Shown here in pieces: positions 1 to 64,000 of a stretch of 64,000 bases of DNA (positions within the stretch are counted from its first letter, which is position 1; every line of letters begins with the position of its first letter). A model generated the notes under the pieces. That model was not told where the DNA came from. It ran no database searches and saw only the letters and a list, made by a program, of their open reading frames with translations. The translations under genes and the position numbers were made by a program. Source of the stretch: Polytrichum commune (lineage: Eukaryota > Streptophyta > Polytrichopsida > Polytrichales > Polytrichaceae); the NCBI GenBank assembly GCA_950295325.1, contig OX485803.1, forward strand, positions 11,904,001 to 11,968,000, given 5' to 3'.

Positions 1-470
1 TATGTTTCAAGTTCATCAGTGTACAAGCCGAATTGTGGTGGGGGAGAGGGGACATCCTTGTTTAACATCAATGTTAGACATTATTTCATCATGTAGGTCA
101 TCATTTATTCAAACTTTTGCATAGATTACGGTGTACATGGTTTTTACATCATGTTGCAAATGAGATGGTATCCCTGATCTTTGGAGGTGTTCCCAAAGCT
201 TGTCACACGGAACTGTGTCAAAAGCTATTCTGAAATTGACAAAGCAAGAATAGAGACATCGAACAACAAGAACAGAGACATTGACTCACAAATATCTCTT
301 GTTTGAATAAAGTACGTAGTGTAAGGATGTGGTCTAAAGTAGATCTACCTTCCTTGAAACTTGCACGTCATCTTGCCCTAATCCCTTTTAATTATGCTCA
401 TCAATTAATTATTTTTTCTAAAACAAAGCCATAAAGCTTGCCAAAAGATTGTTCATTAGACTAACTTGGG
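1..470 (-). mobile_element. LINE reverse transcriptase remnant, runs off the window
   Basis: Read on the minus strand, this stretch gives non-LTR reverse-transcriptase blocks in the right order. A block FVNFRIAFDTVP at about 190-235 corresponds to the catalytic F/YxDFxKAFDxV motif, and VKQGCPLSPT at about 40-75 corresponds to the next conserved block of the fingers/palm. The catalytic aspartate position of the first block reads N here (VNF where VDF is usual), and several stops and frame changes lie between blocks, so the copy is dead. The domain continues beyond position 1, and weak upstream similarity reaches about 470. LINE RT is expected to nick DNA and reverse-transcribe its own RNA. Family assignment (LINE rather than LTR) rests on the KAFDTVP-type block; the clade is not resolved. 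Confidence 0.6.
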
Positions 471-960
471 GTAGATGCCCTTGACTTAGACGTTAATTTG
501 ACTACAAATAGTGATCAACGGGTTTTACAATAGTAATTAGTGTTTTGTCCTCCCCTTTCCCGAGTTCGCCCTCTCCCTCAGTTTGGTGTTATGAACATTC
601 ACCTACTCCCATGTATTCATACACAATCAATTCAAAATTTGTTATAACTCAATACATGTCGTGGGTTTGTACAAATATAACATTATTCAACAACTATCGT
701 CATGAGTTCAGTGAGCCATGGGATCGGGTGATTATATGCTAAGGATCCGCATCTTTTTACATGTAGAATGCTACAATGTCAGCCCGAACTCTTAGTCAGG
801 CATGGAAGTCTCCAAGATTGTTGACCAATGTTATAAAGTGACACTTAGACCATGCAATGATAACTTGAAACCTTCAAGAATTAACTTGTGACCTAATTTT
901 TTAAAGACTAGGATCAACCCTTGACGTGTCTATTTCCCGCAATTTAAAAATTGGTTCATA
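471..960. other. No gene recognised
   Basis: AT-rich sequence with only short chance ORFs. No repeat partner was noticed elsewhere in the window. Confidence 0.4.
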
Positions 961-1335
961 CCTTCAAAGGCCCCCGGCTAGATCACATCTTCATTCGGCT
1001 GGGCCCCGCCCCTCCCACGCCTCCTTCACTGCCCGGTATTCCTGCTCGCACCCACGTGGGAACTCCTCCTCGTTGGGAACCAATGTGACAATACCTGGTC
1101 AAAATTACAAATATTCAAGTTGACATCACTCTCATTATTCTCAATTTAATTGATGGAGTTCCTTCACATGCCAAAGGAGCTTAATGGCTAAAGTGACCGG
1201 GTATTGTCACATTGGTTCCCAACGAGGAAGAGTTCCCACACATGTGCGGGCAGGGAGACCGGACAGTGAAGAAGGCGTGGGAGGGGGCGGGGTCCAGCCG
1301 AATGAAGATATGATCTAGCCCGGGGCCCTTCAAAG
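961..1335. repeat. GC-rich inverted repeat (foldback), ~141-bp arms
   Basis: Arm 961-1101 is matched in reverse complement by 1193-1335 with a spacer of about 91 bp. The arms are distinctly GC-rich compared with both flanks and keep long matching runs such as GGTTCCCAACGAGGA. The transcript would fold into one long hairpin. A 132-codon minus-strand ORF (1181-1579) overlaps the right arm but looks like a by-product of the GC-rich repeat. I see no clear target-site duplication, so it could be two head-to-head copies of one short repeat or a foldback element. Confidence 0.75.
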
Positions 1336-2022
1336 CTACCAAAATTACACTTACATGTTGAAATTGGGACAATCCTACACATACAATGAAGGGCTGGGGC
1401 GAACCAACCTGTACATTGGTTCCTTGGAGGGGCAAGGGTTTAGGCATCCAACAAGGAACGAGTGTATGGGTTAGTTCGCCCAAATCTACAATGAAGAAGT
1501 CAAAATCTCTAACCTCACATATTCCATCGGGTGTAGGGGTGTTTTTTGGGGACAAATAGAGGGCCGAGTGATCCGTCATTGACCTTTTATTTTAGGGACC
1601 CCACTTGCTTGGAAAGGGTCCATGATCACCAATCCTGCCATGTTCATCGAATCTTTCCCCAAGATTGCACACCGTGCCCATCCGAACAATGTGGGACCAT
1701 ATATATATTGACGATGTTAAAAAAAGCCTTCAATGACACATACATTATCAAATATTTTAAAGAAACCCACCTTCGTACTAGGTAGCTAGGTAGCTAGGAG
1801 GCCACTCGTGTGTAGATGGAGAAAAGTAACTTGTTGACTACCGAAATGTGTTTCTTGTCGGCGTGAGGAAATCTAGTGGCGTCATTCCAACACAAAAAGG
1901 ACCATGTGCTTTGAGAATTTAAGCCTCAATAGGCCATGTCCTCTAGAGGCTTTAATTTGAAGGGAGTTTTTTAATATGCGATTGGGTGGAAACTCCCCAT
2001 AGGACAGATGTACTTTCTAAAC
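1336..2022. other. No gene recognised
   Basis: Holds the rest of the 1181-1579 open frame, which matches no family I know, and a short CTAGGTAG repeat near 1780-1797. Otherwise ordinary intergenic sequence. Confidence 0.35.
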
Positions 2023-2636
2023 TGTTTCAAAAGCCACGTGGAATCTTGTCTTATAAAAAGGGAGACATGTAACAAACACGTTTATTTGCTGGGGGTTGGT
2101 GGATATAGAGAGGGAGGACCACTTCATCTTGGGTGTGTATGTTGTGTTTCATATGTGACCCGAATGGACCTCAATCAAAATGGAGTCGGAAGTCATAAAA
2201 TATGTAACAAATAAAAGAGGCTCAGTATACGAAGCCAACAATATAGGAGGCTGATCCTGGATTGATAGACTCTTGTTCAATTTCTAGGGTATTAGACTGC
2301 TCGATGATAGCAACTAAGAAAAAAAATAATTGTTTCAAAAGCCACGTGGAATCTTGTCTTATAAAAAGGAAGACATGTAACAAACACGTTTATTTGCTGG
2401 GGGTTGGTGGATATAGAGAGGGAGGACCACTTCATCTTGGGTGTGTATGTTGTGTTTCATATGTGACCCGAATGGACCTCAATCAAAATGGAGTTGGAAG
2501 TCATAAAATATGTAACAAATAAATGAGGCTCAGTATACGAAGCCAACAATATAGGAGGTTGATCCTGGATTGATAGACTCTTGTTCAATTTCTAGGGCAT
2601 TAGACTGCTCGATGATGGCAACTAAGAAAAACAATA
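2023..2636. repeat. Tandem duplication, two 308-bp units
   Basis: Unit 1 is 2023-2330 and unit 2 is 2331-2636. By eye only about six substitutions separate them, so the duplication is much younger than most repeats in this window. Each unit contains TTATAAAAAG and a short open frame (2008-2214 and 2262-2522) that is the same sequence twice. The duplicated frames look non-coding. Confidence 0.9.
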
Positions 2637-3800
2637 GATAAGTAGTGCCCAGGGGGTGGATTCTTTATACAACATACGAACTAACGTGAGTGTAAGAAGG
2701 GGTATTATTTGAGGCATTGATGTACATAATATACATAAGAGAGAGGTTTTTTTAATTTTTTAATTTTAGTGTGTATATTAGAAAGGTTGTTAAGAATTTT
2801 GATTTTAAAGTAAATGTACAAAAGGGGGCCCTAAGGTTTAGACAAAAAATTAACAATATATGTGTTAGTTTCAGCCACTGTTACATTTATTGTGGTGTTT
2901 TGTTGCGCAACTCTTCATTGTCATTGTGGGTTTGTCATGGGCACATGTATATATCATTCACGCAAATAATAGGCTATGGAAATATTACAATCCATGTAAA
3001 TCTATTACCAATCTATGTAACATATCTCTATTCAAACGCGTGAAACCATTCATAATCATAATTACAATACCTCAATTTCTCACATGAATAAATTATCGTT
3101 CATTATTGTAAAGGCTCACCACCCAACCGGAGGCACACATAAAAACATGACATGTGTTTTCCTCCCCAAACGCTATCTATATATAATGTTTAAGAGATAT
3201 TTTTAGAAGTCTCAAGTCTTAACAAATGTATGATTGAAGTCTAATATTTATATATACAAAAATCATGGTATTATTTTATGATGCTTCTTGGATTATTTAG
3301 ATCATAGCCATCCCACTTCTCATCCATTAACTTGTGATTCATCCATGCTCCTTAGTCTTGAACAGTCATCCTTGCATTTTTTTTTTATCATCCTCAAATT
3401 CTAGCCCACTCCACTCTACAGTCTAGGTTCCATTGCCATGTAATTATACAAGTGACATGACTTATTCTTACATATGGTTGATGTTATTTAAGCCGTGTCC
3501 TAACGAGTGACTAGTAACCACAAAGGCCGCATTTTATTCCTAATACTTAGGAATTGACTATGTACAGAAGAAGAACTCCGGTCTCCGTAGAGGCCGGAGT
3601 GAATAAAGTGTCTGTTCGTAGAACATCATAGGCTAGAATAAAGTGTATGTTCGTAGAACATCATAGGAATTGACTATGTGAGGATATACATATATATTTA
3701 CAAGGAAAATAGACATCCATTTTCATACAACCATAAGGTCCATACTTGAGTACACTTAATTTACTTTGTATACTTTCAATATCACATAACTATCAAAGAT
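2637..3800. other. No gene; small direct repeat at 3603-3668
   Basis: AT-rich intergenic sequence. A ~31-bp direct repeat (AATAAAGTGT then TTCGTAGAACATCATAGG) occurs at about 3603-3633 and 3636-3668, and the flanking TAGGAATTGACTATGT is also repeated (about 3546 and 3665). Confidence 0.5.
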
Positions 3801-3804
3801 TCTT

Positions 3805-3990
3805 GATGGTTGGTTGGTTGAGCTCATTCCATGTGGGAATGGAGACCATGGATTCAAATCCTACCTAACCTCCCACATGGAGGCCTAAAGCAATTGTGGA
3901 CGCTAGTGGTAAGGAGGTAGGTGGTATGTGTGTGGTATAGATGATTTGGATTATTCATGATTTGGATCATGATCTTAAGTACATCTAGAA
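3805..3990 (+). repeat. Possible tRNA-derived SINE head
   Basis: GGATTCAAATCC at about 3850 resembles a Pol III B box (tRNA T-arm). A weaker A-box-like GAGCTCATTCC lies about 30 bp upstream, a spacing that is usual for tRNA-like promoters. No tail or target-site duplication was identified and no second copy was seen in the window, so this is only a candidate. Confidence 0.25.
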
Positions 3991-5996
3991 CATGTGGAGC
4001 AAAAAGAGAAAATTGTGTACATGTTTGTATTGGGAGGTGCACTAGATTTTTGTACTTGTAGCATGTGGGTGCACAAAAAGAGCTGCTAATGATGACAATG
4101 GGTTACGGAATATACAAAGGTTTAGTTATTTATTTATTTTCTTGGCAATGTAGATATATTATGCCATGTGGAAAATCAAAGCATGCATGTTAATTTATAA
4201 GAAAGACATACATATGTAGGAGAACATAAAAAGTTAAGATGACACAAATATGACATGGACCTCTTTTTCCTTGTCAAATTTGACACTAGTTAAGAGGATA
4301 TTGTTCATGCCAAGCATGTGTCAAAATTGTATTATGTAGGGCATGTTACTACTAGTCACTTCATTTAGAATATGGTTGAGTTTTCATGGCTAGGCTCACT
4401 ACAGGCAGCAAAAAGGTGCGTACCATAGAAGGCGCTCTATTTCATCTGTATATAGTGCCAAAATGAAGTTTCTACACGGGATTCGAGAGGGTCTCAGCCA
4501 ACGCATGATTATCATGTGGCAAACCTTGAGGGAATTTAATTAGTTTGTGTCGGAATAGAGAGCCCTCTACGGTACTCACAACATGAGAATGATCTCCATA
4601 GTACGGGTACCCCTTCTGGTCTCAATTGGGCGATTATGGATGTGGACAACTTTCTCATTCGTAAATAATTACAAAACTTGATTATTGGAGCACAGTAAGA
4701 CTCACTTTTGTAGGTAGAGCAATGATCGAGAACCAAGCTCTTCTCTCCACTCTTTTGATCTTCATTGTAGTTTGGGGAGGCTCTTCCAAAACTAGATTAA
4801 GAAAACTAGGGGGTTGATATGGAACTACTCATTAGTCAAGTAAAGAGCAAAATACTTGCACCACGGTCACATGGAGTTGTAAAGTAAAGAGCAAATTAAC
4901 TTGTTTGGGTGGCGGAATGCATGGCATGATGGCACACTCAAGGAGCTCCATCTCCCCTCCAAGTATTCTTGGTTCTTGACCCTTAAAGGACAACTTGGGG
5001 ATATTGCACATTCTAAGATGTGTTATAAAAGCATGTTTATAGGGAGGGTTGAGCTTGAGATTTGTGACAAAAGAAAAGGTGTGAGGAATTATCAAAAGGA
5101 CCATTCATTTTTATAGGGTAAAAAATGTTTTTGATATTTCCTTATTCAATAAGAAATACTACATTGAAAATTCATCATAAATGAAAATCTCATAATTTGG
5201 ATGAGAAAATTTATATAATTTATTAATTTTTGTGATGCCATCATACCATTACTCAACACTAGGGTGTTGCACCCCTAATGCTAGGAATTTGGGAAGCATA
5301 AGCCTTTTGTTGGACCACCCTTGCAAAATGAATAGTATTAAGATTGAAAATTGCTCATTTTGCAAGGATGGATGTACATGTGGATTCAACCCCAACTTTA
5401 ACTACTGGACATTGGCCAAATTTGAAGTTAGAAAATTATTATTATTCGCTGACATGTACCAATCTGCCATGTGCGGACAACTATTGATGCAACTAATTTG
5501 CTCACACTTGTCTAGACTGCAAATACATTGAAAAAATAATAATGTCAAGCATCACCAAGCATCAATTCTTGGCCATATGCTAGGCCTCCTCTTTTTGCAA
5601 AGAGAGCCCAATGTATAGGTTGAGTAGTGTATAATTGAGTGTTGGGTAATCACAAACATTACATGTTTGTCAAGTGGTAGAATCGTCACAATATCTTGTA
5701 AGATGTGAAAACTTCACAAGATGTAGTGGATATCACCATCAATGAATGTTTTTGGCCAAGCTTGTGGCGATTAATAGCTACACATGGGAAGAGAACGAAT
5801 CACAAGAAATGACCTATTTTGAGCAAGATCTAGCCACTTGGAGTTGAGAGTCCCATTTTGAGACGTTGAGGCCTGGAAGGCTTAATGGTTCTAAATGGGT
5901 GGCTCTTTAGCCTCACTGGTTGATTTCTTCCAGTCTTTTGTTTCCAAATCACACAAAAAAAGAAGAAAAAAGAAGAAAAAAGATCACCCATAGGTC
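3991..5996. other. No gene recognised; short hairpin at 5314-5374
   Basis: AT-rich. A hairpin is formed by CACCCTTGCAAAATGA near 5315-5330 and TCATTTTGCAAGGATG near 5357-5372. Purine-rich A/G sequence (repeated AAGAAAAA) lies at 5955-5983. No protein family was recognised. Confidence 0.4.
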
Positions 5997-6146
5997 ATGA
6001 GCAATCTGTATGAGTCATCTCTCTCCCTGCCAAGGACCGGTCCAACCCAAAACTTGAATGAAGTGGCATTGCATGCATCCGTGAAGCTAGGGGATCAGAA
6101 GTCTGAAGAACTGTACTCTGTTCACGTGGGGAAAGCTATGGAATGA
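5997..6146 (+). CDS. Small ORF of unknown function (49 codons) or exon fragment
   Basis: ATG at 5997 opens a 49-codon frame ending at TGA 6144-6146. The translation is evenly mixed and polar (it begins MSNLYESSLSLP and ends YSVHVGKAME), without the low-complexity look of neighbouring chance ORFs. Local GC is higher than upstream. The ATG directly follows CCATAG|GTC, which could be a splice acceptor, so this may be an exon of a longer plus-strand gene rather than a micropeptide. No signal peptide or membrane segment is visible and I recognise no family. It lies at the left edge of the GC-richer 6-12.3 kb block. Confidence 0.25.
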   Translation: MSNLYESSLSLPRTGPTQNLNEVALHASVKLGDQKSEELYSVHVGKAME

Positions 6147-8493
6147 CAACAAAAAGCATTTTCCACCACCTCCTTGAAGTCCAACATCATCTCACTCTAG
6201 ATTCTATAACAACTTCATGCAAAGTCATGAGCTCATGTAACTTACCTTCACCTCCAAGCCAAAGCGGAGATCATTCTCTCCACAAGTACATCCATAAGTA
6301 CAACGTTTCCAGAACACATCTACCTGCCGTGTAAAGTCGTATCGTGTACTTCGAGAATCGACATCATCTCATGTGCTCGTGCATCGAACATGTTTGTGGC
6401 CGGATTCCGAGTCACGATTTTGATGATTTTGACTTTTGGTTAATTTCTGTTTTTGACCTGGGTGAGGCGGGGCGGGAGGGAGCAGCTGAGTGGGATCTAG
6501 TTGCACGGGGGGTCACGAGTGCGTTTTAATTTTCTCATTATATCATGTGCCTGCCTGGGGTTGCATTGCTATTTATAAAATTTGTTTCCCGATAAGCAAG
6601 ATACTGGGATCTGATATAGGCTGAAGCGCGACCCACGAGCCTTCTATATTTCCCAAAAGAAAGCTTGCTTTCCCTTGTTGTTAGGGGTTTGAAGCTCAAA
6701 ATTACTACCTCTCATGATGCACGTCCAGGGGTAATAAGCAGCATCAGGCTATTTTAGCTGCCGGACTTTACAAATCATTGCGGCTTTTCGATTTGACTTT
6801 CTTAATCCTACTTTAATCATATGCCAGAATCCAATTAGCCTGCTGCCTGCCGCAACTTTAGTAATACAAACAATCCCGGCTACATGTCAACCATCAGCTT
6901 CGATGCAGTCGTCCCTGCGAGGTGGTATTTCGTTGCAGACACCCAAATCTTTAACAGGATTCAAGCGAACCTTGAATTTTTCCTCATCACGTCATGATCT
7001 GTTGTACTCGTGATGATCATTACATACATAAGTATCTTGCAGGCATTGCCCAAAGTTTAGCCTTGTGTCTCAAAACCAACAAAAAAAAACCATACATATA
7101 AGTGTAACGTGTGGGAGTGAACCCCAGTTAATCGCATCTTGTTTCCTTTTATACATTCTGGCACTGGCTTGTTGGCCTTCTGTCTCCCCCCAGAAAACGT
7201 TAATGCAGAGAGAGAGAGATCGATACTTTGATGTGATTTGAACATGATCCCGGCGAAGTTCTGCGGGGTGACTACAGTAGTTTTTGTATGTGCATACAAT
7301 ATACTGCTGTCGGAACGGAAACATGCATATGCACCCTAACCTCCGTGATGTTGTCCTCCGTAATGTCCCTCGCTCTCTTATGATCCGTAACTCTAGAAAA
7401 CGGATATGCTCATTTATAATCCCTGCTTGTTGTCACATTTCTTTCCCATATATCACAGGCTTTGACATTATAGTAATCCATCAAAGAATTCAAACCACGT
7501 GCTTATCACATTATCATCATTACTGCAGTATTGACATTGTATTATTCCATAATGTCACATGCTACATTAATAATCTAACATCACACATCCTTCTTAACAG
7601 TACAGACCTCCTTAATATCACATGCACTTTGATTGCCCCGGGCTTGATATGAGGTTAGAGTGCATAATTAATCAACATATGGTGGGGCCGATTCAACATG
7701 CCGTAAGTTGTATCTGCTGATGAGAGTCAGCTATGAGATTGAGATGAGAGGAGCGGATCAGCTGAGGTTGTTTGAGATCTGGAAAAGGCAAAGATCCTGG
7801 AAGGCTATTATGAGTAGCCGGTCCTACATAGACGCCACCTGTGCTAGACGGAACCCAAGGACTTGAACAAATTTAGGCCTACCTCAAGCTTCACAAGGGA
7901 ATCACCACGACTCTCTCCCCCAATCCCAACCAGGCTCCAGGGCCCACATAACCATTCCTCAAAACGGACTTAATTCGGTACGAATAAGGAATCTCTTTGT
8001 TTCTTGAGCGAAAAGAACTCCCGTGTCATCACTGCAAGTCTACCATGGTTAATTACATTCCCCATCTTTTTCCTTTTTTTGAGACTCGGAGAGACAGATC
8101 AAGGCCAATATTGCGGCCAACGTGGCCAAGAGCGAAATAAAAGAGCCTAGTTTACAACTTTACTTATACGTATAATTGGTCAAACCTCGCCTCTGTAATT
8201 AGTTGGGAATGTGAACCAAAGCATCCTAATCTCGTGGACAAGAACGTCGATAGTTTTTTCATTGTTGTTTGTTATTTCTTTGTAGGTGATCCGACGTGAC
8301 CCAGGATCGCCATTTCAAGTGCATGCCAGCAGGATGATCCCATAAGTTCTAATTCTAATATTTTTCGGTGAGTCTAGTAATTTCTAAGCATCTTGAATTT
8401 TTGACGATATTTTCTTGTGGGTGCAGAATATGTTGAACGAACATTCCATATGTTGAGTCGAGAATTATTTAGAGGAAGTTTCAATTACCTTAC
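6147..8493. other. GC-richer gene-like stretch, no gene model
   Basis: Composition rises towards 50 percent GC in places, unlike the TE-filled remainder. Open stretches occur, for example a plus-strand frame through about 7675-7870 ending at TGA. A possible plus-strand acceptor (TTTCTTTGTAG) at about 8284 is followed by a short frame closed by TAA near 8345. On the minus strand GTTCAAGTCC near 7860 resembles a Pol III B box. None of these is strong enough to define a gene. Confidence 0.25.
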
Positions 8494-8763
8494 CTGAAGT
8501 GGAAGTTGGACGACGACGGCGGACGGACGGACGGCCGGCCGAACGAACGAGAGATCCCTCCGCCTGGGGATGTGCCGAAAATTTTGAGTTTGCGGAGGAC
8601 ATACGTCGTGCAGAGCTGCTTTCTCGAGAGTTAATATTAGTAAGACGGACAGATTCGTCGCCCATGCAATTCTCACCAATCGTCCTCGGCCACCTAATTG
8701 TTCACTGATCATCATGTACTGATCGACTTGTGTACTAGTACCTCCCCGACCTCCTCTCACCAA
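8494..8763 (-). other. Possible 5' exon of a minus-strand gene
   Basis: A minus-strand open frame (from ATG 8763) ends at a textbook splice donor, CAG|GTAAGG, with the exon boundary at 8494. The sequence before the donor is CG-rich with simple GGAC/GGCC repeats, typical of a 5' untranslated first exon rather than of protein coding. No downstream exon could be matched. The plus-strand frame at 8499-8708 is the shadow of this block. Confidence 0.25.
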
Positions 8764-11344
8764 AAGTTTTCGGGCCTATCAACAATGATCAACTTGTGGT
8801 TAACTTTATAATTATAAGCCTTAACTAAGGGTTGATGTGGCAGCTGTGGCCCTTTTCGTTGCGTCCGAAAGTCCATATCCGCAAGTTGCAGCGAAAGTGG
8901 TGACTTTCCTTCTGACAATCTCTGCAACTTTTGCACTTGAAGCCCCGGAACCCAAATATACCCTCCCCCTCTTTTCAAAGTCAACTGGTTCCTACTATCA
9001 TCTAGGTATTGGGTTGAGATTTGCACCCGTCACAAACCCCAAATGTCCGAAATCACGACTCCAAATGTATCCATGATGCACATCTGACTGGTGTAACAGG
9101 AATTTGACACACATACAGCAAAACAAAGCAAAATACCTCACCGCCAGACACTACCCTCCGCATGATGGTGGCATATTCAATAAGATGATACAGCTTCATT
9201 TTGTTCTTGTCAGCTTTTAATGCCAGGGTTTCACTAGATACGTATTCCCTTCTTTGCAGCAAATTTACTGATTAGCAACTCATATACTTCGACTTTCGAA
9301 TTTCTCTCCCTGGAGCAAGCAACACAGTATTCAATAAGATTCTATGAGGTTGAGGTCAACGCTCTTGTTGCATTGTGCTACGTGTAATTTATGTACTGCA
9401 CCCAAGGTCGGCGGCAAGATGTGGAGAATACTAAGCCAGATATGTGTTCTCGAATTCTCGAACGTGGGTGTTTTTTTAATCTATCAGAGTCAACGCCCTA
9501 GAGGTAAACTGGCAGGATTTTGGGGAAATGCGACTGATGAGGTTATTTCACTCCAGCATTTGGGTAATACTATTCTTATTGGAAATCATTCCAGCTCTGC
9601 CGCTTGTGATTATATTATACCACTTGGAAGAAAGTTCGCAACAAGATTTTTTTCTGATGCAGAAATTTATAATCTGTCGTGAGATGATGTTGATAACACC
9701 CTGCCGTTAATGCTGACAACCAAGCGTTATTGCTCAAGATTTCAATCTTTTATTACTTTAAATGCATTCTCATATGCAACGAACCCTCATCTCTCACATT
9801 TAGCAGGGAAAAGCCACCTGGTGACTTTCTACGTGCTTGTGGGAATAGAGTATACTTTGGAGCAAAAGTATGTCTTTGGAGCGGCAGAAGGTGGAATCTG
9901 ACGACAGATGAAGTTAAGGCAGAACAATATGCAAGCAGTAATGAGCAGGTAACTGAATCCATGTATATGACAGGAAAAAATGAATTTATGTACAGTCTTC
10001 CATCTTAATCTCATCACCTCGTTCCTTTGTGCTTCTTCTCAGCAGTGAAACATTGATGGGCCAAATCATCATCTCATTCGCACAATCACGAAATCGGTAT
10101 CTATCCTCTCACGTCTTCTACAAATCTTTCAATCTGAAACCACTGGCTAACACAACCCCCTCCTGGTAAATCCTTCCTTCCTTGGAACAAACACCGCATC
10201 AATCCTTTAACCCTCTACTCGAGAATTCATGCTTGCCACAGTCCAACTCACGGACAACGGATGGATGGATCGTGCTTGGGGTTGGCACAAGCTGGGTTGC
10301 TTCCGTAATCACTCAACTCTCTCCCTTCCAGCATGTACTGCATCTCACTCTCCGCCAACTGACGCTCCACAGGTCCTTGTTCGGACACATGCACAGTCTC
10401 CACCTCCTGTGTTGCCACATTCTTCACACGCATAGACGCAATGACAAATTTCAGTACTCCCAGATTCAATGCAACAAGCATCAGACACACTAGCTACTCT
10501 CGTTCCTTCAACTTCCACGCTGGACTTGGGGTTATAAGGAAAGAAACTTAGAAATAAACCAATGAGGGAGTAAGCGATAACTGGAACATACCGCGTTTCC
10601 CCGGAGGTAGAATTCCCCAGCCCCAACTGCATCATCACAAAAAATTCCCAAGTCCAGCAATTAGTGGCTGCAAAGGGAGAAACTACTGCTAATCCCACAG
10701 TCCAACACAAAGAACTCGCGAAATTGACGATCATCTTGCATACAAAGCAACCAACATTCATAGAAGTTTCCTACAGCCAATTCACCCCCTCGCATCTCGA
10801 CTTCAGTACTGCAGTGTACTGTACGAGCAGGAGATTCAATAGACTAGGTCATATAAACTTCTGAACAACCAACCAGATGTCAACGCCAAAGACGCTAACA
10901 TCAGAAACTGAAGTTCCACACAAACACACACACTGCTTCTGTGCAAGCAGGGATGCACAAAGCGACACTACCACCACCAACCGCCCGGCTCTAACCCCGC
11001 TCAACAACTTTGAGCCGTCCACACTCACACGTCGAATGCACTACGAAGCTTTTCACTTCCCACCAACACAAACCTTTCGTTGTACACCCAGATTCCCAAA
11101 ACGGGCAGTAGAAACCAGACACTGCAAGTGCTAAATTCCACCTTCACGACCACAATTGTCTTCACAATTGCGCAAGCACCACCATGTCCATCACCAAGGA
11201 GGATATGACACTTTGAACTTCGTTGCCACAAACTTAGCCTCTGACGTTCACAAACTGGTGATGGACCTATGATCCAAGCGGGACGGGCCACTCAGTTGGG
11301 CGACTCTAAGTTGTAGATAGATGAAGAGTTGAAGTTTAGTTTAC
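8764..11344. other. Mixed sequence, probably intron or intergenic
   Basis: Sits downstream of the signal-peptide exon on the minus strand, so it may contain its introns and further exons. One exon-like piece is seen: on the minus strand a 34-bp block at about 10590-10623 is preceded by GATGATGCAG and followed by GTATGTTCC, and its phase fits the upstream exon. No domain (LRR, kinase, lectin) could be read, so no model is given. Confidence 0.25.
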
Positions 11345-11468
11345 CAGCGGTGGAGTCCTGGCGAGCTCCGACGTCGGACACCAACACGAGGAGGAGGACG
11401 GCACTCAAAGCGAGGGTGATGAGCAGCCCTCCTCCTCCTCTCATCCCGGATCCGCCACCGAGAGCCAT
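11345..11468 (-). CDS. First exon encoding a signal peptide, secreted or membrane protein (partial)
   Basis: ATG at 11468-11466 has a good plant context (ATCATGGCT). It begins MALGGGSGMRGGGG, followed by a hydrophobic core LLITLALSAVLLLVLV and a likely cleavage site after SDVGA. This is a classical signal peptide that would send the product to the secretory pathway. The exon ends with a donor (GCTG|GTAAAC, boundary at 11345) in phase 1. A longer start at 11489 adds MKLLEAI but is less favourable. Short exons with exactly this layout begin many plant receptor-like kinases and other secreted proteins; the rest of the protein was not found, so the family is open. The upstream 11490-11900 stretch is GC-rich and promoter-like. 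Confidence 0.45.
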
Positions 11469-11489
11469 GATAGCTTCAAGAAGCTTCAA

Positions 11490-11900
11490 AGCTCCTCTGG
11501 CTAACTACCTGCAACAACTTGGCAAGTTGAATCTGCAGCAGACGTTGACGAGATCGATCGATCGATCGCTCGCTGCAAGTCGAGGCGAGGCGAGGCGAGG
11601 CGAGCGGGGGAATTTTGTGCGCGCAGGGTTGGCGAGCAAGCTAACGCGAACTTGTTTGGGCGTGAGGCGTTTGACTTGCCTTTTGTATCCCTGCAAGCCT
11701 ACCTGCCCGTCTTTAGTGGCCTACTACCAAACCCATCTGCGGGAAGGTGGGTGGCTAGCTAGCTAGCTAGCTAGCTATCTTTCCGCCCCGTCGACGCTGG
11801 CAGTGACCTCCCCTGCTTTCCCTCGACGCTCCGGCGCCTTCTTCTCGCCGCCGCGATCTCCCAGGAGCCGGTAAGTTTATGTATATTTCCTCGGTCAGTC
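11490..11900 (-). promoter_or_regulatory. Probable promoter/5' UTR with simple repeats
   Basis: Upstream of the signal-peptide exon. It holds (GATC)n at about 11551-11570, (GGCGA)n at about 11583-11605 and (AGCT)n at about 11753-11776. GC-rich microsatellites like these are common in plant 5' UTRs. No clear TATA box was identified. Confidence 0.3.
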
Positions 11901-12449
11901 AATCCAATATCCCTCCCTCCGAGATGCGGGCGGGTAGCATCATACGATCGGGTATGTGACGAAGCTGTGCGTCCATCTGTCTGATGATCGATGTGCGTTG
12001 CCCTGGGGAATGCACCGATCATTCGCATCGCCATCCATCCGATCCGAGCGACTGCAGCAGCAGCAGCATCACCATCTCTCCTCTCGCGCTCTTAACTTAT
12101 TACCTTAGTACTTCTGCCCTTGGCATTGCCACAGATTCTCCCTCCGTGACCAGGCTCATCTACAAGGGAAAAAGGTATGCGGGTCTAAAACGGACACTTT
12201 TCTCTCTGCACCTGCCCCTCCACGTATGTGGGTGTTATTCAGATTGTTTTCCATGCTCTCCAACTTCTACTAATTACACTTAGAATGTGCCCACACTTAC
12301 TAGCTTGGGCGACCAAAGAACGGCTCCTACCAGTAGGGGCCACTTTTAGCTCCGATTTGGCCAGTGAGAGTCAGTGGATGTACCTTGTGTTGTAAAGCCT
12401 ATTTGATAATGGCTTGCATCAGTAAATGTGGGTGGACTATTACATAATG
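11901..12449. other. No gene recognised
   Basis: GC-rich at the left (CAG repeat near 12053-12068), AT-rich at the right, where it passes into transposon-derived sequence. It ends with CAACTTCTACTAATTACA, which also precedes the repeat copy at 43.7 kb. Confidence 0.35.
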
Positions 12450-12660
12450 AGATTTGTGTTGCATTAGCAAACCTATGATGAAGCATTGGCAAAAATCAGT
12501 CATCCTTTGATTTAGTTTTGGTTACATTAAGTACATGTTTGTTGATTTCCGATTGAATACATAGGTCTTCCCAACTGTGTCAACGAGATTTGAAGTTGCA
12601 ATATTGCAATCTCTCAAAAATGTACTTTTACAGTGTTTGATCTTTGAACCTTACCAAACC
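12450..12660. repeat. Interspersed repeat R, copy 1
   Basis: Matches 43711-43975 over most of its length (shared GTGTTGCATTAGCAAA, CATGTTTGTTGATTTC, GGTCTTCCCA). A third partial copy is at about 41400-41530. Its termini and class are unknown. Confidence 0.6.
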
Positions 12661-13143
12661 ACACACCAATTAGATATAGGTGTTTGATAAAGAAAATTAA
12701 CCGAATAGCACCCACAAACCCTATAATATGAAGTACACAATATGTTTAATTTGTTGTTTGTTCTTAGATTCACACCCAACCACACACCACTCATATATAT
12801 AGATATGAACAGATTTGAGTACGTTGTACACAAACTCAACTTCAGCTCCCATGGTCAGCCGATCTGATTAAGAAAACAAAATGATCAAGTGATCAAAGCA
12901 AGAGGTTAAGTAGTCAATTGCATAAATGTAAAACCAAAAAGTGAAAAGGGTTTAGGGTTTCTAAAATAGGAAATGTTGAAGTGGTTAGGGTTACAGTGCT
13001 CGTTTTTATTCACTGCCATTCTTCCAACATCGACATCTATGTGTGCATTGTGTAGTTAAGATTGTTGTGAGATTTCTTGTGCATTGTGTAGCCTTGGTTC
13101 TCTTAGTCTGTGAGGTGCAATTTGTAGAATTGTTTGTAGCCGT

Positions 13144-14160
13144 ATGCCTCAATTGTCTCAAGAATAGAAGCACCAAGTTTTGGTGTAACTTAGAAGCGAT
13201 GTTTCTATTCGCAAAGTTGCCACTTTAATGGGCATGAGCCAACCTTCTGTAACGCATCTAAAGAAGGATGTAGGGGGTGAGATTGAGAAACAAAGAGGAT
13301 GGCATCCAAAGCTTCTTGCGGACCAAGAGAAGAGGTGTTGTGTCACTTTTGTTACCGAAGGTCGACTTGGAACTACATCTGCGACAACAAAACAACTTCG
13401 ATTTGAAAACAAGTAAATTGTTGTTTGACATCAATGTGAGGCATGCTTTGAGAAAGGTTGGATTGAGTGCACAAGTGCACCAAAGGAAACCATTTTTGAG
13501 TTGTAAGCATGTTCTTGCACGCCCAAGGTTTGCTCAAATGTATGAGAATTGGATCATTGGTGATTGAAAACACTTTATTTTTAGTGGCAATACAAAGATA
13601 AATAGGTTTAACTCAAATGGTAATTCATGGTGTTGGATTGGAGATGGAGAACACGTTGGACCTCAACATGTCCATCAGATTGTGAAACATGGTGGTGGGT
13701 CGGTGATGATTTGGGGATGCATAACAACTTTTGGGCCGGGAGCATGGTACATAATTGAAGGTAGGATGGTTAGGCATTTGTGCAGCTTTACTTTAGAATC
13801 TTTTTGTGGTCTGCTATACATAATTACAATTTGGATTCAAGTAGGTTGGTCTTTCAATAGGATAATGACCCCAAGCACACAAGCAAGGTCGTGCAATAAT
13901 GGTTGGCTTCACAACCATTTCAACTCCTTTAATGGCTTGCACAATCTCCAGATTTTTATCCCATTAAACACTTTTGGGCACTTCTTTAATGGTGCTTGAA
14001 AGAATTTATGACACCTCCAAGAGGTATTTAAGAAATGTAGGAGCGTGTTGGTTCAGTGTATCCCAATTTTAGTGAACTTGATTGCATGGTGCTTTATGAG
14101 AGCATGCCACAAAGAATTGACGTTGTGTTGAAGAGTAGGGGTTATTGGACCAATTACTAA
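13144..14160 (+). pseudogene. Tc1-like (DD34E-type) transposase, near full length, decayed
   Basis: The span of 1017 bp equals about 339 codons, the usual length of Tc1 transposases, which cut and paste TIR elements at TA sites. In order it shows an N-terminal helix-turn-helix (about 13175-13270, SIRKVATLMGMSQPSVT), a second HTH region with LRKVGLSAQV and KPFLSCKH (about 13440-13520), the GGGSVMIWGC block (about 13685-13720) and the DNDPKHTSK block around the second catalytic Asp (13861-13887). It ends GYWTNY and TAA at 14158-14160, typical of the family. It is broken: a stop follows MPQLSQE, a frame change lies near 13413, and more lie downstream of the GGG block. I could not identify TIRs. 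It is too decayed to be active. Confidence 0.75.
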
Positions 14161-14679
14161 AGATTTTGTAGGCAACTTGAACAAAACAAAGTATTTGTAT
14201 ATACTTTATCATTTGGCTTTGCAACATATTTTCTTACTATCCATGTAATGAGAATTTTCTCATACATGTGCACAAGTTTATTTAGTATCATATCCGATTT
14301 TCAAATTTGAAAAGAGCATGTGAATTATTTGTGGTTGTCTGTTAATAATGAGTATATTCAATGTGTACTTGGTATTGTTCGTCACTATACATGTATGTTT
14401 AAACATACTCCAAATGAAGCACATCTACATTAAAAGCCCATTAAAAATTAGGTGTGTGGGTGGCCCTATTGTGGTCACTTTCAACTCGCAAACAAGTTTA
14501 AACTATTGGAACTTGTCTTGTCATATTTCCAATTTACTCCAATCACCAACCATGTAGATTTATGAATTGATTATTATAAGCAACTTTGGTTTGAGAGGTG
14601 AATTTCTCTGTACAAGAGAGGTGCATACTTTTCATAAAGCATGTTTGCAAATTGTTAAAAGCCCTCGTGCGCATCGGGG
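14161..14679. other. No gene recognised
   Basis: AT-rich tail behind the Tc1-like copy. No convincing TIR was found. Confidence 0.4.
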
Positions 14680-15311
14680 TTAAGAATATTTTTTTGGTGG
14701 CACCTTCCGGAGGATGTTGAGGATACCACCTACCCGGGACAATGGGTTGGCTTCTACATCGACGGAGGGGAGCATCCCGCCTTCGTCCTTAACTGTGTTG
14801 ATGACTTTGCTCCACCTTGCATGCAATTGCACCACCTCACTATGCCTCTCCATGCGCAATGCTTTACAGTTGGTACCATGCACAATGCCTTAGGGAATGG
14901 GAAAACCCTGAAGGTGAAGTGGTTGGATTCTTTCACAAGGTGAAAATTATCCGTACCCATAGAGGTCTGAAGAAGGAAGGTGAAATCGAATCGGTCACAT
15001 TTTTGTACGGGAAAATTGCTACCCTTGGTTGGGACCCGGACCGGTGGCAATGTATGGATGGACTCCACTTCCTTAACTATAACACTAAGTTTGGTAGGGA
15101 CTCAATCATCAATAGGAATCTAGGTGTCACCCGCGCGATAGAGAAATGGTAAGGATATCTCCCGGGGAACTACATGTTCTATTGGTCCCAAGTTTGGGAC
15201 CCACTTTGGTCCGGTAAGAAAGCAACCTTCATGTGGTCCATTTGGCATAAAGCTATCGCAGTTAATGAATGGAGGGCATGCATTATGTTGGCTTCTATTT
15301 CCAAACAATGC
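14680..15311 (+). mobile_element. LINE C-terminal fragment (reverse-transcriptase zinc-binding region)
   Basis: Two adjacent plus-strand frames carry WDPDRWQC then YTTK-like/NYNTKFGR (about 15025-15100), followed by YWSQVWDPLW, then FMWSIWHKA and NEWRACI (about 15178-15275). The W..vW.p...K..FmW.iwhkA pattern is the zinc-binding region that follows reverse transcriptase in plant LINE-type proteins. The first zinc ligand region (ISKQC) is present at about 15293-15308 and the sequence then stops matching. A frame change separates the two halves. This type differs from the RT remnant at the left edge of the window. Confidence 0.5.
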
Positions 15312-15740
15312 GTATAATTTTTATGTGGGGTTATATGACTTCCCCTAACATGGGTTACATGTGCAAGATAAAAGAAAAAATGACACAAGCTCTATATCTT
15401 ACCATTCTTCAAGATGGGGTCATGAAGACAATTGAATGGTACCGTTTCAATCCTTCTCGTGTCATATTTCAACATGATAACGATCCTAAACATACTGCAA
15501 AATTAGTCAAGCAATGATGTCAATGCAAAATTTTAATGTAGTTACTTAGCCTCCTCAATCACTTGACCTGAATCCAATTGAGAATGTGCAGGCACTTGTG
15601 AACCGGAAATTAAATGAGTGGGAGCATGTGCAAGCTTATTCTATTTCATCACTCATGAGCAATGTCAAAAGTTTTATCATATCATGCCCAATCGTAGCCA
15701 AGTTGTTTTAGCTTCTAAAGAACATGGGACAAATTATTGA
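15312..15740 (+). pseudogene. Second Tc1-like transposase fragment (C-terminal half)
   Basis: Starts abruptly inside the LINE zinc-binding region with the MWGYMTS block, then carries FNPSRVIFQHDNDPKHTAK (second catalytic Asp at about 15476) and PPQSLDLNPIEN with the catalytic Glu at 15580-15582. Counting across one frame change gives about 34 residues between them, so DD34E as in Tc1. It runs on through a family-like C-terminus (SMSNVKSF region) to about 15740. The N-terminal HTH half is missing. It is a different subfamily from the copy at 13144-14160 (QHDN versus Q-DN context, IEWYRFNPS block). Confidence 0.75.
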
Positions 15741-17027
15741 TCTATCTAGGTAGATGTAGGTTACACAATTGAATCAAGGTATATAATTCTCTTCAAAATC
15801 ATTGTCCCTCTATGTGTAATTTTGCTACAAAATTAGATTTTGGAAACGATGTATTGGACTATCATTATTAACTTACATAAGTGAAAGTTTGTATGTTTTT
15901 ATTTGTATTTGCTATGCATTGTGTGTGAAAATTGATGTAATGGGTCATTAACTCAGTTTTTGAGTGTCAGTGTAAGACAAAGTGTCGTGGAGTTTTTTAT
16001 GTGAGGCTATGAAAAATACGAGGATTTGCCCCACCTTTATTGCATGGGTTAAGCTCCTCCTCGATGATGTCTTGGCCACAACTAATCTCAAGGGAATACC
16101 ATTGAAATACCACACGCTACTATAATTGAAAGTTCAAAGTTCCTCACAAACTGACATATGAATTACTGGATTAACCCTTAACTTCTTGAGAGACCCTTTT
16201 GGGCCTTATGAATGACTCTTGAAGGCAAATTCATCCAAAAGAAGGTGTTAGGAAGGTCACAGTAGGTCTCATTTGTGTTCTTCATGAAATTTTTGTGTTA
16301 ATGGCGAAGATCCCATTCCAATATGACAAGATGGTAGTTCACAAGAGATTTTTAAAGTCAAGAATGAACTAACTTCTCCCTTTGTTGATACATTACTTTA
16401 TATAATAACTTAATCTTATTTTAATTAAAAATTGGACTCTTTTTCTTTCCTTAAAGTGTATATCTATTCTTAATATAATCTTGAAAGTTTGGACTCTCAT
16501 TTTATTGCATATATGTATCACCACCTCTTGAAATTGATGATTCTAAATCGATTATAGACAATTTACAAAATTTACAAAATATTGATACCATATTGATGTG
16601 ATCTTCAAAATCATTAGCAACAACGTTTCCTTTAGGTACAAGGAAATTCAAGTCTCAAAAATCTCACTTTTAAGATGATCTTATGAAACCACAGTACGCT
16701 CTAAGAAGTTAAGGGATAAAAGAAAAGACAGTCAAAATGAAAAGAAAGAGCTCTTAGAGAGGAGAGAAATTAGATGCTTTGGTTTTACCTAAGTACTTTT
16801 TTCCATATATGGAGAGATGCATGCATTTGATATTCATTGTAGACATGTTGAAATATATACCGGAGTGTTGTGCTTTCGCAAAGGGATTTCCTTGATGGAT
16901 ATCCTTTGAGAAGAGATGGCAATATGGTACTCCAAATGTATTATTTTTTCCAAGAATGATATCTAGGTATCATTCTTCACCTTTTTTTAGTATGAAGATA
17001 GAATGTCAATAAGCCAACATAAAATTA
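15741..17027. other. No gene recognised
   Basis: AT-rich intergenic sequence without ORFs above background or repeats noted within the window. Confidence 0.4.
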
Positions 17028-17497
17028 AGGCCACTTCACACACGAGCCAAGAGCCGTGACCATGAAATTGTGAGAGCCCAAAAGAAAGTGTCCAAAGGCC
17101 GTCCCAAAACACCTCCAAAGGCAATTAGTGTGAAGTCATATGTGACCGGGCCTTCAACCAAATGCTATTTCAATGAATTTCTATACATGTGGGTCTTCAT
17201 GAATGACAAAATAGAATAAATCAATGGATGTGAGCGTTAAGAGTGCTATGATATTCTGGTTTTGTGTTAGACCTACCTCCAAGAGGTGGTTTTTAAAGAT
17301 AGTCGAAGTGACCATGAAACATGATCCATTAGATGCCATGTACGAATCCATGTAGACTTTACATCCATCTTGCATTCACTTCATTGGTCCCTCGAGCATA
17401 GTGTGAAGCGAAGTTGGACCGGCTCCGCCTTTTCCACCAATGAGAGTGCTTGAAGTGTAATGGTCATGGGCTCTCAGTCTCGTGTGTGAAGTGGCCC
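17028..17497. mobile_element. TIR element, PIF/Harbinger-like, 470 bp
   Basis: The two ends are inverted repeats: GGCCACTTCACACACGAG is perfect over 18 bp and continues imperfectly through GAGCC and TGACCAT to about 36 bp. Flanks are TTA (17025-17027) and TTC (17498-17500), compatible with a slightly decayed 3-bp TTA target site of PIF/Harbinger elements. The interior has no recognisable transposase, so it is non-autonomous. The right-end sequence (AGCGAAGT...CCACCAATGAGAG...CACGAGTGT) recurs at about 55202-55300. Confidence 0.6.
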
Positions 17498-17996
17498 TTC
17501 ATTGGCAGTGCAGAAGAGTCTTGATGGAGTCTTATCACATCATGTAATCACTTACTTTTGAAAACTCTCTATCTGCATGAGGGATAGGAGGGTATTCGTG
17601 ACCGGGATGTCGATGTGTCAAGTTGACATTGTAACAACGTCCTTTGTAAATTGTAGTAGAGTCATGAATCACTCATGTCCCGATCACACCAAAGTTTTTG
17701 TTCAATTCCAACCGTGAGATTGTTGGGGATTATGTTCAGAAATAGATGTTGGTCCACCACTTTTCACACTATAACAGTCTAACATGCTGATGAATGGTGC
17801 CAGAAGTGGTTGGTGTGATCAGCCCCTCAACTAGGATTTCATGATCCACCAAACTCTAGTCTAGAGCTTACCAATGTTATGAACGTCATAAATGAATAAA
17901 GAACCAAAAAAATTCGACCACTTTGAGAGGAGGCAGGACCACTCGGACGCATTACATCTTCTTTAGCATTGTTGCCCACTTGAAATACAACGGTTG
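17498..17996. other. No gene recognised
   Basis: Short stretch between two TIR elements with no repeat or gene noted. Confidence 0.4.
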
Positions 17997-17999
17997 TTA

Positions 18000-18289
18000 A
18001 GGTAGAGGGGCCCTTTCCCGCTCGGGTCCTTAAACCACTCACTAGACCTATCCAAACAAGAGGTACATTATAACTTCCAACCTCAAATTTCTATGTAATC
18101 ATGGTGTACATTTTTGGGGTGAGTTCTCCTTCCAAAATTCATAACTAATTCAATATTAATCCAAAATTAATTATTCCAATTGGTCCAATTTCCAATGTAC
18201 TTTGCACATCTTCCAAGATTGATTCCCCCTTAATAACTCCCCAATGAACATGCCAATCTGAAATTCGAGCCGGAAAGGGCCCCTCGACC
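18000..18289. mobile_element. MITE with TTA target-site duplication, 290 bp
   Basis: TIRs share GAGGGGCCCTTTCC: left arm from AGGTAGAGGGGCCC at 18000, right arm ending GGGCCCCTCGACC at 18289. TTA flanks both sides (17997-17999 and 18290-18292), as expected for Tourist-like PIF/Harbinger MITEs. A TA duplication one base inward would also fit a Stowaway-like reading. The interior is AT-rich and non-coding. Confidence 0.7.
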
Positions 18290-18292
18290 TTA

Positions 18293-18999
18293 TGTGCTTT
18301 ACAAAGGGTATCGGAGCAAAACCCCTGACGATTTATATTTGCTTATGGTGGAAGGACAATTTATTGTGGTAGATAGTAAGCACAAGAAAATTATGCATAG
18401 TACAAGTACTTGTGAGGTGGATGCGACAGAAAAACAATGCAATGCTAAAACATTAGATGAGTTGTCCTATACCGTTTATGGTATGTTATAGCATTGCCTA
18501 ATCCTTAATAGGTAGTGGGACTAAATATCTTAAATGATGTAGATGTACGGGGGTGGTCAAACCATAAAACAAAAGCGCATTGTATTTTTAGTGTATAATG
18601 GAATACATTGGGAATGAATTAAAAACAACAACGGTAAAACCGTGAGGCTCTGTCTTACATACCTAAACATATATTTTTACATTCACATATGCAATATTAG
18701 AATTCAAAATATCATAAGTTTACATGTATAAAAGAAACCTCATTAGTGTAAATATAACTATTGCAATTGAAGTAGTGAAAGTATTTGAGAGGCTAACTCT
18801 ATAAGTCGTTCAATTGACAAATCTGTGACATATGTTTTAGGCGTTCTCATAAGCATTGTCATTAATATACTCAATACGTGAGAAGTTGCTCCAGCTATGG
18901 CCAATGATCAATCATTAGGCATATAACTTATAATTGAAGTAACAAGAATCGATTGACTTCTCTCAAGTGACCTACTATCACCAATATCTATAATTAATA
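18293..18999. other. No gene recognised
   Basis: One 65-codon plus-strand ORF (18294-18491) has a weak, unproven look of a retroelement RNase H tail and is not called. The rest is AT-rich. Confidence 0.35.
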
Positions 19000-21974
19000 A
19001 AAGATGGTCTACTATCATCAAGATGAGGAAAATTGTCTATAAGAAATTCTATGCTCAAATGAGAGAATTAAACACAATCTCATTGTACACTTGGAAGGAC
19101 ATTGAGGTCTCCATGGAATCTTCGACCTTCTTGGATGTTGTGATGTGCCCTGGAAAAATGTATCTACCGATGTTGATATATCCGATGTATTTACTATGTT
19201 CACAAGATAATTGAAGCTTTGAAACTATTTCTCGTGCATATCAATTTGTAGGCAATATCAAAATAAGATTCCACTGTATATTTTTGGCAATCCACTTAGC
19301 AATATTCTTCATAAATATATTGTAATTGCCTAATGTCCAAGGATTGTCAATTTTGCCATGTATCAATGACAAACAACACATCACCATCTAAGGCACAAAG
19401 TCTTCATGAAAACTTCCATGTTTTGTAGAAATACCAAGTGGTTTTATTATTATTTAAAAACCTCCCAATTTTATTATCATTCCAAACTCTTGCCACATCT
19501 AATTGTTTGCCTTGGGTGGGGTTGAGAAGCGTCTTTGTTGGCCTCAAAAGAATCGCGAAGTTGTTGGAGTATCAAATCAACATTATTTTTTCCTTTTTTA
19601 TTTGATTAACTGATATCTTTGTCCATGTATGGAGCAATCAACTAAAAACATCCTTGATTTTATACCTTCATAGATTGTACAATTGCATATCCTTTGGAAG
19701 TAGTCCTTGATTTTTTTATCAATCATGGCAATATGCTTTAAATGGAAAATTTACATTTCATTTCGTTATAAATCTGATGAACCATACTTGTAGAATGTCT
19801 TGATCCACCAAAGAGACATGTTTGTGGAGTGTTGCATAATCAACTCAATTTTCTATGATGTTTAACACTCAATTTTTTCTAAGCTTCAACCAATAAAAAT
19901 TGAAAGGTTTCATCTTCAAAGCTTGACCTTTGTGATTGGTTGTAAATTATTGTTTGTTACAAAACGTTTTTTTTATCCTCGTCAACATAACACATGTTAT
20001 TTAAATCTTGAAAAAAATCATCCACAAATGCATGTGTAATCCGTGGACTTACAATTTTTGTTCAAGCTTTGAACATACTCAATAAGAGTGGTGCCATAAT
20101 TTTTGTGAGGCGCATATATGACATTCCTCAATAATCATACATAGTTAATGATATCTTCAAAATCTCCGGACTCTGGTAATTTATAGGTTATGTAAAGCTT
20201 TCTTAAATCTTCTAGTGTTTGTGAAACATTGTTATACACTTCACGTTTCAATATTTGTTTGTTCAAATAAGAAGACAAGCAAGATGTTTATTGTTCACAA
20301 CATAATAAACCACATTTGCAAGTTTTTTTAAAATTTTACAATCATAAATAATTTGATATATGTATTTATTTTTCAACTTCACTTTTTTCCATATTTGTAT
20401 AATATATTGGCCATTTATTGGTTCCTACCTTAGTATGTATAGAAATATTGATATCGGCCTACCATCAACCATGCGCTTTGATATTCGCAAACAATCTCAA
20501 AAGTATAGTCTTGTGAAAAATATAAAATGTAACAAGAGTAAGATGCTTAGATTGTAATTGGTCTCAGTGTCAATGGCGATATGATAGTTGTATTTTAATT
20601 GATCCAATAAATTTTTTTGTTTATATCGTTGATATCAAGTTCAGGTTGGTTTGTCGTAGTTTGTGGATTGGAAACATGCTCAATAAAAACATCAAACCTA
20701 ATGCTTTGTCCAAATATCTAACCTTCATGAAGATTTTTAAAAGTATTAAAATTCAACTTGTAATTGAGTTTCAATCTGTTGTTGTTGTTGTTTTTTTTTT
20801 CTTTTAATCGTTAGTAAAAGAAGAATAAATAAGCGGGTAAAATTACTCATGTCACCTCGTTGATTTAATTGATTTGATGTACATGAGTTATTCAACGGAG
20901 TCATATGATAATAATGAGCATCCACATGTACAATATATTGATATCTTCTTTATTTGAGTACCTCCAAGTAGCATGATCAGTTTTTTCTTCAAGAACATCT
21001 CTTACATTCCGAAGATTTAAATATATGTTTAAATGATGCACGATATACTTCATTATGAAAACATCATCCAATATTTTCCATGTCCACAATTGGTTTTGAT
21101 ATTTTATTCTTATTTTTCTCCAAAGATTTAACCTTGAATGTGTGATGAGTCTCAAGGTTGGTTTCTGCTAAATATTTCAAGTGTGTGGACTTGCTTTGTT
21201 TCATTTGAAAATATGTTTAGTTTAAAGAAAAAATTACCCCAGCTCAATTTTTTCTAATATGTTTAACAACTTGACAAATCGTTAGTATTATTTTTCCAAC
21301 ATATGATTTGAAGCTATTTCTTTAATTGTTGAGTATTTGGACATTAAGATTAATAAATAATCATTAAGTTTTGCATCCTAAAATATTTTTGGTTTTTTTC
21401 TTATGTGATTTGGTTGATTGAATTTTAAGCTATATTTGATAACATTTCCATAGGCAATATGCTAAGTGACACATTGCATTCATTCTAAACAAGGTAGAAA
21501 AACTTTCAAAATTCAAGAGGTATGACATTGAGTCAAATAAAAAATCTCTAAAAATATACTCATATGTTGTATTACGATGTAAATCACATTTTGATAGTTT
21601 TGCATCTATAAATATTTGTTTATTATAATAAAATTTCAACATATGTAGATATTTAGAAATATTAAAATATCTTAATGGTTGTAGATAACTTAGGCCTCCA
21701 TAAAATATTAAACAAAAAGTTCAAAAAACATTCAAAAAATTTCAAAATACAATTAATACAATTGTTTAGCAAGACTGTGAGATAAATGGGTAATGAATAT
21801 GTATGTATGTAATTTTTAATATTGCTAAACAAAATTGTTTGACAGATGTAAGATTGCAAATGAAGATTGTAATTTAAGACCACCGATGAAAATCTGGTAA
21901 ACATATAATTAGCCAATGAAAGAAGTTGAGGGCATGCCCCTTGTATCTAAATTTAAAAAATTTGAATGACATTG
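19000..21974 (-). pseudogene. Unrecognised decayed coding-like sequence
   Basis: Minus-strand translations across this very AT-rich block contain stretches with protein-like residue mixing (19018-19203, about 19450-19590, about 20640-20720, 20901-21155, 21430-21642), separated by stops. The strand agrees with the RPA1-like remnant immediately to the right, so both could be parts of one element or one dead gene. No motif of a known transposase, helicase or host family could be read, so no function is offered. Confidence 0.25.
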
Positions 21975-23320
21975 AAAATATCAAATCCTTCTAAATTTGC
22001 TAGTGGAAGTAGTTCCAAGAGAAGTTTCTCCATTATCATTGTCAATTTTTATTTTACAACTTTGAATAGGTGGAGTACTTGTATTTGTTTCCATTTCGCT
22101 CATAAGTGCGTTTTGTATACTCACAATACTATGTATATTACATATGGTAGGAGTCACATTCATATCTTCTTCAAATTCATTCAAGAATGGCATATAAGTT
22201 AATGAGAATGTCCATTTGATTAAATAAGAATTAGGCATTTTGATTTGTTGTTCATTTGATAGATTGAGAATTGGTTCTTTTGACATTCAAACAGAGGTTT
22301 GGCCTTCGAGATGCATCGTAACAACTATGGTAGATATATCAATAATAATCTTTGCTTGAAGGTATATATGTCTAGTGATAGATTGAAGATTGTGACACAT
22401 GGTGCAATAAAACCCTTCCTCAACAATAATGAAGTTGGAGAGGTTATATTTTGTACAAATATGTCTATAAGGAGCCACTATTGCATTAGCAATCGGTATT
22501 GTTCCATGAACATACATAAAATAAAACACACATTACATTGTATTTCAAATCTACAAAAATACTTAACATTATTTTGAAATACGTAGAAATGATTACCTCT
22601 CTAGTAGAAGTTGGTGTTGTGGAACATAACTTATTGTGAATCTCCATCAACCTCAATGGAATGAAATCATTCATTGCAATCAATATGATGGTACTCGCTT
22701 CAGTGCATAATAATTAGTCTCCTTGTTGGGTTATGCCAACAATATTTAACAAAACCATGACATATTCTCTATTGTTGAATACCTCAACAATATTATTTTA
22801 TTATATGATAAAATAAGGACCAAGTCCTATATTGTCATCGTCATTTTCAGTGCATCCATCAACTTACCAACCGGTCAAACATCCATACTTGCCTCTCAAA
22901 CCAATGACACAAACAACAATTGTTGTTACTATCCGTTGTTTATGTGAGTGTTTTGAAACTCAACAATACTATCGTTGTGATAGAACTTATGTATAAACTC
23001 ATTTTTACCACCTTTAATGTCAAAAACAAACATTGTAGACAACACCTTCAATACAAAGGACATTCACCTTTCTCAAACGCTTTGTCAGACTTATTTACCA
23101 TTCCAAAGTCCTCACAATGAATATATGATCCAACATGCAATTTTGGTTCATGTTGATGAATGTGAGCTTTTATCAAACTCATAGTGATGGTTATATATCA
23201 TGCTCTATCAATTAGGAATCCTATATCTTTGCTACCCTCACTGATATCATCAACAAAGATCACTAACCTTGGCTTGTATTTGGTGACAATAAAAGCCATT
23301 GTTATGAAGACAAAACTCTA
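21975..23320 (-). pseudogene. RPA1 (RPA70)-like protein, decayed
   Basis: Minus-strand reading matches the large subunit of replication protein A, which binds single-stranded DNA through OB folds. At 23320-22960 an OB-fold-like part reads VGSYIHCEDFGMVNKSDKAF. At 22529-22287 the zinc ribbon and OB fold of DNA-binding domain C read ICTKYNLSN then EEGFYCTMC: three of the four zinc cysteines are present and the second is Tyr. At 22286-21985 the C-terminal strand region follows (LNLSNEQQ, LNEFEEDMNVT). Several in-frame stops and frame changes make it a pseudogene. Plant genomes hold many RPA1-like copies, some spread as cargo of Helitrons. No Rep/helicase was recognised beside it, so a Helitron origin is inference only. 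Confidence 0.5.
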
Positions 23321-26300
23321 ATGCATACACAATACAATGAAATCTTCTAAAACATGCCCCAACTATATACTCCAAAGCTTACCAAACTTCATTAATTACA
23401 CCGAACACTTACTGTTATATTATCATTGACATCTATTCATCCATATATTATCCAAAGATGATAAAACTTTCAATTGCGCCAAATATCCATAACAATGGAA
23501 ATTTATCTTCCATATATCCTAGAAGTTCATATATAGCTTAGAGTTTATGATTTAGATATAAAGGTTTAAGAAATCATGATGTTGTAATACATGAACCCTT
23601 TAATAAGCAGTTATATAAGCATATACATAAGTATGTATATAGAAATTTACAAATTCATATTTGTTTCGTGGAAGTTTTTCAAAGACATCTGAAAGTATTC
23701 TAATATTGTAATTTGAGTGTGGATATTGGGTGTGGGTATTTGGTATTCTAGGTCTAAATTTCCAAATCATGTGTCATGTAATTTTTTCCAAATTTTCTAT
23801 GCCTAGTTTTTCAATGGTTAATTTAGATTTATTATTTAAAACTTAACATGTTGTAATATAATAAGTCAATTTCTCTAATCTATCTATCTATCTATCTATA
23901 TGTGTTTTGCAACTTGTATTTTGAGTTTTCTAAGATTATAATATTATAACATGAGTGTGGATAGCAGGTCATGAATATTGGGCGGGTATTCTATGGAGGG
24001 TATTTGGTATTTCTAGGTGAATTTTTCAAACCTAATTGGCACAAAGGGTTTGAATTTCCCACATATATATTTAGAAAGTAAAAGCTACTATAAGCAACTA
24101 CATAACCAAGGTTTTCAACCCCATCCACACCTCATTAAGCCATTTTCATATATATACATATGTAGACAAAGTAAATAATACTATAGAAATTATAAGAATT
24201 TCACGTGGGTATAAAGCCCCTTTGTCCATGTGGTGTGAAGTTTGACCCCTATGATAGTGAGTCTTAGAGGTTTGACAAACCATTGCTTTCTCATGTACAT
24301 GTTGCAAACGTGAGTGTGAAAAAGGTTGTAGATAGCACATTGGACCTTCATATGTTATTGATGGGGTGTCATTATTGAAACTTTGCCCCAGTGGACAAAG
24401 CCAACAAACCCACAAGGGGCATGTTTTTTAACATGAATGGATGAGAGGTATGGTCTTATGTTGTAGTTTTCTCTTGCCACCTTTCGATGTACAACACCAT
24501 AGCGGAAGGTGGAAACAAGAATATCCACATGATGGTAAGGTGTTTTCATAGTACAATGGGCATTCAAAATAATAGCCAATTGACGGTAAATGTGATGAAG
24601 TAACCAGAGCAAGTTGACCATAATATTTTGACCGTAAAATTGGAGTGAGCATGCAATCAATTATGTTCAAGCTAACAAGTGTGGGATGTTTCATCTTTTG
24701 AGGGATTCGTTATACAATTTGAAATACAAGAAGTACAACACCTTACTTTCATGGAAGGTGTATTACACATGCGGTGTAAATACCTTACGTATGTGCGGGG
24801 GAAGAAGTTATGTGAGACATGGAAACATTAAACTCTTGAAATCTATACACATAATATTTGAATCTACATGTGTAGTTACAGTAAGAGTGTGACATCTACT
24901 AGGTAACACCCTCTAGGTAAACCTTGTTTACCTTGGTATTATTTGTTGTTTTGGCCCGAGGGGGGGGGGATTGGCTCATGAAAGTCATAATAATATGCAT
25001 AAGGCACTTTGAATTAATACCCCTAATATGTATGTAAGTATTGTAGCGAAAACCAACAATATATTTATAAGTGTAGTCTATATACTCAGATCAAGAATGT
25101 ATATCAATTATTGAATGCTAATGAACTAAACCCCTACTTTGCATGTAGAAAGTTTAGGTCATTCGTAAAATTTGCCTTTACTATACGTACCACGAAAACA
25201 TCATTTTAAAGCACCTTGGAATCTTTCACAACAACCAAAACAAATGATAGGAGATGAGATGTGGTGGATGACAAAGTGACTGATGGATGAACCAAAAATT
25301 TATAGTGTCATATTTTAGAGGCCATGTTTGAGACTTGCAAGATTTTAAGTGTGTTCATATGATTTTAAGAAATGGTATCCATGCCCTATGTATATCATGC
25401 AAGGTAATGTCATAAATATTCCATTTCATATACCCACGTGGGTTGAGATGGCTATTGTGAGCGGCTCTTGAGGATCTTTAGATTGCAAGATAAGGCAATG
25501 CTAATTTGTTGAAACCCATATGCATACCCCTCAAAATTATGTGGGAGATTCAAAGCGTCACATCTGCACCTCATACATATCTCTAAAAAAAAATGAATTC
25601 TATAATGCTTCTTGTTTTACCTTAGTAAATTTTGTGCCCATCCTTAAGTATCAAAGAATTAAACACACAACACTAGAAAAAATGGAGTATACTAGGTTCC
25701 AAATATGTGACTCATGGTGAAATTAGACTCTTGGAATCTATGTGTATTATTGTCAAAACTACATGACTAGTTACATTTGGAATGTGGTAAGTAACCTCGA
25801 ACACGTTCTACAAATTGAAATAACTACATCACAAGTACACAATGGTTTCCTCGGTATTAATATTTGACATTTACATACATTTATGATGCACAACCTTATA
25901 AACCCCTAGTACATGCCATTGCCCCCACATGTCCAAGATGCGGACTTGTACAATTCCTCTTGGTGACGTCAAGCACTCGTCCTCATGTCTAGTTTCAAAA
26001 CTCCGGGCCTTGTGATCGGTGTGAAATTTCCTTTTTTATCCCCCTCCCCCCCCCCCCCCCCACCCCACACACACACAAGGCCCCACCACCTCCCTTGTGT
26101 TTCCAAAGGCATATATTTGTGTCAACTAGCAACTATGATACGAAGAAGTTAGAAGCGTCCATATGAGAGGGGGGGGGCGGTTTTGTGCTACATTCCATCA
26201 TGTAGTCTTTAGGTTGCATGGTCCAACATTGCCATGTGATAGCACACATGACAACTTCACGGGTTGTGGGGCTTTGGCTGCTATAGTGCCAATGGACTCT

Positions 26301-26335
26301 ACCTTAACACCCACTAATTATTAGGTAAGAAACAT
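23321..26335. other. No gene; simple repeats and weak old duplication
   Basis: AT-rich. It contains (CTAT)n at about 23880-23900, G9-10 near 24961 and a poly-C tract at about 26041-26062. Segments at about 24690-24960 and 25620-25860 look like an old, diverged direct repeat (shared TTAAACTCTTGAAATCTA-like and TAGTTACA blocks). No protein family was recognised. Confidence 0.35.
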
Positions 26336-26491
26336 GAGTCTAATGACACGATCCACAACAACCAAAATGACATCGTGTCACTCATACCGGCTCACAAGGG
26401 ACAAATAATGGAATTGCCTTATGACAAACATGTGAATCGGTCCAAATGACACGATGTGATTTTGGTCAATTTGAATTGTGTCATTTAGATC
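26336..26491. repeat. Short inverted repeat, MITE-like hairpin
   Basis: Left arm 26336-26390 and right arm 26441-26491 are imperfect reverse complements (TCTAATGACACGATCC / GGATCTAAATGACACAAT and ACCAAAATGACATCGTGTCA / its partner). The whole unit is about 156 bp. No certain target-site duplication. Confidence 0.5.
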
Positions 26492-29270
26492 CATACCTTC
26501 TTGAAGTGTAATGTGGACATGATAATAGAATATTATATATTATTACTCACTTGGTGGAGGAGTTGAATGCACTAGTTCATAAAAGGATATTTCCAACACA
26601 ATCTACTTGACATAATGTTATCTAGGTTTCATCAAAACATCACATTTTGTGTGAAAAAAGTTTGATTGACACACATTTGAATAAAGTCAAACCCAAAGAT
26701 TTTGCCGATTGGACACACACTTCACATGGATCATATGATTGTTTATTGAGTCATGGGTGACACATATCAAACGGGCTATCGTAAAAAATACCCCTTTTTA
26801 AAATGAGTCAAATATAATTATGTGATGGAAATCAAAGAGAGCAACATACATGTTCCTTTGATAAGATGACTTTACGGAAGTGCGAAATCAATTTCATGAA
26901 GGTTCCACACTACTTCGTGAACCTTCCAATCCATGTTACCGGAGTGTACTATCAATTTCATGAACCTTTTAAATTAGTTCATCATTCTTTTATGCCGACT
27001 TGACGTGGAACACACCTCAATTTTATGATAGTGGACCTTTACCTTTAGCAACTTCACGAATCTTCCAAACCAATTTTATAAATCTTTCAAACCAAGCAGT
27101 ATTTAGATTTTTAACTTCCTCGTTTTGCATTCTTTGCCTTCTCAATTCACAACATCTGGTTGTTGGTGAGAGCCTCCAAACATTGTCTTCATTCTAGGTG
27201 TGACAATAGAGTAAAGTTGGAAGCAACTTTGTGTGCCTGGATACAACTCTCTAGTTCAGTAGCAGTGATACAATTCTCTAGTCTCTAGTGTGTTGATCCA
27301 TTCTATAGCATGCTTGGGTTCCTCTCACAAGGTTTTGTAATGGTTCCCTACCTCAAGGCCTCTTTTGCACAACTCAACAAAAGTGATAGTTTGTTTTGTC
27401 TTCTGCTTGAATCTATACTATAACACGATATTGTATCTTGCTTACAAGATTGTTTACTCAAAGATTGAAAATTAGCATTTAATGTAACGTTCTGAAAGTC
27501 AAATCTCATGTGATTTAGGTGCTATATGAGAATAGAAAAGCACGTGATCTACTAGAGCTCGTGTCTTCAAATATATTGGGTCACTGAAATCAACCTTTTA
27601 CTTGTTCTAAGAAAAGAAAAAGAAAAAATGACGCATGCATATAAATACTAGCATGAATATGAGCCCGTTGGCCTTACACTGTTCATGGTATTCCGTGATG
27701 CAACGTACAGTGTTATACCTCCTTTAGGGGGTGGACTCTGGTGATGTACTAGTTATCCCAATTTGTTAAGGTGGGGTACATGTGTTTGTTTGTTGTCTAG
27801 TTTTCTCTTGTTTAATACTAGATATGTGAGGTATTTGATAGAGTTTTGGTGTATGTCTTTGCTTGTTCCATTGATTGCTCCTGCATCTACCTTAGAACAA
27901 AAAGAGTGTAGGTGTAAATCCTCAATACAAAATCCTATGCAACTTAGCAAAATTAGAATCTACTCAAACAAACCTAACAATGACATAGTTGTGTTGTGCC
28001 TTCTCTTCATGCCCAGGTTACTGCTACACTTACATGGAGCTGCATCAATTTTTCCGCATTCTCTTTCTTCACATGTTTTGATCCTCGCTTGTGTTTGTTT
28101 GTGTTTATGCTACTGTTGTAAACAATAACACCCTTGTCATTGCATCACTCTTTGAAGTTTACTTGTATTGTCCACACTTTATTTCTTTCATAAAGCCTCA
28201 TACAATATTTCAATTAAAGGGTATGTTCCATGTTGGTTAAGGTTTCAGTTGTGAGCAATTCAATTGTTCTACTATATTTATTTATTGATTGGAAGTAGTT
28301 GGAAACAATTCGTTCTGCGTTGCTTTGTATTGATTTGGGTTAGAACTATTGTCAATTATGCGTTATAGTTAGCTTTTTGTTTGATTAGGGTTATAGTTTC
28401 TTCTTCTAATTTTGTTCAATTCAATAGCTATGCCTAGTTGCCGCATAGATATAACTACATAGATGATGCACTTCGCTCACAAATCATACATTCTATTTTA
28501 ATGAGGGCTTATCTTATGTTGACCCAAGTGAACGTTATGGTTATCCTCATGAAACTATTAGAAACATAGCCTAAGATTTTGAAGAAAATGCTCAATTAGT
28601 GCTCCAGGAAACTCCATTGAGAACTTAGGAAACCCTCTAGGAACCTTCAAAATCCCACACAAATGCTCTCATACGATGGGATGAACAATCAACCCCTTCA
28701 TCTTGCAAACATTGTTTTTTCATGTGCCCAAATTTCATATGTCGGAAGTTTTTTTTGAAGTTGCCCGAGCAGTTTCGTAGACCGTAGGATGGGGCTCTTG
28801 GATGTGGTATGCCCACAATCACATACCCTTCATTCACAGCGCCTCAGTGACATGGTATGACATGGGCCTTCATTGTCTTACCTTCATGGGAAGAAACTTA
28901 GATAATAAGAAGAAACGAACTCCAATACGAATAGTATGAATAATGCCAATATTTTTCAATGAATATTGCTTGGATGAACAATGCATCATGTGAATAATGC
29001 CGGGAATATAGAGTAGAGGTGTTGATAACCGATCACTTAAGAGAATATGCGCCATTTTTAGAGAAGTATCATGTGGTACAATTTTTTCTTGTGTAGGAGG
29101 ATTGCAAAGTTTTCAATAATTTTATTCCTTAAAGTATGATTGATGTGAATATTTGAAGCCAAAAGTTGGCTCGAACATATAACCAATGTCTAGAGTCTGC
29201 CATAAGCGCTCGTTTTGAGACAAATTCTTTCTCAATTTAGCACTCAAACCAAGGACATGTGTCACTGATA
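26492..29270. other. No gene recognised
   Basis: AT-rich. Related short phrases (TTCATGAA, CTTCACGAA, CCTTCCAAACC) recur at 26860-27100 without a clear period. The 121-codon ORF at 27763-28128 has no recognisable domain and is probably chance. Confidence 0.35.
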
Positions 29271-29490
29271 CTCCGTGGGTCCTTCCTTTGTCATAAGCTA
29301 GGATGACTCACAATGAAACATCATGTTAATTTATAATTGCTAGAGAATAACCGTATCTCATTAACATGCTCGCTTAAGCCCCTTTAATAAAGTTTAAACC
29401 TCCATTGTCTTCTTTTGATTTGAATATGATTGCTTTAGAGTTAAGAGATCTCAATCTCAATCATCTTCTTTCTCAATGTAAGGCTCATTA
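29271..29490. repeat. Interspersed repeat S, copy 1
   Basis: About 220 bp nearly co-linear with 38959-39178 in the same orientation, roughly 88-90 percent identical by eye (shared TTAATTTATAATTGCTAG, AAGAGATCTCAATCTCAA). It ends just before the gypsy integrase fossil. Confidence 0.75.
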
Positions 29491-30150
29491 ATGACATGGA
29501 AACCCATTTCCTCAACGAGGTCATCCTAGATATGACCACGAGGTTTCAAATTGATCATCGGAAGACCACACCTTACCACCCTCAAACAAATGGACAAGCT
29601 GAGAGGGTCAACCAGACGTTAGTAAGTATATTGTTGAAGACAATGCACGACTCTAACATCAAGTTACCGACAACGTTGTGGGCATACCGGACCACCTACA
29701 AAGTCATAACGCGAGCTACCATTTTTTTTCTAGTTTATAAAATTGAAGTCGTTTTGCCTATCGGGTTCAAAATATCTTCTCTTCGTGTTGCAATAAACAC
29801 CCGACTACGAGAGGATCAATTTGTGTATAATAAACTAATAATGTTGGAAAATTTAGATGAGGCAAGGAGGAGTTATGCTCAGCATGTTGAGACAATCCAA
29901 CATTGACAGAAGATTTTATTTCACCAAAATTATAAACTACGTGCTCTCTAACGGGGGATGTTGCTCTTATTATAAACTGCAAGGAACCTAGACTTTCTTA
30001 GCAAATTTGATGCAGTGTGATTAGGTCCATATTTTATAAAGGATTTTCTTTTCCCAACAACTCAATACAGTTGGAAACATTGAACGGAGAGTTGTTTCCG
30101 ACTCATATTTCAAGAAGTCATTGCAAGGAATATAAAATTTGATTCGTAAA
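29491..30150 (+). mobile_element. Ty3/gypsy fossil: integrase part
   Basis: Fragment of an LTR retrotransposon integrase, recognised by the HPQTNGQAERVN core motif and the WAYRTTYK block near 29690. Weak C-terminal similarity continues to about 30150. No LTR was identified on either side. It is partial and broken in several places, so an old copy. Confidence 0.7.
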
Positions 30151-32559
30151 CTTGCAGCTATTGTAGATATCTTTTGAAAAAAAAAAACAAATCAATATAT
30201 GTGTGACAATAAGGGTCCAAGGCATCCACTTGTGGATGCGAGTAGTGGAAGGAGATTGATGTTTAGGTTTGCACCAACCCGAGATCAAATCTTACTAGTT
30301 GCATAGACTAGTACTACTCCGAAATGAACTAGTGGTAAAGCAGGAAGTAAATCTATAGGATGGATACAAAGAATGTTTTCCTACGCGTATGTGAGTGGTT
30401 TCTTCTTATTTACTTTTTGATGGGATAGTCCACCTACATCTCATGTTGTTGACAAAATTATTTTAATTACTACATTACTACATTAGTACTTGTACGGAGG
30501 TAAAACGAGCAAGATATTTTGGATTGGTCCTCTAATGGTCACCATTTATGTGAGCCAAAAATCTTGATTCATCTAGTAGTTATAGCTAAAATGTTAGTCA
30601 ATGAGGGAGTTTAGAAATAATTGCCTTAGAATTTAATGTTAAGGTGCATTGTTAATGGGGCATGTTTGTTTCCAAATGGAAGTTAGATTGAAAAAAAAAA
30701 CTTTAAAGTTTAGAAAAAGTTAGTTTGGGTTGAAGAGCAGGTAAAGGCAATTATAAGACTTGTTCAAGAAAAGGATTTGTAAAGAGTGGAATAAAGATCA
30801 AATGGAAGGGGAACAAAGACCTTTTAAGAAGCAACCAAGGCAACAATAAGCATGTGATATTTGGGGTAAAAACAAGTTAATTGGATGAAAAGTAGTATGG
30901 TAAATGAAGGACCAACCTTTGCGTAGTAGAAAAATTAATCAAATTGGATAAATGATAAAGGAGGTTTGACAGCTAGGGTTCATGGGGTTGGCTTTGCTTA
31001 ACCACCTTTCCTCACTCTCATTGTTCTACTCTTTGTTATGATGTGTGTATGTGTAGATTCTCTTTCCCTTCCCTTTGGAGGTAGGTTTAGAATTTATGTT
31101 CTAGAAGTGAGGTCTTCTAAATCTTAGCGGTTGATGACATAATGTTCAAGTTATTACTTTGAATAAAAGACTCATCATTTTCTTATTGTAGATATCTTCT
31201 TTATTTTCCCATAGCCATTTTTGTGATTTGGTTGAGGGTGCAAGGTGTTATGGATTTCTAAAGTTGGAATACAAAGCACGGTGTTTATTTGGGTATCGGT
31301 TGTAGGATTAGACCTATTGGCTTCATGATAGCTTTGAGTTTTTATGTTGTATTTTTTTCCGACTAGATATTTTTCTAACTTTTGAGGGCCATCCTAAACG
31401 TATGATTTGATCAATTAGTGCGTTAGATATGAATATCTTAAGATTGAGTACATAGTTTTGGCGTTGTTGCTACTTATGTGCATTCAATCGATGTTGTTGT
31501 TTTGAGGTGAAGTGCACACCTAGTTTGATAAATTTTCCTTATAGAAAACTACAATTTTTTTTTGAGACTTGTATTGCGTGCATGAATTGAGTGGGATATA
31601 AATTATTGATGTTTTTTTCAAAGTTGAACATAGTTTCTAGGTTGCTAATTAGACTACATGCATTAAGTGAGGCTGCAGGATCCATGCGGGTTCATAATCC
31701 TAAGTTCATATTATTTTCTAGTAGATCTTTCTGTTAGCTTTCCAAAGGTGTATGGCAAGCTCCAATCCAAGTTATAATGAATTAGTTATGAACTTTTGAA
31801 GCTAGAGGTCTTGAAAGAAAGATTTTTCCGAGAAAATGGAAATGACCTGGGAATGTTGAACAAATGCGGTTAATGGGATGGATGTTAGGTGAATGAAGAG
31901 TGTAGGATAGATGAGAATCAATAGTGGATGCATTTTAAATGAATGAAGATGTAGGATGGATGAAAATCAACATTGGATGAATGTTTAGACGAATGAGAAT
32001 GGAATGACTGGATGAATGGACATTGTACCTTCAAGACCTCATAACTCTTGCATTTCTTGTATGGTTGGAGTGAGTTTTAGGTCTATAAAAAGTTCATGAC
32101 ATGTAGTAGTGGATTTTTTTTATAGTACATAAAAGTGATGTTTTGGCCATTGAATGAGGTCGGATTAGTAAAGCCATATTTTGGTATATGATATTAAAAA
32201 AAATAAAAAATTCTATTGCTTGGAGTCTAGTTAAGCTGTTGTGGTGTGATGAGGTGCTTTTGAGTAAGTTATCGAAAGAAAAAATATAAATCAATCATTA
32301 AAAATATAGGTTACCTATATGTGAGTGAAGTTAATCTACCAAACTACAAGACACAATCAATGTGGGTTAATTTGGCCGACATACACTTGATTCACTCCAT
32401 ACTATTTTTCTCGTCTTCTTCCATCATGTCTTCTCTATACGTATTCATTCATGTTGTGGGTTGTGTTATTGCAATTTGAGCAAGACTTTAATTGACACTA
32501 ATTCACATAATCACCTTCGTTTTGGCTTTTATGGCAAGCGACTCTTGTCCTAAACTTCG
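30151..32559. other. No gene; one minisatellite-like patch
   Basis: AT-rich. At about 31871-31990 GGATGGATG/GAATGAAGATGTAGGATG phrases repeat with a period near 55-60 bp, about two copies. No gene recognised. Confidence 0.4.
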
Positions 32560-33685
32560 GGCTACCTACAACCAATTCGTCTATTTTTTATTTAAGGGGT
32601 TTTAAGTCCTCAATATTATTGGCTTTCTTAGCATTCCCCTTTTCTTCTTCCTTCTTTGATCATCATCGTCAGAATAACTATTCGATTCTTCACTTGAATC
32701 ATCATTGCGCATTCTTTCCTTTTCATCTTGCCTATCTCCACTTTTCATGCGGAGGCCAATGCCTCTTTCAAGGTGTCACTTGGTAAAATATCTAAGTATT
32801 CTTTGTATTCTTTTCCTTATTCCATTTATGAACCAAGTCTTCTTAATTTGTTATGCGGGTGTGGGATGAATTTTTGCCGCTACCACCATTACACGTTTGT
32901 AGAACTCTTCTACAAATTCTCCTTTCTTTTGTTTTACATCCAATAGATTGTTGATGATTTCTCCTTTCGATTCGGTTGATGAGAGTCGTTGTATGAAAGC
33001 CATTCTTATGTCATCCCGATTCAAAAAGTGGTTGCTTGGGAATTGAGTGTACCATTCTAGTACTTTCTTTTTGAGGGTTACTGGAAACAACCTTAGCTTC
33101 TCAGCATTGGCCCCTTCTTGATTTGCTTGACATATGTTGATGAACTCTTGTATGTAGGTGTCAAGGTCTCTTTTCCCCTTCTAGGTAGGAAGAGGTGTCT
33201 TCTCCCTTCTAGGTATTAGCAATATATCTCCCAACATGGTGGTGTTTCTACTTTCTCCTCCTCCTCCAAGGTTTCTTCCGGAATTAGTTGTTCCACTACC
33301 AAATTGCCCACCTAAAGTGTTGAAGTTGTTTCCTCTTGTGTTTAAATTATAGTTTCCGAGGTTGAATCCTCCAGTGTCTCTTGGTTGAATATTTTCTCCC
33401 AAGATGTTGTTCTCACTTCCTTAAATGCCTTTACTTTTTGTAAGAAATTCTCAAATTTTTGGTTAACTTGTCTTGATGTTTTTTCTTCACTTTGAGTTGT
33501 TGTTGATTCTCCACTTGTGAGGGGTCCCTTGCCTACCTAGCTCCCTTTTGATTATTGTGCAAAATATAGATTTCGAGGATTCCCTTCTCTAGTCTTTGTT
33601 TAAAATGTTCCCACATGAGTGACGGAGTCTCCACTTCCTCCTTGGTTTCTACTAACCTCTGTGTCACTATCGGGTTTGTAGGATG

Positions 33686-34275
33686 CAGAGCCCAACATTT
33701 CCCTTCGAATTTGTACCCATACCCAGACCATGACCATCAGCAACGACCTATGCCCACCCATGCCCACCCATAGCATGACATGTGTCCACTCATGCCCACC
33801 CATGCCCACCCATAGCATGAATGTGTCCACCCATGCCCACCCATGCCCACCCATAGCATGAATGTGTCCACCCATGCCCACCCATGCTATTCAAATTGCG
33901 CCCATGTATTCAAAAATTGTGCCAATGTAGTCAACCTTGCCCAGTGGCTTTTGTATTTTGGAGCTTTCAACTTCACTACTTTAAGAGAAAGTCATAAGGG
34001 GTTAGTAGAGTAATCCAGCATGTAACACAGTCCGGTCCTCCACGCAACCGTCGAAAGCATTTGAATGAGAGCTCATTCAATATGCTTTGCTATAGCCCAT
34101 GCCCACCCACGAACAATAATATTGCACCCACGCCCACCCATGAAAAATAATATCGCACCCACGCCCACCCATGCCCGCCCATGAACATAATATCGCACCC
34201 ATGCCCACCCAAAACCCATGGGCATGGGTGGGCATGGGCATGGGCATGGGCATGGGCACCCAATGTTGGGCTCTG
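33686..34275. mobile_element. hAT-like non-autonomous element filled with a minisatellite, 590 bp
   Basis: Begins CAGAGCCCAACATT and ends with the perfect 14-bp reverse complement. GTAGGATG flanks both sides (33678-33685 and 34276-34283), an exact 8-bp target-site duplication as made by hAT transposases; CAGAG is a usual hAT start. The interior holds no transposase. Two minisatellite blocks dominate: about 33750-33895 (41-42 bp unit, three copies, CATAGCATGAATGTGTCC plus CCCATGCCCACC) and about 34097-34262 (CCCACGCCCACCCATG units with AATAATATCGCA). Confidence 0.85.
34200..34262 (-). repeat. G-rich/C-rich inversion with G-quadruplex potential
   Basis: Near the right end the repeat flips strand: C-rich CCCATGCCCACCC is followed after AAAACCCATG by GGGCATGGGTGGGCATGGG. 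The plus strand then carries at least six GGG runs with CAT or T loops (about 34217-34259), which fits the G3N1-7 quadruplex rule. Confidence 0.6.
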
Positions 34276-34450
34276 GTAGGATGGGCTTTGGTTTAAGTCT
34301 TCATTGATGCTTGAAGACGAAGGTGAAAGTGATCTAGACACTTCAAGCCCAACGGCTCTTTGCCTAGCTATTCTTTCGTAACGTTCAACTCACTCTTTCA
34401 TTTGTCTCTCAACTCTATCTTCTACGGTCTTGGGGTTTACGCCATGTTGC

Positions 34451-35627
34451 ATCCAAATGATGTGTTTACGTTTGGCCCATGGGGGGTGCACCTACACTTG
34501 ATTTATGTATATACGTGTGAGAACCCCCTATTTAATGGGGGGGGGGGGGGAGAGGGATATTTACCTTTTTTGTTGAATATTTTCCACCCTATAAGTAGTT
34601 AAATTTCTACTTGATAGTACTCTCTAACACCCTATCATTATATATAAATTTTAGATTCGCATAATTATAATCACCCTAGTGGAAATTTCGTGTGAACAAT
34701 TTGCACATACATTACGCATATAATGTACTATGCATACATTACATTGTGCAAATATTATTCTACACATTATAATCACACAAGCATCTTACTATAAACTTTA
34801 GCATATTGCATATAGTTCTTAAACTCCCAAAGAAACCCTAAATTAGCTAGCCAACCCTTCATCGTTGGATGACGGTATTTTTCATCCAAAGGCGATCGTT
34901 TCAACAAATCCATCCACATGTCCACATACTTGTTGCCTATTCCTCATCCAATGCCACTAATGGTAGATGATTTATGTGAACCTATAAAAAATCTAAACTT
35001 AATTCTATTAATGCTACTTTACATCTAGGTTTTATTTTTTAATAAAAAAAACACAACTTAAATCACACTGTACATTACATATAACTCCCAAATTCATATT
35101 TACAGGACCCTATTGTATATCTAAGAAGAATGGAAAAATTATGTGTTTTGAATAAAATCCACCCCATATTTTCTCACACGTGGTTTTCTACATTTTTGCC
35201 AGTGCCCCCCCCCCCTTGGTTTGGCCTCGGCCTCTCTCCTAGATGGTGGTGAACTACTCCGTTCTCCAGTGTTTTCCTCTTCATTGTACATTAACAATAC
35301 TTAGTACGATCTTAGATCACCCTAATTTGGCCCTCCCGGCCTAAACTATGTGCATCTATATTCACCTGTTCGCTAGTATATTACTTGGAGAAGCACACTA
35401 TTTTCATTGTGGTATTCTTCTTGTATGCAACTTAGTTCTCCCTTTCTACTGAATTGGATTTTCCTTGAGTAGACTCTTCTAGTTGTTCAACTTAGTCCTT
35501 CCTTGTTCACTACTCTTTAGCCTTCCTACACCGTTATGGAGATTGATCATTACTTGCTTGAAGTACAAATTGTAAAATAATCCTTCTTGTAGGTAATGGT
35601 AACCTCTATGACTTGTGGCATCCTTAG
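34451..35627. other. No gene recognised
   Basis: AT-rich with a poly-G tract at about 34538-34551 and a poly-C tract at about 35205-35216. Nothing else supported. Confidence 0.4.
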
Positions 35628-36260
35628 CCCACTTCCTTGGGTAGGTCATTTTATAAGATTTTTGTGCACCACGTGGGCAGAGGGGTATTTGTTTAAGGGT
35701 TGTTTACCTCCAAGGCACGAATTAAAAGCTCCCTATAAATGTTTAATCCTCCAAAATGGCCTATTTATTTGTACCCTACCATTACTTATAGTGCCCATGT
35801 CATTGCAATTTTTTGTAGTCTACATTCTTTTTAATTAAAATTAATTAATTAAAAAGTGTATGCAATGCAAAAGTGGTGGGAAAAAGCATGGAAACAAAAA
35901 AGCATAAAGCATAAAGCATTGCAAAAACTTATCATACAAGTGAAAGTTTTGTGCTTATCAAAAAAAATCTTACCGTGTGCAAAATATGTGTATCGTAACC
36001 ACATCACAAAAGAACAAGTGTGATAACATGATGCGTATCATTCCAAGACCATAATTTGAATGAAATCATACAACTACAAGAACACAAAGATACTTAAGTA
36101 TAATGTAGTTTAAAATTTACTATAAAATTTGTAATTTTATAGTCCATAGAATATGATCTTCATGCATCAAAAATGAAACTCACGGTGGAAACACAACAAG
36201 AGTGAGCATGCTTTCACAAACCCTACACCTGCTCCGTAAAAGTCTGACCCAAAGACAAAA

Positions 36261-36832
36261 AACCGCAACTATTGCAGTTATGCAAAAGTTCTATGGTTCC
36301 CTATAAGTTTGTGCAAGTGGGTTTAGGGTATGAAAAACAAAACAAACCTATGTATCCCATACCTTAATGTCCAATCATGCACCAAAGAATTTACAACAAA
36401 AGAATACAAACATTAAGATCTAAGAGTAGGGTTACCCATGCTTCCACATTGTCAACCGAACCATCACCATGATAGACAAAGTATTATCGCGGCCAACCTG
36501 ACTTGAGGTGCAAACGGATTGCATAGAGGTTTGTTACGTTGAGGCATGCAAAAGAGCTTGTATGAAGGCAGTCGGGCATCGGGTTATTCAAAACCCACGA
36601 CTTACACAACAACTCCATGTAGGTATCGAAGTTGTTGACAATTGCCAACCCCCGAAATGCATGCCGACGTGGAGGAAACGCAACGGCATCGGCTTGTGCG
36701 AGCTGAAATGCACCAAACTCCACCGTGTTGCCCATAAAAACCCACAACCATTGCAACTATGCAGAAGTTTTGTGGTTCCCTACAAAATTTGTGCATGTGG
36801 GTTTAGGGTATGCAAAACAAACAAACCTATGT
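36261..36832. repeat. Direct repeat inside the long hAT-like copy
   Basis: About 92 bp at 36261-36352 recurs at 36739-36832 (ATTGCAGTTATGCA.AAGTT, GGTTCCCTA, GTGGGTTTAGGGTATG). The repeats bracket the coding-like block at 36484-36735. Both carry GGGTTTAGGGTA, a telobox-like motif. Confidence 0.7.
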
Positions 36833-36945
36833 GACCCTGAGCGAGGTGTACATTTCCTCCTCAAACACCTTCAACTTGTTGTAATATTGCAGCGCAATAG
36901 CATCGCCCTTCATAGTCCACATCTTCATTTGAGTTGCCATCTATA
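36484..36945 (-). pseudogene. Exon-like coding fragments, possible captured host gene
   Basis: On the minus strand, ATG at about 36935-36930 opens MATQMKMWTMKGDAIALQ and continues EEEMYTSLRVT to a stop near 36830. It is preceded by GTTTATAG (possible acceptor). Further down, 36733-36484 stays open with GNTVEFGAFQLAQADAVAF and ends SGWPR. The two are separated by sequence ending TTTTGTAG, like an intron end. Higher GC and even residue use distinguish them from the surrounding element. Upstream (about 37015) a telobox AAACCCTAAACC on the plus strand resembles plant promoters of growth-related genes. No family was recognised; it might instead be remains of the element's own gene. Confidence 0.3.
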
Positions 36946-37629
36946 AACACCAACATGGCTGCCCCAGCAGAAGTGGAACAAACAATCACAACCACGCATG
37001 GAAACTCTAAACCCTAAACCGCCTCCAAAACAATTGTAAGACCTTCAACCAAGAAATTCAAAACCCTACATGGAACTTCACGGTCGCCCTTGATCGTGAA
37101 ACAATTACAAAGGAGACTCTACAAAGGAGATCCTAAACCAACTATAACAAGACATACATGTTGGACTTTGTTACCATAAGCTTCAACAAGGAAGAGCTTC
37201 AAAAAAAAGTTGCCCAAAACACAACGGACTTGAGGAAGAAACAAAACCCTAGGTGTTTTTTTTACAAAGGGCAGTGCATGAAGACAATCAGTAACATGCG
37301 TTGTGATTTTCATCCATTTTGGGCAAACGATAAGCCATTTTTCATGCATCCTTTGTGAGGCATGTGTACAAAATTGATCCTACTAAACATACATCCTAGA
37401 ATCCTTATTTTCAACCCCTGTATTTTTAGTATTTTTAAAGATCGGCCCACGTTTTAAACCTATCTACCTTACTTGTAATGGGATTCTCTATTTTTAATGA
37501 ACCCTTTATTATTTATAATTATTTTATAAATTTTATGTCAAATGAATTTAATTCTCCCTATATTATGCCATAGTTAGTTTTTAAAATGCACTAAGTGAAC
37601 TACTTGGACCCACTTCTTGATTCCAACTT

Positions 37630-38935
37630 TTCCGTGATAAGTAAAACCAATATACTTTTCGAGAATATCTCTGCTTGTAGTTCTTCCAAAAGTCCTTAGA
37701 TTCTTCTTTCAAAACTGTAAATGATAAGTAGAACCAATATGTTTATTAAAGAAATTTTTAGTTGTCTTCTTCTTATAAACTTTGTTCATGTCCCACATTA
37801 AGTTGTGAAATATCTTTACTCCTTTTAATTGAGTCAATACTTTGTGATCCCAACTAAACTTTGGGTATTCCCACAGCCAATGAATCACAAGTCTTTTGGT
37901 GTCTATGCCTTTGACAATATCGTTTATCACGTAATGCCCTTTTACGTTTGTTTTCTCCACGTTTAGCAAAATTCTCCTTTCAGAATATGATGCATTAAGT
38001 GGTCCAATTAATTGTTTTTCTTCAGACCAATCTTGTAGTCTTTCTCGTAAATTGTTGTAGCAATGGATGTTCTCAAACCATAGAAACATTAATCATTGTT
38101 GGTAATGAATTTTGATATTGCTTTCAAGATTTCCAACGTACATTGGTAACAAAGTTTGTATGAAGTATAAGTCGTAAAGGAATCCTTCATGATTTTATTT
38201 GGCTTATTTAGTTGTCCCCGGCATACATTCCCACAAGGTATCCTTGCCCTTGTTCCATACTTTGGAAAATATGATTGTTTGTAATTCTTCATATAATTCC
38301 TTGATTCTTCTTTCAAATTCTGATCGATATGCAAAACTAATATGCATTTCTTCAAGACATCACCACACTTGATCAATGTACACATGATTCATACATATCA
38401 TTAAGTTAAGAAATTTGTTGGTGCCAGTCCATTCTCCTGCTTTGTTGGATTCCTTGATGTTGTTGGGATATTCCCATGGCCAACTTGATATTAATTCTCC
38501 TTGTTTTTTTGTTAAGATCTCTTCTACCAATTTTTGTAAGTGTTTCTCCACGCTTGAATGTCACTCACTAAAGGTTTCTATTGCGGCTTGCCACAATTGG
38601 TTAAGTTGGGACTCTTCTATGTCTACTTTAATAGATTTTCCTTGAGTTATGATCTCCTCGATTATAGTTTCACAAAAGTCAAGAAAACTCAATACATCCA
38701 AAGTATCTTGTATCTCCCGATCATCTTCCGTATGTGTCCACTCACTAATCATTCTTACTAGTGAGGTCCATGATCTCCAAATGTGCTAGATCTCCGTTTA
38801 GTAGATATTCTCTGCAGTGCTCCAATCTTCTTGGCGTGATTCTCCACGTGCTTTGGGTAAGCGTTTGCCAAGAACCTCCTCTTTCATTCCTTTCACTCTT
38901 AAATTACCGAGACATATTATTGGCAAGAATCCCTA
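37630..38935 (-). pseudogene. Unknown protein remnant with an internal ~200-residue repeat
   Basis: The minus strand holds four overlapping ORFs of 63-126 codons that form one decayed coding region. Two segments are clearly homologous to each other: WPWEYPNNIKES, then FLNLMICMNHVY, HISFAYRSEFERR (about 38490-38280); and WLWEYPKFSWDH, then IFHNLMWDMNKVY, GSTYHLQF (about 37885-37715). They lie about 603 bp apart, and a third partial repeat appears at 37690-37640. The DNA also aligns (TTAGATTCTTCTTTCAAA). Glu/Lys-rich, no signal peptide, no catalytic motif seen. I do not recognise the family. The S repeat lies immediately upstream on this strand, so it may be the 5' part of the same element. Confidence 0.4.
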
Positions 38936-38958
38936 GGATGGTTGCCAAAAATGATGAA

Positions 38959-39178
38959 CTCCATCGGTCGTTCCTTTGCCATAAGCTAGGAGGATTCACG
39001 ATGAAACATCGTGTTAATTTATAATTGCTAGAAAATAACTGTATCTCATTAACGTGCTCGATGAAGCCCTTTTAATAAAGTTTTAACCTCCATTGTCTTC
39101 GTTTGATTTGAGTATGATTGCTTTGGAGTTAAGAGATCTCAATCTCAATTGTCTTCACTCTCAATGTAAGTCTCATTA
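38959..39178. repeat. Interspersed repeat S, copy 2
   Basis: Partner of 29271-29490. Here it directly precedes (on the minus strand) the unknown repeated-domain coding remnant. Confidence 0.75.
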
Positions 39179-41399
39179 TTCATGAGAACAATTAGAGATA
39201 GCGAACTCTTGGAGGTGTATCAATATCGTAAAGCTCCATTAATATCATATTTAGTTAAGTTATTTAAATCCTTACTATGAATTGTTGATGACAAGAAAAC
39301 TCTTTAAGGTCTTAATTAAATCTCCCAAAGAAGATCAAACTCTTAGTTCACTTTATGATTTCCGTAAAAACATAAACGTCAAATCATTCATAAGATAGTT
39401 GTATTCATTCTCATAATCAACACTTGATGTTATTATAAGTGTATGTTATCCAATCACTTTCTTTATAAGTTGTAACAGTAGTGAGCATTGTATGTTAATG
39501 TCTTAAGTAGAAATTGCATGTTCTTGCTCTCTTTTTAGCTCAAGTGTTACCATTTAAGATGTAAATATGATTCTTATAAGTGTATTAAGAATGCAATGAT
39601 AAGTCTGACTACATTAATATAATTATAAATGCAATATTTCTCATACTTAATCATATATCATCATAAAACATATCATTAATAATGTAATAACAAAATATGC
39701 ACCCATCATTACTTTCACAGAGCACGAGCTTTAGTTATATAATAATCAATTTCAACACTCCCTTTTGAGGAGTTCAATTGTGAGTGTTTCCTTAAGACAA
39801 AATGAATATACTTGATTTTAATTTCTCAAGTTACCAATGTGAGTTGAGGTTTGATTCAATATCACTTTGGTTCTCAAAGTTCTATTAATTTTCCGAAACC
39901 TTGAGCACTTGAATCCCATCATTTTGCTACTCTTTTGAGCATTTGCTCAAAAAAACCTACTCTTCTCTCAATTGACAAATCATTCAAGTATCATAACACC
40001 CAACAACTCAAAAAACATTTGGAAGAAAGAAAAAAAAGAAGAAAAAGATAACACTCTTGAGTAGATGGTTATTATAAGTATATCCCCAAAGAATGTCTCG
40101 AAGGGAGAAGATACAAGGTAAGCTCAAGTCTTGTTTTGACACTTAAGAAAAATGTCTCGTCTCCCAAAAACATCTCCTTCTAGATAGTATTTTTTTTCCT
40201 TTTAACTAAAATCTATGTTTCAAATGACATCTAACTTCTACCTAGATCTTAGTTCATCTCTAATGTTCTTAGATGAGAGCTTCTCTTAAATGGTTACAAC
40301 AATTAAGCTTCTTGGATGTTTGTAACCTAAAATTATACTTTTATCTTTGTGATAGCTACATATTCTGCATTCAATACGAGTGTAAAATTACCCATACTCT
40401 TTACTAAACATAATTGATAGTTACCAATCCTCAAGGTATAGGTGACATGGGTTCAAATGATTTTTTTGGAAAAAATTCCCACTTAATTTGTGACAATCAA
40501 TAGTCTTATAACTTTCACACTGGATTCTTATTTTATCCTTATTATTTGTTTTTTTCAAAAAGATGGTGTTAATATGTAAGATATCCCTATGTATATTGCC
40601 TAATCTATTACCGTGGATAATGTATCCTATTACCACGCATCTTCCCTCTAATCATGTGGCAGCTTCTAGTTCCGTGGTTGGTTCTCCACTCGTTCCCATG
40701 AGTTCTCGTGAATTCCTATATGGTCCGTCCACCTCAGAGGCTTCGCCTTCGTTGTCATCTCTCTTCTTCAGCTCTCTCTCCTTGGCTATGGTGTTGGCTT
40801 GCCATTGCATTGTTGGTTACTCCAGCGTTATGGCTAGAGTGTGTAGTCTTACCCTTTACCTTGGTTTTGAGCTAGGTATCAATAGTCATGGCATTGTCAA
40901 TTTTGGCCTGATCAAAATTCTAGTATCATATAGATTCCCGATGGGGTCATGTTTTATTATAATTCCATCCAAATTTCCAAGTGCTAGCTTTAATGGAAAG
41001 TAACTGAATATTACTACTTTTTTTGGGGGGGGGGGCACATAATACAATTACTTTATTCCAAGATGCAGTGAACATACAACTATGGTTGAGTAATGTTCAG
41101 TGTGGAGACTACTTCTCTAGGGCCACTATGAGAGGTATGCTCTTGCAATTCTCTAGGGCCTTTCCTTTGGAACAAGTTCCCATCTCTTGCGTTAGTGTCC
41201 AATCCAATGAGAAATTGTGATAGAGAATCACCACTCTTGTTGTAAGGTAAGTGGCACCATTATGGACACCTCCAACTTCACTCACATTTATGACTCTTGG
41301 ATCGGCTCAAGTTATGTCTCATATGGTTAACAATTGTGAATCACAAAAATGATTGTTTCAAGATGCTAATTAAAGAAATAAGATTTCAATGTGAAATTT
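39179..41399. other. No gene assigned; one 146-codon ORF
   Basis: AT-rich left part. The ORF at 40563-41003 (plus) is Ser/Leu-rich and has no recognisable domain. The minus strand over 40640-40830 reads as charged sequence (KERELKKRDDNEGEASE) and may be the older coding strand, but is broken. A poly-G tract lies at about 41021-41035. Confidence 0.3.
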
Positions 41400-41530
41400 A
41401 TTACTATCATTAAACGATCGCATAAGACTTCTCAATTGTGTTCATTGTTGAGCTTAGAATGATATTTGTATTTTGAGCACATAGGCCAATCTCATTGTAA
41501 CACATGTTTCTTTGATGTCCACTCTTAACT
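41400..41530. repeat. Interspersed repeat R, partial copy
   Basis: CTTCTCAATTGTGTTCA, then CCAATCTC and CATGTTTCTTTGATGT parallel the right half of the copy at 43.7-43.98 kb. Confidence 0.45.
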
Positions 41531-42190
41531 ACAAGCCATGCATATACCACTCAAATTCAAGTTTCTGCTTAAGAAGAATGATGAGGTTATATAAGGTCCA
41601 CAAACCATCACATAAGTGGGCCAGTGCAACAGGTCACGGAATTGTGAGAGATGAATATATTTGTAGATTGTTGATAATCGTTATTTAAATCTCCAAATGT
41701 TAGTCAACAAGGCATGTGCTCTAAATTCTCCGCTCTTTAGCATAAACAAATCCCTGTAAGTTAGTCACCATATTCTTGCTGAAAGTGTGGTATTGTTTTG
41801 GATCATGGTCACGATTTTATGTTAGATTCTTGGTGGTTTGATTCTTCACCGACATGACGAGTGATCATGTCATTGAAGAAATGGTATGCCATACATAAGG
41901 TATGTGGGTGTTACTTGTGTAGTAAGTTTTCTGCTAGGGCTTAAAAACAACAAAACCCAGGGAACAAAGTCTCCAGGAAGACTGAGATAGTGTCTATAAG
42001 GGTTAATGTCACATTGGATTAAGGTTCACAATAACATTATGGGGTAATTCTCACTCTTGACTCCCTTCCCTCTTAATTTATCCCATCTTTTTTCTTCTTT
42101 ATTAATTCTTATGTGATAATTCGGTAGTGAGTGTTGTCTGTCCTATCTTTCAGGTAGGTACTATCACTCTAAGGTTCGACCTATTTCCGT
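41531..42190. other. No gene recognised
   Basis: Intergenic sequence without noted repeats. Confidence 0.35.
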
Positions 42191-42200
42191 CGTGAATTTG

Positions 42201-43639
42201 GACTATAGTCTCATAAATTTCGTAACCTTGGACTATTGTCTTTGAGTATCCGGTCCATAGTCATCCAATGGATTTTCATCCTATTGGGGTTAGTATCATT
42301 TGATTTCCATAAAACAACATCACAAGATCTTCAATTCAAACTCAAATTATCTCATTCAATACAATGGATTCGTTAATTATTTTATTCGTATTAATCTTCA
42401 TTTAATAACTTATCTCAATCATGAACCATTTTCCATTCCATTCCGGTCTACAATCTCTGCACATTCCAAGATAGAATAACAACACGGGACTATATTCCAT
42501 ATTAGTTCTAAGCTTTAGGTATCTTAGTATTATTCCAACCAATCAACTATGTAATCTTAGTCACTTCTTCTTCAACTCATTATCTCAACATTGCAATGTA
42601 ATCTCACATGCTCGGCAATGATGACCACTTTATCTCTCAGCCTGCATTCCTATCATGTCATGGGTTAGCCTATCTGTATTCCCATCATTAAACAACACTC
42701 CTGCCCACATTGAACCTAATTGATAAGTATGTCCTCACTTTTCTAAAGTATTGTGCATCCCTGTATGCTTCCTTCTCTGTCTCTTCCACCTTCCTTCCTC
42801 GCATATTGCTAACCCTCACTGTCCTGACTATAGTCTTTCGCGGCTCTTTACACTCACGCTAAGGCTCAACTCTGCGACATTATCTCTCTCTCTCTCTGCG
42901 CAGAGATTTTGGTCGTGCCTGGTTCTCGATAACGCTAATCAGGTTTGTCTTTCCGCATTTCTCTCAGTCCTTGCCTCTCCTGTAGCGCTCTGATTGACTA
43001 TAGTCCTATCACTCTTACAACATTTTATTCTTCCTTCCATTGCTTATTTCATTTTCGCTTTGCTTCCTCAGATTTTTGTTATTTTCATATATTCCTTCTT
43101 TGATGTGTCTACTCGTATTCCAAAATACTTACGCTCCTGCTTGCTCTATCACATTACTCTTCTCTTCACACAATCAATTCCGTAATTTATCAACCACTCT
43201 GTGACTTCAATCTCTCACTTACATTCCTATTCTCTCACTTGCTTCAATCATTCCATGCACATCCTGACATTATTTCCATACACTTGCATACTCCGCAACA
43301 TAACTTAATTACTTTCAAATTGATTACAGTATCAAGACTTCACTCTATCACAGAGTTGAAGCTAAGTTTTCCACTCGGCATTTGGCCGATCCTACTCATC
43401 CTTCGCTTATCAGCGACTACTCTAGACTATAGCCTGAAAACACTCGTTGATTATGGCCTGTTTCCTCTCTCGGCCGATAGTCTCTTATCGTCCTCATCTT
43501 CTCAGGCGGTTACAACTCCTTCCTGAGGTCATTTGGTTTCTAAAACCACTGTAAAAGTCCTTTCATCTGACTATAGTCCGATTTTTCCATCCATTCGTCC
43601 AAAAACTTGGCTCAAAAAACCTACATTCAGACTATAGCC
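42201..43639. repeat. Pyrimidine-rich block with recurring GACTATAGTC palindrome
   Basis: The 10-bp palindrome GACTATAGTC occurs exactly at 42201, 42826, 42996 and 43569. One-mismatch forms are at 42231 (GACTATTGTC), 43425 and 43630 (GACTATAGCC); a looser form (GTCCATAGTC) is at 42253. The block is C/T-rich and richer in GC than its flanks. Its ORFs (42751-43526) read as Ser/Leu low-complexity and are not called as genes. Confidence 0.6.
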
Positions 43640-43710
43640 TAAAAATCTGCTCTACAACTTGGTTCGTTTTTCATGTTCTTGAACTTCTACCAATTACATT
43701 TACACAACAA

Positions 43711-43975
43711 AACTTGTGTTGCATTAGCAAATCTATGATGATACATATGCAAAAAAAACGTTTTGAAAATCGGACCTCCCAAGATTGAGTTATGGTTATT
43801 GGAAGTGCATGTTTGTTGATTTCTTAATTGGATACAAAGGTCTTCCCAGTTGTGTTCACTATTGAGTGTAGAGTAGTTGTTCATATTTGAAGACGTAGTC
43901 CAATCTCTTTTAAACATGTGTCTTTATGATGTTGCTCTTTGATCCTCACTCAACCCATGCCAATCAAATATAGGG
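43711..43975. repeat. Interspersed repeat R, copy 2
   Basis: Homologous to 12450-12660; see that entry. It starts right after the palindrome-rich block with the shared CTTCTACCAATTACATTT. Confidence 0.6.
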
Positions 43976-44075
43976 TCTCATTAAGAAAACAAGCCAGTTA
44001 CGACCCATCTAGTTTAGGTCTCAATTTTCAAATAAGTGACATTGTTGAATTGGTGACGCTAAACACCATAATGTA

Positions 44076-44688
44076 AAGGTAGATATATGGAAAACGGTGA
44101 AAATAAGTTGATTCCGCAAGAAAGAGTGACGTGAAATTTGTGCAATGTTTTCCAAATTTGGAGTAAAGGAAATGATAAGGAATGCAACTTGCATCATAAT
44201 GTTTTTATGTAAATAATTAGTTACAATTTCCCAGAGGCAAGTAAGTCTAACCCCCTACTTGTACACTAGAGTCTCCCTAATTTGAGCATCAAAACATTCT
44301 ACTATGCATACGAATCTAGACAAAACAATTAACTTAATGGCACCCAAAAGTGATGGCATGTGGTGGGAAACAACACTTAAGGTAGATATATGGAAAATGG
44401 TGAAAATAAGTTGATTTGACCATAAAGAGTGGCTTGAAATTTGTGCAATATTTTTCAGAGATGAAGTAGAGGAAATGATGAGGAATGCAAGTTGTTTTGT
44501 TAATTTTATTACCTATAGATAATTAGTTACATTTTCCACAAAGAGGAAAGCAAGTCAAACCTCCTATTCATACACTAGAGTCTCCCCAAACTGAGCATCA
44601 AAATATCCTACCCTACATACAAATGCACACAAAACAATTAACTCAATAGCGCCCAAAAGCAATCGCAAGTGGTGTGAAACAACACCTA
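44076..44688. repeat. Tandem duplication, two ~305-bp units
   Basis: Units 44076-44378 and 44379-44688 share AAGGTAGATATATGGAAAA starts and CAAAACAATTAACT and GTGTGAAACAACAC-like ends. Divergence (about 20 percent by eye) makes it much older than the 2-kb duplication. Confidence 0.8.
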
Positions 44689-45009
44689 TCCAACCAATCA
44701 CTACATACCACCTATCATTACATCCTTCTCTGCCCACCACTTTTATAATTATCCATGTTGGGTTCACACAAGAAACATCTTACCCATGGTCTAATGCACC
44801 AATACACCGTTCATGATATTTAGTGTCACTTACTATTCAAAGTTACGCAATGATATAACTATTTATCAAGAATGTAAAAGTTTACCAAGCAAAGTCATGT
44901 ATGTTCTATAATGTCCGAACAACCTATTCAACTTTTGTGAGAAAAAATTGAAGTCAAGAGTAAGAAGTTATTGCATCGCATAATTCCAAATAGCAAGTGA
45001 CACTGAATA

Positions 45010-45507
45010 CAGTAGCCTCCCGCCTAAGTACGCAACTTGAACATGGCAGGATTGTGCGTACTTAGCCGGTAGGTGCGCACTTTAGGGTTTAGGGTTCCTA
45101 ATCGCTTGATTCGGCTGCAATGTCGAAGAAACCGAACGGGAAACGCCTCAATGAGTCTTAGCGATGTGAGATCATAGCAAAGTTGAGCAAGATGGATGCT
45201 CACAGTAAAAGGGCTATAGCGCGCGAGTACGATGTTAGTGAAGGAGCTATCAGAAAGGTGTGGGACAAGCGGGAGCAAATCCTATAGCGATCTGCCTTAA
45301 TGTCTGATGAAGCTAAAGAGAAGACTTTTCGATCCTCTATTGGTCATTTCACCGAGCTTGAAGACATGCTTTACATCTGGATTGAGAGCATGCGTCGTGC
45401 CAATCTATGACAATCCATGACATGTTGAACTAAATAAATCTTAACCCTATTTTTTCGGAAAAATAATGCGTACTTAAACGGGTGCGTATTTAGGCGGGAG
45501 GCTACTG
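45010..45507 (+). mobile_element. pogo/Tigger-like Tc1/mariner element, 498 bp
   Basis: Starts CAGTAGCCTCCCGCCTAAGT and ends with its reverse complement; 24 of 25 terminal bases match. TA flanks both sides (45008-45009 and 45508-45509), the Tc1/mariner-superfamily target site. CAGTAG termini are typical of pogo/Tigger elements. Additional TGCGTACTTA copies sit inside both ends (about 45055 and 45466), possible transposase binding sites. The interior encodes only the N-terminal DNA-binding part of a transposase, so the copy is non-autonomous. Confidence 0.88.
45120..45410 (+). pseudogene. Truncated pogo/Tigger transposase: CENP-B-like HTH only
   Basis: ATG at 45120 opens a 96-codon frame to TGA 45408-45410, with in-frame TAG at codons 14 and 56. 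It reads KRLNES then RCEIIAKLSKMDAHSKRAIA and REYDVSEGAIRKVWDKRE, a psq/CENP-B N-terminal helix-turn-helix that binds the element's TIRs. The following SSIGHFTELEDMLYIWIESM begins the second HTH (Tc5 type). The DDE catalytic domain is absent. With only two stops in otherwise clean coding sequence, the remnant is younger than the Tc1-like copies at 13-15 kb. Confidence 0.75.
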
Positions 45508-45510
45508 TAC

Positions 45511-46168
45511 CATAAACAGTGTAGTTTATTCACTTACTGTTTTCGGTTTTTCCATCTTAAATGTGTTCCATCTTAGTGTCACTGAACACTAAATACTAGA
45601 AACAATGTACTTGAATCCAACTAGTGGTAGGTAGAAAGCACTTGTATTATATAGTTTCAGGTGCTTCAAATCAAAGCCTCTTTTCCCTTATGAATACGCC
45701 ACCTAGAAACCTACCTCCTCTATCTTCTCCCTTAGTTAGTGCAAATTATGAGTTCATATCATGGCTTCACTCTCATAACCAATTTGAAGGAAACGAGTAC
45801 AACAACACTGCAACCCCTCATTGATTGATAGCTACGCATATTTTGCAGAATAGAGGCAAGTTGAACCTAAATTTGTGACGCATTAATTTTTATTTTATTT
45901 TCAAAAGCAACCCTAAAATTGGGGTTGAACCTTTGCAAAGTTGTAAACAATCTTGGATGTGTATATAGTAGGTGTATACATGGTCTCAATACACAACTTT
46001 TCCTAATAGCATAACAAAAAAGTACCTGAGCGATATCAAATTTGTAAGAAGGATGAAATATTGGTATCTATTGGGTATGAAAGATGACATAATTTGTGTA
46101 TGTCTTCGTTCCTTATACCACATTGATGCTAGGATGATTTTACTTAGAAAAATGAAAGTCTTGAATAG

Positions 46169-46199
<31 letters not shown>

Positions 46200-47155
46200 A
46201 TCCTTAAATACTTGCATGTTATCAATACCCCCAAAAATATGCAAAAATCTCGTTGTGTACATTTAAATGGTAGTAAGAGAAGATGATACCACTTCGACAT
46301 TGGTTGTAACATGGCAAATGCTTTACTAGCGTTTGAAAATTCAGTCAAGAAGAGGCCATGTTCTGCAATTGACATGATCACGTAAAATCTATCCCAGTTA
46401 GTCATGCCATGGGCCACAACTATTTTGAAGAAAAAAAGCTAAACAGAGTTGGAAGTTCACACCGATAAATCTCGCTTTCCTACATTGCAAACCTTGAAAG
46501 TCTTGGAGACTATAGTTGCACTCAATATACTAGAGTATAGTGTAGAAGTTGTATGCTACACTATTTATTTTAGATAGAGTGAGTAGATAATCATAGGAAT
46601 TACCAAAGACTTGTAACTTCTCACAAAAGATGTAACTTTTAGTATTACATTTGTGTTCTATAAAGTGCATATTGCCCTACATGTGGATCATGTTAGAGCA
46701 AGCCCGTTCTCCTTGCATCTACATTCACACATGTACTTTAACATCCGCAATGCATATGCAGATGTAAGGAAGCCGCCCACTCACTGACATAAATATCAAA
46801 CACGAATGAAAATTTAAGCTAGAAAGTTCAAACTCCTTGCATATGTGAGAGATATGCAGGGAGGGTTATATATAATAAGACAAGTTTTTTTCTTAATCTT
46901 CAACCTACTACTTTTCTCTAGTATCAACTAGTTGTAGATGAACCAAATGAGTTTGAGAATTAACCAAGAGGTTCGAGACTTCAGAAAAAACTACTAGTTG
47001 CATATGATCCAGGTGACTTTGAGAAATAAGCGGTCGAGGTTTGAGACTTAAGAAAAACTACTAGTTACAAATGATAAATTAGTATGGGGCAACCTAATTG
47101 CACATACATATCAGTGTACATCCATACCAAAGCTTCAAGAGACAACACATTGAGG
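45511..47155. other. No gene; (TA)n at 46169-46197
   Basis: AT-rich. A (TA)n microsatellite of about 14 units lies at 46169-46197 and is crossed by chance ORFs on both strands. CTACTAGTTGCA/ATGATCC phrases recur at 46930-47070. No gene recognised. Confidence 0.4.
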
Positions 47156-47962
47156 GTGAGTTTCCATGTAGTCCGCTCGCCCACCATATTCTAGTGTGAA
47201 TAAGGACAAATCCGCCCAAATGTAGAGGGAATATAGTGGGGTAAGGTTTGTATGTGCCAACTAGCTACTCCCATCTTCGCAAATTTGGGCCCACCTACTA
47301 ACCTCTTCTTCTTGGTCATCAAGGATGGAGTTCTAGACTAGCATTGGTTCTCTTGAATCTTCAACGGGTTTGAATCCTTCAGTGACCAACACTTGTAGGT
47401 TAAAGATTCTTTAGTGGGCGCATGGAAGTCCACTGGCACGTGTCCATGGCCCTCCGTATTCTAGTGGACTGCCAAAATGTGGTTGGTTGGCGGATAGTGC
47501 TTAGGTTGGGCTTTCATGTAGGCTACTCGCCCACCAAAGTCTAGTGGAAATATGGGGTGAGCTTCCATGTAGGCCACTTGCCCACCAAATTCTAGAAAAT
47601 AAAAGGTAGGAGGTGTTCGCATGTAGTTAAGCACAAGCCACCATCCAACCACATTACAACAGTCCGCTAGAATATGGAGGGCCATGAACATTGGCCACTA
47701 GACTTCCATGGGCCCATCAACGAATCTTTAACGTATAAGTTATGATCACCAAAGGATTGAGAACCCGGTTTTAAAAAGAAGTTGAAGATTTAACCTGGAG
47801 GAGGAGATTACTAAGTGGGCCCGGATTTGAGAAGATGGGAGCAGCTAGTTGGCACATACGAACCCCACCCCACCCCGCAAGATTCCCTCTACATTTGGGC
47901 GGGTTTGTCCTTATTCACACTAGAAACTGGTGGGCGAGCGGCGTACATGGAAAACTACTCAC
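47156..47962. repeat. Long inverted repeat, ~350-bp arms
   Basis: Arm 47156-47505 pairs with 47612-47962 (shared CTAGTGTGAATAAGGACAAA, GCCCAAATGTAGAGGGAAT, TATGTGCCAACTAGCT, ATGGCCCTCC.TATTCTAG), roughly 80 percent by eye. The ~105-bp centre carries two more direct copies of the terminal phrase CATGTAGG..CTCGCCCACC. No clear target-site duplication. It is either a foldback/MULE-type element or an inverted duplication. Confidence 0.8.
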
Positions 47963-50900
47963 CGTAAGTGCAATGAATGAAAGGCATCTTGAAAGCAGCC
48001 GGCATGGCCCACTACTATGGAGGCCGGGCCTGACTACTACTACTATTATTTCAATCTTATCTAAAAACGTCCAAATTCCAGATCACCCAAAGTCTCATAT
48101 AATGAAGTAACTAATCAAGGCCCGCAACTTGTGTACGGCATGCCATCCAACGAGGGCCTCACACTACGGGACAAGGAGTGGGGATTCGATACTCCGTTGG
48201 CATTCAATGCAATCAAGCCGTTGACAATGAATGTGTTGGGTGCTAGAGGTGGGTTCACCACAAATTTGTTGCCATGTTCATGAATAGCTTTGTTTAATTA
48301 TAGACAATGGACTTGAGTTTGCGATCAATGGACGGATGGATGTAAAGTGTACGATGTGCTTATCGCCAATCTATGTTAGGTGCTCATAACACCACCCAAG
48401 TTACTTAACCCCATCACCTAACCCAAGTTCGCGAACGAGGCATGTACTCGAGGTAGCTTGAGGGGTAAAGGTGCATGTTCGTTGAGAAGCGGAAAATGAG
48501 TTGCTATAATGTTGCCAAGTTGGTCCCCCCCCCCCCTCCCTTCCTTCTCTCCTTCAAGTATGTCTATTAAGTATATTAATAGGGTTTCATGGCTCAACCT
48601 TGAGATTCTGCTCTATGAGAACAGTGTGGGACAGTACAAGGCGAAAAGGTGGAAAGGCCCTTCAATTTTATAATCCATGTAATAGAAGGCATGGCTTAGA
48701 TCCTTCATGACAATAGTGTTTTGTTTATGCTTCTTAATGGAAATGCATGTCCCTATGTAGTCCAACGCTTACATGTGAATAGCTACTTGCATGACGATAT
48801 TCGATAAGTGCAAACTCTTCTTATGTCGAAATGTAGATCTTGCGATTTTTGCACTTGATGGATGAGTTACTTCAAATTGAAATTGTGTTTTTGAACAATT
48901 AACTCAAAGTGAAAATGTGTAGGTCACATAAATGATTTTGTGCATATCAAACAATCCAAGTAGCCTGGCTTCATAGATGTTTGGGAGTTAAATTATCACG
49001 ATGACTTGATATAATATTCATAGTTATTCTTAGATTGATGTTTGTTTTTTTCATACGAGACATGCATGGCAGCCAGGGCTAGATGCCTTATGTGAGGTCC
49101 CCACCATTATATACGCAAGGTGAAAGTGTTTGTCAATTATCTTATGGCATGTAGACCCCAAAATTAGTATCAAAAGCATGGGATTGATTTAAAATGGCCC
49201 ACTAGAAGATAAACTAAGCACAAACCCATGGGGGTTGGTTTTTCACTAGACCCCCTTTACTTAAGTAATCTTGGTAGGGGCCCAACTGAAAGACCAAAGC
49301 ATCTAGCATGAGCCATGCGTGACACATCATTTCCAAATATATATGTTGGGAACAATTGGTCAAAATTTTAAGTTGGTGATAGGCACTTGTACTTTATAAA
49401 CTTCACCAACGACATAAGATAGGTATCATTTTCCCTTGTTTACGTCTTTTACGTATTTTGAATTGCCAATTTTAGAGGAAAGAACCACCTACAATCACCA
49501 GCATTATAGGGTGATCACTCCCTCACATTGGTACATACTTGAAATGTAGACGGGGGTGTACGATGGTCGGTGGACCATACATCGAAGTTATGTGCTCCTC
49601 CAAGAGGCTAAATGTGATTGACCATTGCCTAGAAATGGTCAACATGTCACCAAATCCAAATCTCATGCCAAACAAAGAGCCTCAATAATGCTATCCTAAG
49701 TAGTTGTCCATGAATAGGCGTTGTTACCTATGGGTAGTTGCATAGTAGTCAAATGTGTACTATTATACCAAATTACATGGTGTTAAATATGGAAATCTAG
49801 CTTACTACTATTACTAAATTATACACCCCTTTCTATTCATTTATATGCTTAAGGGTACGTTTACTGCTTAAATACGCATGTTTAATGTATGTACTTAGAA
49901 AGGTTACCTAATAAGCTTATCCCATTCCTTAAACCCCACATGCAAACAACATTGGGTGAACAAAAAAATTCAAGTTGCTAAGATCATGAACACACGTTCT
50001 CATTACGGATATTTCTAAACTCATACAACCAATCTAGAGGTGAAATTAAATAGAGTAGGTACTCACGCGTTCTTCATATCATCGATTGAAAGGTGCTCTC
50101 TCCCCTCTAATTCTTCTGTCCTTTCAAATATGCAAGTTATAAAGGGGGAGGTTTGACTCTATATAAGGAAATCAACTATCAATATCTCACAATCTTTGAC
50201 CAAATAGAATCTTAACTTCAATTATTTCGACATAGAACCTTGTGTATTTTAAGATACCAGTTTTGACCATTCTACCCACAACTCAAAATGTTGATAAAGA
50301 GTGAATGTGTAGAACATAGAGGGGCTACTCCCCAATAAACTAAAGTTACATGATTTAACATCCCTATATATTAGGCCATTCTACACAAGGGTTGTGAGAA
50401 AAAATGATTTGGGATTTCTCGTGGTCATAGCTCTAGTCCAAGGACCTTGACCATGACAAATCCAAATCACTTTTTAATGTATTGATCATGAGACTTAATG
50501 TGAAGCATATTAGATCAAAAGGACAATAGCTATATCAAACCTATAAAACTAGTTCAAATGGGAAGCAATTATTATAATAAATAAAATAACCCAACTTCTT
50601 GTTCCATAAAGTTAAGTGTTCATCACATTTGTAAGTTAATAGTTGGCCCAACACATAAACATCCTTAGAATAGATGACAAGTTATTATGGAAAATATAAT
50701 CATGTTTTATATTTATATTTATCTCACTTGATTTATTTGGCAAACTACCACTTTCTCGAGATTATGTGGATGTTTGTGGGCAATTGCTTGTTGGATAATA
50801 GGTGGATCATGAGCTCATCTTACAATCAAGTTCATTCGATCCCATGCTCAAGGGATATGGGTTAAGAAGCAATTGCAAGCTTGTGTAGAACTTGGCCTCA

Positions 50901-51329
50901 TGTCCTCAACATAACTTCAAACCTCAACTGTACATTGAGGATGAAAATATATCCAACTAAGAGAACTTGGGATATAAAATAATACAACACTTGTAGAATA
51001 AATTTTGTGATTTGGAAGTATTCTTGCAAAATATATGAAAAGAATTAGCAAGTTTTTTCAAACCATCTGAGAGGTTTAGTGAAGAAAATGTGCAACGTAC
51101 AAATATTTGGAACTGAATTGCACATAGAATGATTTCTTTAAATAAATAAAAGTAATGATGTGTCCAACATAGCAATGTCAGGAAGCAGACAAATGCACCA
51201 CCTCCAAAGATAATTTTGTGAGTTAGATATTTCTTGCATAAGATCCAAACAACTATGAGGAAGATCCACCCCTTCTAAACTTGCACATCCTCCGATATGT
51301 GCCAATGGATCTTTAACCATCTACAAACT
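47963..51329. other. No gene recognised
   Basis: AT-rich intergenic sequence with a poly-C tract at about 48526-48537. No protein family, TIR pair or tandem repeat found. Confidence 0.35.
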
Positions 51330-53250
51330 AATTGCCTTTATGACCAAAACTATTATATTCCTCATCTTCTTGCACATTTTCATTGTCAACTTCACCTCTT
51401 CTTTGGAACAACTTAACTCATTTGTATGCAATATGTACTTTCAACTTTGTTCTATTGAGTTCTCGCAACAAATATGTGGCATTGTTATAAGTTTTCTTCA
51501 CAACATAAGGTCCAAACTATCTCTTTGCAAACTTCCTTATCATACTATGTTGATTGTCTAAACTTCTATCATAAGCAAACACCCAATCACCAACCTCAAT
51601 TGGCTAGGTCGTAATCAATGTTTATGATCAAACTTATTTTTATTCTTCATCGTTGCATTCTTCAACCTTTGAATGGCAATTGCAATGTCTTCCAGCCTCC
51701 TTTCAAGTTGTTGAATGCATAATGCCAAAAGTTGTTCCATGTTAAGACCATCATCCTAAGGCAATTCATGTCATGTAGGCACCACTTCTTCACTTGGCAT
51801 TACTGGCTTTTGGCCAAATATAAGTTTTGTTAGCATGTACTTTTTTTCTTTCACAAACTCCACAACTTTCCCCTTTGCAAAAGACATTGCTTCTTCCATT
51901 GCTACCTCACGTACCGGATTTGTTGTTGCCAACCTTTATCACCTTGAGTATGTCCTTTGGATGATCCTTCATCTCCTTCATTTTTTCTTTGTTTTTTTTT
52001 CAAACACTGCTTCATGTTGTGATCTCACAATGTAAGCATGAACAAAGAAATGTAAAATTAGATTATCCCATCATGCCATTTGGCGAATAGATTCACCGGT
52101 ACTAAATAACATTTCTTTAGAGAATGTGTCTTTCAAAGCATATGACCACAAAGTATTAGATTCAGGACATGATTCAAAATTTGAACCATATACCAATCCA
52201 ATAGCATATGTGAATGCATCCATATCTAAGAAAATATCCACAAGTATCTTGATTTCACCTTCATCTAATTTTTTTCTTCAATTGTGTCTCACATTCCTTG
52301 AAATGAATTTTTTCCATCTTTAAAAAAAATTCAATATATTTGCGCAATACGTCTGTAAAATCATTACATTCCCTTTGTGCATGGTCCATACTATCGCACC
52401 ATATACAATGAATCACTCTTCCTTACATTGGTTCCAATAATAATTTTGGCAACGAGCGGATATTTGACCTCTCCCTTCAGGTTTTGCAAATTTAAACTTC
52501 AAATCCCTCATATTTGATTAACTCATCCAAATCCAAATCATCACTCTTCATAATTACATTGGAAAGCCTTTTGAGACTTTGTTTGTGAAGGGTGAAAGCA
52601 AAAGCAACGTTATCACTTACAATTGTTTTATCTTGATGTCGTTGTCTCTTTATAACTGATGAAATTGTTTCTTCGACGTCCTTCCAATCTGTCTTCAAGC
52701 CTCGCTTCTTGTTGCAATTTTCCACAAAATGTTCAATCATCTCTTGCAACCAAGGATTCACCGCTTGTACAAGCAATTTCATACTTTTTCAATATCAATG
52801 TCATCCTTTTGAATACCGACAATTGTGCAAATTGTTGCTTGAATTCCCGCAATAATTCATTTACAGAGAGGTTTTTTATTCTTCATGCAACCCGTTCCAA
52901 AAACATCATCTTTGTTACTCGCTCCGAGTCTTCAACAAAATATTCATCTTTTAATGTTTGCATGAAATCCTTCCAATGACTTGGTTTCAATTATTTGATT
53001 CTATTACGAATATCGGGAACTACCGCAATCTCAAAACTATTGATCATTTTGGCCTCGGAAATAAGATTAGCCTCCATCTCTCTTTTATAGCAACAAAGGT
53101 CTTTTATTACATCATGTCCATAAAAATGGTCTACTGTATCCACAACGTATTGCAAAACTTTGGAGGCCAAGGCTCCCCTTCGTTGTATACCTTGTTGTTG
53201 TTGCCTCAAGTCCCCCGCACTCCTATCTTGATCTGTCATCAATTTTGTAA
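51330..53250 (-). mobile_element. Ty3/gypsy fossil: gag, protease-like and integrase C-terminal parts
   Basis: Minus-strand order is gag (about 53240-52480), a weak protease-like stretch (about 52330-52040) and the integrase C-terminal part (about 51600-51400, with GPYVVKKTY). Reverse transcriptase and most of integrase are missing, so it is heavily deleted as well as broken in many places. LTRs were not identified. Old. Confidence 0.65.
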
Positions 53251-53699
53251 CTTACAAACATACTCTCTCACAAAACCTACACTCCGGTTGTTCACATTGG
53301 GTTACCAAAATATGTTTTGTCGTTTGTGTTTATCTAGAAGCATGGAACTTTCAATAGTGTACGTTTTGTAACCTAGATGTGTTTTAAAAACATAAGTTAG
53401 TACTAACGCTTCATTTTTTTAATAAGGATATTTAAAATTTATTATATACAAGTTAAAAAAAAATTAGATACCAATTCAATGGATTGTGATATCCACTTAT
53501 TCTAATGTTTAAAACTAAAACCTTACTTCTCTATTTAAACAAAACTCTTTACTCTTCATTTAAACCAATCAATCGTTCACTCAAACCACTTAAACCTCAT
53601 TTTTTTTTCATGCATGATCACTTGTTGTATTCATCACTCAAGTCTCTTATATCACTTCTGCAAACTCATACATCATTCATAGGTCACGTCATTCATGTA
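53251..53699. other. No gene recognised
   Basis: AT-rich; the left end of the 175-codon open frame at 53505-54032 falls here but looks non-coding. Confidence 0.35.
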
Positions 53700-53930
53700 G
53701 AGTTTTTAGGCCTCTCACCAATGGTCTTCAGTGATTTCCTAAGCTTGGTCAATGATTTCCACCGCACGTCGAAGGTCTTCAATGCCTTTAAACTCCTCCA
53801 AGATCTTAAATGCCTCCAAACTCCTTTAAGTTCATCAGTACCTTCAAGCTCATCCAAGGTCCTCAACGCCTCCATATTCCTCCAAGATCGCCAATGCCTA
53901 CAAATTCTTCCAAGGTCTCCGACTCCTTCA
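53700..53930. repeat. Imperfect short-period repeat (CTCCAAGATC-type)
   Basis: Variants of CTCCAAGGTCTTCAATGCCT recur with a period of roughly 30-60 bp (about 53775, 53797, 53855, 53881, 53911). Both strands stay open as a result, explaining the long Ser/Leu-rich frame here. Confidence 0.45.
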
Positions 53931-55201
53931 AATTTTGAATGCCCAATTCATAATGACTCACCATCCTTCTTCCACCCCTTAATTTTTCTTTCCCCTTGCC
54001 CCCTTCAGCCAATAGGAAACCATTGGGGTTAGGGCGTTAAAGACCACTAAACGGCTAGGTAATGGCCGATGTTGGTAAAGTCTAACCTTCCCTAACCTTA
54101 ACTACAAGTTCTATCTACCAAACCCTTCCTACCAAACCCTTCCTATCAAATCATCTCGGTTGTGAACTCAAGACCGGTTTTCAACTAACATGATTAATAC
54201 AACATCATATTAATTTCCATCTACAAACATACTCGGAATAATAATAACACATATAGAAGCTCATGTTTTAACTAGTAACTGGCCCGCATCACGACAACAT
54301 GTAGGAGGTTCAAAAGAAAACATGTGCTCAACATTTCTTTGGAGTTTACCTACGCAAAGGAAATTTATGAGTTGTATGCAACTAAAAAATATATATTATA
54401 TGAAACACACTTCGACATCCATACACCATTTTGAGGTTTGAAGTATTTTTGCATAAGTTACCCAGAGGTATCATAACATAGAACCCCTATAGAAGAAGAC
54501 TATATTGATTATCCCATTCAGTGAGGATTGGCTAATAATGCATGTGGGAAAGTTGTGAAGGTAATACTAAATTTCTTTATCCTATGGATTAGTGCCCCTA
54601 GAAGATCTAGGGTTTTGAGAGCCCATAGTGTCTCGTTACTTGGCTCAAGCTTCAAAGCACCTTCAAGCGTGCACTAGTTTTCTTAAAATCTACAGTAAAT
54701 GATCATGTATTCATGAAAATTTAGCCCTAACTGATTTTGAGATTTGTCAAAATAATGCATGTTGTGGGAATTAGAACCACACACACTAAACATGATAATT
54801 GGTGTAGTATCAAGGCGTCCTCTCAAAATTACATGTGTCACATGCCTTGTACCCTATTCCACTCCGCTTGTAAAAAGGCATGGATTTCTTTCCAAATTTT
54901 GATATTGATTCAATGTGCATTAATTATCGATACCTATTGATTATTTATCAATAAATAAGCTGAGTTGATAAACTCTTCAAGAACCAAAAGATGGCACAAT
55001 AATTCAAAACATATTTTAAGGTCATTGGAAAAAAAAACCATTCTCAATGGTCAACCTTGTTTTCCTTTGAGACATCTATTTGGGTTTGTTTTGCAACAGA
55101 TGCCAGATGAGCTCGAAACATTATTCATTTAAGAACATGTAGTATTTTATATCATTTTCTCATCCATTCTCTAACATGATCAATCTCAATTTTGTTGACC
55201 T
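53931..55201. other. No gene recognised
   Basis: AT-rich; CTACCAAACCCTTC is doubled at about 54115-54142. Nothing else supported. Confidence 0.35.
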
Positions 55202-55300
55202 AGTGTAAAGCGAAGTGGGACCCCCACACGTTTCTCCACCAATGAGAGAATTTTGATAACGGTGGTCGTGGCCCTTGGTCACGAGTGTAAACATTCCATG
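55202..55300. repeat. Partial copy of the 17.0-17.5 kb TIR element (right end)
   Basis: AAAGCGAAGT, CCACCAATGAGAG, GTCGTGGCC and CACGAGTGT follow the same order as at about 17402-17490. The left end is missing. Confidence 0.5.
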
Positions 55301-56473
55301 GATGCTTGGTGTACAATGTGTCCTCATGCCCTAACGTAACTCTCAAGTGGAGTATATAACAAAGGCATTACAAAGATCTCTTCACCCATGAATATATTCT
55401 AATTTTTCCCCAATTGGGTCCTAGTGTACTAAATAAAAGTTTACGACTTTGATTATGATATTAAATTCATTTAACGTATGGTGGCTAAGTTATATATGGA
55501 TCATCATTCATTATGTCTATAACTAGTAGTTGCCTTTAGTCAAGGAAATTCACACGAACCCATAGATTTTTATTTATTTTCGCTCTTTGAAAAGACGTTT
55601 GAAAATCGTCATTAAAAAAGTGGTGTTGTGTACGTTGTAGTCGGATGGTGCAAGAGTATTATAAAGTATGCATATAAGTACGACACACATGATTTGGTTG
55701 GGGATACAAGACATGGGTGAGTTACATCTAGATATCCCCTTAAAATTGACCCTAACTTAGCATGCAAAACTTCTAAGTTTAGCCCTTAAACTCACAACAT
55801 TTCAAGTGGGACGGTTTACATTTGTACTTTAGCTGGTCTAATAAGGGAGTGAAAACAACTGATAATAATGTGCACTTTCTGGATGCATGCATGTTTTGTG
55901 ATTGTTATGCATGTCGAAAACATACTACTACTTATTGGCTACTTTAAATGGCAAGTTCAGTGTACGTGAAGGGGAAAAATGTTGCATGCAAGAATACTTC
56001 TCATCCATTCAAACAAAACGTGACTCGTATAGGCTTTGTGATGGACTCATCTTCATCGGGCCTTGATGGAATCTTGGAAGCTAACTTCGTTGTCAAATTG
56101 CCTAAAACAAGAAATTGCCATATTACTCATGATCTCCACATATTATAAACAATTCAAGGGGAGTTCATGTACATTGGAATCATATGGGACATGCTTTTGC
56201 CTAATATTTATCTTTAACGTGATGTAAGTGACTTAGTGAACAAAGTTTAGAATATCCGTATTTTTAAGCAGAACATAGATATGGTGATATATATATATGA
56301 GAGAGAGAGAGAGAACATAATCAAGCAAGATTTTGAATAAAGGCACAGTTAGGCACTTTCTAAGGATGTTAAAATCATTGACATGGTTAGCATATGCATC
56401 GGTAGTGATTAAATTGTTTGAAGGCGAGTTGACACTGTTTGTTAGTATTTGACATGCACTCAAATGCGCCCAA
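55301..56473. other. No gene; (TA)n(GA)n at about 56288-56313
   Basis: AT-rich with a compound TA/GA microsatellite. The 66-codon ORF at 55948-56148 has no recognisable family. Confidence 0.35.
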
Positions 56474-58313
56474 GGATTCCCAGGTGGGGTTGGAGCTCAT
56501 GCCATTTGGGTGGGCCCTAACTAGCCGAGCCATGACCCCATCACCAGGGGGAAGGAGGTGTCAGGTTCAAGGCCCATGACCCGGCACCCCCGGGAAGTCC
56601 CGCCAAAACTTTAATTTATTTTAACCCCAACTGACAATTGTTGCCTGCCCCACCCGATTCCAAAGAAAAGTGCAATGTATTCTTGAAGGCCGTTTATTCA
56701 TAAATCCCATATTGAGTCCACTTCATCTCGAAGGCCCAAAAATCAATATACATGTTCACTTCTCCTTAGTAAATAAGCAATTGATTGGGATTTCATTCCC
56801 AAGTTGAAACCAAAAGCATGTAAATGAATGTCAATAAAGCATGTAGTGCACGGGTAGGTCACTCTAAGGCATTTTTGTGCACCACGTGCGGCTGGGGGTT
56901 TTTTGTTTGGGGCTATTTACCTTCAAGGGCTGAATTAAAGCCTCCCTATAATTACTTAAATTTCAAAAATTGCCCATTTGTTTGCACCCTTCCATTACTT
57001 ATATTGTCCAAGTCACTGCAATTTTTTGTACTCTATATTCCTTTTAAGTAATAAAAGCTAATCTACTTCCTAACGCATTGACGAGTGTTAAGGGAAACCA
57101 TGGAAACAAAAACGGGTGCAAACAGTAATATCATTGCAAACAAAGTTATGAAGAAAACACATAGGAGACCATAGCAAACATACTAAACATACCTTCTAGG
57201 ATCCTTATCTTCAGCCCCTATATTAATTTTACAACAAAATAATGGCCCACATTTTATGTCCATCTAACTTACTTATAATGGGATTGTCTACATTTAATGG
57301 CCCCTTCATTATTTGGAATTCCTTTATAATTTTTATTTCAAATGATTTTAATCCTCTCTATATTATGCCGCACGTCGTTTTTAAAATGCACTAAGTGACC
57401 TACCCGTGATGTAGTGAACTTGGAAGTCATTTTTTTAACAAAATCCTCATTAGCATTGAGGTTATATTGTATGTGACTTACCATTTGAAAGGATATTTTG
57501 TCATTCTAAAACGACACTTATCTTTTTCTATTTTTATTTTATTTTATGATAATCTACTTAATGCCTTTTACTTTCACAATTATTCATACATATTCAAAAT
57601 CATTAAGCTGAATTAGTGTAATTAAGTGTATCAAGCCTAGTTAAATTTAATTAATATATAAATTATGCTTACCAAGGTAATTAAGCCTACTTATATCTAC
57701 AATGTGCTTACTTGAATTAATTATGATTTCTTACATTCAATCACCATTAATAAGTTCAAATATGTATGAATACTCATGAACGTAGAAGGCATTGACTAAA
57801 GTATTACAAACTAAGCAAACAAAAAATAGCACACAAATATAAGTTTCATTTTAGAATACAAAAGGCTCTTTCAAATTGTAAGTCACATACATAATAACTT
57901 CCATGCTAATGAGGATTTTGGAATATCTTTTACTTCCAAGTTCATCGCATGTTTTATTGACATTCATTTACATGCTTTCGATTTCAGCTTGGGAATGAAA
58001 TCCCAACCAATTGCTTGTATACTAAGGGGAAGTGAACTTATATATTGAATTTTGGGCTTTCAAGGTGAAGTGCACCAATATGGGATTTATAAACAAGCAA
58101 CCTTCAAGAATGCAAGGATGACATTTTTTTGGTATCAAGCGGGGTGGGCAACAATTGTCAATTGGGATCAAATAAATAAATAAATTGGCAAGACTGCTTG
58201 GGGTGCCGGGTCATGCTTCTTGGCCATGACACCCTTTCCCCTAATGATGGGGGTCATGGCTTGGTTGGTTGGGCCCTTCCCAAATGGCATGAGCTCTAGC
58301 CTTAGCTAGGATT
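56474..58313. mobile_element. Large palindromic element, arms ~600 bp (foldback/MULE-like)
   Basis: Left half 56474-56840 plus 57417 to about 57620 is the reverse complement of about 57720-58313 (shared GAGCTCATGCCATTTGGG, CATGACCCGGCACC, ATTTACATGCTTT, CTAATGAGGATTTT, AAGTCACATAC). The outer ~180 bp are GC-rich, the inner arms AT-rich. No coding sequence and no certain target-site duplication. The left arm is interrupted by a 560-bp element. Outer left arm GTCAGGTTCAAGGCC resembles a Pol III B box, but the right arm lacks it. Confidence 0.8.
56849..57408. mobile_element. hAT-like element, family H, short copy (560 bp)
   Basis: Ends are CACGGGTAGGTCACT and AGTGACCTACCCGTG, perfect inverted repeats of 15 bp that continue imperfectly to TGCATTTT. 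ATGTAGTG is duplicated exactly at 56841-56848 and 57409-57416. The opposite arm of the host palindrome reads CATGCGATGAACTTGGAAG (in reverse complement, about 57932-57950), which is the unoccupied site with one copy of the target. This proves insertion with an 8-bp duplication. It is an internal-deletion relative of 35636-37608 and has no coding capacity. Confidence 0.92.
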
Positions 58314-58982
58314 TGCAACGTCTATGTAAGCTAATATGGTAACAACTCCCGGATGAGTTCATCAAGTGGGTGGGGGGTGGGTGGGATGGCATGTTCTACC
58401 TTGGGGTAAACTGTTAATTATTGGAGAGCAATCGTCAAGCCATGCGATTGTTCATGAAAAATCGTTATGTTAACTGCATGTCCCCCCATGGACATGTGGC
58501 ATCCATAGGTTAGGTGGGGAGGGGTCATAATATCCAATTGATGCCCTCCATGTGGGTATATATGGACCCCACTTCCATGCCACCCTTACTCGGCACTCGC
58601 TCTGGTGGGTCCTTGGTTGTGGAACAACCATTGCCACTCGGAGACTAAGGTGAGTTGGAGACTAAGGTGAGTTCGTGTTCATGAATTGTATTTTATTGCA
58701 CCACATCGACTAACGTATGTGATATGTACATACATTCTCCATTCCATAAGTGACATCATAATCCATTGTGGCCACTTTTATTTAGTAAAATATAAGATAG
58801 AGTTTTGAAACACTAGTAGAATGTGAAAAATATAAACACTTATTTTGGAAGTGTTTATCACAATAGGATATTGTCTAGATAATATAAGTGTAGGCTTTAT
58901 GTTAAATAAACTCATTGGATGTTAGCGCTCATTTTGGAATCACTACCAGTCTAGATTAAATTAATTTTAGGCACAAAAATGT
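58314..58982. other. No gene recognised
   Basis: G-rich patch GGGTGGGGGGTGGGTGGG at about 58368-58386, and GGAGACTAAGGTGAGTT doubled at about 58638-58672. Otherwise AT-rich. Confidence 0.4.
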
Positions 58983-59213
58983 TTGGTTTTGGCAACAATG
59001 GCAGATGAAGAGAATACACTGCCAAAACCTTCGCATGGCGAGGAATCGGGTTCAGGGGGGGGGACTGTAGGGTCAACACTAGGATGTACATACGGAAGAA
59101 TGAGACTAAATGCACCAAGGGGTAGACCACAACCCTTCAAATTGGAGGTGCTGCTAGATGCCAATGTTCTCGCCAATCCCGGATGGCAAGATGAGAGGGG
59201 TATGTGGATGTAA
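58983..59213 (+). CDS. Unknown ORF (70-76 codons), uncertain
   Basis: Begins MVLATMADEENTLPKPS (alternative start MADEEN at 58998) and contains a Gly/Ser linker around a G9 tract, then LEVLLDANVLANPGWQDERG. The mix of charged and hydrophobic residues is more protein-like than in neighbours, and further open pieces follow in other frames (59282-59467, 59499-59717). It could be the decayed start of a longer gene or transposon protein. No family recognised. Confidence 0.2.
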   Translation: MVLATMADEENTLPKPSHGEESGSGGGTVGSTLGCTYGRMRLNAPRGRPQPFKLEVLLDANVLANPGWQDERGMWM

Positions 59214-59717
59214 AGCAATGACTGAAGGTATGTAGAGTGGACACATTTGATGAGGATATTCATTATGAGCGCAAACATTAATTGAATGTCCAAACAAAAA
59301 TTTGGGTTATGAAAGGAGGTGAGCCAGAAGATTGTTGGATACTGGTGCCAAAAGGTTTGGGGGTCTATACGGGGGGGGGGGGGACCAAGGGAGTTCGATC
59401 ATGGGCATGTGGTCTTGTGGTTGTGCCAAATGGTGTATGCCAAGGTCATTTTGGGTGTACAAATTGACTAGTCAACCATCCCATGTACTAACACAAATTT
59501 GAGGGTAGTGCGCCAGAGTAGGGTCACACCTAGTTTCGTGCTAGGCTGGAGCATTGGCCAACTGTTCCCATTGGCGTGGCAACCTCCAACAAATCCTTTG
59601 GCAGTCCAAGCTTATTTTGATTTCTTTTCAGTTCTAGGTCATCAACCTCTAGGAACTCCATCCTCCAACATCATAAACCTTAACGATGTGAACAATGTGT
59701 TAGGGAGTTCCCATTGA

Positions 59718-61189
59718 ACCACCTCCAAAGTGACAAAAAATCCACATAACACCACCACATGGACCTCACTTGGTTTGCCCACCGTCTTCGCCAGTTGATG
59801 TGGAAATGACATCGGAGTTTCCTAATCTTACCTTGTGATGGCAATTATGAGATTATTGCCCTGACTTTGGGATGTGCATCCTCCATATTCACATCTCTCA
59901 TGGAAGTTGCTTTGTGTATTGACACTCCGGACTCTCCCATAATCAAGTTGCAACTCCATTTCGGTTGATTTGCTATGTCCACTTTGATCCACCATTCATG
60001 TGTCCCTCCAACATTGTACGAAGCCTCCCGATTCTATTGCTCATCGCCGAGTTACCTATCTTAATATATGTGCAGTATCTACTCTCCAACCTTGAACGGT
60101 AACCACTAATTTAGTGATGCCAATCTCTTAACATGCCTTTGTTTCTTCCTCTACCTACCACTCCTTAGGTGAACTTGTGTAGTTTGTCTAGATTGAATCT
60201 ATGGGCATATACCGATCATCTAGCAAGTTTCCTTCTCGAGATCTATGATCTTCCAATGAGCCATTGAAGCTCCGTATTCTTTGAAGCTCCCATTGCTCTC
60301 CCTCCGCCCTTATCCTCCTCCCCCGAACTTGTCTTCTATAAAAGATTTGTGAAAGGACTTTCTAAGATTACAACCCCTATGACAAAGTTGTTGAAAGGAA
60401 TCTACGACTCCATGAAATGGACTTAAGCATGTCATGAGGGCTTTTGTTGAAGAGCGCATTCATGCAATCACATGTATTGACAATCAATGATCATTTGAAA
60501 AGAGATTTCATCAAGTGCATAGATGCTATACTAAATTGTACTATTAGTGTGGGTGGAAAATTATTTTGGAAAACCTCAAGTCTTTCTAAAGACTTCCCAT
60601 CAATACCATTTGGACTTTGCTTTGGAGACTTCCGCACTAGGTTCCCACATTGCCAAATCTCTTGGTTGCAAGGAATTCCTTCACTTCCTTGGGGAACTTA
60701 CTGCTTCACTTTATTGACATTCATACACACATGGAAGTACAGTTCTTGAAAATTTTGTTGTCTATCAAAATTGCATCCCAAAGATTGGTGTTCTATGTTG
60801 AGTTGTGTTGAAACATGCCTTTTAGAGTTTGATCTCTTTTATTGATCTCTTTGGTTGTCATTTATGGGTGTCCGTTTCAGGTGAGTCACGGTTTGCCTAT
60901 CTTGGTGGTCAAATTGGTGCAAATGGGTGTGTCTCCAAACAACACAAACTTGTGAATAAGTTGAGTTTGTGTTGTTTTCTTGTTCTCTTCTACAAATGTA
61001 GCGTTTGGTGACTTCTTGTGTTGGTGTTAGCAGTGAGCTTGCAATCTAAAGATGTATTCTTAGCTTATATGAGAAGTGGAGCTTAGAGCACAAATATCTT
61101 GTATTTATAGGAAATATATCTTATATTATTTGCAAAAAAACTCAATTTCAGGTCCTTGCAAACAATGTCCAGGGAGATTTTTGGGCGTA
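59718..61189. other. No gene recognised
   Basis: Contains a 101-codon plus ORF (60444-60749) with no recognisable domain. No repeats noted. Confidence 0.3.
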
Positions 61190-61635
61190 ATTGGTTAGGA
61201 TCCCAATGTTTCCAAGTCCAACTGGTTATAGGTTGTGATATTTCGGGTTTTTTTTCCATGAATTTGAGGTACATTTCACAAGTTCCTCTAAAATGATGGG
61301 TAATTATCTTGAATTCTTGAACATCAACTGGTTACAAATTGTGATCTTTTGAATTTTCTTTATGATTTTGAGGTGCATTTCATAGATTCCTCTGAATAAT
61401 GGGTAATATGCCTGAAGTCTTAAACATCAAAAGGTTGTAATCTTTCAGCTTTTCTTTGTGAATTTGAGGTACATTTCACATATTCCTCTAAGATGAGGAT
61501 GATTATCATGAAGTCTTGAACATCAAGAGGTTGTGATCTTTCAGTTTTTCTTTATGAATTTGAGGTGCATTTCACAGATTCCTCTAAAATGATGGGTAAT
61601 ATGGTTGAAGTCTTGAACATCAACCGGTTATTTGT
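61190..61635. repeat. Tandem array, about 4.5 units of 96-104 bp
   Basis: Units start with AATTTGAGGTRCATTTCA at 61261, 61365, 61461 and 61557, preceded by a partial unit from about 61190. Each ends with GAACATCAA..GGTT.TGATCTTTC. Read on the minus strand the units give related ~33-residue peptides (VKCTSNS, RKAER), but stops interrupt them. Confidence 0.8.
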
Positions 61636-61924
61636 GGATATGAACTGAAATTTTCAACATCGTATCACAAGCAAAGCTCACGTGCGATAGAATGAATATT
61701 TGGTTCATTTAGATATAATTTGAGTAGAACCAATATGAAGGACTGTGCTAAAGAAAATGTATACACTTTGGATGAATCAACCTAATAATTGCAAAAGTAC
61801 TCTTCAGAGACAATCACATTAATGGCTATCAACCACCAATGTACCATGTGCATTGTGAAAAAATTGTGAGTAGCTGAATATTGGTTCAATGACAAAAGTA
61901 GCACCAAATAATAATAATAAAATA
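61636..61924. other. No gene recognised
   Basis: AT-rich spacer between the tandem array and the CACTA-like end. Confidence 0.4.
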
Positions 61925-62106
61925 AAATAAAAAATCACCCACATTAATTTTGTAATTAAACAATTATTGCGCCCCATGATAATTTTCTACTAGAAATTTA
62001 GCGTGGGTTAAAAATTAATGAGGCCCACACAAATTCTCATTGTGAGATTAGCATGGGCTCTAGAAAATTAGTGTGGCCCACAATAATATGACAACTTAGT
62101 GTAGTG
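61925..62106 (-). mobile_element. CACTA-like terminus with subterminal repeats
   Basis: Read on the minus strand, it starts CACTACACTAAGTTGTC at 62106 and is followed by repeated GTGGGCC.CACTAATTTTCTAG-type units (about 62075, 62035, 62000, 61945). CACTA ends plus short subterminal repeats are the hallmark of CACTA elements. The opposite end was not found in the window, so it is a solo or truncated end. Confidence 0.45.
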
Positions 62107-62429
62107 ATTTAGTGATTGGTGTCATCTTGATACAAGGGGAAAAAAAACAAAAAAACAATTGCCTATGAGTCTAGAAAACTCTATACAACAAAATTGAAGT
62201 ACATGGTTCATGGTGTTGAAGTAATAAATTGTCATTCATGCTTTGAAGGTATGGAGATGTTACTTTCTTGGTGTAAAATTTTAGATCGAAATTGATTACT
62301 AATCTTTGAGGGACATGCCAATTGGACCTAATCTTAGTAGAAGACAGATAGAAGACAATATATGTAGATGGGTTGAATTCATAATTTGAGTAATACTTAA
62401 ACCAACAAGAATTAAGGTGTTGTAGTTAC
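62107..62429. other. No gene recognised
   Basis: AT-rich; nothing supported. Confidence 0.4.
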
Positions 62430-63000
62430 CAACCATACCTTGTACAAGTGAAACCATTGGTGGGCCAATGCTCCACCTCACCATTCATCACTACTACCAA
62501 CATGTTGATAGTTTTATTCACTAGAGAGACGGTGTTCAGCTCCATGGCAACTGCAAAAGATATGTTTCCCTACCTTGTGCTCTATAGTAGGACAATTTTA
62601 AGCCTTGTGACCATGCTAATGGCAATTGAAGCACAATCCTTTTTCTCTTGTGTTCGTCTTGCTCCTTAAGAGCGAGCTTGCCTTTAGAATTGGAGTTGCT
62701 CTACTCTTTTGGTCATGGGTGGTGAGTTGATGTCTTCCAACCAAACCACGGCTTCATACGATGCTGACTCTTGTGACTTAAATCAAAGTCCTTGGGGTCT
62801 TTCTCCTGCCCCACATACCTCGTGTTGCCTCTCATAGTTTCACCCAAATTTCAAAAGCATGCTCCTCTGGATTTTTTTCATATGCACTTACGTGGTATTT
62901 GATAAAGTCATTCAAGATTTCAACAAACTCAAACTTGTCAGCTTCCCTCCACAATGGAAAATAAGCCACATGTTGTTAGGGTTTTCATGAATTACGGTTT
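62430..63000 (-). mobile_element. LTR-retrotransposon gag fossil (zinc-knuckle part)
   Basis: Minus-strand sequence with a CCHC zinc-knuckle pattern near 62600-62645, preceded by gag-like sequence (EFVEILNDFIKYHV at about 62935). It is broken in several places, partial and old. Superfamily (copia or gypsy) is not resolved and no LTR was seen. Confidence 0.4.
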
Positions 63001-64000
63001 CAAGTTGGCCATGACTCTATTGCACACACAACATCCCCACGACCATGTCCAACAACAAACAACATACACTTGATATGAACAATGAGCAATGTTCTCAATT
63101 TGTATATTCCTTCAACGAGATGGCATCACACACAATGTTCACACAAAGTGCACTTAGGAACAATCTACAACCTCATTGGAGTATTGAATGTCTGCAATAA
63201 ACAAATTGGCCTACAATGAACATCTCCAACACTAAGGTCCAAAACATTTCTCCCTCACTAAACTCCAAAACCCTAAGCTCCAACAATGGATGAAGACCCC
63301 ATGACGCCACACTATAGCAACAACAACTTCAAGAAAAGTGTCAAACAACCACATCCCCACCTCCAACCGCATCTCCACTCATTGGGGCGGTACTAGTGGA
63401 CCGGTGGAGTTTTGACTTTGACTCTCTAGATGAAGGCACTATAAAGGGACCTTGGCGCAGGGGTATTGTTTTCAATGAGATTCTTGCACTCTCATGAATT
63501 AACGCCATGATGAAAAAGAATTTCACATTGGAGCCCTTGTTGATGCATACAATATGCCACAATACACGAGTGTAGTGGAAAAAAAGTCTCTAATACCTTC
63601 CCCACTAGAGAAGAAGGGGTGGGCCGCGAAAAGGTTTTGTGTTGTAGTTAACATGTCCCACAAAATGTGAATCATTAACACCACCCAATCAAGTGAAAAA
63701 ATTTGCTTTGCAAATCCAAACTCTATCTCCCCCTCCTATTGAGGCACTCCATTAGGCTTCACATCGAGCTTGGGGCTCTTATTTTTGTTGACTCTTTTCT
63801 AGAACCTAACCCAAGCCTTTGGCTTAACCCTTTTTAGATATTTGTGAGCTTGATATGGGTTTCTCCAAGTGCACTCAAACATGATACCACATAGTACCAT
63901 ACTTGGCTTCAATTTGTGATCTCAAGAATGTTGATTCCTTTTGTGGAACTTGGCACAAGCCTTTGGGTTGGGTACTTATTTTTAAAAATCCTAAGCTTGT
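63001..64000. other. No gene recognised
   Basis: Intergenic sequence to the window end. Short ORFs only. Confidence 0.35.

Follow-up and report, generated by a model that had tools for sequence, protein, structure and literature searches.

A short transposon whose interior looks like a minisatellite raises the question of which of the two is at work: whether the element carries an independent repeat and could seed satellite arrays elsewhere, as the initial annotation of this locus proposed, or whether the repeats belong to the transposon itself. The element lies at positions 33686-34275 of the 64,000-nucleotide stretch that was analysed (the window), which is C1:11904001-11968000 of a 408-Mb genome assembled in 64 contigs. 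Contigs C1-C7, to which the genomic coordinates below refer, are 42-78 Mb each and 406 Mb summed.

Structure of the element and its insertion site

The element is 590 bp long and has the layout GTAGGATG, 14-bp terminal inverted repeat (TIR), 562 bp, 14-bp TIR, GTAGGATG, occupying 33678-34283 in total. The perfect 14-bp ends and the exact 8-bp duplications of the initial annotation agree to the base (TIR 14/14, duplication 8/8). The parts distinguished in the element and its flank are the following:

32818-33093, - strand: decayed LTR-retrotransposon gag-like relic in the host sequence outside the element (PF03732, E=1e-4, 22.9 bits, just below the curated cut-off of 24.1 bits)
33678-33685, no strand: left target-site duplication GTAGGATG, 8/8 identity with 34276-34283
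33686-33699, + strand: left TIR CAGAGCCCAACATT, 14/14 against the right TIR; corresponds in larger relatives to the transposase gene's 3' end
33700-33745, + strand: TIR-proximal subterminal segment (ACCCATACCCAGACCATG...), positions conserved across 81 elements
33746-33887, + strand: left subterminal array, 3.4 copies of a 41-bp higher-order unit of CCCATGCCCACC, GCCCA inward
33927-33934, no strand: deletion junction (GTAGTCAA), left side = L021 3' end, right side = L018 5' end
33935-34094, - strand: non-repeat stretch, originating in the 5' region of the larger relatives (L018 alignment; L018-L022)
34095-34211, + strand: distal array of the right side, built of 31/40-bp units (CCCACGCCCACCCATG...; Tandem Repeats Finder: 34096-34211)
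34198-34238, no strand: inverted repeat at the strand inversion, arms 34198-34211 and 34225-34238, 14 bp, 100% complementary, 13-nt spacer
34219-34257, - strand: right TIR-proximal GCCCAT run, inward, 39 nt (17-45 nt across 17 sister copies)
34220-34256, + strand: overlapping G-quadruplex motifs, as sequence motif only
34262-34275, - strand: right TIR, reverse complement of CAGAGCCCAACATT; the 5' end in larger relatives
34276-34283, no strand: right target-site duplication GTAGGATG, copy of the left one

The tandem arrays first noted are clearly present, and the left one (33746-33887) shows 96% matches between its 41-bp units. That the element contains little besides two such blocks was overstated: a central stretch of about 200 bp (33888-34094) is mostly without repeats, and Tandem Repeats Finder delimits three blocks, with a hexamer block at 34217-34258 (6-bp unit, 7.3 copies). 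The inversion within the array is real. The strand switches at about 34208-34219, between the final + strand GCCCA at 34203 and the first + strand TGGGC at 34219, and forms an inverted repeat near one end. The quadruplex potential also holds as a sequence motif, G3+N1-7 patterns being found on both strands of the 590 bp. No open reading frame of at least 95 aa overlaps the element, which encodes no transposase, and an Rfam search of the whole window returned no match. The long terminal inverted repeats of a foldback element are absent: the perfect match ends at 14 bp, and a comparison of the first 60 bases of both ends shows 32 mismatches.

When both flanks, joined with one duplication, were used as a query, they aligned to related sequences at C4:55489838-55490231 (query 4-400, 75%) and C2:46365522-46365900 (query 1-391, 73%), among others, with no large gap. 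Since related flanks are uninterrupted elsewhere, the element lies in a dispersed repeat, into which the 598 additional bases were inserted.

A hAT family and its transposase-bearing relatives

The window copy is not a lone one. The exact 14-mer TIR occurs 490 times genome-wide (246 forward, 244 reverse), with no occurrence of the reversed-pattern control, and a 31-nt left-end pattern is found at 496 places with at most three mismatches (control 0). Elements were accepted when one TIR had at most one mismatch, the other at most four, and the duplication matched in at least 7/8 positions. This yielded 82 distinct TIR-bounded elements from 104 loci, 154-1925 bp in length (median 507); 17 of the loci gave no accepted element. 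Among the 57 loci taken solely for an exact TIR (30 + 27), 48 contained one. The duplications are exact in 71 of the 82 elements and 7/8 in the other 11, a match of at least 7/8 being an acceptance condition; displaced flanking 8-mers reached this level in none of 410 comparisons. With 490 exact 14-mers against none in the control, and none of the displaced 8-mers matching, the element ends are not due to chance. The 71 exact duplications show a target preference of the form nTnnnnAn: T at the second position in 50, A at the seventh in 48, and both in 30, in flanks with ~30% T and ~30% A. The same pattern is given for the hAT element Hermes in the relevant part of PMC10368747.

The hAT dimerisation domain (PF05699) has at least 150 matches in the genome, in a search that scored the best 150 of its 1060 candidates. 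On C1, 14 of the 29 listed matches have an exact, correctly oriented TIR 125-257 bp past their C-terminal side, a placement with a chance of 0.05% at a random point. Five more lie near the left-end 31-mer (four at 138-367 bp, one at 2.5 kb) in a comparison that used six left ends picked from the genome-wide list; the remaining ten have neither an exact TIR nor the 31-mer nearby. The domain is enclosed (E=2e-20) in L063, a 1925-bp element with the exact duplication GAAGGCAT, and is also found inside the L021 element. The hAT-like character first proposed is thus borne out by the 8-bp duplications, the nTnnnnAn targets and the PF05699 domains inside elements with these ends. A 161-aa transposase stretch of L063, used as a query, gave 45 matches, the longest open frame counting 698 aa (C5:19126074, 90% identity). 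Against Pfam, this stretch hit no family at E<=0.1, and a zf-BED profile search found no match in this genome, nor in the control genomes. This is an abundant, genuine hAT family with ends made of minisatellite-like arrays.

String and topic searches did not find the family in print. The strings CAGAGCCCAACATT, AGAGCCCTACATT and AGAGCCCAACATTT were not found in a literature search whose coverage excludes most subscription journals and the repeat databases, and CAGAGCCCAACA appeared solely in papers that are, by their titles, on other subjects. A search combining hAT, MITE, minisatellite, tandem repeat, subterminal and copy number returned only Silene repeats, judged by title, and one combining quadruplex with hAT/MITE showed no title on repeat-array ends.

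The window copy itself is an internal-deletion derivative of larger, transposase-bearing relatives. Its right 349 bases align to L018 at the latter's 5' end and its left 249 bases to L021 at the 3' end, and the two alignments overlap in GTAGTCAA at 33927-33934; a 5' match and a 3' match that meet at this point indicate an internal deletion. As in a Ds-like deletion derivative, both ends are common to the larger relatives and a single junction joins them. Seventeen short sister copies share the deletion structure and align across the region at <=2.9% divergence; 14 of them contain an exact copy of an 18-nt string that spans the right side of the junction. The subfamily-specific left-end pattern occurs at 23 places (<=3 mismatches), of which 18 are copies analysed here (the 17 short ones and L021). 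Three of the other five left ends (C5:25985291, C3:46972436 and C7:34683705) are 159-253 bp from transposase matches, and the last two (C7:6425460 and C4:54407506) are 2.6 and 11 kb from such matches.

Part of an ethylene-receptor histidine kinase (HisKA; L022:1769-2512 and L019:1775-2062) is also present in larger relatives of the same subfamily, its best solved-structure match being Ethylene response sensor 1 (ERS1-like, E=5e-31). The fragment is located 2177-2182 bp from a transposase match at five loci (C3:46975629-46982726, C4:54392347-54393651, C4:54440805-54442109, C5:25981421-25982164 and C7:6419151-6419942), and a candidate source gene, 92% identical, lies at C7:823175-823966. Gene capture by hAT elements (Pack-hAT) is known, according to part of PMC8903248. 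In L018, a LINE-like endonuclease frame (635-1549) adjoins the 5' end of the family, its PF03372 match (E=0.0017) being below the cut-off.

Repeats at the ends and their turnover

The repeats were examined across the family. The decamer CCCATGCCCA is present in 81 of the 82 elements. The exception, the distant relative L054 (1501-1906), retains CCCA repeats as well as the inverted pair, and the repeats of its right end are of the ACCCACACCCA type. In the 81 others, GCCCA points inward from each end: 293 inward against 0 outward in the left 100 bp, and 301 against 33 in the right 60 bp. Its density is 31.5 per kb in the elements compared with 1.9 per kb in the flanks, and the motif also occurs within the TIR itself. 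In 79 of the 81 elements the first GCCCA past the right TIR occupies position 19, and in 77 of them the first ACCCA of the left end occupies position 30. An inverted pair near the right end is found in 80 of the 82, both misses being one base off the search pattern. The TIR-proximal repeats hence have a stable phase and orientation, whatever the subfamily or the length of the element, while the distal repeats and the inverted pair shift. The shortest copy, of 154 bp, is hardly more than TIRs and repeats, and copies with transposase remnants also have GCCCA-type repeats at both ends.

The best reading is that the GCCCA-type array is a functional end region of the family and not a passenger. Repeats that are bound to the ends, mostly inward and fixed in phase in 81 of the 82 elements point to working ends; a passenger minisatellite is rejected, the repeats being the end sequences of the family at both ends. 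The notion of the element as a vehicle for an independent minisatellite is not supported, since the same conserved ends are seen in copies that retain transposase remnants.

The distal parts of the arrays are, on the other hand, highly unstable. The 17 sister copies differ by a mean divergence of 1.7% over ~253 unique sites. Among them, the left array ranges from 28 to 256 nt with 0-6 marker units, the 41-bp marker unit being missing from L016. In the 15 copies measured on the right side, the distal array is 83-146 nt long and the inverted pair is 21-49 nt from the right TIR. The array-length combination differs in all 17 copies: the right sides of L009 and L013 fall outside the measurement, and the left length of L013 is unique, whereas that of L009 is shared with three copies, from which its hexamer run tells it apart. 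The initial annotation had expected arrays of varying length among copies, and this is what is seen. Even the nearest sister pairs (0.4% divergence) are already unlike in their arrays; array unit turnover is therefore faster than point mutation.

Mechanism, alternatives and known systems

The window copy is probably a non-autonomous, Ds-like hAT member whose repeat arrays would serve as subterminal transposase-binding sites. An internal deletion joined the 3' and 5' ends of larger, transposase-bearing relatives. A transposase acting in trans would then cut the 14-bp ends and reinsert the element, yielding the 8-bp duplications. The CCCATGCCCACC/GCCCAT arrays would constitute the binding sites, with GCCCA as their core, multiplied into tandem clusters. 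The repeats next to the TIRs are fixed in position, and the inverted pair at one end gives the element two dissimilar ends. Farther in, the repeat number would shift by whole units, through slippage or template switching during gap repair, and such whole-unit changes may explain the minisatellite appearance of the arrays.

The maize Ac/Ds system (with internal-deletion Ds, Ds1 and Ds2) is organized in a similar way: in the sections of PMC3260210 concerned, it likewise combines 8-bp duplications, a short TIR, a repeated subterminal motif and short derivatives of a transposase-bearing element. The moss family differs by its motif (GCCCA/CCCATGCCCACC vs. AAACGG in Ac), by its TIR (14 bp vs. 11 bp) and by the arrangement of the motif in minisatellite-like tandem arrays of variable length. 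The same sections describe cooperative binding of the Ac transposase to the subterminal AAACGG repeats, the terminal 200 bp of each end being required for full activity. They also state that maize Ds-l3 and Ds-l4, which possess the repeats, gave no excision in tests, and that some Ds1 elements without repeats move. The lack of excision of Ds-l3 and Ds-l4 in these tests indicates that repeats alone do not make an element mobile, which counts against an easy parallel with Ac.

Hermes, a hAT element of the housefly, resembles the moss family in its nTnnnnAn targets, its many subterminal sites and its palindromic pairs at one end (in Hermes, the left end only), where the pair of sites that two BED domains bind is quasi-palindromic (part of PMC10368747). 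The Hermes motif is, on the contrary, AAG(T/C), with interspersed sites and a strict phasing of the pair from the TIR, as described in the same part of PMC10368747. The inverted pair of the moss family is located farther in, at a distance that varies with the hexamer run. Foldback elements of the Galileo/Tetris type also have tandem repeats near both ends, and those of Galileo provide additional binding sites for the transposase (cited in the passages of PMC4079207 on these elements). Their repeats, however, are placed inside long TIRs, and the Galileo transposase has a THAP domain. In those passages of PMC4079207, the Tetris repeats build satellite-like arrays of kb size, unseen for the moss family.

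If the arrays are binding sites, their length could act as a tunable dose of such predicted sites, rewritten at or around transposition by gap repair or hairpin processing: copies with favourable arrays would spread, and site number would evolve through minisatellite mutation, with mobility as the selected trait. This is a tentative idea and rather unlikely to be correct as it stands. It is improbable that the arrays are functionless products of decay or slippage at low-complexity, replication-prone ends. The distal array length does vary freely, and L016 exists without the 41-bp marker unit, as such decay would produce; the TIR-proximal repeats, however, do not change in phase or orientation between subfamilies or with element length, and copies as short as 154 bp retain the repeats when the rest is lost.

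More improbable still is a hAT element that acquired a selfish minisatellite, which hitch-hikes, spreads and may seed satellite arrays, even if the unequal array lengths of near-identical copies speak for it. This reading does not fit the repeats, which 81 of the 82 copies have and whose start keeps a constant distance from either TIR, nor the genome-wide distribution of the unit. With <=2 mismatches allowed, the 10-bp unit forms runs of 42 nt at just five places (six hits), and the three on C1 are 61-267 bp from an exact TIR. The search for a 36-nt run of the hexamer gave 33 hits with much overlap, the longest stretch being ~66 nt. For a 22-mer of the unit, 100 of 205 genome places were listed and the TIR comparison rests on the 36 places on C1: 32 of these have an exact TIR no more than 1 kb away, and another 2 adjoin a left end of the family. 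The free arrays postulated in the initial annotation are thus hardly found, 34 of the 36 C1 array sites being in or beside family members; family members leave C1:36333271 and C1:47034418 unexplained. Long free arrays are not visible genome-wide in the 22-nt, 42-nt and hexamer searches, although assembly gaps or collapsed regions could hide some, and satellite seeding is not supported.

Transposons of rice have reportedly spread minisatellites (a case ascribed to Inukai, 2004). The Xenopus MITEs Xmix/Xstir and miDNA4 are, like the moss elements, short DNA transposons with tandem repeats and bursts of copies (part of PMC9659126). Published repeats of MITEs and foldback elements that feed satellites, namely miDNA4 (in the same part of PMC9659126) and Tetris TIR-220 (in the passages of PMC4079207 on that element), speak for the selfish minisatellite. 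In contrast with the Xenopus and rice cases, the repeats of the moss family are subterminal and oriented from the ends, and no satellite offspring was found.

That the G-rich strands maintain the repeats as quadruplexes or hairpins, stalling replication or regulating transposition in place of protein binding, is very improbable: 75 of the 81 left halves and all 81 right halves contain such motifs, compared with 2 of 80 left flanks (300 bp), but they arise from any tandem GCCCA repeat, the inward orientation from each end is left unaccounted for, and the right end folds no better than its composition allows (z -1.5 and -1.9; 17 and 10 of 200 shuffles equal).

With binding-site arrays as the preferred reading, the 17 sisters, near-identical outside their arrays, form together with the larger relatives that have transposase frames a natural series on site number and arrangement in relation to hAT mobility. 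The series also bears on how binding sites become minisatellites. An apparent satellite vehicle is explained away here: repeats within a short transposon can constitute the functional ends of that element.

Some further features were noted in and near the window. A family member of 466 bp (L042, duplication 7/8) is located at C1:11971452, ~3.5 kb past the window end. Within the window, an open frame at 29496-29906 resembles, by eye, what we take to be a retrotransposon integrase fragment. A tandem duplication of 308 bp (97% matches) occupies 2023-2636, four repeats of a 96-bp unit (78% matches) are found at 61230-61623, and an open frame of 175 aa at 53505-54032 holds 28-bp tandem repeats.
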